Source: Nitrosotalea sp. (GTDB lineage: Archaea > Thermoproteota > Nitrososphaeria > Nitrososphaerales > Nitrosopumilaceae). Taken from it: DNA of 64,000 nt. The notes under the pieces were generated by a model. It saw only the letters and a program-made list of their open reading frames with translations, ran no database searches and had not been told where the DNA came from. The position numbers and the translations under genes are program-made. Location of the stretch: positions 38,019 to 102,018 of the forward strand of contig JAHEXH010000001.1 in the NCBI GenBank assembly GCA_023252235.1, given 5' to 3'. Positions 1-64,000 of this stretch are shown here, in pieces; positions within the stretch are counted from its first letter, which is position 1; each line of letters opens with the position of its first letter.

Positions 1-945
1 TAATTTATCTCGTTTTATTACCTCGATGACTCGTGCACCGACTGCCATGTCAATTCTGTTTCCTCCTCCCCACGTGCTTGATAACACTGATCTTTGACCT
101 GGATCAAATCTTTTTTCATATGCAGTAGCTCCTATCTGTAATGCCTTTGCAGTACTCATGATATCTGGTTTGATTCCATAATGCTCAAAAGCCCACCACT
201 TGCCAGTATGCCCTATTCCAGATTGAACTTCATCCAAGATTAGTGGAACTCCATACTTTGTTGCAAACTTTCTTAGATTTGAAATAAATTTTTTACTTGC
301 AACATTGTAACCTCCTTCACCTTGGATTATCTCCGTTAGGATAAATGCAATTTTATTTTCTTTTAGCAAATTTTCTACAGCGTCAATTTCTGGATCATCA
401 TCTTTTACACAGAACTTGATTCTCTTGGATGGGAATTCAGGAAAGTTGTATTTCTGGACAGGTCTGCTATGTGTAAAACTAAGAGCTCCTAATGTTCTTC
501 CATGAAATGCTCCAGTACAAGAAATTCCAGGAAGCGGACCATTCTTTCTATAGGCAATCTTTATTGCATTTTCAACTGCTTCTGCACCACTATTTATGAA
601 AAATGTCTTAAAACCTACAGGTAAGATAGTTGAAATGTTTTCTGCAAGGTCAGCATGTTCTTGACAATAAAAATCCTGACCTGCTATCTTGTATGTACCA
701 TTTGATGAATATGCCGCAAGTATTTCTATGATATCTGGATGCGAATACCCTAAAGGACAAGCTCCAATGTTTGATGTAAAATCAAGATACTTGTTGCCAT
801 CCACATCTTCGATGATGCAATTATGTCCATGTGAAACAACTAGTGAATACATGAATGTTGAATCATAAGCATGTTTTTTCATTGTGCTAATGACACGCAT
901 GGCTTTTGGCCCTGGTATTTTGTCTCTTGTTTCTATGTTCTTCAT
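1..945 (-). CDS. Class III PLP-dependent aminotransferase (acetylornithine/4-aminobutyrate family), 3' end truncated by window edge
   Basis: Open minus-strand frame from ATG at 945 reads KNIETRDKIPGPKAMRVISTMKKHAYDSTFMYS...FFINSGAEAVENAIKIAYR...LILDEVQSGIGHTGKWWAFEHYGIKPDIMSTAKAL, typical of class III aminotransferases. Confidence 0.85.
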   Translation of the reverse strand, partial: MKNIETRDKIPGPKAMRVISTMKKHAYDSTFMYSLVVSHGHNCIIEDVDGNKYLDFTSNIGACPLGYSHPDIIEILAAYSSNGTYKIAGQDFYCQEHADLAENISTILPVGFKTFFINSGAEAVENAIKIAYRKNGPLPGISCTGAFHGRTLGALSFTHSRPVQKYNFPEFPSKRIKFCVKDDDPEIDAVENLLKENKIAFILTEIIQGEGGYNVASKKFISNLRKFATKYGVPLILDEVQSGIGHTGKWWAFEHYGIKPDIMSTAKALQIGATAYEKRFDPGQRSVLSSTWGGGNRIDMAVGARVIEVIKRDKL

Positions 946-1070
946 GTTTGTACTGTTATGGTATAGTAAAATTTTCTAATAAACACTGGTATGAATTACT
1001 ATGGGTGAAAACCCTAGAGGGTGATAAACCAAATCGCAAACAAAGACTGAGAAGAGAGAAAAAGAAAAAT

Positions 1071-1168
1071 GCAGAGGGTGGGATTTGAACCCACGAACCC
1101 CTAAGGGAAGGGATGTCTTATGGAAGATCTTGAGTCCCTCTCGGTTGACCGGGCTTCGGTACCTCTGC
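1071..1168 (-). tRNA. tRNA-Leu(CAA) with putative ~14-nt intron after position 37
   Basis: Reverse complement GCAGAGG...CCTCTGC acceptor, GTGGGTTCAAATCCCAC T-arm, CCC-TTA-GGG variable arm. The anticodon stem AGGGA/TCCCT pairs only after removing ATCTTCCATAAGAC, leaving loop CTCAAGA. Confidence 0.85.
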
Positions 1169-1232
1169 AACGAGAGATCCCTCTACTGAATATATAACTG
1201 AAACCGTATCTGTCTTGACTTTTTGAATGCTT

Positions 1233-1391
1233 TTACTGCTCGCTTACAATTTTCTCTGACATGGCAGGCATGGTATAGAAAAATTCATCTTCAAAACCAA
1301 AATCCTGTTTTCCAGTCTTTCTTAATGCTTCAAAGTATCTCATACAGTTTGTGTAAAACTCGTTTGATTTGGATTGATTGTTTGTTTGCAT
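1233..1391 (-). CDS. Small hypothetical protein (52 aa)
   Basis: Minus-strand ORF below the track length cutoff: MQTNNQSKSNEFYTNCMRYFEALRKTGKQDFGFEDEFFYTMPAMSEKIVSEQ*; coding-like composition. Confidence 0.6.
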   Translation of the reverse strand: MQTNNQSKSNEFYTNCMRYFEALRKTGKQDFGFEDEFFYTMPAMSEKIVSEQ

Positions 1392-1486
1392 GTATATGGG
1401 TTAAAAAAATCAGGTTTGTACCCTAATGTAAGAAATTTTAGACTCTGTTATTGCCTTTTTTTTATTAATTGTAGCACTAGAAATGC

Positions 1487-1924
1487 TTAGAGATTGGACA
1501 GACTTTGGACAAATTCTATATGATTTGAGGCACCCATGCCTTCTACTATGTTCTCAATTTTACCATTTAACCCGATTAGGTAGGTTATCCTCCTAGTGTA
1601 CATTCCAAGAGCTCCTTTTGCGTCGTATAGTAGTGCCACTCTTCTTCCAGGATCTGATAGTATCTTAAAGGGGAGATCATATTTTTGGCAAAAGTCTGCA
1701 TGTGACTCTTTATGGTCTTGGTTTATTCCAAAAACTTCATACTCTTTTGATATTTCTGAATAGTGATTCCTTATACCTTTTACTTCTGCAGTACAACCTG
1801 GAGTATTGTTTTTTACATAGAAAAATAGTACTATCTTTTTCTTTCCAAAATAAGATGAGAGTTTTATTTTTTCACCAGTGTTTGACTCAAGTTCAAAGTC
1901 TGGTGCATGGTCACCTACTTTCAT
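1487..1924 (-). CDS. Peroxiredoxin (AhpC/TSA, BCP-like)
   Basis: DFELESNTGEKIKLSSYFGKKKIVLFFYVKNNTPGCTAEV motif. Confidence 0.88.
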   Translation of the reverse strand: MKVGDHAPDFELESNTGEKIKLSSYFGKKKIVLFFYVKNNTPGCTAEVKGIRNHYSEISKEYEVFGINQDHKESHADFCQKYDLPFKILSDPGRRVALLYDAKGALGMYTRRITYLIGLNGKIENIVEGMGASNHIEFVQSLSNL

Positions 1925-1972
1925 ATTGTATTTTTAGAATTATGATTTGATATAGTTGTTGTAAGGAATTTT

Positions 1973-2749
1973 CTATTCTGTAGTTTCTTGAATTCCAAGC
2001 CAAGCATAGCCTTTTTGTTCCAATTCATCGGCAAGCTCCTTTGGACCTTCTTTTATCATCCTTCCTTGTGCCATTACATGAACAAAGTCAAGCTTGTCTA
2101 GGAATTTGAGAATTCTTGCATAGTGTGTTATGACAATTACTGTTGCATCCTTTCTTGAAACTGAACTGATGGCCTTTGCCACTGCTTGTACCGCATCAAT
2201 ATCTAAACCTGAATCTGGTTCATCGAGAATTGATATTCTTGGTTGGAGTACTGCCATCTGTAAAACCTCTGATCTCTTCTTTTCCCCACCGGAAAATCCT
2301 TCATTTAGATATCTTGATAGAAAATCGTGCTTTAGTCCTACTTCATCAAGATTTTTCTTGAGATAATTTTGAAATTCTCTAACTGTAAGGAAAACTTCTC
2401 TCTTTTCATCTGCAAGTGACTTGCTTAGTGCATTGTATGCTGTTCTTAGAAAATGTGAATAGCCTACACCGGAAACTTCTGTTGGATATTGAAACGCCAA
2501 AAACAATCCTTTCTTTGCTCTTTCATCAGGTGAGAGATCAAGTATGCTTTCTCCATCTAGTAAAATATCTCCTTTTGTAACTTCATACTTTGGATGACCT
2601 AAAATTGTATATGATAAAGTGCTTTTACCAGATCCGTTTGGGCCCATGATGGCATGAACCTCTCCTGGACCTGTTTTGAGATTTACTCCTTTGAGAATTT
2701 CTTTACCGTCTCTTTGTACATGGAGGTCCTTAATCTCAAGTATTGCCAT
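1973..2749 (-). CDS. sufC: Fe-S cluster assembly ATPase SufC
   Basis: ABC ATPase with GPNGSGKST, FSGGEKKR and ILDEPDSGLDIDA, characteristic of SufC. Confidence 0.95.
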   Translation of the reverse strand: MAILEIKDLHVQRDGKEILKGVNLKTGPGEVHAIMGPNGSGKSTLSYTILGHPKYEVTKGDILLDGESILDLSPDERAKKGLFLAFQYPTEVSGVGYSHFLRTAYNALSKSLADEKREVFLTVREFQNYLKKNLDEVGLKHDFLSRYLNEGFSGGEKKRSEVLQMAVLQPRISILDEPDSGLDIDAVQAVAKAISSVSRKDATVIVITHYARILKFLDKLDFVHVMAQGRMIKEGPKELADELEQKGYAWLGIQETTE

Positions 2750-2789
2750 TGTGTTTACAAGATGATTTTGTATATATAATCTAACAAAA

Positions 2790-2807
2790 AATTAGCGTTA
2801 GCTAATT
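2790..2807. promoter_or_regulatory. Inverted repeat AATTAGC-GTTA-GCTAATT upstream of the sufC TATA-like element
   Basis: 7-bp perfect arms; tatatataa at about 2771-2779 lies between it and the sufC start at 2749. Confidence 0.4.
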
Positions 2808-2867
2808 CTGATTCTAGGAATTTAGAATAATGACACTATGAGGGAATTATCTAAAAATGCATCTAGT

Positions 2868-3065
2868 TTAATCTTGATTATCTCTATGTTCATGTTTATG
2901 ACACTTGCAACTGCATAACCAATAATTGTTTGATAGCATTCCGTGTTCAGCCCACCAAAAGTACACCCAATTACACCACCATGTATGTTCTCCATGTTGT
3001 CTAAACTCTGGCTTGATTTTACCTTCAGTCATATTTTCGCTATATTGTAAAGTTTTTCGTCTCAA
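2868..3065 (-). CDS. Small Trp/His/Cys-rich hypothetical protein (likely ATG at about 3031, 54 aa)
   Basis: MTEGKIKPEFRQHGEHTWWCNWVYFWWAEHGMLSNNYWLCSCKCHKHEHRDNQD; same strand as neighbouring genes. Confidence 0.5.
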   Translation of the reverse strand: MRRKTLQYSENMTEGKIKPEFRQHGEHTWWCNWVYFWWAEHGMLSNNYWLCSCKCHKHEHRDNQD

Positions 3066-3105
3066 AAGTATGTCGATTGCTAGTATGAAAATTCAAGTTT
3101 TGAAT

Positions 3106-3627
3106 TTAATCAAAATCTCCACCCATGATGGATACGTGCAAAATTACTAGGACAATGAGTAATACTGCAAGTATAAACTGACCATGAGATAACCTTCCAA
3201 AGAATTTCAAATTCTTTTCAGATGTATATTTTAGAACAATTCCACTTGCCATTGAAAACGTCATTACTATTGCAAGAGAAAAAGATATGTAATCTAATCC
3301 TCTGACAAGCATAATTCCATGCATCATGCCTGCAAAAAATCCTACAGAATTTAGCATTATATGAACGTCTAGTACTGGTTTGTAAAAAGATGTCAAGGAG
3401 GAAGTTGGTTCATATCCTCCCACTAGTTTCATGACCGGAAGTTTTCTTACGCCTTTAAACACAACAAGTGAAAGATTTGCAACAATGCCTAAACCTATGG
3501 CAAGCCAACCAAGGGTGACTGCCGTATTGCTTCTTCCTTCATCATCGCCATATGCTATGGTTGGAATAAATGTTAATAATATTATGACTGTGATATTTAA
3601 TTTTGATTTAGTAGAAAAAAGGTGCAT
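3106..3627 (-). CDS. Hypothetical multi-TM membrane protein with conserved-looking His residues (possible heme/ferric-reductase-like TM domain)
   Basis: Signal/TM segments and histidines in TMs (HIMLNS, MMHGIML, LSHGQFIL, ILHVSIM). Confidence 0.7.
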   Translation of the reverse strand: MHLFSTKSKLNITVIILLTFIPTIAYGDDEGRSNTAVTLGWLAIGLGIVANLSLVVFKGVRKLPVMKLVGGYEPTSSLTSFYKPVLDVHIMLNSVGFFAGMMHGIMLVRGLDYISFSLAIVMTFSMASGIVLKYTSEKNLKFFGRLSHGQFILAVLLIVLVILHVSIMGGDFD

Positions 3628-3632
3628 GAATT

Positions 3633-3965
3633 TTACACCGTTGTTTTTGATGGTACTTTTCTTCGCATCTTATACACTTTCCATGCAGAATAGACAACAA
3701 TACTTACTATTGCCGCAATTGTAGCATATAGTATCAAGTTTGAATTTGCATAACTTGATGAATTGTTATTGTTTCCTTCACGTTCTGTATCTGTTGTTGT
3801 AGATGCAGATTGTTTTTCATAGACGTTGTTTACTCCTTCATTTGCCTCGTTTTCTGTTTCTGCAAGAACTAGTGATGGTGTACTTATGGCAAGTATGACT
3901 AATGCCATCATACCGTATGGATTGATTCTCATTGTTATGCCATTGTGCAATTTATAATAAAACAA
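3633..3965 (-). CDS. Secreted/single-TM hypothetical protein
   Basis: N-terminal signal-like segment MRINPYGMMALVILAISTPSLVLAETE, low-complexity linker, C-terminal TM. Confidence 0.65.
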   Translation of the reverse strand: MFYYKLHNGITMRINPYGMMALVILAISTPSLVLAETENEANEGVNNVYEKQSASTTTDTEREGNNNNSSSYANSNLILYATIAAIVSIVVYSAWKVYKMRRKVPSKTTV

Positions 3966-4453
3966 ATTCTACCATTTTCGCAAATGGGAATGGTAGTTAT
4001 CTTTTAACTACTATGATTATCACATTAATCATGACAAGATCAAAAAAATCTCTTATTGCTATTGTTTCTATTCTTATGTTTGCAAATAGTGCAGCCTACT
4101 TTTATGCTGCTTATGGTGAAATGGGTGAGGCAACTGATGCAGGTGGGAAACTACAAACTCTGTTCTTTACAGCTTCAGGCATAATGTTTTTTCCACTAGG
4201 AATTTGGATGCTAAAAAATAGGATTTACAGTAGAGGACCATACGTCATATCTGTAATAATATCCATCTCGTTAATCTTATTGTACGTGGCTTCCAGAACT
4301 ATGCCTCTACCAGTAGTAGGTATACAGGAGGATGTTGGACCTTTGGATGTATTCAGCAAGATAATTCAAGGTGGAGTGATATCTCTTTCATTATTGTTAC
4401 TACCTTATATCAAAAAGGAACAACTTGGAATTCTTAACGGGCAACCAAACTAG
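3932..4453 (+). CDS. Hypothetical multi-TM membrane protein (start probably downstream, about 4031)
   Basis: Hydrophobic segments from MTRSKKSLIAIVSILMFANSAAYFYAAYGEMGEATDAG onward. Confidence 0.65.
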   Translation: MLCHCAIYNKTNSTIFANGNGSYLLTTMIITLIMTRSKKSLIAIVSILMFANSAAYFYAAYGEMGEATDAGGKLQTLFFTASGIMFFPLGIWMLKNRIYSRGPYVISVIISISLILLYVASRTMPLPVVGIQEDVGPLDVFSKIIQGGVISLSLLLLPYIKKEQLGILNGQPN

Positions 4454-4458
4454 ACAAT

Positions 4459-4800
4459 CTATTTCTCTGAGAATTTTTCCCAAAGCCTCTGAATTTTCTG
4501 ATCCATTGTAAATTTCTCAATCTTGCAGGCAATTTCTCCGTCTTTGAATTTTATATCTATTCCTGAGACAAGACTCTTGTAGTAACTTTCATCAAGACCC
4601 TCAAGCGTTCTAATCACCTTGGTCTTTTTTACTAGTCCTAGATTTTCTAAATTTTTTATTTTTCTATAGGTGGTAGAACTTGGAATTCCAAGTTTATCTG
4701 ATATTTCTTGTGCACTCATTTCATTTTTGGACAGTATGGAAAGTATCTTCCTGCTATACTCATCCCCTAAAATGGATAAAATCTCGTCATCGTCTGTCAT
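4459..4800 (-). CDS. Winged-helix (ArsR-like) transcriptional regulator
   Basis: ILGDEYSRKILSILSKNEMSAQEISDKLGIPSSTTYRKIKNLENLGLVKK. Confidence 0.85.
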   Translation of the reverse strand: MTDDDEILSILGDEYSRKILSILSKNEMSAQEISDKLGIPSSTTYRKIKNLENLGLVKKTKVIRTLEGLDESYYKSLVSGIDIKFKDGEIACKIEKFTMDQKIQRLWEKFSEK

Positions 4801-4802
4801 TT

Positions 4803-5075
4803 TTAGCTTTTCTTGACTGCCGTTATCAATACGATAAATCCAGCAATCTCAAACCCTTCTTCGATTATCTTTTGTAGACTTTCATTATCTAGAAATGCAA
4901 ATGCATATTCTACAACAGTCTCTCCCAAGACCAATAGCGTAAAGCCTACTGCAAGAAGAATCATCGGCTTGTATTTTGTTTTCTTGAATGCTTTGGCAGA
5001 AAAGAATACTAGTAAAAACCCAACAATCAGATGTGCTGCAAGAAGTATATATTCAATTATTGATGATTCTGTCAT
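4803..5075 (-). CDS. Hypothetical membrane protein (3 TM)
   Basis: Hydrophobic ORF immediately downstream of regulator-sized genes on the same strand. Confidence 0.65.
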   Translation of the reverse strand: MTESSIIEYILLAAHLIVGFLLVFFSAKAFKKTKYKPMILLAVGFTLLVLGETVVEYAFAFLDNESLQKIIEEGFEIAGFIVLITAVKKS

Positions 5076-5118
5076 TTCTACATCCTTTTTACAAATTTGC
5101 CTTCTTATAGCCTTGATG

Positions 5119-5643
5119 TTAGTCTTCGCCTAATTCCTTGTCAACTTTATCTTTGAGAGATTTGTATTTTGTAAACCTCTTATTCCAATGTGAAAAGAAT
5201 CTGTATTCCTTTATTGCAATCAGTAATAGGATTACAGCAAATATTATTGAGATTGTGATGAATACTCGTAATCCGAAAAATATTGGCATGTTATGCGAAC
5301 GATCTCCTCCCATCATGGGTAATTCTCTTATGACAGTGCCGTTTTCACTCACTAGTTGAAGGTGTGCTCCAGGTGTGTGTCTGAAATCAGGTTCATTACC
5401 TTGCGGTTGTGTTTCCAAATGCCTTATGTTGTATTCTGGATGTCCCAGTAAAACTCCTCCTAATAATAATGCAGCAGGTCCAAAAAATAACGCACTTGCA
5501 ATAAAAATTAGAAATAAACGCCTTGAGCTGTTGGTGTGAGCTAAAAGTTCATCTAAGATTTTTAAAATGCTGTCAGATTCTTTTTTCTCATTTTTATTTT
5601 CTGGATTATCTTTTCTAGAAGAGTTATCTTCAGGCTCTGACAT
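5119..5643 (-). CDS. Hypothetical 2-TM membrane protein
   Basis: Two TM segments flanking an extracytoplasmic-type region. Confidence 0.65.
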   Translation of the reverse strand: MSEPEDNSSRKDNPENKNEKKESDSILKILDELLAHTNSSRRLFLIFIASALFFGPAALLLGGVLLGHPEYNIRHLETQPQGNEPDFRHTPGAHLQLVSENGTVIRELPMMGGDRSHNMPIFFGLRVFITISIIFAVILLLIAIKEYRFFSHWNKRFTKYKSLKDKVDKELGED

Positions 5644-5680
5644 TTACTAGATCTCTCCTATTTGCATTAAAAACACTTCG

Positions 5681-5986
5681 CTAACTTTGTTCTTGAACAT
5701 GTTTCTCCTTCCTCGGAAAAATGTCTTCATATGGCTCTAGAATTAATTTACAAAACTCTCTTCCCTTCTGAGTTACGGCATATTTTATTATCTTTTTATT
5801 TCCCCATGCCTGTTCTGTCCTTTTTATGAAGCCTTTCTTCTCAAGACTTTCGAGAATGTCTTTATGTTTCATTAAATTCAAACCGCAATAGCTGAGAAGT
5901 GATGTCTGATTGAGTTCACCGTGCTCTGTTAATTTTAAAATAATGTCTTTTCGTATGTAAATTCTATCTCTATATTCATGTGACAA
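5681..5986 (-). CDS. Winged-helix DNA-binding protein
   Basis: ILKLTEHGELNQTSLLSYCGLNLMKHKDILESLEKKGFIKR...YAVTQKGREFC. Confidence 0.8.
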   Translation of the reverse strand: MSHEYRDRIYIRKDIILKLTEHGELNQTSLLSYCGLNLMKHKDILESLEKKGFIKRTEQAWGNKKIIKYAVTQKGREFCKLILEPYEDIFPRKEKHVQEQS

Positions 5987-6226
5987 GTAATAATCTGATG
6001 CAATCTAAGTTGAGTATTAAGTTTTCAGAAATTATTTTTCTAACTAGAACTCATATCACTAGTACATTTACCTTTCACTAACAATGTTCCTGAACAAGGT
6101 TTGACAACTGTTTTATTCAAAAATTAAACAAAAATGGTATGAATAGTAATCTCAGGTTATGTAATTCCTTTAGTGATCATTTTTATGCATATCCAAGTCA
6201 TTAGGTGAATTCTAAAGGGATTAATT

Positions 6227-6976
6227 TTGAGAAATGTGACAAAAGATTTGGTAGTTGAAAAAAACTTGCAAGATGAAAATATCGATAATGATTCTATCGC
6301 TTTAAGGGCGGAGAATGTATCAAAGATCTATGATACTTCTGCAGGTAAAGTTGTTGCACTAGACAAGGTGAGTTTTACTATTAAAAAAGGCCAATTTGTA
6401 TCAATTGTGGGGCCATCCGGAAGTGGAAAATCTACTGTACTTAACATGGTTGGCGCACTTGATAGACCTACCAGCGGAAAAATCTACATCGATGGAATTG
6501 ATATATTTTCTATGAATGATTCTGAAATTGCCACACTTAGAAACAAACGTATTGGATTTATTTTCCAATCGTTTAATCTTATCAATAGGACAACTGTTCT
6601 CAAAAATGTAAAACTTCCGGGGATTATTGCAGGTATGTCAAGTGATGTTGCAGACTTTCGTGCCTTGAAGATCTTGGAAGCACTTGGTATTGATGACAAG
6701 AAAAATCAAAAACCCGTAAATCTTAGTGGTGGGCAACAACAAAGAGTAGCAATAGCAAGATCTTTGATTAATAACCCATCTATAATTTTGGCGGATGAAC
6801 CTACTGGGAACTTGGATACAAAGACAGGTGATGATGTATTTGCAATGATGAAAAATCTTTCACACAAATTCAAGCGTACTATAATCATGGTAACACACAA
6901 TCCTGAGCTTGCCGAATCTACAGATCGATCCATAATGTTACGTGATGGGAGGATAGAGAAAGATGTCATCAATTAG
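6227..6976 (+). CDS. ABC transporter ATP-binding protein (MacB/LolD-like)
   Basis: [39 protein letters not shown]. Confidence 0.93.
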   Translation: MRNVTKDLVVEKNLQDENIDNDSIALRAENVSKIYDTSAGKVVALDKVSFTIKKGQFVSIVGPSGSGKSTVLNMVGALDRPTSGKIYIDGIDIFSMNDSEIATLRNKRIGFIFQSFNLINRTTVLKNVKLPGIIAGMSSDVADFRALKILEALGIDDKKNQKPVNLSGGQQQRVAIARSLINNPSIILADEPTGNLDTKTGDDVFAMMKNLSHKFKRTIIMVTHNPELAESTDRSIMLRDGRIEKDVIN

Positions 6977-9035
6977 AATTTCTACTACGAAGTTTTTTAC
7001 AAAAAGATTCGCAGTGAAAGTTGTAATCCAAATTTTAATTGTAATGCTTTTTGTACCTAATATTGTTTCAACTTTTGATGTATTTGGACAAGTAGACTCA
7101 AGGGATTGTTTTGCACCTCTTACTACCATTCTTGACTCAAGTTATTCCGGTCCTGTGATTGTAGATTCGTATTGGGTAGATCAAGGAACATCTTCTACTA
7201 TTGATGCTACATCTAATAATCCAATCAAAAAAGAAATAGGTCCAGGAGAAGGACCATCTGTTTTTGCAGTAGTCCTTAACAATAGGGGAAATATTCCAAT
7301 AACATCAATTACTGCTTTTCTTAATCTTCCATCAGGCTTTACACCTACAGGTGAAAGCATGAATCCTCAATTGCTTCAAAAGTATTCACAAGTATCTAGA
7401 GTTACAGATAATCCTGCAGTGGGAAACTACTATGGTACAGTGCAACCTGGGGCTTCATTTACCATATACTTTAACGTAAATGTGTCACCCTCAGCCAAAG
7501 TGGGCACTTTTTCCACAACACTTGTAGCAAATTATGCTCAGACGGGGGTAATTGCACAACAGTGTTCTTCTGCACTACTTAACGTTCCATTTGTACTTCC
7601 TGGTAAGGTGGTATTGGATGCATCAACTGCAACTGCAGAAATCCCACCTCAGACCCAAAGCTCAGTATCTATAGTGATTGAAAACAAGGGCTCTGCCGAT
7701 GCAACAGGAGTAGTTGCAACAATTGCAAATCTTGGATCTTCTAAGGGCGCCTCGGGGAGTTCTAGCAATGGAGGATCTCTTGTGTTACAATCAACTACTA
7801 CACAGCTTGTTAATTTGGGATCCAATACTTTCAACATTGGAACTATTCACGCAAAATCAAAAGCTGTGATAAGTACAATCATTTATCCAAGTAGTGCCGC
7901 AAGTGGTTCTACTCAAGAGGTGCAACTTCAGATATCTTATCAAAATGCTTGGGGTAAACTTTCAAGCACCACTATTAGTACCGGACTTGTTATTACTCCA
8001 AACCCCCCGCAATCAATCAGTCTATCATATCTTGGAAATACTACAACTCCTAAAATTACTGCGGGAAATTTAGACACTCTTAATTTTGCTGTTGCAAATA
8101 ATAGTACTGATACAATGGCAAATATCATAATATCACTTGTCCCACAATCAACTTCTGTTTCTATAGTTGGGCCATCTACTTGGACAATACCGAATATGCA
8201 ATCTGGAGATAGGCAAGTACTCTCAACCAAGGTATATGCAGCAAATGCATTGATTAGTACTCCTACCTCTTTTACGTTGACTGCAAATTATGTCTCAAAG
8301 GGACAATCACAGACAAACTCTCTTACTTTGGGAACCTTTGTTGTTGGTAATATCAAACTCCAGATTTATGATCTATCGGTAAGTTCTTCAGGTGGAACTC
8401 CTGGCATTACAGGTAATCTGCTAAATCAAGGTAGTACAACTGGATTGTATACTACCGTACAGCTTGCTCCTTCACCACTTTTGGATGCAATGAGATCTGC
8501 ACGGCTTGCAAATTCAACAAATAATCAAAATGAACAATCTCCCCAACAACAAGCAGCAGCACAAACTGATCAAAATCCACAAAGACAGGGTGGTCAAGGA
8601 TTCTCAGGACAAGGTGGTGGTGGACAAAGAGGCTCAACTCAGCAATTCATAGGGGATCTCTCGCCTGATTCACCAATCCCATTTAGCGTACCTGTTAGAG
8701 GACTAAATTCTTTATCTCCTGGAATGTATAAGGTAGCATTCAAGGTAACATATGCAGATGACTTGAAAGATTTCCATAGTATAATTCTGAATGGCACGGT
8801 CAACATATCTGGTAAAAATTCACAATCTGGTAATACTGTAAGTGAACCTCCATCAATTTTCAAGCAGATATCGTTACCGATAGTTATTGGCATCATAATC
8901 GTAATCGTAGCAGTGGTAGTTTTTCTAATGAAAAGAAAAAGATCAAAAAATAAGAAATTAAAATTAGTAGCACAAGGTGATAATGATATAGTCTCAATAT
9001 TTGACGGTACTAAAAAGAAAGAAAATGAATCCTAA
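6963..9035 (+). CDS. Secreted, C-terminally anchored repeat protein (COG1361/CARDB-like) partner of the ABC transporter
   Basis: N-terminal signal, beta-rich repeats (VVLNNRGNIPITSITAFLNLPSGFTPTG; IENKGSADATGV), Q/G-rich linker, C-terminal TM plus basic tail; overlaps flanking ABC genes. Confidence 0.82.
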   Translation: MSSIRISTTKFFTKRFAVKVVIQILIVMLFVPNIVSTFDVFGQVDSRDCFAPLTTILDSSYSGPVIVDSYWVDQGTSSTIDATSNNPIKKEIGPGEGPSVFAVVLNNRGNIPITSITAFLNLPSGFTPTGESMNPQLLQKYSQVSRVTDNPAVGNYYGTVQPGASFTIYFNVNVSPSAKVGTFSTTLVANYAQTGVIAQQCSSALLNVPFVLPGKVVLDASTATAEIPPQTQSSVSIVIENKGSADATGVVATIANLGSSKGASGSSSNGGSLVLQSTTTQLVNLGSNTFNIGTIHAKSKAVISTIIYPSSAASGSTQEVQLQISYQNAWGKLSSTTISTGLVITPNPPQSISLSYLGNTTTPKITAGNLDTLNFAVANNSTDTMANIIISLVPQSTSVSIVGPSTWTIPNMQSGDRQVLSTKVYAANALISTPTSFTLTANYVSKGQSQTNSLTLGTFVVGNIKLQIYDLSVSSSGGTPGITGNLLNQGSTTGLYTTVQLAPSPLLDAMRSARLANSTNNQNEQSPQQQAAAQTDQNPQRQGGQGFSGQGGGGQRGSTQQFIGDLSPDSPIPFSVPVRGLNSLSPGMYKVAFKVTYADDLKDFHSIILNGTVNISGKNSQSGNTVSEPPSIFKQISLPIVIGIIIVIVAVVVFLMKRKRSKNKKLKLVAQGDNDIVSIFDGTKKKENES

Positions 9036-10269
9036 AGATCTTTTTTTATTGTCATTTGAGGCATTAGTTGACAGAAAAGTACGAACATTGCTTACTATTT
9101 TGATGGTTGTTCTTGGGAGCAGTCTTGTTGTTGTATTGAATGGTCTTAGTGCGGGTCAGGCGGCATTCTTGGAAAAACAATTTAACACATTGGCAGCCAA
9201 TGTTATTTTTGTAGGGAGTGGACAACGTTCACTTAGCTCATTTGCAACTTCATCAAGTAATTCATTGATAATCAACAATGTTGTTTTAGGAAAAATAAAA
9301 TCTCTTTCGAATGTGGGAGATGCTATACCAGAGTATACTGGTTCTGCACAGGTAAACTCTCAGGGAAACACTCAACGAGTCACAATCACTTCCATTGATC
9401 CTACGAAATTAACTGAAGAACTACCAAACCTTGAATATGTTGATGGTTCAACCGTAAAACCAAACGATCGTTCATCAGCCATTGTAGGAGATACAGTAGT
9501 AAACCCACCTGGTGCATCCAGTTCTTTTGTTACGCTTGGACAAACGATCAAGGCAACAGCAACTTATTCTGATTCTAGTGGCAAGTCTGTAACAATAATG
9601 AAAAATTTCATAGTTTCAGGAATAATGAAACCATCTGGCAATAATGGGATCGATCGTTCGATTATCGTAAATCTTGATGCTGGCAATGAATTATTACATA
9701 AACTAAACAAGTATGATCAGGTAATAGTTGTCGCAACAACTCCTGATGATGTTGATACAGTACAACAGGAATTGACAAGCCAGTTTGGAAAAACTCTTGG
9801 AGTGACAACCCCCAAGGCTCTCATGGCAGTTAGAGTACAGGCTGCCAGTGGAAACGCTGCTTTTATTCTGATGGTTGGAATTATTGCACTTGTTGTAGGG
9901 GCAGTTGGTATTGTTACCACTCTATACAATTCCGTTACAGAAAGAATTCGGGAGATAGGTACCATGAAAGCAATAGGGGCCCAGAATGCTGAAATCCTTG
10001 CACTCTTTTTAGTTGAGGCTGCCTTGATTGGGATAATTGGAGCTTCATTAGGACTAATAATAGGAATAGGTGGAGGTTATGTCATGAGTATAGTGACAAC
10101 AACTTTTCCTGCAGGAGGAGGCCAACCTATTCACATACCTCCAATCTTTGCTCCTGCGGATTTGCTTAAAGTCTGGTTGCTTTCTTTGGGGCTCAGTGTT
10201 TTAGCAGGAATGTATCCTGCATGGAAGGCATCAAAGTTGTCTCCAATGGTTGCATTAAGACGTGAATAG
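9001..10269 (+). CDS. ABC transporter permease (MacB/FtsX family)
   Basis: ALVDRKVRTLLTILMVVLGSSLVVVLNGL...ERIREIGTMKAIGAQNAEILALFLVEA...YPAWKASKLSPMVALRRE. Confidence 0.93.
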   Translation: MTVLKRKKMNPKDLFLLSFEALVDRKVRTLLTILMVVLGSSLVVVLNGLSAGQAAFLEKQFNTLAANVIFVGSGQRSLSSFATSSSNSLIINNVVLGKIKSLSNVGDAIPEYTGSAQVNSQGNTQRVTITSIDPTKLTEELPNLEYVDGSTVKPNDRSSAIVGDTVVNPPGASSSFVTLGQTIKATATYSDSSGKSVTIMKNFIVSGIMKPSGNNGIDRSIIVNLDAGNELLHKLNKYDQVIVVATTPDDVDTVQQELTSQFGKTLGVTTPKALMAVRVQAASGNAAFILMVGIIALVVGAVGIVTTLYNSVTERIREIGTMKAIGAQNAEILALFLVEAALIGIIGASLGLIIGIGGGYVMSIVTTTFPAGGGQPIHIPPIFAPADLLKVWLLSLGLSVLAGMYPAWKASKLSPMVALRRE

Positions 10270-10389
10270 ATTTTTCATTTTTTTAAAAATTTGTATTGTA
10301 AATAATTGTTATCGGTTGTAATCACACAATATTGAAATTAGCGTGAATAGTGCGTTTGCCTATTATGAGAATAAATGGGGTGAGTATAT

Positions 10390-11724
10390 TTGGAACCGCT
10401 TGAATTTTGTGATATTTGCTTTCAGAAAGGGAAACCTAATCTATGTGAAACCTATAAAAATACATTTACAAAAATTAATCCATTACAATTCTCGCAGAAA
10501 TCTAGATTGGATAAACTTCTCAATAGGCTCGAGATAAGGCCGCGTTCGGTGGAAAAACGTTGGACATTGGTTGTTGATTCTTCCAAACGTAAGGAATTTC
10601 TTGATTCATTGTGGGGAGTAAATGCTACAGTCCATACTCTAGAAGATCATGTCAAAACTATAACAAGATTGTACAAACCAGAAGTAAGAAAACTCGGGGG
10701 AGAAAAACAAGTCGAACTTTCAAGTCCTGAATCTTGGGAAGTGTTTGATCCTAAATCAAGAGATTGGGCTCCACTAAAAGTTGAAACAAAAAAAGAAAAG
10801 TTCTTTGCTAAAGTAAATCTTGGTAACGTGCTCAAATGCTCAAGTTTTGAAGGAACAACATATTTTCGTACTTATCTAAATGATGATACTCCAATGCTTG
10901 CACCTATGGAGAAACGTGCAGTATACAACATTGTTTCTACCATAGCTGAACCAATCATAGCTACTTGGAAATCTGATGGTGAAGGTCAACGTGGTTTTAT
11001 CGAATATGATCAGTTACCCAACATCCCAGATGAAATTTTCAACGTTTTACGAAGGCTGGCAACTGTAGACAAAAGAGTTTCTGATACCATGATATTTGAA
11101 AATAATGACTTTGAGTTGGTAAAGACAGTATTAGGCTGCATTAAGATTGATCTGGTGAAATCCTCTGAGACAATAACTATTCTATCTGATAAAAAATCTG
11201 ATACTCCTATACCTCTTGAAGAGATACAAAAGGAACGCCTTCAAGTCATGTTGGATATTGTTAAAGAAATGGGTGGTAAAATTGAAACTGAGAAAGACAG
11301 CCTTACTATTTCGGGTACTCGTGGTTTGGTCAAGATAATATTTGTAGATAATGACAAAAGTGCTCAAGATGGCAACATGGTAAGAATATCTGTATCTGCA
11401 CTCGAAGATCCTCCTAGATTTATAGAAATTCTATTTATGATCAAAAAAAGATTGGGTCTCCTTGATTTACCACTTGAAAATGTGCTGAGTCAACATTGGC
11501 CAATCATATCTGATAATGATTTGCAATATGTAATACAGACTGCAATTTCATGGTGGTCAAACAATCAAGTTTTGGCCACAAAAATTATTGGTGATAGAGA
11601 AAAATTTGATAAAGTAAAAGAATGGAATAATAAAATTAAGCAAGGAAAAATTCGTTCAACCCTTGATACCATAACCCTGGGGAAGATAATCAAGCAAAAA
11701 GAATCTAGTATTGTTCTAAAATAA
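10390..11724 (+). CDS. Hypothetical protein (444 aa), TTG start, N-terminal CxxC
   Basis: Long ORF with coding composition; N-term LEPLEFCDICFQKGKPNLCE. Confidence 0.75.
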   Translation: MEPLEFCDICFQKGKPNLCETYKNTFTKINPLQFSQKSRLDKLLNRLEIRPRSVEKRWTLVVDSSKRKEFLDSLWGVNATVHTLEDHVKTITRLYKPEVRKLGGEKQVELSSPESWEVFDPKSRDWAPLKVETKKEKFFAKVNLGNVLKCSSFEGTTYFRTYLNDDTPMLAPMEKRAVYNIVSTIAEPIIATWKSDGEGQRGFIEYDQLPNIPDEIFNVLRRLATVDKRVSDTMIFENNDFELVKTVLGCIKIDLVKSSETITILSDKKSDTPIPLEEIQKERLQVMLDIVKEMGGKIETEKDSLTISGTRGLVKIIFVDNDKSAQDGNMVRISVSALEDPPRFIEILFMIKKRLGLLDLPLENVLSQHWPIISDNDLQYVIQTAISWWSNNQVLATKIIGDREKFDKVKEWNNKIKQGKIRSTLDTITLGKIIKQKESSIVLK

Positions 11725-11766
11725 CCAAAGACGTATCAAATCTCAAGAAGATACTGGATTTTCTAA

Positions 11767-12756
11767 TTAATGTGACACCGCTTTTATGAAGAGCATTATG
11801 ACATATGACACTGCCGCACTAGCTGGGATTGTTATAATCCACGCCCATACGATTCTTTTTCCTATGCCCCATCTGACTGCTGACATTCTTCTCACTGCTC
11901 CTACTCCCATTATACTTCCAGAAATTGCATGAGTGGTACTTGCAGGAATACCGAGCCATGCAAGAGTTGCGAGTATGCTAGCTGCGCTTGTTTCTGCAGC
12001 AAAACCTTGGTATGGTCTTAACTGAGTGATCTTTACTGCCATTGTCTTTACTATGCGCCATCCTCCAAAGAAAGTCCCAAGACTAATGGCTAATGCGGCC
12101 ATCATGATCACATAATATGGTACACTAAACTTTGTGATTACTCCTTGAGTTAGTAAGATCAAAGCTATGATTCCCATTGTTTTCTGACCATCGTTTGCTC
12201 CGTGGGTTAAAGAAAAATATGTGGACGAAATCAACTGTAGTTTTCCAAAAGCGGAATTTACTGCATGTGGTTTTGCTTTTGCAAATACCATCATTATGAC
12301 TAATCCAGTTGCAAATGCAGCTGCAAAACCTGCAACAGGTGAGACTAAGATTCCTGTTACCACCTTCTGCAATCCATCAAACATTATTGCTTTGGAACCT
12401 GCACCTGCTACTCCCGCACCTATGATTCCGCCTATCAATGCATGACTGCTAGATGTAGGTAGAGCTAGTAACCATGTGATAATGTCCCATACTATGGCAC
12501 CGGCCAAGGCGCCGATAATTATGTTGAGTGTGACAAAATCTGGATTTATGATTCCTTTTCCTATTGTCGTAGCTACTGCAACTCCAAAGAGAAATGGACC
12601 GATAAAATTGGCAGCAGCCGCCAATGTTACGGCATGAAGGGGTTTTAGGATTCTGGTTCCTACCACGGTCGCAATCGAGTTTGCAGCATCATGGAATCCG
12701 TTGAGAAAATCAAAAACTAGTGCTGCTCCTATTGCTCCTATTGCTAGTTCAATCAT
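11767..12756 (-). CDS. PiT family inorganic phosphate transporter
   Basis: DFLNGFHDAANSIATVVGTRIL...SSTYFSLTHGANDGQKTMGIIAL. Confidence 0.95.
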   Translation of the reverse strand: MIELAIGAIGAALVFDFLNGFHDAANSIATVVGTRILKPLHAVTLAAAANFIGPFLFGVAVATTIGKGIINPDFVTLNIIIGALAGAIVWDIITWLLALPTSSSHALIGGIIGAGVAGAGSKAIMFDGLQKVVTGILVSPVAGFAAAFATGLVIMMVFAKAKPHAVNSAFGKLQLISSTYFSLTHGANDGQKTMGIIALILLTQGVITKFSVPYYVIMMAALAISLGTFFGGWRIVKTMAVKITQLRPYQGFAAETSAASILATLAWLGIPASTTHAISGSIMGVGAVRRMSAVRWGIGKRIVWAWIITIPASAAVSYVIMLFIKAVSH

Positions 12757-12765
12757 GAAAAATAC

Positions 12766-13398
12766 CTATGTGTATTTGAGAACGATGTCCTCTATAGAAT
12801 CAGCAACATCAAGACATCTGTCTGAAGCATGTTCCAGTGCCTCATAGGTATCTTTCATCTTGATTATATTGATAACATCTGTTGTCTCAAACAATTCTGC
12901 CATCGCTTTACGATAAATGGTATCGACACTATGTTCTTGTTCATTTACAGTACGACAATGTTCGATTATTGATTTATCTGCCTTCACTTTGTTTAATTTT
13001 GTAATCATGAAATTGATCTCCTTTGTGGAATTGTGGATCTCTTTTGCTATTTCTAACATATGTGGTGGGGTAGATTTAATTTTGAAACCGATAAGTCTTC
13101 CAGATATTCCCTCGATGTAATCAATGATATCGTCAGTCTTTGAGGCAATCCTGGAAATGTCTTCTCTATCTAATGGGGTTATGAATGTCTTGTTTAGTTC
13201 TTCGAAAATAGAATGTGTAAGTATGTCAGCTTCTTTTTCTATTTTTTCAATCTGGGCATGAATCTCAATTAATTTATCAAAGTTTGCAAATAGATCAACT
13301 AATAGTTTTGCAGACTCTTCTGCTTTGCAAGCAAGATCATTTAATATCGCCATGATCTCTTTATCGTTTGATTTTATCCAAGACAACCATTGTGCCAT
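12766..13398 (-). CDS. DUF47 / PhoU-like protein (PiT accessory)
   Basis: IEKIEKEADILTHSIFEELNKTFITPLDREDISRIASKTDDIIDYIEG signature of the DUF47 family. Confidence 0.92.
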   Translation of the reverse strand: MAQWLSWIKSNDKEIMAILNDLACKAEESAKLLVDLFANFDKLIEIHAQIEKIEKEADILTHSIFEELNKTFITPLDREDISRIASKTDDIIDYIEGISGRLIGFKIKSTPPHMLEIAKEIHNSTKEINFMITKLNKVKADKSIIEHCRTVNEQEHSVDTIYRKAMAELFETTDVINIIKMKDTYEALEHASDRCLDVADSIEDIVLKYT

Positions 13399-13433
13399 GT
13401 GGTCTGTCTTAAGATTCGTAGATAAATACCTGC

Positions 13434-13462
13434 CCTATATAGGATAAGGCATCTATATAGAT
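13434..13462. promoter_or_regulatory. Two perfect palindromes CCTATATAGG and ATCTATATAGAT upstream of the DUF47-PiT operon
   Basis: 13434-13443 and 13451-13462, in the intergenic region upstream of the start at 13398. Confidence 0.5.
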
Positions 13463-13491
13463 GGAATTGTTGATTTGCCTATTTGATCGAC

Positions 13492-14544
13492 TTATGAAGA
13501 AACATTCTCAGAAATCACATCTTGTACTGTTTCATTAATCACGGCTTCGGCGATATCGCTTGAATACTCAGCAGTTCTACGAATATCCTCCAAGACAAAC
13601 TTTATGACGCTAGAATATTTTTTTGATTCTTCTAGGCTATCTGTAAACTCTTTTTCTTTTTCAGATATTCTACGTGCGTTTGACGCAACATTGTCTGCCA
13701 AGGCATAATCTCTCTTGTTTAGTGCCAAAATAGAGTCTTCGAAGACTTTGAGCGATTCTTCACTTAGACGAGTTATCTTTTGTATCAGTGCAGGTTCCAA
13801 AGTTGATTTTAAAAATTTTATCCTACTTGCAATTGATACTGCGTGGTCTGCAATCCTCTCGATTGATTTTACCACTATTCTGTAACTGATACAATCCGAT
13901 GGTTTTTTGAGTCCGATATCACGAAGGATCTTTTCATGTTCAACTGCAAGTGTTAAATTTCTGAGTATGTATAGGCTGAATCTGTCTACTTCATCGTCCA
14001 AATGTGTAATCTCTTCACCTAACTCTACATCCATTTCTTTTAGAGCATCAATTGCTTGTCTGTGCATTGTTGATGTGAGTAAAAACATTCTCTTGAGTGC
14101 GTCACTTATTGAAAGTTCTGGAAGACTTGTTAACACCTGAATTGTTATTGATTCAGGGGTAGATTCTACTATTTCAGTTCCTATCATATTCCTCCTTACA
14201 AGATCCCTTATTGCTTGTTTGTGTTCTAATTGGATTCTACCTCCCTTTGCATGAATTTCTATAATTTGATAACCTGCCAAGTACATTGCAATAACTTTTC
14301 TCTGAATGGATTCCACACTATCTTTTTGACTAACGATTGTCTTTGATTTTGAAAGTTTTGGAGCTAAGGAATTAGTTGTTGGTAATATTGAAAGAGATTT
14401 GTTGACATTTTTAATTATGGAAACAGGATCCCCCGTTTTTAGTTTCAACTCATCAATCCATTTTTTAGGAAGGGATAAAACATATGTAGATCCGCCCACT
14501 AGTTGTAACTTTCTAACTTCTCTATCATTTAGTACTTCGGACAA
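13492..14544 (-). CDS. AbrB-type DNA-binding + PhoU domain phosphate regulator
   Basis: RKLQLVGGSTYVLSLPKKWIDELKLKTGDPVSI (AbrB-like) followed by PhoU helical repeats. Confidence 0.9.
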   Translation of the reverse strand: MSEVLNDREVRKLQLVGGSTYVLSLPKKWIDELKLKTGDPVSIIKNVNKSLSILPTTNSLAPKLSKSKTIVSQKDSVESIQRKVIAMYLAGYQIIEIHAKGGRIQLEHKQAIRDLVRRNMIGTEIVESTPESITIQVLTSLPELSISDALKRMFLLTSTMHRQAIDALKEMDVELGEEITHLDDEVDRFSLYILRNLTLAVEHEKILRDIGLKKPSDCISYRIVVKSIERIADHAVSIASRIKFLKSTLEPALIQKITRLSEESLKVFEDSILALNKRDYALADNVASNARRISEKEKEFTDSLEESKKYSSVIKFVLEDIRRTAEYSSDIAEAVINETVQDVISENVSS

Positions 14545-14558
14545 TGCATATATTGTAT

Positions 14559-14623
14559 GAACTATAGTTAAAGCATTTATCCTCCATTTCTATGTATGTC
14601 TATATAGTTCTATATTGAACTAT
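14559..14623. promoter_or_regulatory. GAACTAT-containing palindromes in the divergent phoU-like/pstC promoter
   Basis: AACTATAGTT at 14560-14569 and ATAGTTC-TATATT-GAACTAT at 14604-14623 (7-bp perfect arms). Confidence 0.5.
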
Positions 14624-14673
14624 GAGATCTAAGAAATTATGGTCGATCTCATCATATCTCACTCAATATTACA

Positions 14674-15648
14674 GTGTGTATGATGACAATTAAAATGAAA
14701 AAAGGGTCACCTCACATAGATAAAATTTTCAAGTATATTGCTATAGGTGCAGGCACGTATGTTGTCGCACTTGTAGTCATGTTAGTAGTTAATCTCAGTA
14801 CTGGTTCTGTACAAGTATGGCAGCATGAAGGGATAGGATTTCTTACAGGCTCGGATTGGAATTCTGTAGAGGGTAGAGAGTCTTATGGAGCATTCCCTTA
14901 CATAATGGGTACTCTTGTCAATGCTGGAATTGCCATGTTGATCTCAGTACCACTAAGCTTTGGAATTGCAATGTTCCTATCTGAACTCTCACCAAAATTA
15001 TTGAGAACTCCCCTTGCAATGGTTGTAGAACTTCTTGCAGCCGTTCCAAGTGTGATATATGGATTATGGGGTCTGTATGTTTTTAGAACATATATTCAAG
15101 ATTGGATTGAGGTTCCACTCCACAATTTATTTGGAGATCAAAGTATAATATTTGCTGGAACTCCATTTGGGTTGGATATTCTTACTGCAAGTATAGTTTT
15201 AGCTATAATGATAGTTCCTACTATTGCCTCTATTTCAAGAGAAATAATGATAGCAGTTCCAAACAGTCAACGTGAAGCTGCATATATGCTTGGAGCAACA
15301 AAATGGGAGGCTTTTAGACTTGCAGTATTACCGTATTCAAAATCTGGATTAATTGGTGCAGTAATACTTGGCCTTGGAAGAGCTGTAGGAGAAACTATGG
15401 CAGTTACAATGTTGATAGGAAATACAACTGGAGCAGCAGCTATTCCGACCTCGTTATTCCAACCAAGTCAGACAATGGCTAGTATTATGGCAAATGAATT
15501 TGCTGAAGCCTCACAAGGAGGTCTTCATTTGGCGGCTCTAGTTGGTATAGGTTTAATTCTTTTCATTATTGCTTTTCTTATCAATGTAATTGCACATTTT
15601 CTTGTCGCTAAGGTAGTCAAGTCACATGAGGGGGCAGTATTGGCATGA
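14674..15648 (+). CDS. pstC: Phosphate ABC transporter permease PstC
   Basis: MWQ..GIGFLTGSDWNSVEG...YGAFPYIMGTLVNA..REAAYMLGATKWEAF; position before pstA/pstB. Confidence 0.95.
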   Translation: MCMMTIKMKKGSPHIDKIFKYIAIGAGTYVVALVVMLVVNLSTGSVQVWQHEGIGFLTGSDWNSVEGRESYGAFPYIMGTLVNAGIAMLISVPLSFGIAMFLSELSPKLLRTPLAMVVELLAAVPSVIYGLWGLYVFRTYIQDWIEVPLHNLFGDQSIIFAGTPFGLDILTASIVLAIMIVPTIASISREIMIAVPNSQREAAYMLGATKWEAFRLAVLPYSKSGLIGAVILGLGRAVGETMAVTMLIGNTTGAAAIPTSLFQPSQTMASIMANEFAEASQGGLHLAALVGIGLILFIIAFLINVIAHFLVAKVVKSHEGAVLA

Positions 15649-16565
15649 TAACTACTGAACAGAGAGCTGAATTTAGAAAACATTTCAGATATAATATTGG
15701 TAGGAGACTTGTACTGGATAAAATTGTCAAGGGAATAGTCTTTACCTGTGTAGTAGTTGCCATTGTGCCACTAATAGCTATTTTAGTTAACGTCTTTAGC
15801 AATGGTGCTGCTGCATTAACGTGGGATTTTCTTACTCAGATACCTGGAGCCGTAGGAAGTGATACACCAGGCGGAATTGGTCCTGCAATTCAAGGAACTG
15901 TTGTGTTAATTGGATTATCAAGTCTTATTGGAGTACCAATTGGTGTAATGGGCGGAATATTTCTCTCAGAATATGGTAACAATAGATATGGCCGAATGAT
16001 TAGATTTCTTAACGATGTCATTGCAGAATTTCCAACTATCGTAATTGGTGTGTTTGCATTTGTTTTAATTGTATTGACTATTGGTAACTTTTCTATGTGG
16101 GCTGGATCTTTTGCACTTTCTATTATCATGTTGCCAATTGTAATGCGAACAACTGAAGAATCTCTCAAGTTAGTACCTGTTACTTACAGGGAGGCAGGTT
16201 ATGCTTTAGGAGTTAGAAAATGGCGAGTAATTTTTACAATAGTACTCAGCGGTGCAAGAAGTGGTCTTGTGACAGGAATTCTACTGGCGGTTGCAAGAAT
16301 AGCTGGCGAAACAGCCCCTCTAGTATTTACAATTCTTGGTAGTAGTCAATTCATTTCTGGACTTGATGGACCAATTGACGCACTTCCACTACGAATCTGG
16401 AGGTTGTCATCACTCCCATATGATAGTGCTGTGACTCAGGGATGGGGTGCAGCATTTGTTTTGATAATCATGGTTCTCACTATCAATATTGGTGTAAGGT
16501 ATATTTTCTTGAGAAATAAAGAAAAGACATTCATAAAATTTAGAAAGCAAGGAATGGTATCATGA
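15645..16565 (+). CDS. pstA: Phosphate ABC transporter permease PstA
   Basis: [35 protein letters not shown]...[17 protein letters not shown]. Confidence 0.95.
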
Positions 16566-17371
16566 TGGAAATAATTACAAAAATTCCAACAAAGGGAAAT
16601 GCCAATGAAGAAATAAAATACAAACTTGTAGCTGAAAATATTTCTGCAAGTTATGATGGTATAGTAACAGTCAAAAATGTTTCCATGAAATTTAGAGACA
16701 GAGCCGTTACTGCTCTAATAGGACCTTCTGGTTGTGGAAAGACGACCTTTCTCAGATGCTTGAACAGAATGCATGAGCTTACTAAAAATGCTACATTGAC
16801 AGGAAAAGTTCTGCTTGACGGTGAGGATCTTTATTCTAATAAAGTGGATCCTATGATTAACAGACGAAAAATAGGAATGGTATTTCAAAAGCCAAATCCT
16901 TTCCCGACCATGTCTATCTATGATAACGTTGCATGCGGTCTAAGACTTAACGGTGTAAAAGACAAAAATATACTTGACGAGGTAGTAGAAGGATGTCTCA
17001 AGATGGCTTCACTTTGGAATGAAGTAAAAGGAGATTTAAAAAAACCCGGAATGAGTCTTTCAGGAGGGCAGCAACAACGTTTGTGTATTGCTAGAGCACT
17101 TGCTATCCAACCAGAAGTTCTTTTAATGGATGAGCCAGCTTCAGCACTTGATCCCATTGCAACTCAGAAAATTGAAGAGATGATACAAGAGTTAAAGAAA
17201 GAATATACGATAATTATTGTAACACATAACATGCAGCAGGCAACAAGGGTATCGGACTATACTGGTTTTATGTATCTCGGAGACCTAGTTGAATTTGGAG
17301 AGACAAAGCAAATCTTCGAAAATCCTCGAAATGAAATAACTGCAAAATACGTTCAAGGTCAATTTGGATAG
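16562..17371 (+). CDS. pstB: Phosphate ABC transporter ATP-binding protein PstB
   Basis: [56 protein letters not shown]. Confidence 0.97.
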
Positions 17372-17374
17372 ATA

Positions 17375-18001
17375 ATGACTCGTCTCATAGATCCTCACTT
17401 GGCAAATTTATCTGAAATGATGAAGCAAATGTGTGATCTGTCAATCAAATGTACGAATCTTGCAATTGATTCTTATCTTGGTGGTCAAAATGCTAGAAAC
17501 GAAGTTCACCAATTCTCAAATGAAATGATGGACTTGTATGATAAAGTCGGAGAATTGACATTTGAAATGATTCTGCGATATCAGCCGGTAGCAAGTGATT
17601 TTAGACTTATACGCTCATCTCTCGAGATTTCCTATGGGTTTACCAGACTGAGTAGATATGCTTATGATATAACATTAGTTCGAGATACTTTTGGTGATCT
17701 TTCTGATTGTAAAAATGAAGTCATCTATACTTTATCTGGTGAGATAAAACAAATGGTGAAACTTGCCGTAGAATGTTTTGCAACTCTTGATTTAGAAAAA
17801 GCTCATGAATTACGAACAGATGAAGATATTGTTGACAAATATTATAACAAACATTTGCCAATGCTGATCACTCTTGGTAATGTCAAATGCGCCCTTGCGG
17901 ATGCCTTGGTTTTGAGATATATGGAAAGAATGGCAGATCATGCTGCATTTGTAGGTGACTCTGTAAACTATATTGTTACTGGAGCAAGAACCTACAGATA
18001 A
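17375..18001 (+). CDS. phoU: Phosphate signalling protein PhoU
   Basis: LRYQPVASDFRLIRSSLEISYGFTRLSRYAYDI...RYMERMADHAAFVGDSVNYIVTG. Confidence 0.93.
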   Translation: MTRLIDPHLANLSEMMKQMCDLSIKCTNLAIDSYLGGQNARNEVHQFSNEMMDLYDKVGELTFEMILRYQPVASDFRLIRSSLEISYGFTRLSRYAYDITLVRDTFGDLSDCKNEVIYTLSGEIKQMVKLAVECFATLDLEKAHELRTDEDIVDKYYNKHLPMLITLGNVKCALADALVLRYMERMADHAAFVGDSVNYIVTGARTYR

Positions 18002-18124
18002 ATAATGAACTCATTTCATGTTCGTCTTTTTCTAAATTGTTTTTACATTTCTGAAATACTCTACAATGTAATTTCATAATGTATGATGATCAACAAGTGA
18101 TTCTCATAAATCTATGTAGGTTAT

Positions 18125-18172
18125 AGCTATTTACATGATCTATGTCGATTATATGTAAATAAACAAATAGCT
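18125..18172. promoter_or_regulatory. Interrupted inverted repeat AGCTATTTACAT / ATGTAAATA..AAATAGCT upstream of pstS
   Basis: Arms at 18125-18136 and 18153-18172; start of pstS at 18185. Confidence 0.4.
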
Positions 18173-18184
18173 CATAATGCATCA

Positions 18185-19348
18185 ATGACAAAAAAAATCT
18201 TCTTAGGATTGGCATTAATGCTTATCCTATTAGTACCGACAACTGTTCTTAGTGCACATGCAGAATCAGCACCTCCAGCAGAACCTGATGCGAAAGACAA
18301 ATACAACTTCAATGCAGGGGGCGCAACTTTTCCATTTCCATTGATAGACAAATGGAGAGTTGAATACAACAAAAATTACCCTGGAATCACATTGAATTAT
18401 CAGGCTGTAGGTAGTGGAGCTGGCATTAAGCTGTTTACAACAAAGAAGGTAGAATTTGCAGGATCCGATGCACCATTGCAAGCAGCAGATATCAAAAAGG
18501 CTCCAGCGGGAACATTACACATTCCTGAGACAATGGGTGCAATAGTTGTTACATACAATCTTCCAGGGGTTCAAACAAATGGGCTCTTACTAACTGGTGA
18601 TGTAATAGCAAAAATCTTTCTTGGTCAAATCATTTACTGGCATGATCCAGCTATAGTGCATCTTCAAAAAGATCCAAGTATTGCACAAGCATTGAAGCAG
18701 GACAGGAACAAGATAATTGTTGTTCACAGATCCGATGGCTCTGGAACAACATTTGCCTTTACTAGCTATCTCTCCCAAGTCAGTTCTGACTGGAATGGTA
18801 AAGTTGGAAAAGGAACATCTGTTCCGTGGCAAGCAGGAATGGGAGGCTCGGGTAATGCAGGAGTTGCTGCAATAGTCAAGAAGGTGCCTGAATCATTAGG
18901 ATATGTGGAATTAGCATATGCCAAAGGTAACAAGATGGCATCTGGTATTCCAATGACGTATGCCTTTGTTCAGAACCATGACAAGACAGCATTTCTTGAT
19001 GCTACTGTGGCAACCACTGCCGCAGCTGCAAAAGGAGCAATATCTTCACTACCAGCAGCTGATGGAGTTTGGAGCAATGTATCAATAAACGATGCACCAG
19101 GACCAAATGCATATCCAATTGCTACATTCACCTATCTATTGGTGAATCCAAACCTTGAACAACTCAAAGGTATGGATAAACAAAAGGCACAGGATCTTGT
19201 ACACATGCTCTACTGGTTTGTAACAGACGGCCAAAAATACTCTGAAAAACTATCGTACGTGCCACTACCAAGTGCAGTACAAGAGTTGGACAAAAAGGGT
19301 ATTTCACAAATAAAATTCAACGGCCAACAGCTCTGGTCATATCCTTAA
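18185..19348 (+). CDS. pstS: Phosphate ABC transporter substrate-binding protein PstS
   Basis: FNAGGATFPFPLIDKWRVEYNKNYPGITLNYQAVGSGAGIKLF...RSDGSGTTFAFTSYLSQV. Confidence 0.96.
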   Translation: MTKKIFLGLALMLILLVPTTVLSAHAESAPPAEPDAKDKYNFNAGGATFPFPLIDKWRVEYNKNYPGITLNYQAVGSGAGIKLFTTKKVEFAGSDAPLQAADIKKAPAGTLHIPETMGAIVVTYNLPGVQTNGLLLTGDVIAKIFLGQIIYWHDPAIVHLQKDPSIAQALKQDRNKIIVVHRSDGSGTTFAFTSYLSQVSSDWNGKVGKGTSVPWQAGMGGSGNAGVAAIVKKVPESLGYVELAYAKGNKMASGIPMTYAFVQNHDKTAFLDATVATTAAAAKGAISSLPAADGVWSNVSINDAPGPNAYPIATFTYLLVNPNLEQLKGMDKQKAQDLVHMLYWFVTDGQKYSEKLSYVPLPSAVQELDKKGISQIKFNGQQLWSYP

Positions 19349-19494
19349 AAGAAACTCCTCTTTTCTTTTTTTTAATTCTCTATAGTATCATATACTGTAA
19401 GCCTATGAATTGTACCGTACATTTACTCTCAAAACAGATTCTATGGTGAACTACTAAATCTATTTGCGCTCTGCTAAAAACAAAGATCTGTGTT

Positions 19495-19695
19495 ATGTAT
19501 ACTGTAATGCCAGACGAAAGTTGTAGAAATTGTGGAGGGGAACTTGCGAAATATCTCTGGTGCAATGGGTGCAGAAAGACGATACAAAAAATATGTAGAA
19601 TGTGTAGCAGAGAAACATTGAGACAACAACACACAACATGCCTTTCTTATCGTACAAATGTGAGATATTTGACAAAAGTGGCTATAACGGAATAA
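19495..19695 (+). CDS. Small zinc-finger-like protein (66 aa)
   Basis: CRNCGGELAKYLWCNGCRKTIQKICRMCSRE: three CxxC motifs. Confidence 0.6.
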   Translation: MYTVMPDESCRNCGGELAKYLWCNGCRKTIQKICRMCSRETLRQQHTTCLSYRTNVRYLTKVAITE

Positions 19696-19743
19696 ATTAT
19701 CTGTAATGTTGACTGAAATTAAAAATAAGAAAAGAGAGGGTGT

Positions 19744-20703
19744 TTAGTTCTTGACTAGTGATTGTCGTAATGTCACTTTCATCTTGTACGCTGTGAGAAT
19801 TTCCTTGCATCTGTTTCTTATGGTGACCTCTGTTATTCCTGCGACGCTTGAGACATCTCTTTGGAGGATGCTCTGTCCAAGAAGAGTTGATGCTATGTAT
19901 AGATAGGCAGCAGCCAACCCATTTGGAGCCTTTCCATCGGCAAGATTGTGGTCAGATGTCTTTTCTGCAATTTCAGCAGCAAGTCTTTCTACACGAACTT
20001 CAAGTTTTGCCAGATTTGCTATTTTTGATATGTATTTTTCAAGAGTTACAGTTGGTGCTGTCTTAGAACCTAGTTCCATCACAAGTGTTCTATAATATTT
20101 TGCCGTTAGTTTGACATTGAGCTTGTCTTCTTTTGAACTTCCTGTTGCAGCACAGATCTCATCAAGGGATCTTACTACATCGCATTGTTTGCATGCCATG
20201 TAAATTGTTGCAGCTGACATGCATGCAACTGATTTGCCTTTTGCATCTGCCTGTCCTTGGAAGTTTCTATATATCATAGATGCTGACTCGATTACATTTC
20301 TTGGCAATGACAGGACATGACATGTTTCTCCTATCTTTGCTAAAATATTTGCAAGTCTTCGTTCTTCTGGTGAAGCAACTCTGATTCTAGTCTGCCATTT
20401 TCTCAGGTTGTACATCTGATTTGCCATGTCGCTTGATATCGATCTTCCACTGAAGTCTTTTGTTCCCATGGCAATCTCTGTTCTGATTCCCAAGTCATGT
20501 TGTGCATAACTTGTCTGTCCTGATGCTCGTGTCAACTTCATCTTGTCTTCAGGATTTGTTGCTCTTGATTCGTGTCCGTAATCTGGCATCTGTTCCATTG
20601 CGACCAATCCGCAGCCAGAACAAATCTTTTCCCCGCTATGAATGTCATCAATTAGATTGGATCGACATTCTGGGCAATTTGTTTGTAGTTCTGTTATGGT
20701 CAT
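19744..20703 (-). CDS. tfb: Transcription initiation factor IIB (TFB)
   Basis: CPECRSNLIDDIHSGEKICSGCGLV zinc ribbon plus two cyclin-like repeats. Confidence 0.97.
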   Translation of the reverse strand: MTITELQTNCPECRSNLIDDIHSGEKICSGCGLVAMEQMPDYGHESRATNPEDKMKLTRASGQTSYAQHDLGIRTEIAMGTKDFSGRSISSDMANQMYNLRKWQTRIRVASPEERRLANILAKIGETCHVLSLPRNVIESASMIYRNFQGQADAKGKSVACMSAATIYMACKQCDVVRSLDEICAATGSSKEDKLNVKLTAKYYRTLVMELGSKTAPTVTLEKYISKIANLAKLEVRVERLAAEIAEKTSDHNLADGKAPNGLAAAYLYIASTLLGQSILQRDVSSVAGITEVTIRNRCKEILTAYKMKVTLRQSLVKN

Positions 20704-20987
20704 CTTCTTCTATTTCCTTTGAATCTTTTGGGTCTCATCACAGGAGTTTCTTCGACGATGAAAACTTTTTTTCCAATGTATTTTTTGATATTGTTGGTAA
20801 GCGGAACCGCTGACGCATATGGTGCATCAACAGGACCTATCATTTCTGATACTTTGGCGATTTTGACTCCAGAATTATCTACGACTATCTGGTTGTCTCT
20901 TAGATGTTTTGTGAGTCTAATGATGACTCTCCCGCTACTCGCTAGATGCAATACTTCGCCTACCTCCTGCAATTGAATTCTCAACAA
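20700..20987 (-). CDS. Gar1-like H/ACA RNP protein
   Basis: Gar1/Naf1 fold: GEVLHLASSGRVIIRL...KIAKVSEMIGPVDAPYASAVPL; basic C-terminus. Confidence 0.85.
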   Translation of the reverse strand: MLRIQLQEVGEVLHLASSGRVIIRLTKHLRDNQIVVDNSGVKIAKVSEMIGPVDAPYASAVPLTNNIKKYIGKKVFIVEETPVMRPKRFKGNRRR

Positions 20988-21046
20988 AATACTGTTATCA
21001 ATAGAGTTCTGTCAAAATTACTTTAGCTTCAAGCTATAAACACTAT

Positions 21047-21346
21047 TTACTTGGTCTGTTTGGCTCTTCTTGAAACCAGTTTTTCAGAAATTGCCAAAAT
21101 TATTTTAGATTTTGGCTGGGCCTTTGCAAGTGTGATGTATCCTGACCTGACATATGGTCTTCTTGGAAATCTAACCTGATCATTTGTCTCGGTTGGCTCT
21201 AGCCCTGCAGCCTTGGCAGCAGATATCAATTCATTTAATGATGGGTCAAAGACACTTTTTTCACGAGAGACTCTTCTCCCCATTTTCTTTGTAATATTTT
21301 TATTAAAATAATCCAGCCAGACTACGACATGTTCGTAATCCTTCAT
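21047..21346 (-). CDS. Signal recognition particle protein SRP19
   Basis: VVVWLDYFNKNITKKMGRRVSREKSVFDPSLNELISAAKAAGLEP. Confidence 0.92.
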   Translation of the reverse strand: MKDYEHVVVWLDYFNKNITKKMGRRVSREKSVFDPSLNELISAAKAAGLEPTETNDQVRFPRRPYVRSGYITLAKAQPKSKIILAISEKLVSRRAKQTK

Positions 21347-21350
21347 CTTA

Positions 21351-21731
21351 TCACTTTATCAAGATTGCATTTACTGCGCCATCTTGACCAGGTCTAGAAA
21401 TTACTCTACACTGACCTGCTTCGGTTTCTAATATTGCTCCTTTTGAAATGACTCCACGTCTTTCATAGTCTTTGTTTGACGGATTCTTTAACACCTTGAG
21501 AATTTTTAGTTTCTTGACCTTGGAACCTGGAACTGATAAGTTTACAAGATCTGTGGTCTTAAGTGATGTTTTCTGATTTCCTCCTCTTGTCTTACGTGAT
21601 ATGGTAACTTGCTCTCCTGGTACTGCTTCTACTGAATATCTGTCGATTTCATACTTTCGTCTTGATCTGAGAGGATATCTTCTACCGCCAGTAATCTTAC
21701 TTGTTGCAAGATTTTCCACAGATTTCTTCAT
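21351..21731 (-). CDS. rps8e: 30S ribosomal protein S8e
   Basis: ATSKITGGRRYPLRSRRKYEIDRYSVE...NYERRGVISKGAILETEAGQCRVISRPGQDGAVNAILIK pattern. Confidence 0.95.
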   Translation of the reverse strand: MKKSVENLATSKITGGRRYPLRSRRKYEIDRYSVEAVPGEQVTISRKTRGGNQKTSLKTTDLVNLSVPGSKVKKLKILKVLKNPSNKDYERRGVISKGAILETEAGQCRVISRPGQDGAVNAILIK

Positions 21732-21795
21732 GCTGATTCGATAAAGTAACTCTAATTTATACCATTTACAGCATGGAATACTATTTTTGGTTTGA

Positions 21796-22380
21796 TTATT
21801 GACTTGTTTGGGTCAAGGGTTCGGTAGGTAGAGGTTGTTGCTGAACTGTGGCCTGACTTGGATTTCTTACCTTTGTGAAGAGTTTCTGTTTGAGGAGATC
21901 CTTGTCTCCTTGGATGCCAAAGTATTTTTGGAATTTTTCAGTGGTGTTGTAAATCTTGAGCCTTCCAACATTTTGGTGCTCGATATAGTCCAACTGCTGT
22001 AATAGTTTTAGATGCATGTATACCCCGGAACCTCTTACTTCTACCAGTCTCTTTGAAGAGACAGGCTGCATGTATGCAATGTATGATAATGTCTTTAATG
22101 TGGCTGTAGGCAAAAGTGGCTTTGATGCATACTTTCGAATTACTGTGTTAAACTCTGGTTTTAGTTGAAATACATATGATCCATCTGGTAAACTTGCTAC
22201 TTCTATTGCCCTGAATACCGATTTTGTCTTTTTGACAAGGTTTGTCATTAGGGCTAAAGTCTTGGTTCTGGATTCTGTCCCAGAAGCTCTTATCAATTCC
22301 TCTATAGTAAGAGGTCTTCCTGCTGAATATAGCGAAGCTTCTAGTCTTGCCATGGCATCGTCATCTTCTATCTTTCCCAT
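21796..22380 (-). CDS. scpB: SMC-Scp complex subunit ScpB
   Basis: MARLEASLYSAGRPLTIEELIRASG...PTATLKTLSYIAYMQPVSSKRLVEVRGSGVYMHLKLL. Confidence 0.88.
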   Translation of the reverse strand: MGKIEDDDAMARLEASLYSAGRPLTIEELIRASGTESRTKTLALMTNLVKKTKSVFRAIEVASLPDGSYVFQLKPEFNTVIRKYASKPLLPTATLKTLSYIAYMQPVSSKRLVEVRGSGVYMHLKLLQQLDYIEHQNVGRLKIYNTTEKFQKYFGIQGDKDLLKQKLFTKVRNPSQATVQQQPLPTEPLTQTSQ

Positions 22381-22450
22381 ATGGAATAATGTTAAGGTTA
22401 GAGTATACTTAAATGAAATTCCTGCTGACTATTGATCTACTTGTAAATTT

Positions 22451-23110
22451 CTATTTTATCAGAGAGACCACTATATCGTCTTCTGTTTGTTCAAGATCTA
22501 CTTTCATATCTCTTGCCAAAAAGAGAATGGCAAAGAAACATCTGATTACATCGATAAGCTCAAGCTCTGATACTATACTCTTAAAGGATCCATAACCTAC
22601 AGCCTTTATCTTGTTCATTATCAGTTCTTCATACTGTCCTATTATTTTCTCAAGAGAGATGAAATAATCATCAAAATTAGGGGCTTGGACTGGCTCAAAC
22701 TCAATCTGTCTTCTACTTGAACGCGGATTTGCTATTGTTCCAATAAGATTCTCAAGAACTGATAACAACTCATCTAATGTTACTGGATATGTAGACTCGT
22801 GTCTATACGGCATGTTTATGATCTCAATATCTACGTCTTCTCTCTGTGTTAGGGGTTTTTTCTCCATGGCTGCCTTCTGCAGTGCAAAAATGCTTTCTAC
22901 TTTCATTCTATGTATCATGGCAGAAGACAAGGCGGCAATTCCTGCTACTCTGAGATCTTTTTTATCTGTCTGACTGAGAATTTTAATCAAAATATCTAGA
23001 ATGCGTATTACGTCTATACTCCATACGTCCTTTTTTGAAATATCTAGAGGACTAAATAGTATGTTTACTGGAGGTTGAGAAATACCTACACCTGGATTTT
23101 CCTTGCTCAC
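22451..23110 (-). CDS. scpA: SMC-Scp complex subunit ScpA (kleisin)
   Basis: DVIRILDILIKILSQTDKKDLRVAGIAALSSAMIHRMKVESIFAL...; adjacent to scpB. Confidence 0.82.
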   Translation of the reverse strand: MSKENPGVGISQPPVNILFSPLDISKKDVWSIDVIRILDILIKILSQTDKKDLRVAGIAALSSAMIHRMKVESIFALQKAAMEKKPLTQREDVDIEIINMPYRHESTYPVTLDELLSVLENLIGTIANPRSSRRQIEFEPVQAPNFDDYFISLEKIIGQYEELIMNKIKAVGYGSFKSIVSELELIDVIRCFFAILFLARDMKVDLEQTEDDIVVSLIK

Positions 23111-23222
23111 TCTATTACTGCTCTATTTTTGTTTATAATACATGTGTTATCTACTCTTTTCCTAGCTCAAGTCAAGAGTTTTCCTCTTACACAAACCAAA
23201 TATTATAAGCTGATTCTGTGTA

Positions 23223-23975
23223 TTGCTAGAAATGGACAAGGACTTGGAGAAATTTGATCTTGCATGTACTTATTTGAAAAATGATCAAAGTGCGGCAGCT
23301 CACAATTTGTTTACTACTCTTGCCCAAAAAGAGATGAAAAATAACAACTACAAAGCTGGTCTTTACCTCATCCTAGCCTCAGAATGTAAATTAAGGCAAG
23401 GTAAGGAAAGAAAAGAGGAACTTTTGGAAGCAGCCCAATTTTATATCAAGATTGCAAAAAAGGATCACAATAATGCAAATTATGCGTATCAATGTGCTGC
23501 TAGATGCTTTCTTAGAACTGGGCATTATGATGATGCAATGAAAGCATTTGAAGCGGCTCAAAAATACACTCCAAAAATAGTTGAGGAAAAAAGACCGATT
23601 GTCGTGGTTGATGACAGTCCTGCAATTTTATTAAGACTCAAAAATTTCCTCCAACAATTAGGCTATGATGATATACAAACCGTTGCAAATGGAAAGTCTG
23701 CAATTAATCTTGTTTCTAAACTTGTAAAATCAAAGCAAAATCCAATTGTACTGCTTGATATGGAATTGCCAGATCTGAAAGGAGATGTAGTTGCAAAAAC
23801 TCTTCTAGAATCAAAACCTGATATATCTATTATATTGATAACTGCAGACGAAAAATCTACACCACGTGTTAGAAATACTATTGGTTTTGGTTCTACCGCA
23901 TTTGTTCAAAAACCATTTTCCATAAACGAATTGAAAAATGCACTAGATACAGCTAAATTGTCTGAAATTAATTAA
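23223..23975 (+). CDS. TPR-like N-terminus fused to CheY-like response regulator receiver domain
   Basis: VVVDDSPAILLRLKNFLQ...IVLLDMELPDLKGD...AFVQKPFSINEL (receiver D, D, K pattern) preceded by helical repeat segment. Confidence 0.87.
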   Translation: MLEMDKDLEKFDLACTYLKNDQSAAAHNLFTTLAQKEMKNNNYKAGLYLILASECKLRQGKERKEELLEAAQFYIKIAKKDHNNANYAYQCAARCFLRTGHYDDAMKAFEAAQKYTPKIVEEKRPIVVVDDSPAILLRLKNFLQQLGYDDIQTVANGKSAINLVSKLVKSKQNPIVLLDMELPDLKGDVVAKTLLESKPDISIILITADEKSTPRVRNTIGFGSTAFVQKPFSINELKNALDTAKLSEIN

Positions 23976-24474
23976 GTAACAACATTGACATGTTGAGTAG
24001 ATTTACATCTTTGATTTGAATTCCACTGATCTTATAATCTATGATCTGGTCCGAGAATTTCTCTACTACTCTTGCTGATGGGTTTTTTTCAGTTCCTTCT
24101 ACTCTTAATACTGTAATCATATTCCAATCCCCATCTACTGTTGCAACAAAGAGATAGTTTGGCAAAGTTTTGATGTAATTCTTTATGGATTCTGTTATGG
24201 TATCCATGGATCTTGTTATCTTGAGTTTGAGGAATAATGCTTCAAACTGATCATTTGAAGATATGCCGCTTAATACTGCTTTGTAGCCTTTTATGATTCC
24301 ATTTTTCTCAAGTCTCTCGATTCTTTTTCGAATTGTCCTGTCTGATACCTCCACTCCAAAATTTCTTAATTCGCTTGCTATTTCTTTTGATGGTGTACGT
24401 GCGTTCTTGTTGAGAATGTTAATTATCTTTTGATCAATCTCGTCTAACGTAGACCAGTTTTGATCATCTGACAT
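23968..24474 (-). CDS. Lrp/AsnC family transcriptional regulator
   Basis: LDEIDQKIINILNKNARTPSKEIASELRNFGVEVSDRTIRKRIERLEKNGIIKGYKAVL. Confidence 0.93.
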   Translation of the reverse strand: MSDDQNWSTLDEIDQKIINILNKNARTPSKEIASELRNFGVEVSDRTIRKRIERLEKNGIIKGYKAVLSGISSNDQFEALFLKLKITRSMDTITESIKNYIKTLPNYLFVATVDGDWNMITVLRVEGTEKNPSARVVEKFSDQIIDYKISGIQIKDVNLLNMSMLLLN

Positions 24475-24520
24475 GGTTTTCTATTTGAGTGATGACTTTT
24501 TGAAGTTTATGATGTATGGT

Positions 24521-24640
24521 CCCACGCGCAGGATTTGAACCTGCGACAACCCGGTTTCTGTAAGCCTGATAGGCTGAATGACGGTTAGCCGATGGCCAAC
24601 CACTACAGCCGGAAGCTCTACCAGGCTGAGCTAGCGTGGG
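24521..24640 (-). tRNA. tRNA-Tyr(GTA) with ~47-nt intron at position 37/38
   Basis: Reverse complement CCCACGCTAGCTCAGCCTGGTAGAGCTTCCGGCTGTAG-[47 nt]-ACCGGGTTGTCGCAGGTTCAAATCCTGCGCGTGGG; C1-G72 typical of archaeal tRNA-Tyr. Confidence 0.92.
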
Positions 24641-24770
24641 ACTGTTTCTCACGCAGTTTTTTCGTATTAAATAACTATCGATAATCTATTATTTCCAAAA
24701 ATTCAAATCTTGCTACTAAATTTTTTCACTGATCAGATTACATATAAACAGGATAAATTGTCTCGATACT

Positions 24771-25382
24771 GTGTTGGAGGCAACAATGTCTGAAGGGGGA
24801 TATGTATGTGTGCCATATTTGCAAAACGATGCCTTCACTACATTGAAGAGTACATTTGAAAAATCCGATTTTGTCAATGATATGTATTTTGTAACCGCAA
24901 CTTTTTCAGAAGACGGCCGTGCATACTTTCCATCTCGTTCTAATACCTACCTTCTTGCAAGATTCAAAGATCGTTCACAAATGATGTGTGAAGTTGAAAA
25001 ATGTAAACAAGATACTCCTACATTTGTTTTTACAACAAACGATGAACTCTTTGAAAGATTAGATGATGACAATTTGAATTTGTTATCGATCTATTACCTT
25101 GAATATGGAGATTCCTCATCTGATCTATCTGATCTTGGTTTTATTGTTGCCAAGCGTAACCGAGTAAGAAGAGCAGAGCTAGGTAATCTTAAACTGTCTA
25201 CCACTCAAACTCAAAAATTCACTTTTCCTTATGAAGGAAATTTGATAGTACTTGAGGTTTCAAGTGATAGTAAACATCAAGCTGATAACAAGTACTGTGA
25301 GAAGACAAGAAAAGAGGTTCAAAGAAAAGGAATTGGAATGACTAGTCTTCTTAATCTGTCAGTAATCGAGAGAATAAAATAG
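24771..25382 (+). CDS. Hypothetical protein (203 aa)
   Basis: Long ORF with coding composition and upstream promoter-like AT-rich region. Confidence 0.75.
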   Translation: MLEATMSEGGYVCVPYLQNDAFTTLKSTFEKSDFVNDMYFVTATFSEDGRAYFPSRSNTYLLARFKDRSQMMCEVEKCKQDTPTFVFTTNDELFERLDDDNLNLLSIYYLEYGDSSSDLSDLGFIVAKRNRVRRAELGNLKLSTTQTQKFTFPYEGNLIVLEVSSDSKHQADNKYCEKTRKEVQRKGIGMTSLLNLSVIERIK

Positions 25383-25393
25383 AATTTTAAGAA

Positions 25394-25410
25394 ATCTCTT
25401 TTCAAGAGAT
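25394..25410. repeat. Short perfect hairpin ATCTCTT-TTC-AAGAGAT just after the 24771-25382 gene
   Basis: 7-bp perfect arms, 3-nt loop, 11 nt past the stop. Confidence 0.35.
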
Positions 25411-25464
25411 CAATTGAAAATCTAAACCGTAATAGAAAAGTTATATACTCTTCTAAATTCTGTT

Positions 25465-25878
25465 TTGGTAATGAGTAAGCCATCTGAACTTGGTGCGCTA
25501 AAAATTGGCTCCTACATATTACTTCCAGTAGGTGGTCCAAATGAAGAGCCATGTAGAATCGTTGAATATGATACAAGTAAACCCGGTAAACACGGTGCAG
25601 CAAAGGCAAGAATAGTTGGAGTTGGAATATTTGACAAGAAAAAATATTCACACGTTTCACCAGTCAGTGCACAAGTTCAAGTTCCTCTTATTGATAAACG
25701 AGTAGGTTCTATAATTTCAAAAACACCAGCAAGTACGCAGATAATGGATTCCGAAACATTTGAAGTGTTTGATGCGCAATTGATTGAAGACGAAATCAAG
25801 GACAAAGTTGCACAAGGTTCAGACGTTGAATACTGGAAAGTCATGGACAGAACTATTATAGTCAGAATCAAGAATTAA
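25465..25878 (+). CDS. eif5a: Translation initiation factor aIF5A
   Basis: CRIVEYDTSKPGKHGAAKARIVGVGIFDKKKY: hypusine-loop motif KPGKHGAAKAR. Confidence 0.97.
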   Translation: MVMSKPSELGALKIGSYILLPVGGPNEEPCRIVEYDTSKPGKHGAAKARIVGVGIFDKKKYSHVSPVSAQVQVPLIDKRVGSIISKTPASTQIMDSETFEVFDAQLIEDEIKDKVAQGSDVEYWKVMDRTIIVRIKN

Positions 25879-25883
25879 AATTC

Positions 25884-25949
25884 GGATGCTGATGATGACG
25901 AGAAAAGCCAACTGATGGCATGATGAAGATTATGAGTATTGAAGCATCC
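25884..25949 (+). ncRNA. Candidate C/D box sRNA, D guide complementary to the elongator tRNA-Met(CAU) anticodon loop
   Basis: GGATGCT/AGCATCC terminal stem; C ATGATGA (25892-25898), D' CTGA (25912-25915), C' ATGATGA (25920-25926), D-like TTGA (25939-25942); guide AGATTATGAGTA puts C34 of CUCAUAA at the fifth pair from D. Confidence 0.75.
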
Positions 25950-26002
25950 ATGCTTTTCAAAAATTAGAACTAGTTATACAGTACAACGTGTATGGATACC
26001 CT

Positions 26003-26116
26003 GTGAAAGGTCTTTGTCATGTTTGCTTGGCATCTAATATGGAAACTACTCTAAAGGGACATCTCTCTTTATGTAATAATTGCTTAAAACGAGTAAATGA
26101 ACTGGAAAAAAATTAA
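26003..26116 (+). CDS. Mini zinc-binding protein (37 aa, GTG start)
   Basis: MKGLCHVCLASNMETTLKGHLSLCNNCLKRVNELEKN*: two CxxC pairs. Confidence 0.55.
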   Translation: MKGLCHVCLASNMETTLKGHLSLCNNCLKRVNELEKN

Positions 26117-26141
26117 TTGATTTGGAAGGTATGGTTTAGAA

Positions 26142-26825
26142 TTGAAATTAGCATCTCTATTTTCAGGTGGAAAAGATAGCACATATGCAATATACAAAGC
26201 CAAACAAGAGGGTCATAGCATAGAATGTCTCGTCTCCGTATTTCCACAATCTGAAGAAAGCCATCTTTTACATTATCCAAATATTCCGATCACATCACTA
26301 CAAGCCAAAGCAATGAAAATTCCACAAATTCTGACTAGGACAAGTACCACTGATCCTCAAATCGAACTTGTAGAATTACAAAAACTATTGGAAAAAACAA
26401 AGAAGGATTTTGGAATAGAAGGAATAGTACATGGAGGATTGTTCAGTGATTATCAAAGAATTCGGTTTGAAACACTTGGAAATAATCTCAATCTAAAAGT
26501 AATATCTCCATTGTGGCATGTTGATCAAAAAAATTACTTGAAAGAATTACTGGATTCTAAATTCAAATTCATTATAACGAGTGTGACTTCTGCAGGACTT
26601 GATGAAACTTGGTTGGGACGAGAAATAACTAGGGATGACGTAGAACAACTTATCGTATTATCTACAAAATATGGTTTTAATTTGACATTTGAAGGGGGTG
26701 AGGCTGAAACATTTGTTGTAGATTGTCCATTGTTTTATTCTCCAATTCAAATAATTAAAGCAAACAAGATCTGGGATGGTTATAGAGGAAGATTTGAAAT
26801 AACCGAGGCCGTCTTAGAAAAGTAA
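26142..26825 (+). CDS. Diphthine-ammonia ligase (Dph6-like PP-loop ATPase)
   Basis: LASLFSGGKDSTYAIYKAKQEGHSIECLVSVFPQSEESHLLHYPN...GEAETFVVDCPLF. Confidence 0.92.
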   Translation: MKLASLFSGGKDSTYAIYKAKQEGHSIECLVSVFPQSEESHLLHYPNIPITSLQAKAMKIPQILTRTSTTDPQIELVELQKLLEKTKKDFGIEGIVHGGLFSDYQRIRFETLGNNLNLKVISPLWHVDQKNYLKELLDSKFKFIITSVTSAGLDETWLGREITRDDVEQLIVLSTKYGFNLTFEGGEAETFVVDCPLFYSPIQIIKANKIWDGYRGRFEITEAVLEK

Positions 26826-28150
26826 TGTTAGACGGTCTAAAAACAGGCCTTAGAGCGGCACTAAAGAAAATAGTAAATTCTTCGGCAGTTGATGAGGCTC
26901 TCATCAAGGAACTCTCCAAAGATATCCAAAGGGCTCTGTTGCAGTCTGATGTAAACGTAAAACTTGTTTTTCAAATTACCAAAAATCTGGAAGAGAGATC
27001 TATCAAAGAAACTCCGCCTCCCGGACTCTCTAGAAAAGATCACATTGTAAAGATTCTATACGAAGAACTTGCTAAATTGTTAGGTACTGAAGAACAATTC
27101 GTATTCCAACCTGGCAAAGTAAACAAGGTCTTGATGCTTGGAATCCAAGGAAGTGGAAAGACTACTGTGACTTCAAAACTTGCCAAGATCTTGACAAGAC
27201 AAGGCTATAGAGTTGCAGTAATTGGGGCAGATACGTATCGACCTGGAGCACTTACACAACTTAGGACGATGTGCGAAAAGGCAAACGTGGAAGTATATGG
27301 TGAGGAAGGAACTAAGGATTCCCCTGAACTTGTAAAAAACGGTCTTAAGCATTTTGAGGGACAAAATTTTGATATTATTCTAATAGATACCGCTGGAAGA
27401 CACAAGGAGGAAAAAGATCTCCTTGACGAAATGACAAGAATTAGTAAAATTGCAAACCCTGATCTTGCATTATTGATAATTGATGGAACTATTGGACAAC
27501 AGTGTTACAATCAAGCTGAAGCATTTCACAAAACAGTACCAGTAGGTGGTATCATCATCACAAAATTGGATAGCAGTGCAAAGGGTGGTGGTGCACTTGC
27601 CGCCGCTGCCGCAACAGGTGCACAAATTATGTACATTGGAACAGGTGAGCGAATAGACGATCTTGAAAAATTCTCCCCAACAAGATTTGTTGGAAGAATG
27701 CTTGGAATGGGTGACATTCAAGCATTACTTGACATGGCAAAAAGACTTGAGACTGAAGGCAATGAGGATCGACTAAAGAGAATCTCACATGGAAAAATGA
27801 ATATGGAAGATTTCTACTTTCAAATTGAAGAAGCAACAAAGGCCGGAGGATTACGTAACATCTTAGAAAACATGCCTGGTTTTTCTGGAATGGTAAAAGA
27901 AGATCAAGTAGAACAACAGGAACAACGAATGGAAAAATGGCGTTATATCATACAATCTATGACCAAAGATGAAAAATCAGATCCTGATTTGATAAATGCA
28001 TCTAGAGTAAAAAGAATAGCAAGGGGTTCTGGATGGCCTGAGCATGAGGTAAAAGAACTTCTCAAAGCATACAAAAACTCAAAGACCATGATGAAGGCCT
28101 CTAAAGGAAGACAGATGCAGGGCATGTTAAGAAAAATGGGATTAGGTTAG
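26825..28150 (+). CDS. srp54: Signal recognition particle protein SRP54/Ffh
   Basis: LGIQGSGKTTVTSKLAKIL, DTAGRH, TKLDSSAKGGGAL, C-terminal M domain. Confidence 0.97.
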   Translation: MLDGLKTGLRAALKKIVNSSAVDEALIKELSKDIQRALLQSDVNVKLVFQITKNLEERSIKETPPPGLSRKDHIVKILYEELAKLLGTEEQFVFQPGKVNKVLMLGIQGSGKTTVTSKLAKILTRQGYRVAVIGADTYRPGALTQLRTMCEKANVEVYGEEGTKDSPELVKNGLKHFEGQNFDIILIDTAGRHKEEKDLLDEMTRISKIANPDLALLIIDGTIGQQCYNQAEAFHKTVPVGGIIITKLDSSAKGGGALAAAAATGAQIMYIGTGERIDDLEKFSPTRFVGRMLGMGDIQALLDMAKRLETEGNEDRLKRISHGKMNMEDFYFQIEEATKAGGLRNILENMPGFSGMVKEDQVEQQEQRMEKWRYIIQSMTKDEKSDPDLINASRVKRIARGSGWPEHEVKELLKAYKNSKTMMKASKGRQMQGMLRKMGLG

Positions 28151-28204
28151 AACATTTTCAAACTAAGCTGTATCTAAATATCGTATGCAGTATATCTAAA
28201 CATC

Positions 28205-28882
28205 TTGTTGAACAGCTGTCAGTGTTATCGAGCACTGGGTCTCCAAGAAGGGGCTTCCATTAAGGAAGTAAAATCTGCATATCGAAAACTAGCTTTACAA
28301 TTTCACCCAGACAAAAATACTTTGGATCAAGAGAGCACAAAATTCAAGATGATAGTTGAAGCATATCAAACACTTCACACTGAATATAAAAATAAAATAG
28401 GAACCAATTCTTCTGAAAAATATACTACGAATTCCAAGAAAAAATCTAATTTTAATTCTAGAACTTATTCTTGGGGTGCAAGAAAATCTGATAGAACTCC
28501 AGATGAGGACTGGACTCGACATACTCAATATGCCGAAAACGAATATCAAAATTTTTGGGCCCATTACGAAAAGACTTTTTGGGATTACTATGAAAAAGTA
28601 AGATCTGAAAAAAGATATGAAACTGAATCAATACAAGTAGAGGAGGATATTTCTGTCTCTGTAAATGTTGATCCTGGTAGGTGTATAGCGTGCTGTAGCT
28701 GTGAGGCAATTGCACCTTCAGTGTTTAGAGTGGAGAAGAATGTTAGGGTGAATCCAAAATCTAAAGTAATTGACGAACATGGTGCAAATTCTGAAAAAAT
28801 ACTTGATGCTGCACAGACATGTCCAACAAAAGCCATCAGCGTCTCAGAAAAAGAATCTTGTAGACAACTATATCCATGGTAA
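28205..28882 (+). CDS. J-domain (DnaJ) - ferredoxin fusion protein
   Basis: YRALGLQEGASIKEVKSAYRKLALQFHPDKN at N-term; VDPGRCIACCSCEAIAPSVF...AAQTCPTKAI ferredoxin at C-term. Confidence 0.92.
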   Translation: MLNSCQCYRALGLQEGASIKEVKSAYRKLALQFHPDKNTLDQESTKFKMIVEAYQTLHTEYKNKIGTNSSEKYTTNSKKKSNFNSRTYSWGARKSDRTPDEDWTRHTQYAENEYQNFWAHYEKTFWDYYEKVRSEKRYETESIQVEEDISVSVNVDPGRCIACCSCEAIAPSVFRVEKNVRVNPKSKVIDEHGANSEKILDAAQTCPTKAISVSEKESCRQLYPW

Positions 28883-28930
28883 TTTACATAATTACGATTA
28901 AAACACCTCATTTACTTACTGTATGTGTAG

Positions 28931-30094
28931 TTGAAAAAAACTAAGATGGATGTAATAATTGAAGAAACTAGGAAAATATTGCGAGAGTATCACTTGTGTG
29001 ACTATTGTATCGGAAGAATGTTTGCAAGCAGATTGAGATTAGTTTCTCATAAAAATCTTGGTGGGAAAATTAGAAAAATTATAAAACAAAAAAACCCAAA
29101 GTCATGTTATCTATGCAAAAATCTGATGCCAGAACTAGGTGTTTTCTTAAACAAGATGCTGGATATTTCAAAAGGATATGAATTTTCAACATTTCTCATA
29201 GGAGCTATTCTTCAACCTTCAATCTTGGATAGAGATGATGTTATACGATCCAAATTCAAACTTCGTGGTATTGCTGGAATAAAAAGCGATATTACAAGAG
29301 AAATAGGAAAACAATTTGGAAAAAAGACTAAAACCAAAGTTGATTATCAAAACCCAGACATTGTTTTTACAATAGATTTCAAAAAAGACATTTGTGAAGT
29401 AAAACCCAAAGCATTGATACTACAAGGACGGTATACAAAAGAGATAAGAGGAATTCCTCAAAAACAAGAATCTTGTAATCGGTGCGATGGGAAAGGGTGT
29501 TTTGTCTGCGACTTTCATGGAATTTCAGAATTTAACAGTGTAGAAGGTAAAATTGCCAAATTCTTGTTTGAAAAATTTGGTGCTCAACAAGCTAAAATAA
29601 CTTGGATCGGTGGTGAGGATGAATCTAGTCTTGTTCTTGGAAATGGAAGGCCGTTCTTTGTCAAATTGATAAATCCTCATAAAAGAAAAATAATTCTGCC
29701 AAAAAAGATTGTACTTGATGGCGTCTCAATTTTACACATGCGACCGGTTTCAAAGGTGCCTACAGATCAAATTAAATTTAAGACTGATGTTTTGTTAGAG
29801 ATTGCAACAGAAAAAGATCTAACTCCTGATGCATTGAATGTATTAGGAGGTCTAAAAGATATGTCTGTTTCAATAAGTGAAAACACATCCTGGAAGAACC
29901 AAAAAAGAATCTATGACGTAAAGATCAAAAAAATAGAATCTAGATCATTTACAATACTTGTAGAATTAGATGGTGGAATACCACTCAAGAGATTTGTTAC
30001 TGGTAACAATATTGAACCTAACATAAGCCTGTTGCTTGAAAATTCATGCAAATGCACCACATTTGATTTTCACAAAATAGTGCTAAGCAATTGA
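28931..30094 (+). CDS. pus10: tRNA pseudouridine synthase Pus10
   Basis: CDYCIGRMFASRLR, zinc CxxC pairs, GREDxD-like WIGGEDESSLVLGNGRPFFVKLINP. Confidence 0.92.
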   Translation: MKKTKMDVIIEETRKILREYHLCDYCIGRMFASRLRLVSHKNLGGKIRKIIKQKNPKSCYLCKNLMPELGVFLNKMLDISKGYEFSTFLIGAILQPSILDRDDVIRSKFKLRGIAGIKSDITREIGKQFGKKTKTKVDYQNPDIVFTIDFKKDICEVKPKALILQGRYTKEIRGIPQKQESCNRCDGKGCFVCDFHGISEFNSVEGKIAKFLFEKFGAQQAKITWIGGEDESSLVLGNGRPFFVKLINPHKRKIILPKKIVLDGVSILHMRPVSKVPTDQIKFKTDVLLEIATEKDLTPDALNVLGGLKDMSVSISENTSWKNQKRIYDVKIKKIESRSFTILVELDGGIPLKRFVTGNNIEPNISLLLENSCKCTTFDFHKIVLSN

Positions 30095-30208
30095 ATTTTC
30101 TAAGTGATTAAAACAAGGACAAGCTGAATTTCTCAACTATCCTAAAACTAGATGAAATTTGTCTTTTTATGTCAAGCTTTTATTATAGTCTAATTCAATC
30201 TTGTTCGA

Positions 30209-30916
30209 TTGGATCCTTTGCTTAGAGTACATGAAGCCCATAAAAATGGACAAATTCCTGACAAACTTCACGCATTAATAGTAAAGAGATTTGATGTGAC
30301 TCTATCTGGAATACAGAGGATAGAAAAGGCATCGGGAATTAATTTTCCACTTGCATATGTGGAACCCTCAGTAGTAGTATCCCATCCTCCATCTGGCTCT
30401 TTTGATTATGGGATCTTATTTGCAAGAACAATCCCTGTTGTTTCCAGTGATAAATTAAATATCATAATACAAATCACTGCACCACTTGTGGCGTATGGTC
30501 TTAAGGGTACAATCCACGCTATTTTGGCACATGAATTTCTACACTATTTGGAATTGATTAGGCGAATATCTAAGATGGATATTGTCTCTGATGAACTAAG
30601 TGGAAATCTCTTTGAGAGTAGTTATTCTGATTCTGCCAGACTTTTTGAACCGCGGGCTGTGTTTGATGATAAAACATTACTGTCCCATATCACTAAAAAA
30701 TTTCCAGAGGGATTTAGAGACTATAAACTTGAGGACAAAGTATTAAAATTCTGGATTGAAAAGAAACTTCCTGTCATAAATATCACAATGGATACCAACA
30801 TAGCCAAGATTCCAGCAACTGTGATTGCTAATACTGTAATTGAACCAAATCTTTTGCAGAAATTAGATCAAATAGAACAAAAGGCTTCTCATCTTAGAAA
30901 GAAGAAACTATACTAA
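30209..30916 (+). CDS. Hypothetical metalloprotease-like protein (HExxH)
   Basis: IHAILAHEFLHYLELI zinc-protease-like motif. Confidence 0.65.
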   Translation: MDPLLRVHEAHKNGQIPDKLHALIVKRFDVTLSGIQRIEKASGINFPLAYVEPSVVVSHPPSGSFDYGILFARTIPVVSSDKLNIIIQITAPLVAYGLKGTIHAILAHEFLHYLELIRRISKMDIVSDELSGNLFESSYSDSARLFEPRAVFDDKTLLSHITKKFPEGFRDYKLEDKVLKFWIEKKLPVINITMDTNIAKIPATVIANTVIEPNLLQKLDQIEQKASHLRKKKLY

Positions 30917-31090
30917 TTATTGAACGAATTCGGTAAATCCGCACTTGCCACAGCTACGTCTATTTTTATGATTTGACATGAACACACCCTTACCACATCT
31001 TGAACACTCTTTCTTTATTCTCTCTACTTTTTCTCCTGATACCTTGTAATACTTGTACACTGCTGGACTAGAGCCTTTTTTACTTGTCAT
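30917..31090 (-). CDS. rps27ae: 30S ribosomal protein S27ae
   Basis: Unlisted short ORF MTSKKGSSPAVYKYYKVSGEKVERIKKECSRCGKGVFMSNHKNRRSCGKCGFTEFVQ*. Confidence 0.93.
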   Translation of the reverse strand: MTSKKGSSPAVYKYYKVSGEKVERIKKECSRCGKGVFMSNHKNRRSCGKCGFTEFVQ

Positions 31091-31455
31091 TATTTACTCT
31101 CTTCCTTTGGAGCACCTGCTTGTTCGGCTGAGGCTTCAACGCCTTCTGTTTTTACAGCTGCGCCTTTTGCTTTTTCTATTCTTGCAAAGACTGCAGCTTT
31201 GAGATGTTCTTTGGCAAGTTTTTCATCTTCATATATGTAGAAACTTCCTGATACTACAGGTCTTCCAGTTTCATTCTTCAAAAGTATTGGTATCACAATT
31301 TTTCCTTCTAAATTGAATTTTTTTGAGATCATGTCTACTGCTTCTAACTTCTTTAGTCTTCCGGAGAGTCCTTTGAAATTACAAGTAATTTCTCTTCTTG
31401 ACAGTAAGGGATTCTTTACATCTCGTGTAACTTCGATCATGGACATGTAATCCAA
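31090..31455 (-). CDS. rps24e: 30S ribosomal protein S24e
   Basis: MIEVTRDVKNPLLSRREITCNFKGLSGR...; overlaps rps27ae. Confidence 0.92.
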   Translation of the reverse strand: MDYMSMIEVTRDVKNPLLSRREITCNFKGLSGRLKKLEAVDMISKKFNLEGKIVIPILLKNETGRPVVSGSFYIYEDEKLAKEHLKAAVFARIEKAKGAAVKTEGVEASAEQAGAPKEESK

Positions 31456-31529
31456 GTCCTTTTAATAGTTCATATAAATCTTAACTGCTACTAGATAACA
31501 AATTTAAGAAATCATGATGTCCAAAGCCC

Positions 31530-32090
31530 GTGGACAGATTTATGGTGCACCTGAAAAACTCAGGTTACGTTCCAACTGATGCAAAAACACTTCTTGCAAA
31601 AGCTGATCAATTAACTTCTGAGATGGATGTAATTGTCCGAGACATGAGAGTTTCAACCAAATATTTAGAATTTGATGTGTCTGTAAAAAAAGAAGAATTG
31701 GATAAAGTTATACAAAAATTTGCGTCGATAGGTCCTCTTAATGATGTAAGGCATGTTGTTGAAGAAAAAATTGAAAAAGAAGAGGTACTAAAAAGAGCAA
31801 AACAATACTTTAACGATGAGAAATATTGGGAATGTCATGAAGTTCTTGAAGGTGTTTGGAAAAACACACACGAAGGCGAAAAAGATCTTGTTCAAGGAAT
31901 AATTCTTGTTGCAGCTGCATTTGTTCATTATCAAAAAAATGAAAATGACATATGTCTTTCAATCCTAAAGCGGGCAATGGAAAAACTCTCTAACGCTTCT
32001 GGAATGTATCATGGTATAGACATAGACAAGTTTCAAAAAATTACTGAGAAAATGATCTCTTCTGAAAACATAGAGCCATTTATGATTTAA
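31530..32090 (+). CDS. DUF309 domain protein
   Basis: AKQYFNDEKYWECHEVLEGVWKNTHEGEKDLVQGIILVAAAFVHYQKN. Confidence 0.85.
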   Translation: MDRFMVHLKNSGYVPTDAKTLLAKADQLTSEMDVIVRDMRVSTKYLEFDVSVKKEELDKVIQKFASIGPLNDVRHVVEEKIEKEEVLKRAKQYFNDEKYWECHEVLEGVWKNTHEGEKDLVQGIILVAAAFVHYQKNENDICLSILKRAMEKLSNASGMYHGIDIDKFQKITEKMISSENIEPFMI

Positions 32091-33402
32091 TCGTCTTTAT
32101 AGCTGTGTTGATAACATCGGCTCCCATAATGAGTCCGATTCTTCCTCTCTTTGCCTGCTCTTCTGTGAATCGCGTGGTTCCATCTTTTTTGATAAAATCT
32201 CCTGAAATTAAAACAGGTACTGGATCATCACTATGGCTTTTGTTTATGCAGGGTGTAGAGTGATCTCCTGATATGATGACTGCAACTTTTGATGTGTCTA
32301 TGTTGTCAAGTAGTGTTCCAAAGAATCTTGTATCTATCTCTTCTATGTTTTGCATCTTGCCTATTGCATCTCCATCATGACCAAATTCATCTGGTCCTTT
32401 GATGTGGACATATATTGCATTTTGAGTTTCCATTGCTTTGGCAGCAACACGTGCCTTTTCCTCATAATCAGTAAGACCACCAGCGCTAAATGATTTCATT
32501 TTCAAAACATTTGCAATGCCTATCTCAACTGGCATATCTACTATACATGAAAATTGCATTTCGTGCAGATTATTTATTGGAACAACATCTGGAAATTTAT
32601 TTCCAGCATCACGTAATAGAATCGAATTTAGCAGTTTCTTACCATGTTCTTTTCTGTTTTTATTTACTATACTATCTTTCATGATTTGAAGCGATTTATC
32701 TGTGAATTCATTTACAAGTGATGCAGAAAGCTTGGCACCATCGGATTCGTTTAAGGGTAATGATTTTTCTATCTTCATGTAATCGCCAACTGCCTTGGCA
32801 ACTCCCATGCCGTCTATTCTTGCATAGGCAGGATCAGTATTACTAATATCTGGCGTTAAAAATACTCCATCACATCTTATTCTCACAATCACTCTATGTC
32901 CAATTGTGGGAGATACAACAACTGACGCTTTAGGATTTGAAAATTTGATCTTTTCTTCTATTTCTAGCGCAATTGCAAGTGCGTCTTCTTTCTCTATGTT
33001 TCTTCCAGCTCTACGATCCGTGATAATTCTTTCATCATTTACAGTGGCAAAGTTTCCACGAAGAGCAAGGTCGCCACTTTTAAAATCAACTCCTACTCCA
33101 ATTGCCTCGATTACTCCTCTTCCAACATACTGTATATTTTCAAATCTGTATCCAAGCATGTTGAAAACCGCAATATCTGATTGAGGTGCTATACCTTTGC
33201 CAACTGAGATCACTTCTCCTATGGCACCGTTTCTAGCAAGTTTGTCAAGATTGGGTGTTTTTGCATAACTTAGTGGCGTTGAACCTTTCAAATCTGGATG
33301 TGGCAAGTCACCTATGCCGTCAAGGAGAACATAGACCATGTGAACATCTGAATTATTCATTTTTTCTGTTCCTCTAAGCTTCAGTTTTTTCACATCACAC
33401 AT
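32080..33402 (-). CDS. apgM: 2,3-bisphosphoglycerate-independent phosphoglycerate mutase (archaeal ApgM type)
   Basis: YVLLDGIGDLPHPDLKGSTPLSYAKTPNLDKLARNGAIG...ISGDHSTPCINKSHSDDPVPVLI. Confidence 0.95.
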   Translation of the reverse strand: MCDVKKLKLRGTEKMNNSDVHMVYVLLDGIGDLPHPDLKGSTPLSYAKTPNLDKLARNGAIGEVISVGKGIAPQSDIAVFNMLGYRFENIQYVGRGVIEAIGVGVDFKSGDLALRGNFATVNDERIITDRRAGRNIEKEDALAIALEIEEKIKFSNPKASVVVSPTIGHRVIVRIRCDGVFLTPDISNTDPAYARIDGMGVAKAVGDYMKIEKSLPLNESDGAKLSASLVNEFTDKSLQIMKDSIVNKNRKEHGKKLLNSILLRDAGNKFPDVVPINNLHEMQFSCIVDMPVEIGIANVLKMKSFSAGGLTDYEEKARVAAKAMETQNAIYVHIKGPDEFGHDGDAIGKMQNIEEIDTRFFGTLLDNIDTSKVAVIISGDHSTPCINKSHSDDPVPVLISGDFIKKDGTTRFTEEQAKRGRIGLIMGADVINTAIKTIKS

Positions 33403-33516
33403 AAACCTTGATTTTTTAAGCGATCTAAATTCTGAAACAAATTTCTAGTTATTAATAATAATTTTTTGTATAGTTTTTTAAAATGACGATGATGGATTTT
33501 TGATAACAGAGGAAAA

Positions 33517-33951
33517 TTAAGATGATGAGATTGCAGATAATTTTATCTTGAAATTCAATTTCTTTCCTGCAAGAGGGTGATTCAAATCCACCGAGATTAT
33601 TTTTTCTTCCACTACTGTTATCATTGCTGGTACCTTTTCTCCAGTGGGAAGTCCTGCCTCAAACAATAGTCCTGGAGTAAGTTCTGCATCAGGTGGGAAA
33701 ATCTCTCTTGGCACCTTTTGAATTAGAGTTGGGTCATGCTCTCCGTATGCATCTGCTGGGGCAATACTGAATTGTTTTTCTTCTCCTTCCTTCATTCCTA
33801 GTATTGCATCATCGAATCCCCTTATCACCTGACCCCCACCGACCTGAAATTCTAACAGGGTTCCATGTTCTACATTGCTGTCAAAGACAGTCCCGTCATC
33901 AAGAGTTCCTGTATATTCTATCTTGACTTTATCTCCAGTCTTTGCGGTCAA
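33517..33951 (-). CDS. FKBP-type peptidyl-prolyl isomerase (SlyD-like)
   Basis: KIEYTGTLDDGTVFDSN...DLNHPLAGKKLNFKIKL. Confidence 0.95.
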   Translation of the reverse strand: MTAKTGDKVKIEYTGTLDDGTVFDSNVEHGTLLEFQVGGGQVIRGFDDAILGMKEGEEKQFSIAPADAYGEHDPTLIQKVPREIFPPDAELTPGLLFEAGLPTGEKVPAMITVVEEKIISVDLNHPLAGKKLNFKIKLSAISSS

Positions 33952-34059
33952 GGTTTTACAATCCTTATTTGTATGTGAAAGTGTGGTTCTACTGTTTTCA
34001 TATTTTTCTCACAAATGTGTACTAGAAAAGTGCTTTGGTAAGTATTGATAACATTTGAA

Positions 34060-34614
34060 CTATTCTTGTGATGGAAATTGCTTTGCAAATTCATCTGCAA
34101 ATTTTTCATAATCTTCCCTTGTCTTACCTATTTCCTTGAGCTTGGCGTTTTCTACCTCAAGCAGGCTCTTATTGACTTGCTCTACGTCATTTCTAAGGGC
34201 CATCTCAGCCATCTCAAACAATCTGTTGTTTTCTTTCCATAGGTGTTGTACAACATGATTGATGTATTCCTGCATGTCACTTATCAATTGAGTAGCATCT
34301 CCATTCTTTAGGTATGTCTTTGAGGACGACTCCATCCTAGTTCCTAGTTTACGTGTAACTTCATGTTCCATGAGCATAACAGCTATGGGGCCTGAATTGC
34401 GTGGCATTCCCTTTTTTTCAAGTTCTGGAAAGAGTGAGTTTTCTTCTTTTCCATGATGACATACATCTGTAAAGTTTGTTGAAAAATCAATTACTTGGTT
34501 TAGAATTGGCTCTGGTATGGTCTTACCGGATTGTAGTAAAGGAATGGTGGACCACATAGCTTTTAGTACTTTTTCAATTAAATCGTGATCTCTTCTTAAT
34601 GATGTAGTTGACAT
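34060..34614 (-). CDS. Hemerythrin HHE domain protein
   Basis: RRDHDLIEKVL...FTDVCHHGKEENSLFPELEKKGMP...MLMEHEVTRKLG...YINHVVQHLWKEN. Confidence 0.92.
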   Translation of the reverse strand: MSTTSLRRDHDLIEKVLKAMWSTIPLLQSGKTIPEPILNQVIDFSTNFTDVCHHGKEENSLFPELEKKGMPRNSGPIAVMLMEHEVTRKLGTRMESSSKTYLKNGDATQLISDMQEYINHVVQHLWKENNRLFEMAEMALRNDVEQVNKSLLEVENAKLKEIGKTREDYEKFADEFAKQFPSQE

Positions 34615-34708
34615 GTGACAATTTCTGAGATCTGATCTTCCAATTTAAGTTTAATTTTTGGCAAAATGATTGTTTTAGACCTTTAATTGTAAAAATCCTA
34701 CCGTATAG

Positions 34709-35782
34709 GTGATTATCTTCGATCTTTGCAAAGGTTTTAAATTGCTAGATCCAAAATCTAGCAGTATGGGGGATTTAAGGAAAGATTATTCTATTGACAG
34801 GTTTGTCATCGTTTCACCTGAAAATAACTCGATAACTGATTCCAAGAAATGTCCATATTGTCCAGGAAATGAATCTATGACTAATCCATCAACGCTTTCA
34901 CTAGTTGCAAAGGATGGAATGTTACAAAGACTTCAAGATACAGAAGATAACTATGTTCAGAATTGGTCCGTAAGAGTATTTGAAAGTAAAAATCCCGTTG
35001 TTACAACTACCTCAGAAAATTCCTATAGCGACAGACCACTTTACAGCGAACCTGCTTACGGATATCATTATGTTGTGGTGGCTTCTGAAAAACACAAGGA
35101 TTCTCTTGCAAGTATCTCAACTGAACAATGGTCCAATGTACTTGTTGTGATCCAAGACAGGCTTAGATGGTTATACACACAACGTGGAGTGACATATGTT
35201 TCAATATATGTAAATCATGGAAAAGAAGCTGGGGGCTCTACCAATCACGCGCATCTCAACGTTGTAACTTTTTCTACAATCCCTCCTGTTATAGAACAAG
35301 AGGCAGAAGCCGCACACAGAATACTAAATGAAAAAGGCATATGTCCAATGTGTCAGACGGTGGGTACTGAAACAGGTGGGCCAAGACAAATACTTCAGAC
35401 AGAAGGTTTTGTTGCTTTCTGTCCATGGGCTCCATCTCATCCATACGAATTTTGGATTTATCCAAAAAAACACATTACAAGCTTTTCTAAAATAACTCAA
35501 AAAGAGATAAATGATTTGTCATTAATTTTACGGGCTACTTTGGGTGGACTTGCAAATACGATGAAAAGTCTGTCATATAACATGGTATTTCATCTCTCTC
35601 CTGAAAAGAAAAACAATAGACAAATTCATTGGCATATTGAAGTATATCCACAAGCTGATCCTTGGTCTGGTCTTGAAAGAGGATATGGTGTATTTCTTAA
35701 CAAAGTGACTCCAGAAAAAGCCGCAGAAGAACTAGGTTCTGCATGTAGAAAAGAACTTGCAGGTCTTGTTGGAATAGTTTAG
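34709..35782 (+). CDS. galT: Galactose-1-phosphate uridylyltransferase-like protein (start probably about 34766)
   Basis: LRKDYSIDRFVIVSPEN..CPYCPGNE...HAHLNVV...MVFHLSPEKKNNRQIHWHIEVYPQ. Confidence 0.9.
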   Translation: MIIFDLCKGFKLLDPKSSSMGDLRKDYSIDRFVIVSPENNSITDSKKCPYCPGNESMTNPSTLSLVAKDGMLQRLQDTEDNYVQNWSVRVFESKNPVVTTTSENSYSDRPLYSEPAYGYHYVVVASEKHKDSLASISTEQWSNVLVVIQDRLRWLYTQRGVTYVSIYVNHGKEAGGSTNHAHLNVVTFSTIPPVIEQEAEAAHRILNEKGICPMCQTVGTETGGPRQILQTEGFVAFCPWAPSHPYEFWIYPKKHITSFSKITQKEINDLSLILRATLGGLANTMKSLSYNMVFHLSPEKKNNRQIHWHIEVYPQADPWSGLERGYGVFLNKVTPEKAAEELGSACRKELAGLVGIV

Positions 35783-35824
35783 AAGATCATTTGGTTTATT
35801 TATTGAAGTAAGAGATGAATTGTC

Positions 35825-36253
35825 GTGGCAATTGAGAAATGGATAGCTCTTGCAAGTTTTGGCTTGTTTATCATGTTTGTAGCTCAAATGATATCCATTT
35901 CTGTATATCTTACTCATCCATCCCATGACATTGATCCTTCTTCTCAGATCAAAGAATTCATATCTATTAGCATTGCGCCTGCATTGATTTTATCTGGCTC
36001 GTCTTATGTGATGGGAAAAAGATATGGTTCACGACTTGCTGGCTCATTTATCATATCTGGGGGAATAATCACAATCATTGGAATGTATTATGTGACTATT
36101 CTAATAAAGCAAATACAAGATGCGTATCTTGTACCAGAACTTACCGTAGGTCCTTTTGTATTCATCGTAACTTCAATACCTGTTATCATTATAGGCTCGT
36201 TGTTACTGCGATTGAAACCTCTGCCCAAGCGAGATTATTTCTTTGATCGATGA
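35825..36253 (+). CDS. Hypothetical 4-TM membrane protein
   Basis: Hydrophobic segments throughout. Confidence 0.7.
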   Translation: MAIEKWIALASFGLFIMFVAQMISISVYLTHPSHDIDPSSQIKEFISISIAPALILSGSSYVMGKRYGSRLAGSFIISGGIITIIGMYYVTILIKQIQDAYLVPELTVGPFVFIVTSIPVIIIGSLLLRLKPLPKRDYFFDR

Positions 36254-36681
36254 TCAAATCTCAATGAATTTGAATGCCGCTTAAACCCTAGACTCTCGTA
36301 AAATGGAATGAGATCATCTGAGCAATCAAGAATGGTTTTGTAACATCCTTTTTTCTCTGCGTATTTTAAAAGTGCGCTAACTATTTCTCTCCCTATTCTC
36401 TTTCCTTGATATTCTTTTCTTACTACTACATCTTCTATGTGACCTACTTTGCCTCCATCATGGATGAATTTTTGTTCGATCAAAAGGGTTGTAGCACCTA
36501 TCACTTTCCCATTATCTATTGCAACGTAAATTACATGATCTGGATTCTTTAAGATTTTATCAAAGATAATATTTGCTTTTTTTGGTTTGACATGGCTTGA
36601 TTTCCTAAGTGAATCAAGAGAAAGTAAAAACCCATTGTAAATGTCCCTTCTTTGTAATTTTCGTATCTTGATAGTTGACAT
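36235..36681 (-). CDS. GNAT acetyltransferase (glucosamine-phosphate acetyltransferase-like)
   Basis: GHIEDVVVRKEYQGKRIGREIVSALLKYAEKKGCYKTILDCSDDLIPFYESLGF. Confidence 0.9.
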   Translation of the reverse strand: MSTIKIRKLQRRDIYNGFLLSLDSLRKSSHVKPKKANIIFDKILKNPDHVIYVAIDNGKVIGATTLLIEQKFIHDGGKVGHIEDVVVRKEYQGKRIGREIVSALLKYAEKKGCYKTILDCSDDLIPFYESLGFKRHSNSLRFDHRSKK

Positions 36682-36689
36682 ACTTTGGT

Positions 36690-37400
36690 CTAAATCTGAC
36701 CTAGTCGTGCAATGTAATGCTGGTATGCACGTCTGTAAGAAGCCTTGTCTCCTATATCTAGAAAGCCTTTCTTTATGAGAAATCCACTTACCCTGTTCTT
36801 TTTTATTATGGCATTACGTATTACATCATCCATACCGTATGGCTTGTTAGGGGGTATGAATCTGAATATTCCTGGCTCCATTATATAACATCCGATGTTG
36901 ATATTTCCTTTAACTTCTGGTTTTTCACGCCATGCTTTGACTTTGTTGGTCTTGTCCATCTCTATGAATCCGTATTGTAATTTAGTCTTGTATTCAAATA
37001 ACCCCATGGTGACAAATGATTTTTTCCTATGATGATCTGCTATCATACTTTTCAAATTAAAATCAAATATTGAATCTCCATACAAGCAAACAAACGTATC
37101 ATCTACGAGTTCTTCAGCAGTCTTTAGTTGACCTGCAGTAGCAAGAGGTCTATTTGCAACAGCATATTCAATTTTTACACCAAATCTACTTCCATCTTCA
37201 AAATAATCCTCAATTGTTTTTCTTAGATAGCTAACACAAAGTACGAATGAATCTACTCCTCCTTTTTTTACCCATTCTATCAGGTGTTCCAAAAGTGGTT
37301 TTTCTCCCAATGGTAGCATTGCTTTTGGAAGAAATGTGGTATATGGCTGAAGTCTTGTACCCAGACCACCTGCTAGAATGACGGCTTTCATACACTTCAT
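36690..37400 (-). CDS. Sugar-phosphate nucleotidyltransferase
   Basis: KAVILAGGLGTRLQPYTTFLPKAMLPLGEKPLLEHLIEW. Confidence 0.94.
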   Translation of the reverse strand: MKCMKAVILAGGLGTRLQPYTTFLPKAMLPLGEKPLLEHLIEWVKKGGVDSFVLCVSYLRKTIEDYFEDGSRFGVKIEYAVANRPLATAGQLKTAEELVDDTFVCLYGDSIFDFNLKSMIADHHRKKSFVTMGLFEYKTKLQYGFIEMDKTNKVKAWREKPEVKGNINIGCYIMEPGIFRFIPPNKPYGMDDVIRNAIIKKNRVSGFLIKKGFLDIGDKASYRRAYQHYIARLGQI

Positions 37401-37439
37401 TCTAAATTTCTGGTATTTATGTTGAAGGATGAAAAGATG

Positions 37440-38747
37440 CTATCTTATTATCTTCAGTATTTTTCTTAATACTTCTGTTGGATTTTTTCCAAAAATTAGG
37501 ATCATTGCTTCTTTCCCAAAACCTCCTTTATGAAATACAATATCTGGAGGAGTCTTTGAATTTGTTATGACTATTTTTATTCCCCAAGATATGGTACTGC
37601 CCTCCTTTTCTCTAATTTTTTCTGGTTCATTTTTTCGGTCATAAGATGATACTTTCAATCCTTTGGAGATTGCCTTCTTGATCGTTTTATCATCATACCT
37701 TATGTTCACACCCGATCTCATGGAAGGAAATTTTCTTGTCATTTCTAATACTGCAGATGCGACATGCTTTGATCCTCCATACTTGAGATGACCTGCAACT
37801 GTTACAAATTTCCCCGTTCTTACAATTCTGCCTTCTAACCCCATCACATCTTTTAGTGTCATTGGGCCTGATATGGAGTACACAAAATTTGTTTGGCATT
37901 CTGGAATGTATTCAAAAATCGATTTTATTGAGCAAAATTCTGAAATAGCATCGGATAACTGATTTTCAATCTCGTCACCTTTTGTTTGTTTGATAATCTC
38001 TAAACCTCTTCCTATTTTTATGGAATTTTTCATTGATTCTACTGTGAAAAGACGTGCAGAATTTATTGAATCTGATAATCTTTTCCCTCTTGCAATATTT
38101 GCACATAACGCAGCTGAAAAAGTACATCCTCCACCATGACTTTCAAATTTCATTCTCTCATGAGAGAAAATACTGAATTTTTTACCATCTAAGAGAACGT
38201 CTGTAACTTTATCTCCTTTTAAAAAATGTCCTCCTTTTATTATCACATTTTTTGCTCCCATCTTCTGAATTTTTAATGCTGCATTTTTCATATCTTTTAG
38301 GGATTCTATCTTGATATTGGCAATTTTTTCAGCCTCCATGATATTTGGGGTGATTATATACGATAAGGGAATTAGTAATTTTTTGAAATCTGAAAAGGCA
38401 TCTTCTTTTTGTAAAATTCCACCAGTTGTAGATTTGAAAATGGGATCAAGAATTATTGGAATTTTAATTTTTTCAAGCTCTGAATGTATTGCTCTTACAG
38501 TCTGTTTATCGTAAACCATTCCTATCTTGATTGCATCTATGTGTAGATCTTCTAGAATTAATCTTATCTGGCTTTTTACGAGCGATGAAGATACTGGTTC
38601 AACACTGAAGAATCTTGATGTGTTCTGACTTGTTACTGCAGTAATTACACTCAGACCATATGCCCCAAATGCGCTAAATGTCTTCATATCTCCCTGTATG
38701 CCAGCACCTGAGGAAGGATCAGATCCAGCTATTGACAATGTATGCAT
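37440..38747 (-). CDS. thiD: Bifunctional HMP-P kinase ThiD / thiamine-phosphate synthase ThiN
   Basis: SIAGSDPSSGAGIQGDMKTFSAFGAYGLSVITAVTSQNT; C-terminal ThiN domain. Confidence 0.94.
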   Translation of the reverse strand: MHTLSIAGSDPSSGAGIQGDMKTFSAFGAYGLSVITAVTSQNTSRFFSVEPVSSSLVKSQIRLILEDLHIDAIKIGMVYDKQTVRAIHSELEKIKIPIILDPIFKSTTGGILQKEDAFSDFKKLLIPLSYIITPNIMEAEKIANIKIESLKDMKNAALKIQKMGAKNVIIKGGHFLKGDKVTDVLLDGKKFSIFSHERMKFESHGGGCTFSAALCANIARGKRLSDSINSARLFTVESMKNSIKIGRGLEIIKQTKGDEIENQLSDAISEFCSIKSIFEYIPECQTNFVYSISGPMTLKDVMGLEGRIVRTGKFVTVAGHLKYGGSKHVASAVLEMTRKFPSMRSGVNIRYDDKTIKKAISKGLKVSSYDRKNEPEKIREKEGSTISWGIKIVITNSKTPPDIVFHKGGFGKEAMILIFGKNPTEVLRKILKIIR

Positions 38748-38802
38748 GATTTTAGGTTTAGAAACTCACGTTTAAATCCAATTACTCGTTAAAAATAGTA
38801 AA

Positions 38803-40131
38803 TTGAGCACACAGATGAACGCAGCCAGAAGGGGTATTGCTACAGATGAGATGAAGGCAGTTGCACGTGATGAAGATGTGACATTAGAGTGGCTCATCCC
38901 TAAGATTGCCAATGGTTCTATTATTATTCCTCACAATAACACACGTCCACAAAAGATCAGAGTAGTTGGAATAGGAAAAGGTATGAAAACTAAAGTAAAT
39001 GTAAACATTGGAAATTCCACATTAAATCAGAATCTTGAGGAAGAAATCCGGAAAGCCCAAGTTGCAATAAAATATCATGCTGATACTATCATGGATCTTA
39101 GTGATGGAGGAGATGTGAGATTGTATCGTAGAAAACTACTTGAGGTTGCACCGATTGCTTTTGGAACAGTTCCTGTTTATGAGGCTTATAATTATGGTGT
39201 AGAAAAACACAAGAATCCTCTTGATATCACCGAAGATGATTTTCTTAATGCTTTTGAACATAATGTAAAAGATGGAGTTGATTATACCACAATTCATTCT
39301 GGTATAACTAAGGATATAGCAAAACGAATTCTTGCAGTAAAAAGACATGGAGGTATAGTTAGCAAAGGTGGTACTATCACAGCTGCATGGATGTTAAAGT
39401 ATGATAAAGAGAATCCGTATTTTGAACATTTTGATTATTTGATAGAACTTGCAAGACAATATGATGTTACTTTTAGTCTTGGAGATGCATTACGGCCAGG
39501 CTCTATTCTTGATTCACACGATGAACTTCAAGTACAGGAAATGATCAATATTTCAAGACTCACTAAAATTGCCCATGAAAAAGATGTACAAGTGATGGTT
39601 GAAGGACCAGGACATGTACCGTTAAATGAAGTTGCAGCTAATGTTCGATTGGCAAAATCTCTAATTGGCGAAGTGCCCTATTATGTTCTAGGACCACTAG
39701 TAACAGATGTTGCTTCAGGACATGATCATATAGCAAGTGCAATAGGTGCTGCAATTTCCGCAAGTGAAGGAGTTGATTTACTATGTTATCTAACTCCTGC
39801 AGAACATCTTGCATTGCCTAATGCTGAAGAAGTCAAGGCAGGGCTTATTGCATATAGGATTGCAGCTCATGCTGGAGACCTTGTCAAACTAAGAGATAAG
39901 GCAATCAAATGGGATACGGAAATGACTGAAGCAAGAAGAACCTTGAATTGGGAAAAACAGATTGCATTATCAATTGATCCAGAAGAAGCAGCACGTATTC
40001 ATGCAAGAACTGGTCAACTCAAAGGAAATACTGTTCCATGTACCATGTGTGGTGGCGCATGTGTTTACATCATGCTTCCACAACAGCGATTCACTAAAAC
40101 CGAAGTAGAAAAATTACAGCAGACTAGCTAA
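38803..40131 (+). CDS. thiC: Phosphomethylpyrimidine synthase ThiC
   Basis: Conserved ThiC: PCTMCGGACVYIMLP radical SAM C-terminus, GPGHVPLNEV. Confidence 0.97.
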   Translation: MSTQMNAARRGIATDEMKAVARDEDVTLEWLIPKIANGSIIIPHNNTRPQKIRVVGIGKGMKTKVNVNIGNSTLNQNLEEEIRKAQVAIKYHADTIMDLSDGGDVRLYRRKLLEVAPIAFGTVPVYEAYNYGVEKHKNPLDITEDDFLNAFEHNVKDGVDYTTIHSGITKDIAKRILAVKRHGGIVSKGGTITAAWMLKYDKENPYFEHFDYLIELARQYDVTFSLGDALRPGSILDSHDELQVQEMINISRLTKIAHEKDVQVMVEGPGHVPLNEVAANVRLAKSLIGEVPYYVLGPLVTDVASGHDHIASAIGAAISASEGVDLLCYLTPAEHLALPNAEEVKAGLIAYRIAAHAGDLVKLRDKAIKWDTEMTEARRTLNWEKQIALSIDPEEAARIHARTGQLKGNTVPCTMCGGACVYIMLPQQRFTKTEVEKLQQTS

Positions 40132-40518
40132 TACTTTTTCAAGACTTGGAACAGTTTGAAATTTTGACATATCTGATGGATATATCCACCGATATTCTGA
40201 ATTTTCCCAATTCAGTCTGATCTGAGGCTTTTGTACAGAAAATAAAAATGGAAAGATCAACCATTCATGATTTTCATATTGAGGAGAATCTATCCTCATT
40301 TGCGGCCCATCTCTAACTAGAGTAATTTGGTTTTCAGTAATGCTTGTCTCTTCAAGTATCTCTTTTTTTGCTCTATACAGTGGGTCCTCATTACCTTCTA
40401 TGATTCCGCTTACGCCGGCCCAAAGCTCTTTCATTGTCCTTACTCTGTCACTTCGTTTTAGAATAAGATATTGTCCATCCTGAATCAAAAAAGAAGTCAC
40501 TATTTTAGTAGATTTCAA
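40114..40518 (-). CDS. NUDIX hydrolase
   Basis: GVSGIIEGNEDPLYRAKKEILEETSI nudix-like box. Confidence 0.9.
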   Translation of the reverse strand: MKSTKIVTSFLIQDGQYLILKRSDRVRTMKELWAGVSGIIEGNEDPLYRAKKEILEETSITENQITLVRDGPQMRIDSPQYENHEWLIFPFLFSVQKPQIRLNWENSEYRWIYPSDMSKFQTVPSLEKVLASLL

Positions 40519-41373
40519 TTATTTTTCTACGGCATTTACCATTGTAACAAGCTTCTTGTATGATTCTTCAAAATCTACATTCTTGGCTAATCTTTCTTTG
40601 GCACTTGAAATGTATTTTATCATCTCTTCTGTTTTATTCTCTTGAATCAAAATGAGCATTCTACCTATATCTTTCCAAAATTCTTCTGCATATCTTCTTA
40701 TTTCAGGATTTGAGATTATTGTTTCAATAAGCTCTTGAGGTTCAGTCATTATGCCTGTAGTGAGAAACTTTTGAGCTTTGAAAGTAGTTCCGGCCATCTT
40801 TTCAACTAGGGAGAAATTTTCTTCCTTTGCAAATATGTTAGCAAGTGCCAAGTTTACTAAATGTGGCATTCCAAGTACTATTGCTATTTTCTTGTCATGT
40901 TCTACTGCGTCTATCTGAACAAAATTTGCTTCTTCAAATAATGACTTTGTTACGGCCATCTCTTTTTTTGCATCACGGATTGGAATTGAGATGATGTTTT
41001 GTCCTTTTAGTTTCTTAGTTCCAGGACCAAACATGGGATGGATGCAAATCGGGTTTACCTTGTCTGGTATCTTAGAGAGTGCAGCAGCAGTTTTTGTTTT
41101 AAGAGAAGAGATGTCTATTAGATAAGAGTCACGTTTCATCTCTTTTGCTATGAGTCTTATCGTCTCAGGTGTACGTTTTACTGGAATGCATAAAATAACA
41201 TAGTCAGCTGTTAAGATGGCTCCTACAAGCGATTGTGCCTTTGTGACTGATTTATTCAAAATCTCTTTTTCAGAGTCGTATCCTATTATGTCATAATCTT
41301 TCTCAAGAAAATACTTTGAGAACCATTTTCCCATTTGGCCTTCTGCCCCTATTATGGCAATCTTCTTTTTCAT
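40519..41373 (-). CDS. tyrA: Prephenate dehydrogenase
   Basis: IIGAEGQMGKWFSKYFLEKDYDIIGYD...DISSLKTKTAAAL...HPMFGPGTK. Confidence 0.92.
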   Translation of the reverse strand: MKKKIAIIGAEGQMGKWFSKYFLEKDYDIIGYDSEKEILNKSVTKAQSLVGAILTADYVILCIPVKRTPETIRLIAKEMKRDSYLIDISSLKTKTAAALSKIPDKVNPICIHPMFGPGTKKLKGQNIISIPIRDAKKEMAVTKSLFEEANFVQIDAVEHDKKIAIVLGMPHLVNLALANIFAKEENFSLVEKMAGTTFKAQKFLTTGIMTEPQELIETIISNPEIRRYAEEFWKDIGRMLILIQENKTEEMIKYISSAKERLAKNVDFEESYKKLVTMVNAVEK

Positions 41374-42740
41374 TATTTACTCCTTAACCTATCCTCTATT
41401 ATTTGCATTCCCTGATTAAGTGTATCTTCTGGCTGACAGGCTGATATTCTGACAAATCCTTGATAGTTTCCAAAGCCCTCTCCTGGAGCTATTGCTACTC
41501 CTGTATCCAAAAGTTTGTTTGTAAAATCCACAGAATCAAAGTTTTCTTGTCTTATCTTGACAAACAAGTACATGGCACCGTCTGGTTCCACAAAATCTAA
41601 TTGCATTGTTCTTGCCTTTTTTGATATGGACTCTAATCTATTTTTAATAGTTCTAGTATTGTCGGTTGTATCGGCTTCTAATGCTTTCATGGCTACATAT
41701 TGGATTGGTTCTGATACATTCGTTAATGCCAAAGCCTGAAGCTTTGACATTTTTTCTATAATGTCAGGACTTGATACTGTGTAACCAATTCTAAAACCTG
41801 TCATAGCATGTGATTTTGAAAACGACTGTGTTACTATCGATTTTTCATATCCATAAGCAAGTATGCTCTTCCACGGTTTGTATGCATATACTGAGTAAAT
41901 CTCATCACTTAACACGTACAAATTATTTTTGATTGCTAAATGCATTATTTGATCTTGTAACTTTACTGGAAGAATCTTACCAGTTGGATTATTTGGATAG
42001 TTGAGAACTATCATCTTTGTATTCTGATTTATTGCCTTCTCTATATCTTCGATCTTTGGTTCCCACTTGTCTCCAAGTGTGGTGTGAATGGTTCTGACCT
42101 TTACTCCTGAATTGAGAGCATTATCACGGTATGCGGGCCAAGCTGGTTCTATTATTATGATCTCATTACCTGGATTCAGTAGACTGGAAATTGCAAGAAA
42201 TATGGAAAAACGTGCTCCTGGGGAAACAAGAATATTTTGAGATGATGTGTTGACTCTAGATTTTTCTGTGACATACTTTGCAAGTGTCTCTCTAAACTCT
42301 GTCATCCCTTTTGAATCTCCATACTTCGTATATCCCATATCGTAAACTTCAGAAAGTGCGTTTTTGACAATCTTTGGTGGCAAGAAATCTGGCTCGCCTA
42401 CTTCCATGTGGATTATCTTCTTTCCTTCTTTTTCCAATTTCTTTGCCTTTAAAAATACCGACAAATGTGTTTGCTTGTCTGAAGATTGAATTTTTACAGA
42501 TTCATTTAATAGAAAATTTAACATTATCATGGCAGTTTTTTCATCAAGCTTTATTTCTTTACATAACGTCAAGACTTTTGCACGCAGTTGGTTTTCTCTT
42601 TCTTCGTTTGTAACACCTATGCCTAAATTGCTCTTTAAATCCCCAATTTTCTTTGCAATATTGTTTCTTTCTTTGAGTAATTTTAGAATGTCAAATGTTA
42701 TTCTATCTATCTTATCGCGTAGATTGTTGATATCTGACAT
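41373..42740 (-). CDS. Chorismate mutase - class I aminotransferase fusion
   Basis: N-term NLRDKIDRITFDILKLLKERNNIAKKIGDLKSNLGIGVTNEEREN (CM type II); C-term HMEVGEPDFLPP...LSDEIYSVYAY...SFSKSHAMTGFRIGY. Confidence 0.93.
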   Translation of the reverse strand: MSDINNLRDKIDRITFDILKLLKERNNIAKKIGDLKSNLGIGVTNEERENQLRAKVLTLCKEIKLDEKTAMIMLNFLLNESVKIQSSDKQTHLSVFLKAKKLEKEGKKIIHMEVGEPDFLPPKIVKNALSEVYDMGYTKYGDSKGMTEFRETLAKYVTEKSRVNTSSQNILVSPGARFSIFLAISSLLNPGNEIIIIEPAWPAYRDNALNSGVKVRTIHTTLGDKWEPKIEDIEKAINQNTKMIVLNYPNNPTGKILPVKLQDQIMHLAIKNNLYVLSDEIYSVYAYKPWKSILAYGYEKSIVTQSFSKSHAMTGFRIGYTVSSPDIIEKMSKLQALALTNVSEPIQYVAMKALEADTTDNTRTIKNRLESISKKARTMQLDFVEPDGAMYLFVKIRQENFDSVDFTNKLLDTGVAIAPGEGFGNYQGFVRISACQPEDTLNQGMQIIEDRLRSK

Positions 42741-42743
42741 TTC

Positions 42744-43841
42744 TTATCTAATGACCAATGGAATAAAACCTGCCCTGATTGCATGATCTGCAAGTACCAC
42801 TGATACTAATGAGTCTACTACCGGGGGTGCACGAGGAACTACACATGGATCATGTCTACCTTGAACTATCAATGAAGTAGGTTTCTTTGTTTTTAGATCA
42901 ACAGTTTGCTGTTTTTTTGATATTGATGATGCAGGCTTGAATGCAACTCGCAAGACAATTGGCATTCCTGTGGAAATGCCACCTAGTATTCCTCCAGCAT
43001 TATTAGTTTTAGTTTGAATTTTGCCATTTTTAATTAAAAATTCATCGTTGTTCTCTGAACCGTGTAATGTAGAACCATGAAAACCAGAGCCAAATTCTAC
43101 CCCTTTTACAGCCGGGATTGAAAAAAGTGCTTTACTCAAATCTGATTCTAAAGAACCAAAAATTGGCTCACCTAATCCTACTGGTAAATTCATTGTTAGT
43201 GATTCAATAACTCCGCCTACCGAATCTCCCCTTCGTCTTGCTGAAAGAATTGTTTGACGCATCTTATCTGCAATTTTTGGATCTGGGCATCTTACTTCAT
43301 TACCGTATACCGAATTTTTCATTTTTAATGTTGCATGTTCTTTCATTTTTATATTTCCAACTTGGCATGTGTATGAAAAAGTCTCAATTCCTAAAGTTTT
43401 CAAAAGAAGTTTTCTTGCTATGGCTCCTGCCATTACAAACGTAGCTGTAAGTCTTCCTGAAAACCTACCTCCTCCTCTAATATCGTTAAATCCTTTATAC
43501 TTGATATATGCTGGATAATCAGAATGACCAGGCCTTGGTTTTAGGGCGAGATTGTCATAATCTCTTGAATGTTGATCCTTATTCCAAATGATCATTGTAA
43601 TTGGTGCACCTGTAGTGTATCCTTTGTATACTCCTGAAAGAATCTCAACTTTGTCTTCTTCTTTTCTTTGGGTTGTAATTATGGACTGACCTGGTTTACG
43701 TAAATCAAGCATGGTTTGGATATCTTTTTCTTCAATCTCTAATCCTGCTGGGCAACCATCTACTGTAGCACCTATGCATCTTCCATGACTTTCACCAAAA
43801 CTTGTAAAAACAAAACGCTGTCCTATAGTACTTGAAGACAT
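42744..43841 (-). CDS. aroC: Chorismate synthase
   Basis: FTSFGESHGRCIGATVDGCPAGLEI...RRRGDSVGG...GRHDPCVVPRAPPVVDSL. Confidence 0.98.
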   Translation of the reverse strand: MSSSTIGQRFVFTSFGESHGRCIGATVDGCPAGLEIEEKDIQTMLDLRKPGQSIITTQRKEEDKVEILSGVYKGYTTGAPITMIIWNKDQHSRDYDNLALKPRPGHSDYPAYIKYKGFNDIRGGGRFSGRLTATFVMAGAIARKLLLKTLGIETFSYTCQVGNIKMKEHATLKMKNSVYGNEVRCPDPKIADKMRQTILSARRRGDSVGGVIESLTMNLPVGLGEPIFGSLESDLSKALFSIPAVKGVEFGSGFHGSTLHGSENNDEFLIKNGKIQTKTNNAGGILGGISTGMPIVLRVAFKPASSISKKQQTVDLKTKKPTSLIVQGRHDPCVVPRAPPVVDSLVSVVLADHAIRAGFIPLVIR

Positions 43842-43916
43842 GCTAAAATTTTCTTTTACGTGCTTATAATCCTTCTAGGAAATGGGCTCTTTGGAATGAA
43901 ATTATTGAAAAATCTA

Positions 43917-45185
43917 CTAATCTTCAACTATTATGTTTGCACCAATTTTTTTCATATCTTCTACAAATGTTGGATATGACACATCCACAGAGTCAGGATC
44001 AGTGACAGTACAATTTCCAACGAACATGCCTGCAATAGATAGTGCCATGAAGAGTCTATGATCTTCAGAGGCATCTAATTCTGCACTCTTTAGAATTTTT
44101 GGGGCTTCTAGAATTAACCCGTCATCTTTCTCTGTAACTATGATTCCAATCTTTGTAAGCTCTTTTGCCAAAATTGCAATTCTGTCCGTTTCCTTAAATC
44201 TGGCATGTCTTACATTGTAAATCTCAATTGGCTTTGAGGTCTTGAGAGCTAAAATTGCCATTGGAGGAAGGAGGTCTGGATTATTTGAAAGATCAAATCT
44301 TCCTCCGTTGAGAAGTTTTGGAGAGGTTATGGTTATTCTCTTCTCTATGTTTATTTTGACACCAAGTCTTTCTAAATATGATATTATTTCTTGGTCTCCT
44401 TGAGGTAAATCTCCAATGGATGCTTCAATTGACATGTTTTCTCCAAGTAACACCGCAGCAGAAAGCAATAGTGCCATGCTTGAGAAATCTGAAGGAACTA
44501 CAAAATCTGTGGATCTGTATTTTTGATTCGGAACATTGTATTTTTTGTATTGAGAAATTGTATTAACTATTACACTGAATTTTTTCATTGTAGCAATGGT
44601 GGCATCGAGGTATGGTTTTGATACTAGTTCTCCATTGATTTCTAATGTGAGACCGTTCTTCATCATTGGACCTGAGATTAAAAGTGCGGAAATAAACTGG
44701 CTTGAGATTGAACCAGAAATGTGTGTTGTTCCTCCAACTGCCTTTCCTTTTACAGTGACTGGTGGTTTACCATCTGTTGACGTGCATTGTACTCCGAGTT
44801 GCTCTAATGCATCAAGAAGTGGCTGCATCGGTCTTTTTTTCAGACTCGCGTCACCCGTAAGTGCTATCATCTTGTCTGAAAGAGAAGCAATTGCAGTTGA
44901 AATTCTGATTGTAGTACCCGAGTTGGATGCGTCAATCTCATAATTTTGTGGATTTATTGCACCTTTGTTTTCAACTATTACTGTAGAATTATTGATTTCT
45001 ATGTTTGCACCAAAAACTTTACACGCATTAATTGTTGCTAGAGTGTCTCTAGACAGTAAAACGTTTCTTAAAGTACTTTTTCCATTAGCAAGTGCTGCCA
45101 GAAAAATGGCACGATGAGAATAACTCTTGTTTGGGGGGCATACTATGACACCAGAAAGATGTGATTTGTCAACCTTACACTTCAT
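43917..45185 (-). CDS. aroA: 3-phosphoshikimate 1-carboxyvinyltransferase
   Basis: PPNKSYSHRAIFLAALANGKSTLRN...DASNSGTTIRI...RHARFKETDRI. Confidence 0.97.
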   Translation of the reverse strand: MKCKVDKSHLSGVIVCPPNKSYSHRAIFLAALANGKSTLRNVLLSRDTLATINACKVFGANIEINNSTVIVENKGAINPQNYEIDASNSGTTIRISTAIASLSDKMIALTGDASLKKRPMQPLLDALEQLGVQCTSTDGKPPVTVKGKAVGGTTHISGSISSQFISALLISGPMMKNGLTLEINGELVSKPYLDATIATMKKFSVIVNTISQYKKYNVPNQKYRSTDFVVPSDFSSMALLLSAAVLLGENMSIEASIGDLPQGDQEIISYLERLGVKINIEKRITITSPKLLNGGRFDLSNNPDLLPPMAILALKTSKPIEIYNVRHARFKETDRIAILAKELTKIGIIVTEKDDGLILEAPKILKSAELDASEDHRLFMALSIAGMFVGNCTVTDPDSVDVSYPTFVEDMKKIGANIIVED

Positions 45186-46029
45186 GAACTTCTGCCTTCT
45201 TGTTGTTTATTGGAGAAACTATGGTCGATCCTTCTAAAGATGAGAATACTTTCTTTACATTTGATATTTTATCGTTCTTTACAACTGCAGCTATTGAAGG
45301 TCCGTTACCAGATACTGATGCGCCAAGTGCTCCACTATCTATGAGATCCGTTATGATTTTCGGATCAGACCCTAATATTGCAGATGTAGCAAGACCGTTG
45401 AGTATCATAGCATTCCAATAGTCTGATTTGTTGGCAAGATCCCACGCCTGTGAAAAAACTCCATTTAGAATTTTTAATTTTTTCACATTGCCTCTCCTTC
45501 GAGACTTTGGAATGAATATTATTGCTGACAAATCTTCTGGTGCTTTTTCTGATTTTATTATTTTTATATTCAAATTATCAGTTACAACAAATCCTCCAAA
45601 ATAACATGCGCATGCATCATCAAAAGCTCCTGTTATGCTTACTTTTGATTCAATAGATGCATGTACACCATCTTTTAGAATCTCAAGATCAGTTGCTTTG
45701 GGCCTGAATAATTTTGCACATGCAAGTGATATTACTGATGAAATGGCACTTGAGCTCTTAAGTCCATACCCTGAAGGAATTTCAGATTTTACGGAAATTG
45801 TTATTTTGTTTTTCTCAAGTTCTGATTTTGGAACTGATGTCTCAACAACCTTTCGTATGAGTCGAGAACTGAGATTTGATTCTCTGTTTTCAAACATTAT
45901 TCCCCTACCAGGTTCAGTTTCTACAATAGCTTCAATACCTAATGCTATGCCAAGGGTGGAACCCTTTCCAGTAGCGATGGCATTTACTATTGATACTGCA
46001 CCATGCATGCTTGCTTTTGCTTTACGCAT
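45175..46029 (-). CDS. Archaeal shikimate kinase (GHMP family)
   Basis: AIATGKGSTLGIALG...EIPSGYGLKSSSAISS...; located in the aro cluster. Confidence 0.93.
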   Translation of the reverse strand: MRKAKASMHGAVSIVNAIATGKGSTLGIALGIEAIVETEPGRGIMFENRESNLSSRLIRKVVETSVPKSELEKNKITISVKSEIPSGYGLKSSSAISSVISLACAKLFRPKATDLEILKDGVHASIESKVSITGAFDDACACYFGGFVVTDNLNIKIIKSEKAPEDLSAIIFIPKSRRRGNVKKLKILNGVFSQAWDLANKSDYWNAMILNGLATSAILGSDPKIITDLIDSGALGASVSGNGPSIAAVVKNDKISNVKKVFSSLEGSTIVSPINNKKAEVHEV

Positions 46030-46031
46030 CT

Positions 46032-46853
46032 CTAAAATCTCCCAAGCAAGGTTAATTTCATGGCTTCGTATGGTGCCTGCTTATTAGTCCAAATCTCAAA
46101 TGACTTCATCGCTTGAGCAAGAAGCATTTCCCACCCATATATGATGGTCGCACCTTGATTTTTTGACTGTTCAATTAAAGGAGTTTCCACTGGTACATAG
46201 ACAATATCGTAAACTATAGAATCACGGTTGATATTTTTTGTAGATATGGGACAACCTACTCCCTTTAGTCCTACTGAAGTTGCATTTACTACAAATTTGT
46301 ATTTGTTGGCAACATCTCCTGCTGCTTGGAGATCCAAATAATCTGACTCTAAACCTAAATTGTGGACAAATCTGATTAATTCTTCTGTCCTTTCACGGGT
46401 TCTGTTTGCAATAGTGATCTTACGCACTTTTTCCTTGCTGAATCCAACTATTATGGCTCTTGCAGCTCCTCCAGCACCAATTAACAAAACATCTGAATCC
46501 TTCGAATCAATTTTTCTCTTTTTTATCGGGGCTAAAAAACCGTCTACATCTGTATTGTAACCCTTGAGATGGCCTTCATTATTGATTACTGTGTTAGTAG
46601 CACCTACTAATTTGCACTCACTATCAATCTCATTAAGAAACTTCATCATGTCTACTTTGTGAGGAATTGTAACATTGAATCCTGAAATATTTATCTTCTT
46701 TAGAGATTCAACACCAGATTCTAATTCTCCTTTTGGAATTCTATATGCGATATATGTGCAATCAAGACCTAGAAATAAAAAAGCTGCATTGTGAAGTGCG
46801 GGAGAAAATGAATGATCAATTGGATCTCCTATAAGGGCATAGGTCTTTGTCAT
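46032..46853 (-). CDS. aroE: Shikimate dehydrogenase
   Basis: GDPIDHSFSPALHNAAF...NVTIPHKVDMM...LIGAGGAARAIIVGF. Confidence 0.97.
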   Translation of the reverse strand: MTKTYALIGDPIDHSFSPALHNAAFLFLGLDCTYIAYRIPKGELESGVESLKKINISGFNVTIPHKVDMMKFLNEIDSECKLVGATNTVINNEGHLKGYNTDVDGFLAPIKKRKIDSKDSDVLLIGAGGAARAIIVGFSKEKVRKITIANRTRERTEELIRFVHNLGLESDYLDLQAAGDVANKYKFVVNATSVGLKGVGCPISTKNINRDSIVYDIVYVPVETPLIEQSKNQGATIIYGWEMLLAQAMKSFEIWTNKQAPYEAMKLTLLGRF

Positions 46854-46919
46854 AATGTTTTACTTGATTAATCATGATTTAAGCGATTAGGGAGTTTAGA
46901 CGCATCTATCTATACGGCG

Positions 46920-47201
46920 TCAAATTCCATACTTGTTATCTTTTGAATATATTTTCTTCAGTTTTGATCCACATTTTGGACAGGTCAAATCTTGATGGAT
47001 GGTGGCACAATCTAAACAAACAAAATTACCTGCATTCGATTTACCTGATCTATATTGATAAACTATAATGAATGCCAATGCCACCACCCATACTAGTACT
47101 AAAAACAACACTAATCTGAATATTCCAAGTACTACTGTTACAATTGTAGCTAAAACTATTACATTTCGTGGTGTGTTATTCTGGGACGACTTGAGTTTCA
47201 T
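46920..47201 (-). CDS. TM protein with C-terminal zinc ribbon
   Basis: Hydrophobic N-term; CLDCATIHQDLTCPKCGSKLKKIY. Confidence 0.7.
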   Translation of the reverse strand: MKLKSSQNNTPRNVIVLATIVTVVLGIFRLVLFLVLVWVVALAFIIVYQYRSGKSNAGNFVCLDCATIHQDLTCPKCGSKLKKIYSKDNKYGI

Positions 47202-47254
47202 AGGCCTATTTTTCTCATTTCTTTTATAATAATGGTGGTATTGACTTTGATGCC

Positions 47255-47269
47255 TAATCTGACAGATTA
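47255..47269. promoter_or_regulatory. Palindrome TAATCTG-A-CAGATTA in intergenic region
   Basis: 7-bp arms upstream of the ORF starting at 47300. Confidence 0.35.
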
Positions 47270-47299
47270 ATTAATTAATGCAATATGTCTTGATTAGAA

Positions 47300-47542
47300 G
47301 TGTTGGAAGACATGGATGATTTTGTAAATATGATTGATGAATGTGTTAAACTGCTTGATGAGAACGCAAATATTTTAAATGATATAGATTATTCACTTCA
47401 ATCGGAAAAAGAAGATGCTGTGGTAACTGATTTGACTAAAAATGATCTTGTAGATATGGCTCATGAAGTTTCCGATTCTACAAGAATTAAAAAAGCCGAA
47501 TATGATTTTGTTAGAAGGCTATTAGAAAAAAAATCTGATTGA
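47300..47542 (+). CDS. Small hypothetical acidic protein (80 aa)
   Basis: ORF with coding-like composition: DDFVNMIDECVKLLDENANILNDIDYSLQSEKEDAV. Confidence 0.6.
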   Translation: MLEDMDDFVNMIDECVKLLDENANILNDIDYSLQSEKEDAVVTDLTKNDLVDMAHEVSDSTRIKKAEYDFVRRLLEKKSD

Positions 47543-47581
47543 TTATATTTTTTGTTAATCTGTATGGGACACTAGTTTTCT

Positions 47582-48268
47582 TTATTTTTGATTCTTATCT
47601 TCTAACGACAATATGCTTTTCATTTCTTTGAGGCTGAATTGACCTGGAGCTATTGGTTTGCCAAGTGAAACATAGGTGTAGGGACTTCCAAGCTTTGTAC
47701 ACAATATTCTTGACATTCTACCATAATCTCCCATGGCAAAGGAAATTAGATTGATCTTTTTTGTGTTAATCTTGTACAGGGCAAGAACTCGTATGGTGTC
47801 GCTTATTGTCTTTGCGGTGGTAACAATTTTGATATTGTTTGAAAATTTGGACATTTTTTGGAGTGTAAATCTGAGAATTCGTTCATTTGGAGTTTTTACA
47901 AAATCATGCCATGATACAAGTATGTTGGTTCTTGTATTCTTGAGATATTTTTGCAATTCTGGGTTTTTCTTCAATGTGTGATATTCAACATCTAAAAGAT
48001 ATGGTTCAAATTCAGAAATTAATTTCAGAATGGAGATTCTTTCCTTTTCAGTACCTTGAAATTTTCCTCCTTCTGAAGTAGGGCGCAATGTGCATATGCA
48101 TCGTTTGAGGTATTTTCTTGAATGTGTTAAACAAAAAGGGATTTGATTTGGTTTTAAAAAATCTAACCTGAGTTCTACATAGTCAGAGTCTACGAGTATC
48201 TTCTTTAGATCTTTGACAATTTTTCTAGGGTTGGATTCTGCGATTGTTACACAGACCTTAGTCGTCAT
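47582..48268 (-). CDS. aroD: 3-dehydroquinate dehydratase (type I)
   Basis: VCVTIAESNP...YVELRLDFL...ICTLRPTSEGGKF...VSWHDF...LISFAMGDYGRMSRIL...APGQFSL. Confidence 0.93.
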   Translation of the reverse strand: MTTKVCVTIAESNPRKIVKDLKKILVDSDYVELRLDFLKPNQIPFCLTHSRKYLKRCICTLRPTSEGGKFQGTEKERISILKLISEFEPYLLDVEYHTLKKNPELQKYLKNTRTNILVSWHDFVKTPNERILRFTLQKMSKFSNNIKIVTTAKTISDTIRVLALYKINTKKINLISFAMGDYGRMSRILCTKLGSPYTYVSLGKPIAPGQFSLKEMKSILSLEDKNQK

Positions 48269-48282
48269 TGTGTTTTGTGTAA

Positions 48283-48591
48283 TTACTTGTTTGAAGTCTT
48301 TGGTACGACGGTTGGTTCACCACAGTATTCCCATCCTCTCAGCTCTTTGCAACGATCAGGATCACGTTGTGCAACATGAAGTGATTTCTTCATCTTTGCC
48401 CAATCGTCTGGTGAGCAGAGTTTTTCTCCACAAATGTGTTGTCCACCTGGAAATCTATCTGTTTTCTGGGAGAATCTCTCATATACTGAGCTTGGTGTTA
48501 ATGCATATACAGCTGGTAATGCTGCTGCAAAAACCATTATTACTGATAACGCTAACGCGACCAATCCTACCTTAACTTGTTGGTTAGACAT
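48283..48591 (-). CDS. Small secreted hypothetical protein
   Basis: N-terminal signal-like VKVGLVALALSVIMVFAAALPAVYAL; Cys-containing mature part. Confidence 0.65.
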   Translation of the reverse strand: MSNQQVKVGLVALALSVIMVFAAALPAVYALTPSSVYERFSQKTDRFPGGQHICGEKLCSPDDWAKMKKSLHVAQRDPDRCKELRGWEYCGEPTVVPKTSNK

Positions 48592-48862
48592 TACGTGAAT
48601 CTACATTTCACTACTATATTTAGATTAGCATCAAATTCTTCGTAAATATAATAAAGAAATTTCAATTTCCGATCTGAAAATTCATACTACTTTAGTGACC
48701 TTGCCTTTTTGGAAATTTGGTATTTTGATATGAATGATTAGTCTTATTTGTGATGATGGTATTGTTGAGACTAATCTGATGACTGGCAAGTTCATTTGGG
48801 GTTCTAGTGGAATGTTAAGGCGGAAGAAACTTTTATGAAACGATCATTTCTAGAGGGTATCT

Positions 48863-49159
48863 ATGAGTACAGACATTGAACACGAAGCAAAAGACACTGT
48901 CTTCATCGGAAAAAAGCCCATCATGGCATATGTAACTTCTGCACTCATCCAACTAGCTAATAATCCAAAAGTCTCAATAAAAGCAAGAGGGCTTAGCATT
49001 GGCAGAGCTGTAGATGTTGCACAAATAATTGCAAGAAGGACTGACAACTCCGGGTATTCTATAGTACAAGTCAAAATAGGATCAGAGCAACTTCAATCAT
49101 TAGATGGAAGAGCAAGAAATGTATCCACTATAGAAATAGAAGTAACAAAAAACGCATGA
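48863..49159 (+). CDS. albA: Alba chromatin/RNA-binding protein
   Basis: VFIGKKPIMAYVTSALIQLANNPKVSIKARGLSIGRAVDVAQII. Confidence 0.97.
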   Translation: MSTDIEHEAKDTVFIGKKPIMAYVTSALIQLANNPKVSIKARGLSIGRAVDVAQIIARRTDNSGYSIVQVKIGSEQLQSLDGRARNVSTIEIEVTKNA

Positions 49160-49163
49160 CTGT

Positions 49164-49190
49164 CTAAAACATGTCAAGCACATGTTTTAG
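49164..49190. repeat. 11-bp perfect inverted repeat CTAAAACATGT-CAAGC-ACATGTTTTAG right after alba
   Basis: Arms 49164-49174 and 49180-49190 with 5-nt loop, starting a few nt past the alba stop; T-rich tract downstream. Confidence 0.7.
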
Positions 49191-49261
49191 CTGATTTTCT
49201 TTGTTTTAATTTCATATGAAAATGATTTTTCTATTTTTACAACTGTTAAATATCAAAATGA

Positions 49262-50113
49262 TTGAGGAAAGTAATGTGGAAACCAAATTCTATAGTGGTT
49301 GGTAATTCCAAAGATCTTTCACAATTGAAAGACAACACTGTTGCATTAACTGTGACATCTCCGCCATATCATAACGCAATAAACTATCAAGAACATCAAG
49401 ATTCTGAAAAGTGGTACCGCGGAACAGTTGAAGTGTCTCTTGAAGATTGGCTTGATGAGCTGAGGGAGGTTTTTTCTGAAGTTTACCGTGTAACAAAACC
49501 TGGAGGCTTTTGTTGTATTGTGATAGGGAATGAAATCATTGAGGGAAAAAGTAAACTCCCTCTTCCTGCATTACTTCTTGTGGAATTGACAAAAAAAGAG
49601 ATAGGCTGGAGTTTTTTTGAAGAAATAATTTGGAACAAAGTTACTGGAGGGAAAAAAAGATTCAGAGTTACAGTTCAACACCCCTATCCTACATATTATT
49701 ATCCAAATATTATGCATGAACAGATTATAATTTTAAGGAAAATGCCGTTTCATAATTTCAAAGACAAGAAAAGCAAGTTGATTCTTAATGATTTGATGAA
49801 AAAAGAAATTGCAAATTCAATCTGGCATATAGCTCCCATGCCTCCAAGTTATAGAAAATTTCACCCTGCAGCATTTCCAGAAGAGATACCTTATCGTTTA
49901 ATTCAACTCTATAGTAACATCGGTGATCTTGTTCTTGATCCATTCGTTGGTAGTGGTCAAACTACAAAGATGGCAAGATTTCTTCATCGAAAATACATTG
50001 GAGTAGACAAATCCTCAAAATATGTCAAAATCGCTCAGAAAAGAACCATGGAGCCTCCATCACTTCGTAAGATGCAGCTTGTTCCTAACTGGAAAAAACC
50101 AGAACCATTGTAA
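49262..50113 (+). CDS. Site-specific DNA methyltransferase (N4-cytosine/N6-adenine), TSPPY type
   Basis: LTVTSPPYHNAINYQ (catalytic motif first) and LDPFVGSGQTTKMA (SAM motif) near C-term; permuted order. Confidence 0.93.
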   Translation: MRKVMWKPNSIVVGNSKDLSQLKDNTVALTVTSPPYHNAINYQEHQDSEKWYRGTVEVSLEDWLDELREVFSEVYRVTKPGGFCCIVIGNEIIEGKSKLPLPALLLVELTKKEIGWSFFEEIIWNKVTGGKKRFRVTVQHPYPTYYYPNIMHEQIIILRKMPFHNFKDKKSKLILNDLMKKEIANSIWHIAPMPPSYRKFHPAAFPEEIPYRLIQLYSNIGDLVLDPFVGSGQTTKMARFLHRKYIGVDKSSKYVKIAQKRTMEPPSLRKMQLVPNWKKPEPL

Positions 50114-50122
50114 ATTTTTACA

Positions 50123-50380
50123 TTGACGATTCTACTACATAGGAAAGGTTATCTATTAAGAATAGAAAATTCTCTTATGGTAACTTCTAACAGCAAGTCG
50201 TATTTTCGAATTGTTGAGAAAAGTCATAGAAAATATACTGCTGCATTAAAGCATGCCCGATCCAGGCAATCTATAATGAATCTGTACTGGCGGCATAAAA
50301 GAGAACATGAATCTCTTTTGAAAAAACATCTCAAAGAAGAGATGGCTGAAATAATTCAGCTGAAAAAGAAATTCGAATAA
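50123..50380 (+). CDS. Small basic hypothetical protein (likely starts about 50177)
   Basis: Helical, charged: SHRKYTAALKHARSRQSIMNLYWRHKREHESLLKKHLKEEMAE. Confidence 0.55.
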   Translation: MTILLHRKGYLLRIENSLMVTSNSKSYFRIVEKSHRKYTAALKHARSRQSIMNLYWRHKREHESLLKKHLKEEMAEIIQLKKKFE

Positions 50381-50439
50381 CACATTTTTTATTTTTAAAG
50401 AAATTTTATCGATATCTGATTTTGAGATGTAATATTTTG

Positions 50440-50601
50440 TTAGCCTAGTGAGTTGTGCCACATATTTGCCACGCTCTTGTCTAAACCTTTACCGTCTGTA
50501 GAAATTTTTGATTTGTTATCTAGATGCTGTTGTGAATCTATGTGAGATTCTACTTCTTTTTCATCTATCTCTGTGGAGCATATGTTACAACGGAGATTCA
50601 A
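50440..50601 (-). CDS. Small C2H2-like zinc finger protein (53 aa, TTG start)
   Basis: Unlisted ORF MNLRCNICSTEIDEKEVESHIDSQQHLDNKSKISTDGKGLDKSVANMWHNSLG*: CxxC-x11-H-x5-H. Confidence 0.6.
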   Translation of the reverse strand: MNLRCNICSTEIDEKEVESHIDSQQHLDNKSKISTDGKGLDKSVANMWHNSLG

Positions 50602-50665
50602 TGGATGATTTTATTATGTATCTGTATAAGAATTTTACAAATGTTCTAGATTGTCTCTGCTAACA

Positions 50666-51721
50666 TTATTTCTCTACGATGTATTCATCATCTACTTCCA
50701 TTCCAAAATGTCTACCAGTTGCAGGCTTTGAATGTGCAAGAACTAAATCTCCTTTCTTTAGGTGCGTGACTGAAACTAGGTGACCGTTTGGACGTACAAA
50801 ACGAATGGTCTCAGCATTTTGTGCAATGATTCCACCAACTTCGTTTCCCATCTGAGCTTTTATCATGAGCATGGGCCTACTTTCTATTTTGGAACGTCCT
50901 ACTGTAGCTCTTCGAGCTTTGCCATGAGAATCTATGACTAGAACTTCTGATCCTGTCTCTAATTCAGATAAGTAATTTGTTGTTCCATCCGGAGACAAAG
51001 TGTAGCAATGCACTGCACCTGCATTTACTCTGAAGGGTCTAGGTGAAGTAAAAGATGAGCCAACTGATTCGTTATGTACTAGAAATAGGAAATTCGATCT
51101 ACTACCAATTAGCATTCCCTCCCCTCGTCCTAACATGGAAGCCGTATCAACACATACACGTTCACCATTTCCTACTTCTTTTACCTCTAAAATTTTGGCA
51201 GGTTTTAGATCAAAACTCTTTGTTCCAAGATATACCATGGTTTCTTTTACCTCGTTTAAGGAATTAGTTGAAAATATTACTCCATCCACACCTATTTCTA
51301 ATATTGAAAACATTTTACGGACTTCGTCTGGAGTATTAGCTATTGCAAATACCTTTGTGTGAATCTTGTGTAATTTTGCTATAATGTTCTCTAGAGGAAT
51401 TATCTTCCAGTCTTTTACCTCTATTATGACAAAATCTAATCCTGTCTTTGCAAACTGTAGTATGTTCTCTATGTCTGCATTTGAAAGAACTTTGAATTTC
51501 ATTCCAGTCTTTTTACCTTTAAGTTTAGTAACTTTGTCAACTATTACATAATCTGCATTTGCGGAAGTATGAATTGTAGAAAGTTTTGTCCTGATTCCCT
51601 TAAGGCTGCTGGGGTCTATGTTTACAATCTTGATCCCTTCTTTTTCTATCTCGGACACAAATTTGCCAAGCTGACCCCTTGAAACTTTTGGGGTAATAAT
51701 TAATTCTCTATTTTTGCTCAA
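50666..51721 (-). CDS. 3-dehydroquinate synthase II (archaeal type)
   Basis: RVCVDTASMLGRGEGMLIGS..., VNAGAVHCY, adjacent to ADH synthase. Confidence 0.95.
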   Translation of the reverse strand: MSKNRELIITPKVSRGQLGKFVSEIEKEGIKIVNIDPSSLKGIRTKLSTIHTSANADYVIVDKVTKLKGKKTGMKFKVLSNADIENILQFAKTGLDFVIIEVKDWKIIPLENIIAKLHKIHTKVFAIANTPDEVRKMFSILEIGVDGVIFSTNSLNEVKETMVYLGTKSFDLKPAKILEVKEVGNGERVCVDTASMLGRGEGMLIGSRSNFLFLVHNESVGSSFTSPRPFRVNAGAVHCYTLSPDGTTNYLSELETGSEVLVIDSHGKARRATVGRSKIESRPMLMIKAQMGNEVGGIIAQNAETIRFVRPNGHLVSVTHLKKGDLVLAHSKPATGRHFGMEVDDEYIVEK

Positions 51722-52580
51722 GATACTTCGCTGCTTCCTTTGCTGATTCTTTTCTAAATATTATCGCTGAAAGAGCATGAGTCATCTTGCCTGGATTCTT
51801 GTGTTCAAAAATATTCCTACCATATGTCACTCCTTTGGCTCCAGCTTCCATAGCTTCTTCGGTCATTTGCAATACATCCTTGTCTGTCTTTGCCTTGGGA
51901 CCTCCAGCTATTACAATAGGTACGGGAGTACTCTTGACAATTTTTTTGAATGAATCTACATCACCCGTGTAGAGTGTTTTTACTATGTCCGCACCACACT
52001 CTGCTCCGATTCTTGCAACATGTCCAACTATCTCAGGGTCGTGTGGGTTTTTGACATTCTCACCTCGTGGGTACATCATTGCTAAAAGAGGCATACTCCA
52101 TTTATGACAGTCATCTGCAATTCTACCCAGTTGTTCTATCATTTCTGGTTCTTCTTTTCCTCCTATGTTAATATGAAGTGAAACTCCGTCTGCACCCAAT
52201 CGTAATGCCTCTTCAACAGAACCTGTCAGCATCTTTCTGTTTGGTGACATGGACAAAGAGGTACTACCTGAAAAGTGAACGATGAGTCCAATCTTGGTGG
52301 GTTTTGGCAAATTCTTTAAAATTCCTTTGTTGATTATGACTGATGTAAGACCAAAGTGTTGGCAATTGTAAATTAACGCATAAGGATCCTCAATTCCTTT
52401 TAGCGGACCACTTGATATTCCGTGGTCCATTGGTATGCAAAGCATCTTACCATTACGCAGAATACGATTCATTCGAATCTGGTGGCCTGTTACCATTGGA
52501 GTTAATCGCTGGTGTGCCCTACTTAAAAATAGCGGGGAAATGAGGTGTATGTTTTGCCAACTGTAAAAATTGTACTTCAA
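51708..52580 (-). CDS. 2-amino-3,7-dideoxy-D-threo-hept-6-ulosonate synthase (FBA-like)
   Basis: LCIPMDHGISSGPLKGIEDP...GADGVSLHINIGG...PVPIVIAGGPK...GAKGVTYGRNIFEH. Confidence 0.95.
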   Translation of the reverse strand: MKYNFYSWQNIHLISPLFLSRAHQRLTPMVTGHQIRMNRILRNGKMLCIPMDHGISSGPLKGIEDPYALIYNCQHFGLTSVIINKGILKNLPKPTKIGLIVHFSGSTSLSMSPNRKMLTGSVEEALRLGADGVSLHINIGGKEEPEMIEQLGRIADDCHKWSMPLLAMMYPRGENVKNPHDPEIVGHVARIGAECGADIVKTLYTGDVDSFKKIVKSTPVPIVIAGGPKAKTDKDVLQMTEEAMEAGAKGVTYGRNIFEHKNPGKMTHALSAIIFRKESAKEAAKYLEQK

Positions 52581-52733
52581 ATAAGAATTGTCTGGAGACT
52601 TTTCTAGAAATTAATTTTTTGATGCCTTTTAGAAACTTGTCATACTCGACAGAAGTGCAACAAGAGCTATTCTTGAGTGAAAACTAATTTTATTTTCAAA
52701 GGATTAAATACGATATAGAGAAAACACAGTCAA

Positions 52734-53852
52734 TTGAGTCAACTGACAGAACAACTTCATCATTCTGAAATTGGTGATATTTTAGAAAATTCCCTTGGTG
52801 GTAGAAGACCTGAAGTTGAAGAGTGTAAAAGACTTTTGGATTCTGATGATGTTCATCTCATGGGACTGGTTGCAGGTTATTTGACAAGAAAGAAGTTTGG
52901 AAGACGATCTTCTTTTGTAAATAATATGATTTTAAATTATACAAACGTGTGTATCACTGATTGCAAGTTTTGTGCATTTTACAGACCTCCAGGTCATGAA
53001 GAATCTTATACTGTTACACTTGATCAAATAGAATCTAGAGTAAAAACTGCTTGGGAGATGTTTGGTATTACACAGGTGATGTTTCAGGGAGGACATAATC
53101 CATCTCTTAAGATTGAATATTTTGAAGAGGCATTCAAATTGATAAGAAAAAAATTTCCTAGAGTTGGGATTCATGGATTGTCTGCATCTGAAATTGATAT
53201 GATTTCAAAAGTTGAACATACAAATACAAAAGAAGTCTTGTCAAGACTAAAAGAAGCTGGAATGCAATCGATTCCAGGTGCAGGTGCTGAGATTCTAGTT
53301 GATGAAGTAAAACAAATCATTAGTCCAAAAAAGATCTCAAGTAACACATGGCTGAGAATTATGGAAGAAGCTCATGGTCTTGGAATTCCTGCGTCTGCTA
53401 CAATGATGTATGGCCATGTTGAAACTAGGGATGATATCGCAGAACATTTTATGAAAATTGCAAGACTACAGGAAAAGACGAATGGGTTCATGGCATTTAT
53501 CCCATGGAGTTTTGAGCCTAACAATACTTTGATGCAAAAACAAGAGACTGTACAATATCCCGCAGGTGGAACTCAACTTCTAAAGATGATTGCCATATCA
53601 AGATTAATGTATAATGATCTAATCCCTCACATCCAGTCTTCGTGGCTTACAAATGGAGTTGCAATGGCACAAATGGCCTTGCAGTATGGGGCTGATGACT
53701 TTGGAGGTACCCTTCTTGGAGAAGAAGTCGTCTCTTGTACGGGGGCTCGTTCTACTGAACTTACTGGTGCAAAAATAATCCAGGCCGTAAAACAAATCGG
53801 ATATGAAGTTGAGGAACGCGATAATTTCTATAATGTTGTTAAAACTTACTAA
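52734..53852 (+). CDS. mqnC: Cyclic dehypoxanthine futalosine synthase-like radical SAM enzyme (MqnC/CofH family)
   Basis: NYTNVCITDCKFCAFYRPPGHEESYTVT radical SAM CxxxCxxC; MFQGGHNP; SIPGAGAEIL. Confidence 0.88.
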   Translation: MSQLTEQLHHSEIGDILENSLGGRRPEVEECKRLLDSDDVHLMGLVAGYLTRKKFGRRSSFVNNMILNYTNVCITDCKFCAFYRPPGHEESYTVTLDQIESRVKTAWEMFGITQVMFQGGHNPSLKIEYFEEAFKLIRKKFPRVGIHGLSASEIDMISKVEHTNTKEVLSRLKEAGMQSIPGAGAEILVDEVKQIISPKKISSNTWLRIMEEAHGLGIPASATMMYGHVETRDDIAEHFMKIARLQEKTNGFMAFIPWSFEPNNTLMQKQETVQYPAGGTQLLKMIAISRLMYNDLIPHIQSSWLTNGVAMAQMALQYGADDFGGTLLGEEVVSCTGARSTELTGAKIIQAVKQIGYEVEERDNFYNVVKTY

Positions 53853-55300
53853 AGACCGTATCTAGACCACTTTGAGTCTACTGCCTTCTTTGTAGATTCG
53901 TCTGATTTTACAAGTTCTTGAATCTCTCTCTGATATCCCTCTTCTTTTGTTTTTTGGGTTGCGTCTATTCCAAGTTTTGAGCCCAAGTTTACAAAAGGAG
54001 AAGCAGGATCAAGTGTATCTGTTGGCGTATTGTTAATTATTGTAGTATCTCTTGCAGCATCTGCCCTTGTAGTGATTGCCCAAATTACATCATTCAAATC
54101 ATGAACATTTACATCTTCATCAACTACTACAAAGATCTTGGTTAGTGCAAGCTGGCCCATTCCCCAAAGACCCATCATTACCTTCTTGGCCTGTCCTGGG
54201 TATCTCTTCTTGATTGAAATTATGGCCATGCCTTGGAACCATCCTGAAGCTGGCATTGCAAAATCTACAACCTCTGGATGAAACATTCTGATAAGAGGTA
54301 AAAATGAACGCTCGATTACCTTGCCAATGAATGCATCTTCTAAGATTGGCTTTCCTACTATTGTTGTAAGGTAAATTGGTTTTTGTCTTCGCATAATTCC
54401 AGTTAATGTGAATACTGGATATGGTTCAGGTGGTGTATAGTATCCGGTATGATCTCCAAATGGTCCCTCCACTCTAATATCTGATGGATCAACATATCCT
54501 TCTAATACCATCTCTGCATTGGCTGGAACTTCCAAGTCTACTGTTTTACATTTTACAGTCTTGATTCCCGTCTTTCTTGTAATTCCTGCAAAGACATACT
54601 TGTCAAGCCCTTCCGGTACAGGAGCTACTGCAGAAAATACAGTTGCGGGATCCCCTCCAATTATTATTGCCGCCTCAATTTTATTTCCCGAATCTTTCTT
54701 GATATCGTAATGATGTGCACCACGTTTGTGCTTCTGCCAATGCATGAGAGCATGAGTACCATCAATAATCTGCATCCTGTATACTCCAAGATTTCTCACG
54801 CCCGTTTCAGGATGACGTGTGGCAATTAATCCAAATGTGATGAATTTACCAGCATCCTTTGGCCATGTTTTGAGAATTGGAATTTTATCAAATGATGGGG
54901 ACTCTTCTATGATTTCTGTAACCGGGCCATTTTTTTGCAGTTTGGGTGCAACGTCTACCATCTTTGAAAGTTCTGGAAGTTTTCTTAGTTTATCAAAAAT
55001 TCCAGTTGGCATCTCCATCTTTGTTATATCCACAATTCTTTGACCAATTTCTGTAAAGTCTGAAGTCTCCAATCCAATTTCAAGTCGCCTCAAAGAGCCA
55101 AATGCATTTGCAAGTACTGGTATGTTGTAATCTTTGACATTTTCAAAAAGTACAGCAGGGCCATTAGAATACATCACCCTGCTTAGAATTTCTGAAATCT
55201 CTAGATTCGTATCCACTTGTGTTTTTACTCTTTTGAGTTCGCCTGCTTTTTCTAATTTTTCAATAAACTCTGAAAGATCCTCAATAGGCACATCTTTCAC
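53849..55300 (-). CDS. UbiD family decarboxylase (candidate MqnL)
   Basis: GLIATRHPETGVRNLGVYRMQIIDGTHALMHWQKHKRGAHH...EGPFGDHTGYYTPPEPYPVF. Confidence 0.93.
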   Translation of the reverse strand: MKDVPIEDLSEFIEKLEKAGELKRVKTQVDTNLEISEILSRVMYSNGPAVLFENVKDYNIPVLANAFGSLRRLEIGLETSDFTEIGQRIVDITKMEMPTGIFDKLRKLPELSKMVDVAPKLQKNGPVTEIIEESPSFDKIPILKTWPKDAGKFITFGLIATRHPETGVRNLGVYRMQIIDGTHALMHWQKHKRGAHHYDIKKDSGNKIEAAIIIGGDPATVFSAVAPVPEGLDKYVFAGITRKTGIKTVKCKTVDLEVPANAEMVLEGYVDPSDIRVEGPFGDHTGYYTPPEPYPVFTLTGIMRRQKPIYLTTIVGKPILEDAFIGKVIERSFLPLIRMFHPEVVDFAMPASGWFQGMAIISIKKRYPGQAKKVMMGLWGMGQLALTKIFVVVDEDVNVHDLNDVIWAITTRADAARDTTIINNTPTDTLDPASPFVNLGSKLGIDATQKTKEEGYQREIQELVKSDESTKKAVDSKWSRYGL

Positions 55301-55401
55301 TGGATTTACATCTTGTATAAGCTTAACTAGATTTTCATCTAATGCCCAAAAAAAGATCTAACAAAAGAACTTTAATTATACTGTAAAGGAATGCCATCAA
55401 G

Positions 55402-55632
55402 TTGACTGAACAAAAATGCGCAGTCTGTGGAGGTCAGGGGAAAATTATTCTTCTTGATACTCAATGCTCGTTTTGTAATGGAACCGGTGAATTTTCTAAA
55501 ACTGCTGACAGCTACATGAAGTCTCATATCTGTCAATGTATATTTCTTGATCGAATAACATGTCCTCTTTGTGGGAAAAAATGCCATCATGATACTCCAA
55601 ATAAGCCAAAAGTCTTGATTAGTCCTATTTAG
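55402..55632 (+). CDS. Isolated DnaJ-type zinc finger-like protein
   Basis: CAVCGGQGKIILLDTQCSFCNGTGEF...CQCIFLDRITCPLCGKK. Confidence 0.7.
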   Translation: MTEQKCAVCGGQGKIILLDTQCSFCNGTGEFSKTADSYMKSHICQCIFLDRITCPLCGKKCHHDTPNKPKVLISPI

Positions 55633-56006
55633 AAAATCGGAGGGATCTCATTCTTTTTATCATGTCCTCCAGATCCAAATCTGCAGTAAAAACATTGATC
55701 TGATTGCATGTACTTGAGCTGCTCTATTTTGATCGCACCTATTTTAAGTGCAATTTTTGTTAAAATTCTGTATTTTAATGGCATGGATGGAATTACTTCC
55801 TTGAGATATACGTTGTAATGATCTGGACAAAACTTAAGTGTTATATTGCTTGGCTCTTTTGATGTCTGGCTTACAGTCTTTGCCACACCTATTTGTTCTC
55901 GTATGTATTCATGCTTCGGGCATGGGCAATTCCTTCCTCCTGGGTGCTTATAGGCAGGGATATTCTTCCAGTCAAAGCCTGGATATTCCTTCTCAAAGTC
56001 GTCCAA
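55629..56006 (-). CDS. Hypothetical Cys-containing protein (125 aa)
   Basis: Coding-like ORF with CPCPKHE and CFYCRFGSGGH. Confidence 0.65.
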   Translation of the reverse strand: MDDFEKEYPGFDWKNIPAYKHPGGRNCPCPKHEYIREQIGVAKTVSQTSKEPSNITLKFCPDHYNVYLKEVIPSMPLKYRILTKIALKIGAIKIEQLKYMQSDQCFYCRFGSGGHDKKNEIPPIF

Positions 56007-56109
56007 CGCGTAAAAGATGGTCTTGCTTCATATAAAACTTCTATGATTACGGTGTCAAACCTGAACTTGATCAAAATGTAAATAAACTGCCATATCTCAC
56101 AACTACTAC

Positions 56110-56595
56110 ATGTCTAAAGAAGTACAACCAAAAAAACCACGTTCTACTAAAAAAGTTACAGAAGGATCTAACACTGCCGAACTAGAGGCAAAAATAGCAG
56201 AGCTTGAAGCAAAGCTTTCTAATTTATCATCACAAGTAAAACCAGCAGAAGCACCAAAACCAGAGCCAAAACCACAACCCAGACCAGCAGCTTCAGGTCC
56301 AACTCATGGTACACTTCCAGCCGGAATGAAACCAGCTCCAAAACCAGAGTCAACACCAGAACCAACAACTACTGGTGCAGAACTTACAGGAGAGGTAGCA
56401 CCTGCATATGCTAAGATTAGCTCAACAGGATATACTGGCAACAAGTATTTTGCAACAAGAAAGAGATTATCGTATCATCCAGCAAACAAGCAGTTTACTG
56501 GTAGTTCAACAACTACCACAACTGCTCCACCAGCAGAACCCCCAAAACCCAAATCTACAATTCGTACTACACTTCCAGCAGGATTCAAGCCTTAA
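56110..56595 (+). CDS. Pro-rich low-complexity protein with coiled coil and duplicated TLPAG[MF]KP motif
   Basis: ELEAKIAELEAKLSNLSSQ...THGTLPAGMKP...IRTTLPAGFKP. Confidence 0.75.
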   Translation: MSKEVQPKKPRSTKKVTEGSNTAELEAKIAELEAKLSNLSSQVKPAEAPKPEPKPQPRPAASGPTHGTLPAGMKPAPKPESTPEPTTTGAELTGEVAPAYAKISSTGYTGNKYFATRKRLSYHPANKQFTGSSTTTTTAPPAEPPKPKSTIRTTLPAGFKP

Positions 56596-57050
56596 TTTTT
56601 AAAGGCATCTAGCACTTCTTGCGCATGTCCTGCAGGTTTTACTTTTTCAAAAACCTTCAAGATCTTTCCTTTTTCATCAACTAAAAAAGTTGATCTATTT
56701 ACTCCCATGTATTCACGACCCATGAACTGTTTCTTTCCCCAAACACCAAATTTCTTTGCCACTTCTTTTTCAGTATCTGCGAGCAAAATAAAGGGAACTT
56801 TCATTTTTTCACCAAATTTTTTGTGAGACTCTTCATCGTCTGGACTAATTCCGATTATCTCGATTCCTGCAGTCTTGAATTTCTTGTAATCTTGCGCAAA
56901 TTCTGCAGCCTCTGTTGTACATCCTGGTGTAAAGTCTTTTGGATAAAAATAAACAACATATTTTTTACCTTTGAGATCTGATTTTTTTACAATTTTTCCT
57001 TCTGCGTTTTTTAATGAAAAATCTGGAACTGGTTCTCCTTCTGCTAACAT
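56592..57050 (-). CDS. bcp: Peroxiredoxin (BCP family)
   Basis: VPDFSLKNAEGKIVKKSDLKGKKYVVYFYPKDFTPGCTTEAAEF. Confidence 0.95.
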   Translation of the reverse strand: MLAEGEPVPDFSLKNAEGKIVKKSDLKGKKYVVYFYPKDFTPGCTTEAAEFAQDYKKFKTAGIEIIGISPDDEESHKKFGEKMKVPFILLADTEKEVAKKFGVWGKKQFMGREYMGVNRSTFLVDEKGKILKVFEKVKPAGHAQEVLDAFKN

Positions 57051-57134
57051 GTGAAAAATAGAGCAAACATTCCCTACTTATTTTTTGCCCAATAATTCGA
57101 ATCTTTTATATTGTATATTCGGAGGTCAGAGTGA

Positions 57135-57845
57135 ATGATGGTTAATCCACGTGCGTGGTTTGCAGAAGCAATAGCAACATACTGTCTTGTCTTCTTTGGG
57201 CCGTTATCGATTGGACTTGCAGTAGTAGCATTTGGTACAGGACTCTCAGTTCCTGCAATAGTTATGATAGCACTTGCACACGGAGCGGCGATAGGACTTA
57301 TGGTTTACACGTTTGGGCATGTTTCAGGTGCACACATCAATCCTGCTGTTACGATATCTATGATAGTAACAAAACGAATCAATATCAAAGACGGTATTGC
57401 TTACATTATATTTCAGATAATTGGCGCAATTGCAGCAGCTGCTTCATACAAGGCAATTCTGCCAGACATTGGAGCAAAGGTGAACTTTGGTACACAGGGA
57501 GGACCAAGTGCTCTTTTACATAACAGTGCAATGTCAGGATTTGCAGTTGAAGCCATTCTTACATTCTTCTTGGTAACTGTTATCTTTATGACGGCGATTC
57601 ACAAAAAGGCACCAGCTGGAATGTATGGTCTTGCCATTGGTGGAATGATATTTTTGATACACTTGATAGGTGTCCCATTGACTGGAGCAAGTGTTAATCC
57701 TGCAAGAACCTTGGGACCTGCAATAATATCTGGCTACTGGGACTATCACTGGATTTACTGGGCAGGACCAATAGTTGGTGCTGTTATTGCCGGATTGATA
57801 ATGAATTATATCTTTGTCAAAAAGGCTGAAAACGAAATCGCATAA
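57135..57845 (+). CDS. MIP family channel (aquaporin/glycerol facilitator)
   Basis: SGAHINPAVTISM and GASVNPARTLGPAI dual NPA boxes. Confidence 0.96.
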   Translation: MMVNPRAWFAEAIATYCLVFFGPLSIGLAVVAFGTGLSVPAIVMIALAHGAAIGLMVYTFGHVSGAHINPAVTISMIVTKRINIKDGIAYIIFQIIGAIAAAASYKAILPDIGAKVNFGTQGGPSALLHNSAMSGFAVEAILTFFLVTVIFMTAIHKKAPAGMYGLAIGGMIFLIHLIGVPLTGASVNPARTLGPAIISGYWDYHWIYWAGPIVGAVIAGLIMNYIFVKKAENEIA

Positions 57846-57900
57846 AATTTTTCATATTTTTGAAATGTATTATAACAGGCAACTGCTGAATTTTATTAGT

Positions 57901-57975
57901 GGACCCGTAGCATAGCTTGGATAGTGCGGACGCTTGCGGAGCGTCAGGTCGTGGGTTCGAATCCCCCCGGGCCCG
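57901..57975 (+). tRNA. tRNA-Arg(GCG) with two non-canonical stem oppositions
   Basis: GGACCCG...GACGC-TTGCGGA-GCGTC anticodon arm...GTGGG-TTCGAAT-CCCCC...CGGGCCC-G; A3/C70 and T50/C64 do not pair. Confidence 0.85.
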
Positions 57976-58021
57976 TCTACTATCATGGTACTAAAATAAG
58001 GCCCACCCGTGTATATCACGA

Positions 58022-58299
58022 ATGGAATTAGACCTTGATGAAAAAGGAAAGATCTTGAAGATTATGCTGTAGAAAACATGGACGAGGTGAAAAAACTAAG
58101 CAAGATGCTTGCAAATGCTGGAAAGAATGTTGGAACAATTATTGGAATCATAGAGAATCTTCGTAGAGATATTAAGGATACTGTAAAAGAGATTGCGGCT
58201 CTGAAAATGATACCTACTATTGGAGATCAGATAGAAAAAGCTATTAGTGAAAAATATAGGTTAAAGGTTGATGAAATTCAGAAGATTAGGAGTACGTAA
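58022..58299 (+). pseudogene. Small coiled protein gene with apparent 1-nt deletion near 58048 (intact downstream frame 58078-58299)
   Basis: Frame at 58022 reads MELDLDEKGK then hits TAG; the other frame gives DLEDYAVENMDEVKKLSKMLANAGKNVG..., contiguous if one A is restored. Confidence 0.45.
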
Positions 58300-58334
58300 A
58301 AAACAATATCTAGCACAGGAGACTGAATAGTTTC

Positions 58335-59114
58335 GTGATATCTGATTGGCTTACCTTTAAACAACGTGAATCGAAATCAGGGTTAACATTTGATGTAATA
58401 GATTATGATGAAAAATCCGCAGAAAATTCAAAAATTATAAATGAAGATTTTAAAAACATATTGATCCAAAATACACTTGATTATGATATTTTAAAACAAT
58501 TGGCAGAAAGTCTAGGGTGGGAAAAAACAAAACAAGAATTTATTCTCAAAACAATTCCTAAGAAAAAGAACATGAAAAAAGGAAGATTTGGAGAAATACT
58601 GTCAAGTTCAATACTGGAAGAATTTCATAATTATTCAATTCCTATACATAAATTACAATATGTTATTTCCACTGATCAAAGTTTGCCGGGAACAGATCTT
58701 ATTGCCATCAAAAAAAATGATTCCGAAATATTAGAAATGTGTTTTGTTGAAGCAAAAGTCCGAACCGGTTATGATATTAATGCAATATCTGAGGCCTTTG
58801 AACAGCTTGAAAATGATATTCATGATGGCATTCCTACAATGCTCAGATTTGTAATGGCAAGACTTGCTGAAAAAAAAGATCCAATTTTACAACTTATGAT
58901 TAACTATCATCTATCTAGAAGGATTGATAGGGATACTTTTCGAATTGTTGGATTATATGATAAAAAGCATTGGAATCAAAAGTCGCTAACAAATTTGACC
59001 AAAATAACGTCGGGATTCAGAAATAAACTAGTTGTGGATGTAATACAGATTAATGATTTGAAAAATAAAGTGGAACAATTCTATAAATCAATAGGCTGGG
59101 AGCTAGATGAGTGA
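58335..59114 (+). CDS. hamA: DUF1837/HamA-like nuclease candidate of a Hachiman-type defence system
   Basis: KKGRFGEILSSSILEEF...LPGTDLIAIKK...MCFVEAKVRTG (D..ExK-like), 8-nt overlap with helicase gene downstream. Confidence 0.75.
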   Translation: MISDWLTFKQRESKSGLTFDVIDYDEKSAENSKIINEDFKNILIQNTLDYDILKQLAESLGWEKTKQEFILKTIPKKKNMKKGRFGEILSSSILEEFHNYSIPIHKLQYVISTDQSLPGTDLIAIKKNDSEILEMCFVEAKVRTGYDINAISEAFEQLENDIHDGIPTMLRFVMARLAEKKDPILQLMINYHLSRRIDRDTFRIVGLYDKKHWNQKSLTNLTKITSGFRNKLVVDVIQINDLKNKVEQFYKSIGWELDE

Positions 59115-62100
59115 AGATAGTCAAACTTGGATAAAACAAATCGCCTCAATATCTGGTGATGACAAATTTCAAAGTGATGTAGCTCAGATTCAAACCAAAC
59201 GATTGTTGAGAGAAATGAATGCTAATGTTCCTGATTATAATTGGACCTATCTAGAGTCCATCATTCAACGGAACGCCAGTGCAATGAGTTTCATGATCGA
59301 AAGTATGGCTGAAGAAAATCTAAATTTATTAAAAAATATTGGTCAATCCACATTAAGGCTGGCATTACTTTGGGAGAATCTTGCACGTTTAAAAGAAAAA
59401 ACCAATCCACAAAAGGCTCTCATCAATGCAGCTATTGCATATGAAATTGCAGGATATCAGGCAAATGCTTCATGTCTTGCAAAAAGAGTTTCATTCTCTG
59501 AAAATACAAATAGGCAAAATTCTGTAGAATTAGAAAAACAAAATGATATAGTTGAGATGAGTAGTCTTTTCTTACAGAGACATTTTCTAAATCTAAAAAA
59601 ATATTGCGAGCATCTAAAAACAGAACCTGAGAATTATACTGATGAACATTATGCAATTAGATCTCTTGCAATAGCAATTACTGCTGATGGTTTTTCAGAA
59701 ATTTGTAATTATTTTCTCAATGGTTCCACAACTTCCCTGGATAAAGGTAGAAAACGGTTGCTGGAGTCCGAAAATCTTTTTACAACAATCATGTCTCTAG
59801 AGGAGGCAAATATTGTGAGAAGTATTAGAAGTCTATTATCTATAATGCAAATTCGTTCTACTTGGAACTTGCTAGGTGATACTCTTGATAATCCACTTTG
59901 GGAAAGATATCTGAAATTACTTGCAAGAGGAATTGGAACCAATCTCTTGAATAGCACATCAATCTCTGAACTTTGGCCATCACAGGTAGATGCCTTAAAA
60001 GACGGACTTTTACTAGATACCTATAACAAAATTATCAAAATGCCTACGAGTGCAGGTAAAACAAGAATTGCTGAACTGGCAATTGCGCATACTCTAATAA
60101 ATAATAAAAATGCAAAATGTATCTACGTTGCTCCCTATAGGGCATTGGTTGCAGAACTCGAAGAAACATTTCTAAATATTTTTGGAGACCTTGGATTTAA
60201 TATTACTACCATTGTGGGAACTTACGAAATCGATCCATTTGAACAACAGCTTGCGGCCGATGCCGACATTTTAGTAGTAACTCCTGAAAAATTAGATTTG
60301 CTCTTAAGGGCAGATTCTGATTTTCTAAATAATGTCCAACTTTTTATTTTAGATGAGGGACATATTATTAAGGAAAAAAAAAGAGGTATAAAATTTGAAT
60401 TACTTTTAACTCGATTAAAAAGAAAACTAACTAACACTCGTTTTCTGTTTCTATCAGCTGTATTATCTTCTGAAACAATAAATGAATTTCTACAGTGGTT
60501 TAATTCTGAGAAAAGTGGATTAATCAAATCTGACTGGAGGCCCTCAATTCAACGTTATGCGAGATTAGAATGGAATGTGAAAAAAAATGGTGTCTTACGC
60601 TATGCTCCTAGTAATGAGAATAAATTATTAGACACCTTTGTATCCGGCGTAATATCTGAAAAGAAATATAAGATTCTTAATCGTAATACTGGAAGGATAA
60701 ATACAGTAACATTTCCGAATTCTTCTTCAAAATCTTCAACTGCAGCTGAACTAGCGTTTAAATTTTCTGAACTTGGACCGGTCTTAGTATTTTGTACTCA
60801 AATAAAGTATGTAGACTCTGTAGCTAATAGCTTATTGACGAGAATTGAACTGATTAAAAATATTGGCATTGAATCAATACCACCATACTTTCAAGAACGA
60901 AATTCACGTTCTGCTATAATCGCTAGTGAATTATTGGGAGATGGTAATCAAATTACAAAATTACTGAAAAATGGCATTGCTATTCATCATGCTGATCTAC
61001 CCGATGTATTACGTAGAGCAATAGAGATTGATTTTAGAGAAAGACAATTCCAGACAATAATAGCTACAAGTACATTAGCTCAAGGAGTCAATCTACCAAT
61101 AAGGACAGTGATAATACACTCATGTCGTAGGTATGTGGAAGATGAATCAATTCCTATATCTATAAGCGATTATTGGAATATTGCAGGAAGGGCAGGCAGA
61201 GCAGGTCAAGAAACTGAAGGTACAATCATACACATTGTAAATAGTTCTCAAGATCGAGATGATTATTTTTATTATTTGAAAAATCGTGAAACTTTAGAAC
61301 CTACATTTAGTGCACTTTTCAAGCTTCTTCTTAGATTGATTGAAGATGGGATAAGTGATGAAGAAAAACGAGAATTATTAGATCCCGAAATTCTGGCACT
61401 TTTAGCAGAAGAAAATAATCTTGAGAATTTAGAGAACAAACTAAAAGAAATTCTAGATGAATCCTTGGTTTCTGCACAAGCTAGTAAAAACGATAAAAAA
61501 ATTTCTTATTTACATGACGCCTTTGGAAATATCGCAAGAATAATTGCAAGTGAGATACCAGAGGTTAGGAAGTGGAAACCATATAGTATGACTGGTTTAA
61601 GTGCAACAAGTTGTCAGAATATTCAACAATATGTTGAAAATAATAAAACTATTGTCAAGGACTTAATTAATTCCGAAGATACTAGTAGACTACCAGAATT
61701 ATTGTCTATTTTGTTAGAATCCTTGATTAATCTTAGTGAAATGCAGCCAAAGAATGATTATTCAGAAGATTATTTAGAATTATTATTAAAATGGATTTCA
61801 GGTAAAAATATCAATGAAATCTTATCTGAAATACCATCTAAAGAACCATTAAGAGTTGTAAAATTTATTGAAGAATATTTTGGATATTTGTTACCTTGGG
61901 GGATTTCGGGGTTCCTTCAGATTGCAAAATATGTTCTAGATATGGATGAAGAATCTACACCAAATAATATCAAATATCTTTCAACAATGGTGAAGTTTGG
62001 AGTACCAACTGCTGAATCGAGTTGGGCTATGATGATAGGAATACCTTTTAAAAAAACTGCAATACGCATGTCCTCTAAATATCTTCAAGAAGTTGAATCT

Positions 62101-62553
62101 GTTGATTATGAAAATTTTAGAAACTGGATTTCCAAAATAAATTCAGAGGAACTCATACATGAATATAATCTGGGACCCTTATTCTTAGAAGGTGTAAGTA
62201 AAGCTCTATTTCGTGCTGGAACAAACCCTCTTCTAAATGAGGAAACTGATGTGAATAAAGTCATTAATGAACTGACCATGATTATGGGTATTTCATATGA
62301 ATCAAGATATATTGTGGCATACACTGCAAGGAAAGGAAATTTAGTTGATTTAAAACGAGATTATGATAATGTGTATGATCGTAATGCCATCAAAGTTTAC
62401 TTGTACGGAAAGGAATTGGGATTCCTTAATAGGAATCTAGCTCAATTTCTTGCACCTCACATAGACTGCGGTTTGAATTTGCAGGGAGAAATAACTGAAA
62501 TACTATCAGAAAGAATACCTCAGATTAAAATTCAAATTACAAAAAAAACATAA
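59107..62553 (+). CDS. hamB: SF2 (Ski2-like) DEAD/DEAH helicase, HamB-like, with C-terminal HIRAN-like domain
   Basis: KMPTSAGKTRIAEL (Walker A), LFILDEGHIIKE (motif II), STLAQGVNLPIRTVII and NIAGRAGRAGQETEG (motifs V/VI); C-term YDNVYDRNAIKVYLYGKELGFLNRNLAQFLAPHID. Confidence 0.82.
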   Translation: MSEDSQTWIKQIASISGDDKFQSDVAQIQTKRLLREMNANVPDYNWTYLESIIQRNASAMSFMIESMAEENLNLLKNIGQSTLRLALLWENLARLKEKTNPQKALINAAIAYEIAGYQANASCLAKRVSFSENTNRQNSVELEKQNDIVEMSSLFLQRHFLNLKKYCEHLKTEPENYTDEHYAIRSLAIAITADGFSEICNYFLNGSTTSLDKGRKRLLESENLFTTIMSLEEANIVRSIRSLLSIMQIRSTWNLLGDTLDNPLWERYLKLLARGIGTNLLNSTSISELWPSQVDALKDGLLLDTYNKIIKMPTSAGKTRIAELAIAHTLINNKNAKCIYVAPYRALVAELEETFLNIFGDLGFNITTIVGTYEIDPFEQQLAADADILVVTPEKLDLLLRADSDFLNNVQLFILDEGHIIKEKKRGIKFELLLTRLKRKLTNTRFLFLSAVLSSETINEFLQWFNSEKSGLIKSDWRPSIQRYARLEWNVKKNGVLRYAPSNENKLLDTFVSGVISEKKYKILNRNTGRINTVTFPNSSSKSSTAAELAFKFSELGPVLVFCTQIKYVDSVANSLLTRIELIKNIGIESIPPYFQERNSRSAIIASELLGDGNQITKLLKNGIAIHHADLPDVLRRAIEIDFRERQFQTIIATSTLAQGVNLPIRTVIIHSCRRYVEDESIPISISDYWNIAGRAGRAGQETEGTIIHIVNSSQDRDDYFYYLKNRETLEPTFSALFKLLLRLIEDGISDEEKRELLDPEILALLAEENNLENLENKLKEILDESLVSAQASKNDKKISYLHDAFGNIARIIASEIPEVRKWKPYSMTGLSATSCQNIQQYVENNKTIVKDLINSEDTSRLPELLSILLESLINLSEMQPKNDYSEDYLELLLKWISGKNINEILSEIPSKEPLRVVKFIEEYFGYLLPWGISGFLQIAKYVLDMDEESTPNNIKYLSTMVKFGVPTAESSWAMMIGIPFKKTAIRMSSKYLQEVESVDYENFRNWISKINSEELIHEYNLGPLFLEGVSKALFRAGTNPLLNEETDVNKVINELTMIMGISYESRYIVAYTARKGNLVDLKRDYDNVYDRNAIKVYLYGKELGFLNRNLAQFLAPHIDCGLNLQGEITEILSERIPQIKIQITKKT

Positions 62554-62600
62554 AATCAATATTGTTCAAAAAATATTTTTAACACACACAAAAAAATGAT

Positions 62601-63134
62601 TTATTTCATATCATCCCATGTTGCATCTATGATACTACGTAATTGCCTTACAGTAATCTTACGCATTACTTTTTTCTCTATTATGTATTTTTTTTGAATT
62701 TGTTTATCTATGCATTTATCTTTAATTCCATCTTTGTTATTTATCCAACTGCCAAGTTCTAGGAACCAAATGAATTCCTCCGGTTTAGTGAAATCGGCTT
62801 CGTCATACCCAATTAAGAAAAAATGACATTTCTCAAGTGTTTTGTACAGAATTTCAAAGGCTTGCATTAAAGCTTTAGAAATAGTCATTACATCATCATT
62901 CATATGTTTTAATTCAAAAATCATGAAATGACCATTATGTTCAATGAACCAATCTATATCGGTACCTCCGGAAGTGTTCATTCTATTAATGATGATATTT
63001 CCTAAATTACGTCGGTCTCTAAGGAAAAGCTCAGGATATTTCAGACTAAATTTTGGCAGATCAAGCCAATTGACATCTGATTTTGTATTCTTTGGCAGGG
63101 GTTCATCAGAATCAATTTCTGAATCATATGACAT
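62601..63134 (-). CDS. PD-(D/E)XK nuclease-like hypothetical protein
   Basis: SGGTDIDWFIEHNGHFMIFELKHMND: D...ExK pattern. Confidence 0.6.
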   Translation of the reverse strand: MSYDSEIDSDEPLPKNTKSDVNWLDLPKFSLKYPELFLRDRRNLGNIIINRMNTSGGTDIDWFIEHNGHFMIFELKHMNDDVMTISKALMQAFEILYKTLEKCHFFLIGYDEADFTKPEEFIWFLELGSWINNKDGIKDKCIDKQIQKKYIIEKKVMRKITVRQLRSIIDATWDDMK

Positions 63135-63285
63135 TCATCATCACTCCTTATGCTTGATTTTTACTATTTCTGTTTATTCGGAAGTACATTAAAACTTTGT
63201 AAGTAAATTACAAATTTTTTTTAATTCAGTTGTGCTCAATTAACTTATTCACTATGAAATTTCCAATTAATTTAAAAAGACATGA

Positions 63286-63621
63286 TTGATGATAGTTAAT
63301 AGACGAATGTTTTCTCCAAAAATTCAGTCTTTTGTTAAAGTAACCGGTCCTTTTGCAGGTCCTGTATTGATTTTCATTGTATCGATTGTACCAACTTTTT
63401 TAGGAATGATGTATGGATCATCTCAGATAAGTTACATATGTTCAATCCTGTATATTTTCATTATCGGTATTGGATTATTTATTATGATATTCAGTGGGAT
63501 GGAATATAGACGAACCCATGGGTTTACGCAAGAAGTTCCAACCCCAAAAAAAGATGTGTCTAAAGTGTTAAGTGATGGTGTGAGAGATTCCAAATTGTTG
63601 GAGAGAGACAATGATCATTAG
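63286..63621 (+). CDS. Two-TM membrane protein, overlapping the ParA-like gene
   Basis: Two hydrophobic hairpin segments; stop overlaps start of next ORF. Confidence 0.7.
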   Translation: MMIVNRRMFSPKIQSFVKVTGPFAGPVLIFIVSIVPTFLGMMYGSSQISYICSILYIFIIGIGLFIMIFSGMEYRRTHGFTQEVPTPKKDVSKVLSDGVRDSKLLERDNDH

Positions 63622-64000
63622 CTTTGTAAGCGCAAAGGGTGGAAGTGGAAAAACTTCTGTTGCAGCAAGTACTGCTAAAGTACTCGCAAATTTAGGTTTA
63701 CAAGTTCTACTGATTGATTTCGATTCAATTACTAACGGTCTGACATTACTTCACCTAGAGAACGTAAGCAAGATAATAGAATCTAAAAACCATAATGACA
63801 AAAATACATTAAAAGGGATCTTAGAAATGATAAATTCATCAGATTATGAAAATCCGACTCTGATTAAACTAGAAGAGAATTTAGAATTTTTGCCATTTAA
63901 TTATAGATATTCTGAAACAAAATCTGGGATAGACTACAAAAAATTATCCGAACAAATAGTACTATTAAGCAAATAACATGATATTGTAATTATTGATGCT
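63611..64000 (+). pseudogene. ParA/MinD-like ATPase interrupted by in-frame TAA (63974-63976), reading continues to window end
   Basis: VSAKGGSGKTSVAASTAKVLANLGLQVLLIDFDS (deviant Walker A); after TAA the same frame reads HDIVIIDA, a ParA Walker B-like segment. Confidence 0.65.

Follow-up and report, generated by a model that had tools for sequence, protein, structure and literature searches.

The window analysed here is a stretch of 64,000 nucleotides from a Nitrosotalea-type archaeon; the relatives retrieved through aIF5A place the host near Candidatus Nitrosotalea. On its forward strand lies the gene for aIF5A, and 5 nt past the aIF5A stop codon starts a 66-nt element with the organisation of a box C/D sRNA. 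On the 3' side, the ORF and Pfam analyses place a 42-aa Cys-rich protein, a diphthamide synthase (Dph6-like) and SRP54. The 42-aa protein (window 25988-26116), which sits between the element and the Dph6-like gene, has four cysteines, is kept in Nitrosotalea at 55-80% identity and matches no Pfam family above the cut-off. The features of the locus are as follows.

25471-25878, + strand: aIF5A, upstream neighbour and probable host transcript (ORF; Pfam IF5A-like_N)
25884-25949, + strand: predicted box C/D sRNA gene, 66 nt (sequence; homologues; covariance model match, E=1.4e-21)
25884-25890, + strand: 5' strand of the terminal stem, GGATGCT, pairing with 25943-25949 (99.5% of cells paired)
25892-25898, + strand: C box ATGATGA (sequence; near-invariant in alignment A1)
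25899-25911, + strand: D' guide CGAGAAAAGCCAA, 13 nt; N+5 residue G25907, predicted to face 23S C2510 (E. coli numbering)
25912-25915, + strand: D' box CTGA (sequence; CTGA in 65/67 homologues)
25920-25926, + strand: C' box ATGATGA (sequence; homologues)
25927-25938, + strand: D guide AGATTATGAGTA, 12 nt; N+5 residue G25934, predicted to face C34 of elongator tRNA-Met(CAU)
25939-25942, + strand: D box variant TTGA (TTGA/ATGA/GTGA in Nitrosopumilaceae, CTGA in Nitrososphaeraceae)
25943-25949, + strand: 3' strand of the terminal stem, AGCATCC (stem pairing across homologues)
25952-25958, + strand: 3' trailer GCTTTTC, complementary to the element's own D' guide; GGCTTTTC in most close relatives

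Read from 25884 to 25949, the element is GGATGCT-G-ATGATGA-CGAGAAAAGCCAA-CTGA-TGGC-ATGATGA-AGATTATGAGTA-TTGA-AGCATCC, which agrees exactly with the length, 7-bp stem, C and C' boxes (ATGATGA), D' box and D-like TTGA described in the first-pass annotation. Of the hallmarks of archaeal box C/D sRNAs, it displays a perfect C box adjoining a 7-bp covarying stem, with UUGA as the D box, internal C' and D' boxes, guides that are 13 and 12 nt long (about 12 nt being expected), and a guide-to-target pairing with N+5 twice, at tRNA-Met C34 and 23S C2510. A scan for the stem and the C, D', C' and D boxes at correct spacing, for which the pattern was drawn up with the element already known, gave exactly one match in the 64-kb window and one, the orthologue, in the complete 1.8-Mb chromosome of Nitrosotalea devanaterra (G035). 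The window also carries genes for tRNA-Tyr(GTA) (24520-24640, - strand, 47-nt intron), tRNA-Leu(CAA) (1070-1168, - strand, 19-nt intron) and tRNA-Arg(GCG) (57901-57975, + strand), and an ARAGORN 'tRNA-Stop' at 15054 that is without Rfam support.

Conservation and gene context

Across 58 distinct sequences, pairing within the terminal stem amounts to 99.5%, as compared to 26-45% for slid controls, and four of its seven pairs have changed on both sides. The boxes, both guides and the covarying stem recur in these 58 sequences; the element is therefore not a product of chance, and the conservation in relatives on which the initial proposal was to be judged is found. Matches to the covariance model at E<=1 were obtained in 270 of 301 Nitrososphaeria genomes, a number to be read as an upper bound because a minority of the weakest matches are other C/D sRNAs, and the strong matches share the same D' guide. 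From these alignments, the predicted sRNA is conserved across Nitrosopumilaceae, with homologues carrying the same D' guide across the class.

In nearly all Nitrosotalea genomes, the element lies 3' of aIF5A, and in other Nitrosopumilaceae it is found near aIF5A or some kilobases off (1.2-2.3 kb at loci L101, L109 and L118). Nitrosopumilaceae and families f3, f7 and f12 share the gene order aIF5A - sRNA - Dph6 - SRP54. The element is located upstream of Dph6-SRP54 in families f21 and f22, and downstream of aIF5A in several Nitrososphaeraceae; at loci L370, L374 and L378, no aIF5A was detected within the ~1.5 kb searched. The genes of the RNP proteins were searched in the close complete genome of N. 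devanaterra. Nop5 and fibrillarin are encoded there by adjacent genes, and L7Ae is also encoded (PF01798, 1.4e-67; PF01269, 6.4e-87; PF01248, 2e-30, respectively).

The D guide and C34 of elongator tRNA-Met

The N. devanaterra chromosome contains the complement of the D guide, TACTCATAATCT, at only two sites; one is the sRNA itself and the other the elongator tRNA-Met gene with its intron. The guide pairs at 12 of 12 positions with the pre-tRNA-Met(CAU) of this genome and at 11 of 12 with the spliced tRNA. The 16-nt intron is most likely placed between positions 30 and 31, as the CCAGA/UCUGG stem is thereby restored; the last intron base therefore supplies the twelfth pair, which leaves eleven for the mature tRNA. 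The anticodon arm of elongator tRNA-Met, named as the target in the first-pass annotation, thus stands, the more exact partner being the intron-containing precursor. A comparison with the tRNA-Met of this very genome had also been proposed. The window's own MAG, being incomplete (54%), contains neither tRNA-Met, which is absent among the 24 tRNAs detected in it, nor rRNA, and the complementarity was therefore tested in relatives, of which the nearest carry the same D-guide target in their tRNA-Met genes (12/12). Almost every elongator tRNA-Met gene detected in Nitrosopumilaceae carries the identical target core CTCATAATCTGG, and the D-guide changes within the duplex are mostly G-U tolerant.

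Counting upstream from the D box, N+5 is G25934, opposite C34, so that the originally claimed register at C34 of CAU is exact for this copy with the tRNA taken from relatives. The conserved UAUGAG is separated from the D box by 2 nt in 55 of 67 homologues, by 3 nt in 10 and by 1 nt in 2. N+5 at C34 accordingly holds for 55 of them, but is off by one in the remaining 12 (L076-L094 included), where U33 or A35 would be the target under strict counting. In these copies, either a shift of one base is allowed by the register, or the modification is a different one. An obligatory action on the pre-tRNA through pairing of N+1 with the last intron base was also considered. The N+1 position varies (A, AA, AC, GC, G and others) without following the intron, and its pairing is therefore not needed. 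A probable initiator tRNA-Met gene of N. devanaterra (G035 C1, ~1651212-1651300) has its intron behind CTCATAA. The resulting sequence, CTCATAATC, matches the D guide over 9 nt and sets C34 at N+5; the initiator precursor is a possible second target.

The D box of the 67 homologues reads UUGA in 49, AUGA in 14 and GUGA in 3, and CUGA in none, whereas the D' box is CUGA in 65. In Nitrososphaeraceae, the same guide is followed by a CUGA D box. This distribution identifies the loss of the D-box C, as judged from the alignment, as a trait of Nitrosopumilaceae; the non-canonical UUGA pointed out at first is real, but it is family-wide and not peculiar to this copy. The UGA of a D box forms the sheared G-A pairs of the k-turn, and this core is kept in all three variants.

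The sequence of the D guide differs in families f4, f12 and f3. At loci L375, L377 and L380, which belong to f12 and f4, the D guide of f12 is CGAATCAGAG and that of f4 ATATCGAGGA, with CTCTGATTC and CTCGATAT as the respective target-like sequences, and the rRNA-directed D' guide is kept in both. This swap suggests a retargeting to other C34 tRNAs; a search for matching tRNAs did not find any for the altered guides of f12, f4 and f3. Four loci among the weak covariance-model matches (L384, L387, L389 and L390) were set aside as different sRNAs, because their D guides are of the GATCTTGAG type, complementary to a tRNA-Leu(CAA) anticodon arm. They are probably separate Cm34 guides.

The absence of the canonical C from the D box throughout Nitrosopumilaceae, next to a D' box that is canonical in nearly all copies, and the drift of the nominal N+5 in 12 of 67 homologues could also mean that only the D' guide is productive and that the D half is a weak or chaperone-like binder of tRNA-Met. 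The replacement of the D guide in f4 and f12 with retention of the D' guide points in the same direction. However, conservation across Nitrosopumilaceae is roughly equal for the two guides, the D guide matches tRNA-Met uniquely with N+5 at C34 in 55 of 67 homologues, UUGA retains the UGA of the k-turn core, and Nitrososphaeraceae combine CUGA with the same guide. Cm34 of elongator tRNA-Met is, moreover, sRNA-guided in other archaea. A D half without guide activity is thus considered unlikely.

The D' guide, 23S rRNA C2510 and the 3' trailer

A target of the D' guide, which the first-pass annotation had not given, was located in 23S rRNA at CGGCUUUUCC, with N+5 at C2510 (E. coli numbering). The conserved D' core GAAAAGCC pairs with a single site of the rRNA operon in a sense-strand scan, LSU UCGGCUUUUCCC, which corresponds to 2506-2517 of E. 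coli 23S rRNA on alignment with the latter. C2510 adjoins A2503-U2506 of the peptidyl-transferase centre. In the genera with a GGAAAAGCCG guide, several of them in Nitrosopumilaceae, the D' duplex comprises 10 perfect pairs, and permutations of this 10-mer match these rRNAs at a frequency of 0.0024. In Nitrosotalea, the duplex is shorter, at 8 contiguous pairs, and is mismatched at N2 and N11.

The strongest evidence for this target is a compensatory change of guide and rRNA. All 15 Nitrosopumilaceae LSU genes found have GGCUUUUCC (U2512), and the guides have GGAAAAGCC; all 18 matching genomes of other families have GGCUCUUCC (C2512), and in these families the guide of the true homologues reads GGAAGAGCC or CGAAGAGCC. 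A guide A thus faces rRNA U2512 and a guide G faces C2512 in the true homologues, which supports the predicted pairing. The compensation was probably a single event at the base of Nitrosopumilaceae, at an exactly paired position.

In the summary of a Pyrobaculum survey, tRNA guides are described as having a second guide that is target-less (PMC7994747), and the D' match to 23S rRNA might by the same token be coincidental, with only the tRNA guide being productive. The short Nitrosotalea duplex with its two mismatches would fit such a coincidence, and C2510 was not found as a known methylation site in the literature searched. On the other hand, the alternation of GGAAAAGCC and GGAAGAGCC follows that of U2512 and C2512 across families, the duplex reaches 10 perfect pairs in several Nitrosopumilaceae genera, and in f4 and f12 the D' guide is retained next to a changed D guide. 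A fortuitous D' match is therefore regarded as improbable.

Independent promoters are uncommon for archaeal C/D sRNAs, many of which lie within 25 nt of an ORF (PMC7994747); it is thus likely that the sRNA is processed from the aIF5A transcript. Beyond the terminal stem by 1-4 nt, most homologues of the Nitrosotalea clade and three others carry a trailer, GGCUUUUC or a variant (alignment A3), in which GGCUUUUC is a copy of the sRNA's own rRNA target. The trailer forms 6-10 contiguous pairs with the D' guide of the same RNA, as compared to ~3-4.5 for shuffled trailers, and in several lineages its flanks covary with the guide (GCCTT/AGGC, GCCA/TGGC, TAGAAAAG/CTTTTCTA, GGAAAAG/CTTTTCC). This complementarity is absent in the Nitrosopumilus and Nitrosarchaeum homologues. 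In the window copy, the predicted fold pairs the trailer with the D-side stem strand instead; as the loci are also related, the trailer pairing is treated as a lead. The trailer may be a mask of the D' guide in the precursor, a target mimic or a mere U-rich terminator. Masking until processing, or a mimicry by which the mature RNP would bind its own aIF5A-sRNA precursor, is put forward as a tentative possibility.

The element might also be no gene at all, and the aIF5A 3' UTR might instead contain a k-turn or a palindrome (a terminator or mRNA element) mimicking a C/D sRNA. The 5-nt distance from the stop codon, leaving no space for an own promoter, and the trailer able to pair with internal sequence would fit this view. 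It is very improbable in view of two guides with independent, register-correct targets, of the persistence of the element far from aIF5A (L101, L109, L118) or with no aIF5A in the ~1.5 kb searched (L370, L374, L378), and of the lack of own promoters in most archaeal C/D sRNAs (PMC7994747).

Comparison with known guides and significance

The element is very probably an archaeal box C/D guide sRNA, with a D guide for Cm34 of tRNA-Met and a D' guide for Cm2510 of 23S rRNA. Its identification as a C/D sRNA, made at first from the window alone, is strengthened by the agreement of box architecture, compensatory stem, unique tRNA-Met match, N+5 at C34, RNP genes in a close relative and class-wide conservation. 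The RNA would probably be released from the aIF5A transcript by cleavage in its 3' untranslated region, and L7Ae, Nop5 and fibrillarin would bind to its C/D and C'/D' k-turn motifs. In the assembled RNP, the D guide would pair with the elongator tRNA-Met anticodon arm, to the greatest extent before removal of the intron, leading to 2'-O-methylation of the wobble C34; the D' guide would pair with the 23S rRNA counterpart of E. coli 2507-2516, leading to 2'-O-methylation of C2510 beside the peptidyl-transferase centre.

Guided Cm34 of tRNA-Met is already known, and the present sRNA would add another example. As the first-pass annotation had stated, this nucleotide is a target of archaeal C/D sRNAs: sRNA-guided Cm34 of pre-tRNA-Met is on record for Haloferax (Joardar et al. 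2011, cited in PMC6601510; predicted in PMC2584109) and is predicted for Pyrococcus sR49 (PMC2584109). By description, the Haloferax volcanii RNA resembles the present one in being a stand-alone C/D sRNA acting in trans on the same target nucleotide, with the intron-containing precursor tRNA as the best match. Going by the same descriptions, the present RNA differs in that only the last intron base pairs, the D'-C' loop is short (3-4 nt in most homologues) and the second guide has an rRNA target. Pyrococcus sR49 is likewise described as an exonic, stand-alone C/D sRNA for tRNA-Met C34 (PMC2584109). Human SNORD97 and SCARNA97 are, by description, also box C/D RNAs for Cm34 of elongator tRNA-Met, but they are eukaryotic and two RNPs cooperate (PMC6601510).

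An Rfam search with the window element found no family at gathering score, and gave weak matches to sR41 and other C/D RNAs. The best, RF01126 sR41 of Pyrococcus, covers the whole element at E=0.0005 and 23.9 bits, the gathering score being 54 bits. UAUGAG precedes the D box in both RNAs, whereas the D' guides are unrelated; the proposed target of sR41 is 23S G1950 (PMC2584109). No C/D sRNAs of Nitrosopumilus or Thaumarchaeota were found in that part of the journal literature which was searched.

Less usual in the present case is that a single RNA combines a tRNA guide with an rRNA guide, that it persists throughout the class, and that in some families the D guide has changed with the D' guide kept. 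One RNA thus appears, from the complementarities, to serve both a tRNA wobble base and a base of the peptidyl-transferase centre. Archaeal C/D guides are described as fast evolving (PMC7994747); the present RNA retains its rRNA-directed half throughout the class-wide sample and lies in an aIF5A-Dph6-SRP54 cluster. If the reading of the trailer were true, guide supply would be coupled to the expression of a translation factor. For ammonia-oxidising archaea, the present findings predict two methylations, at tRNA-Met C34 and at 23S C2510.
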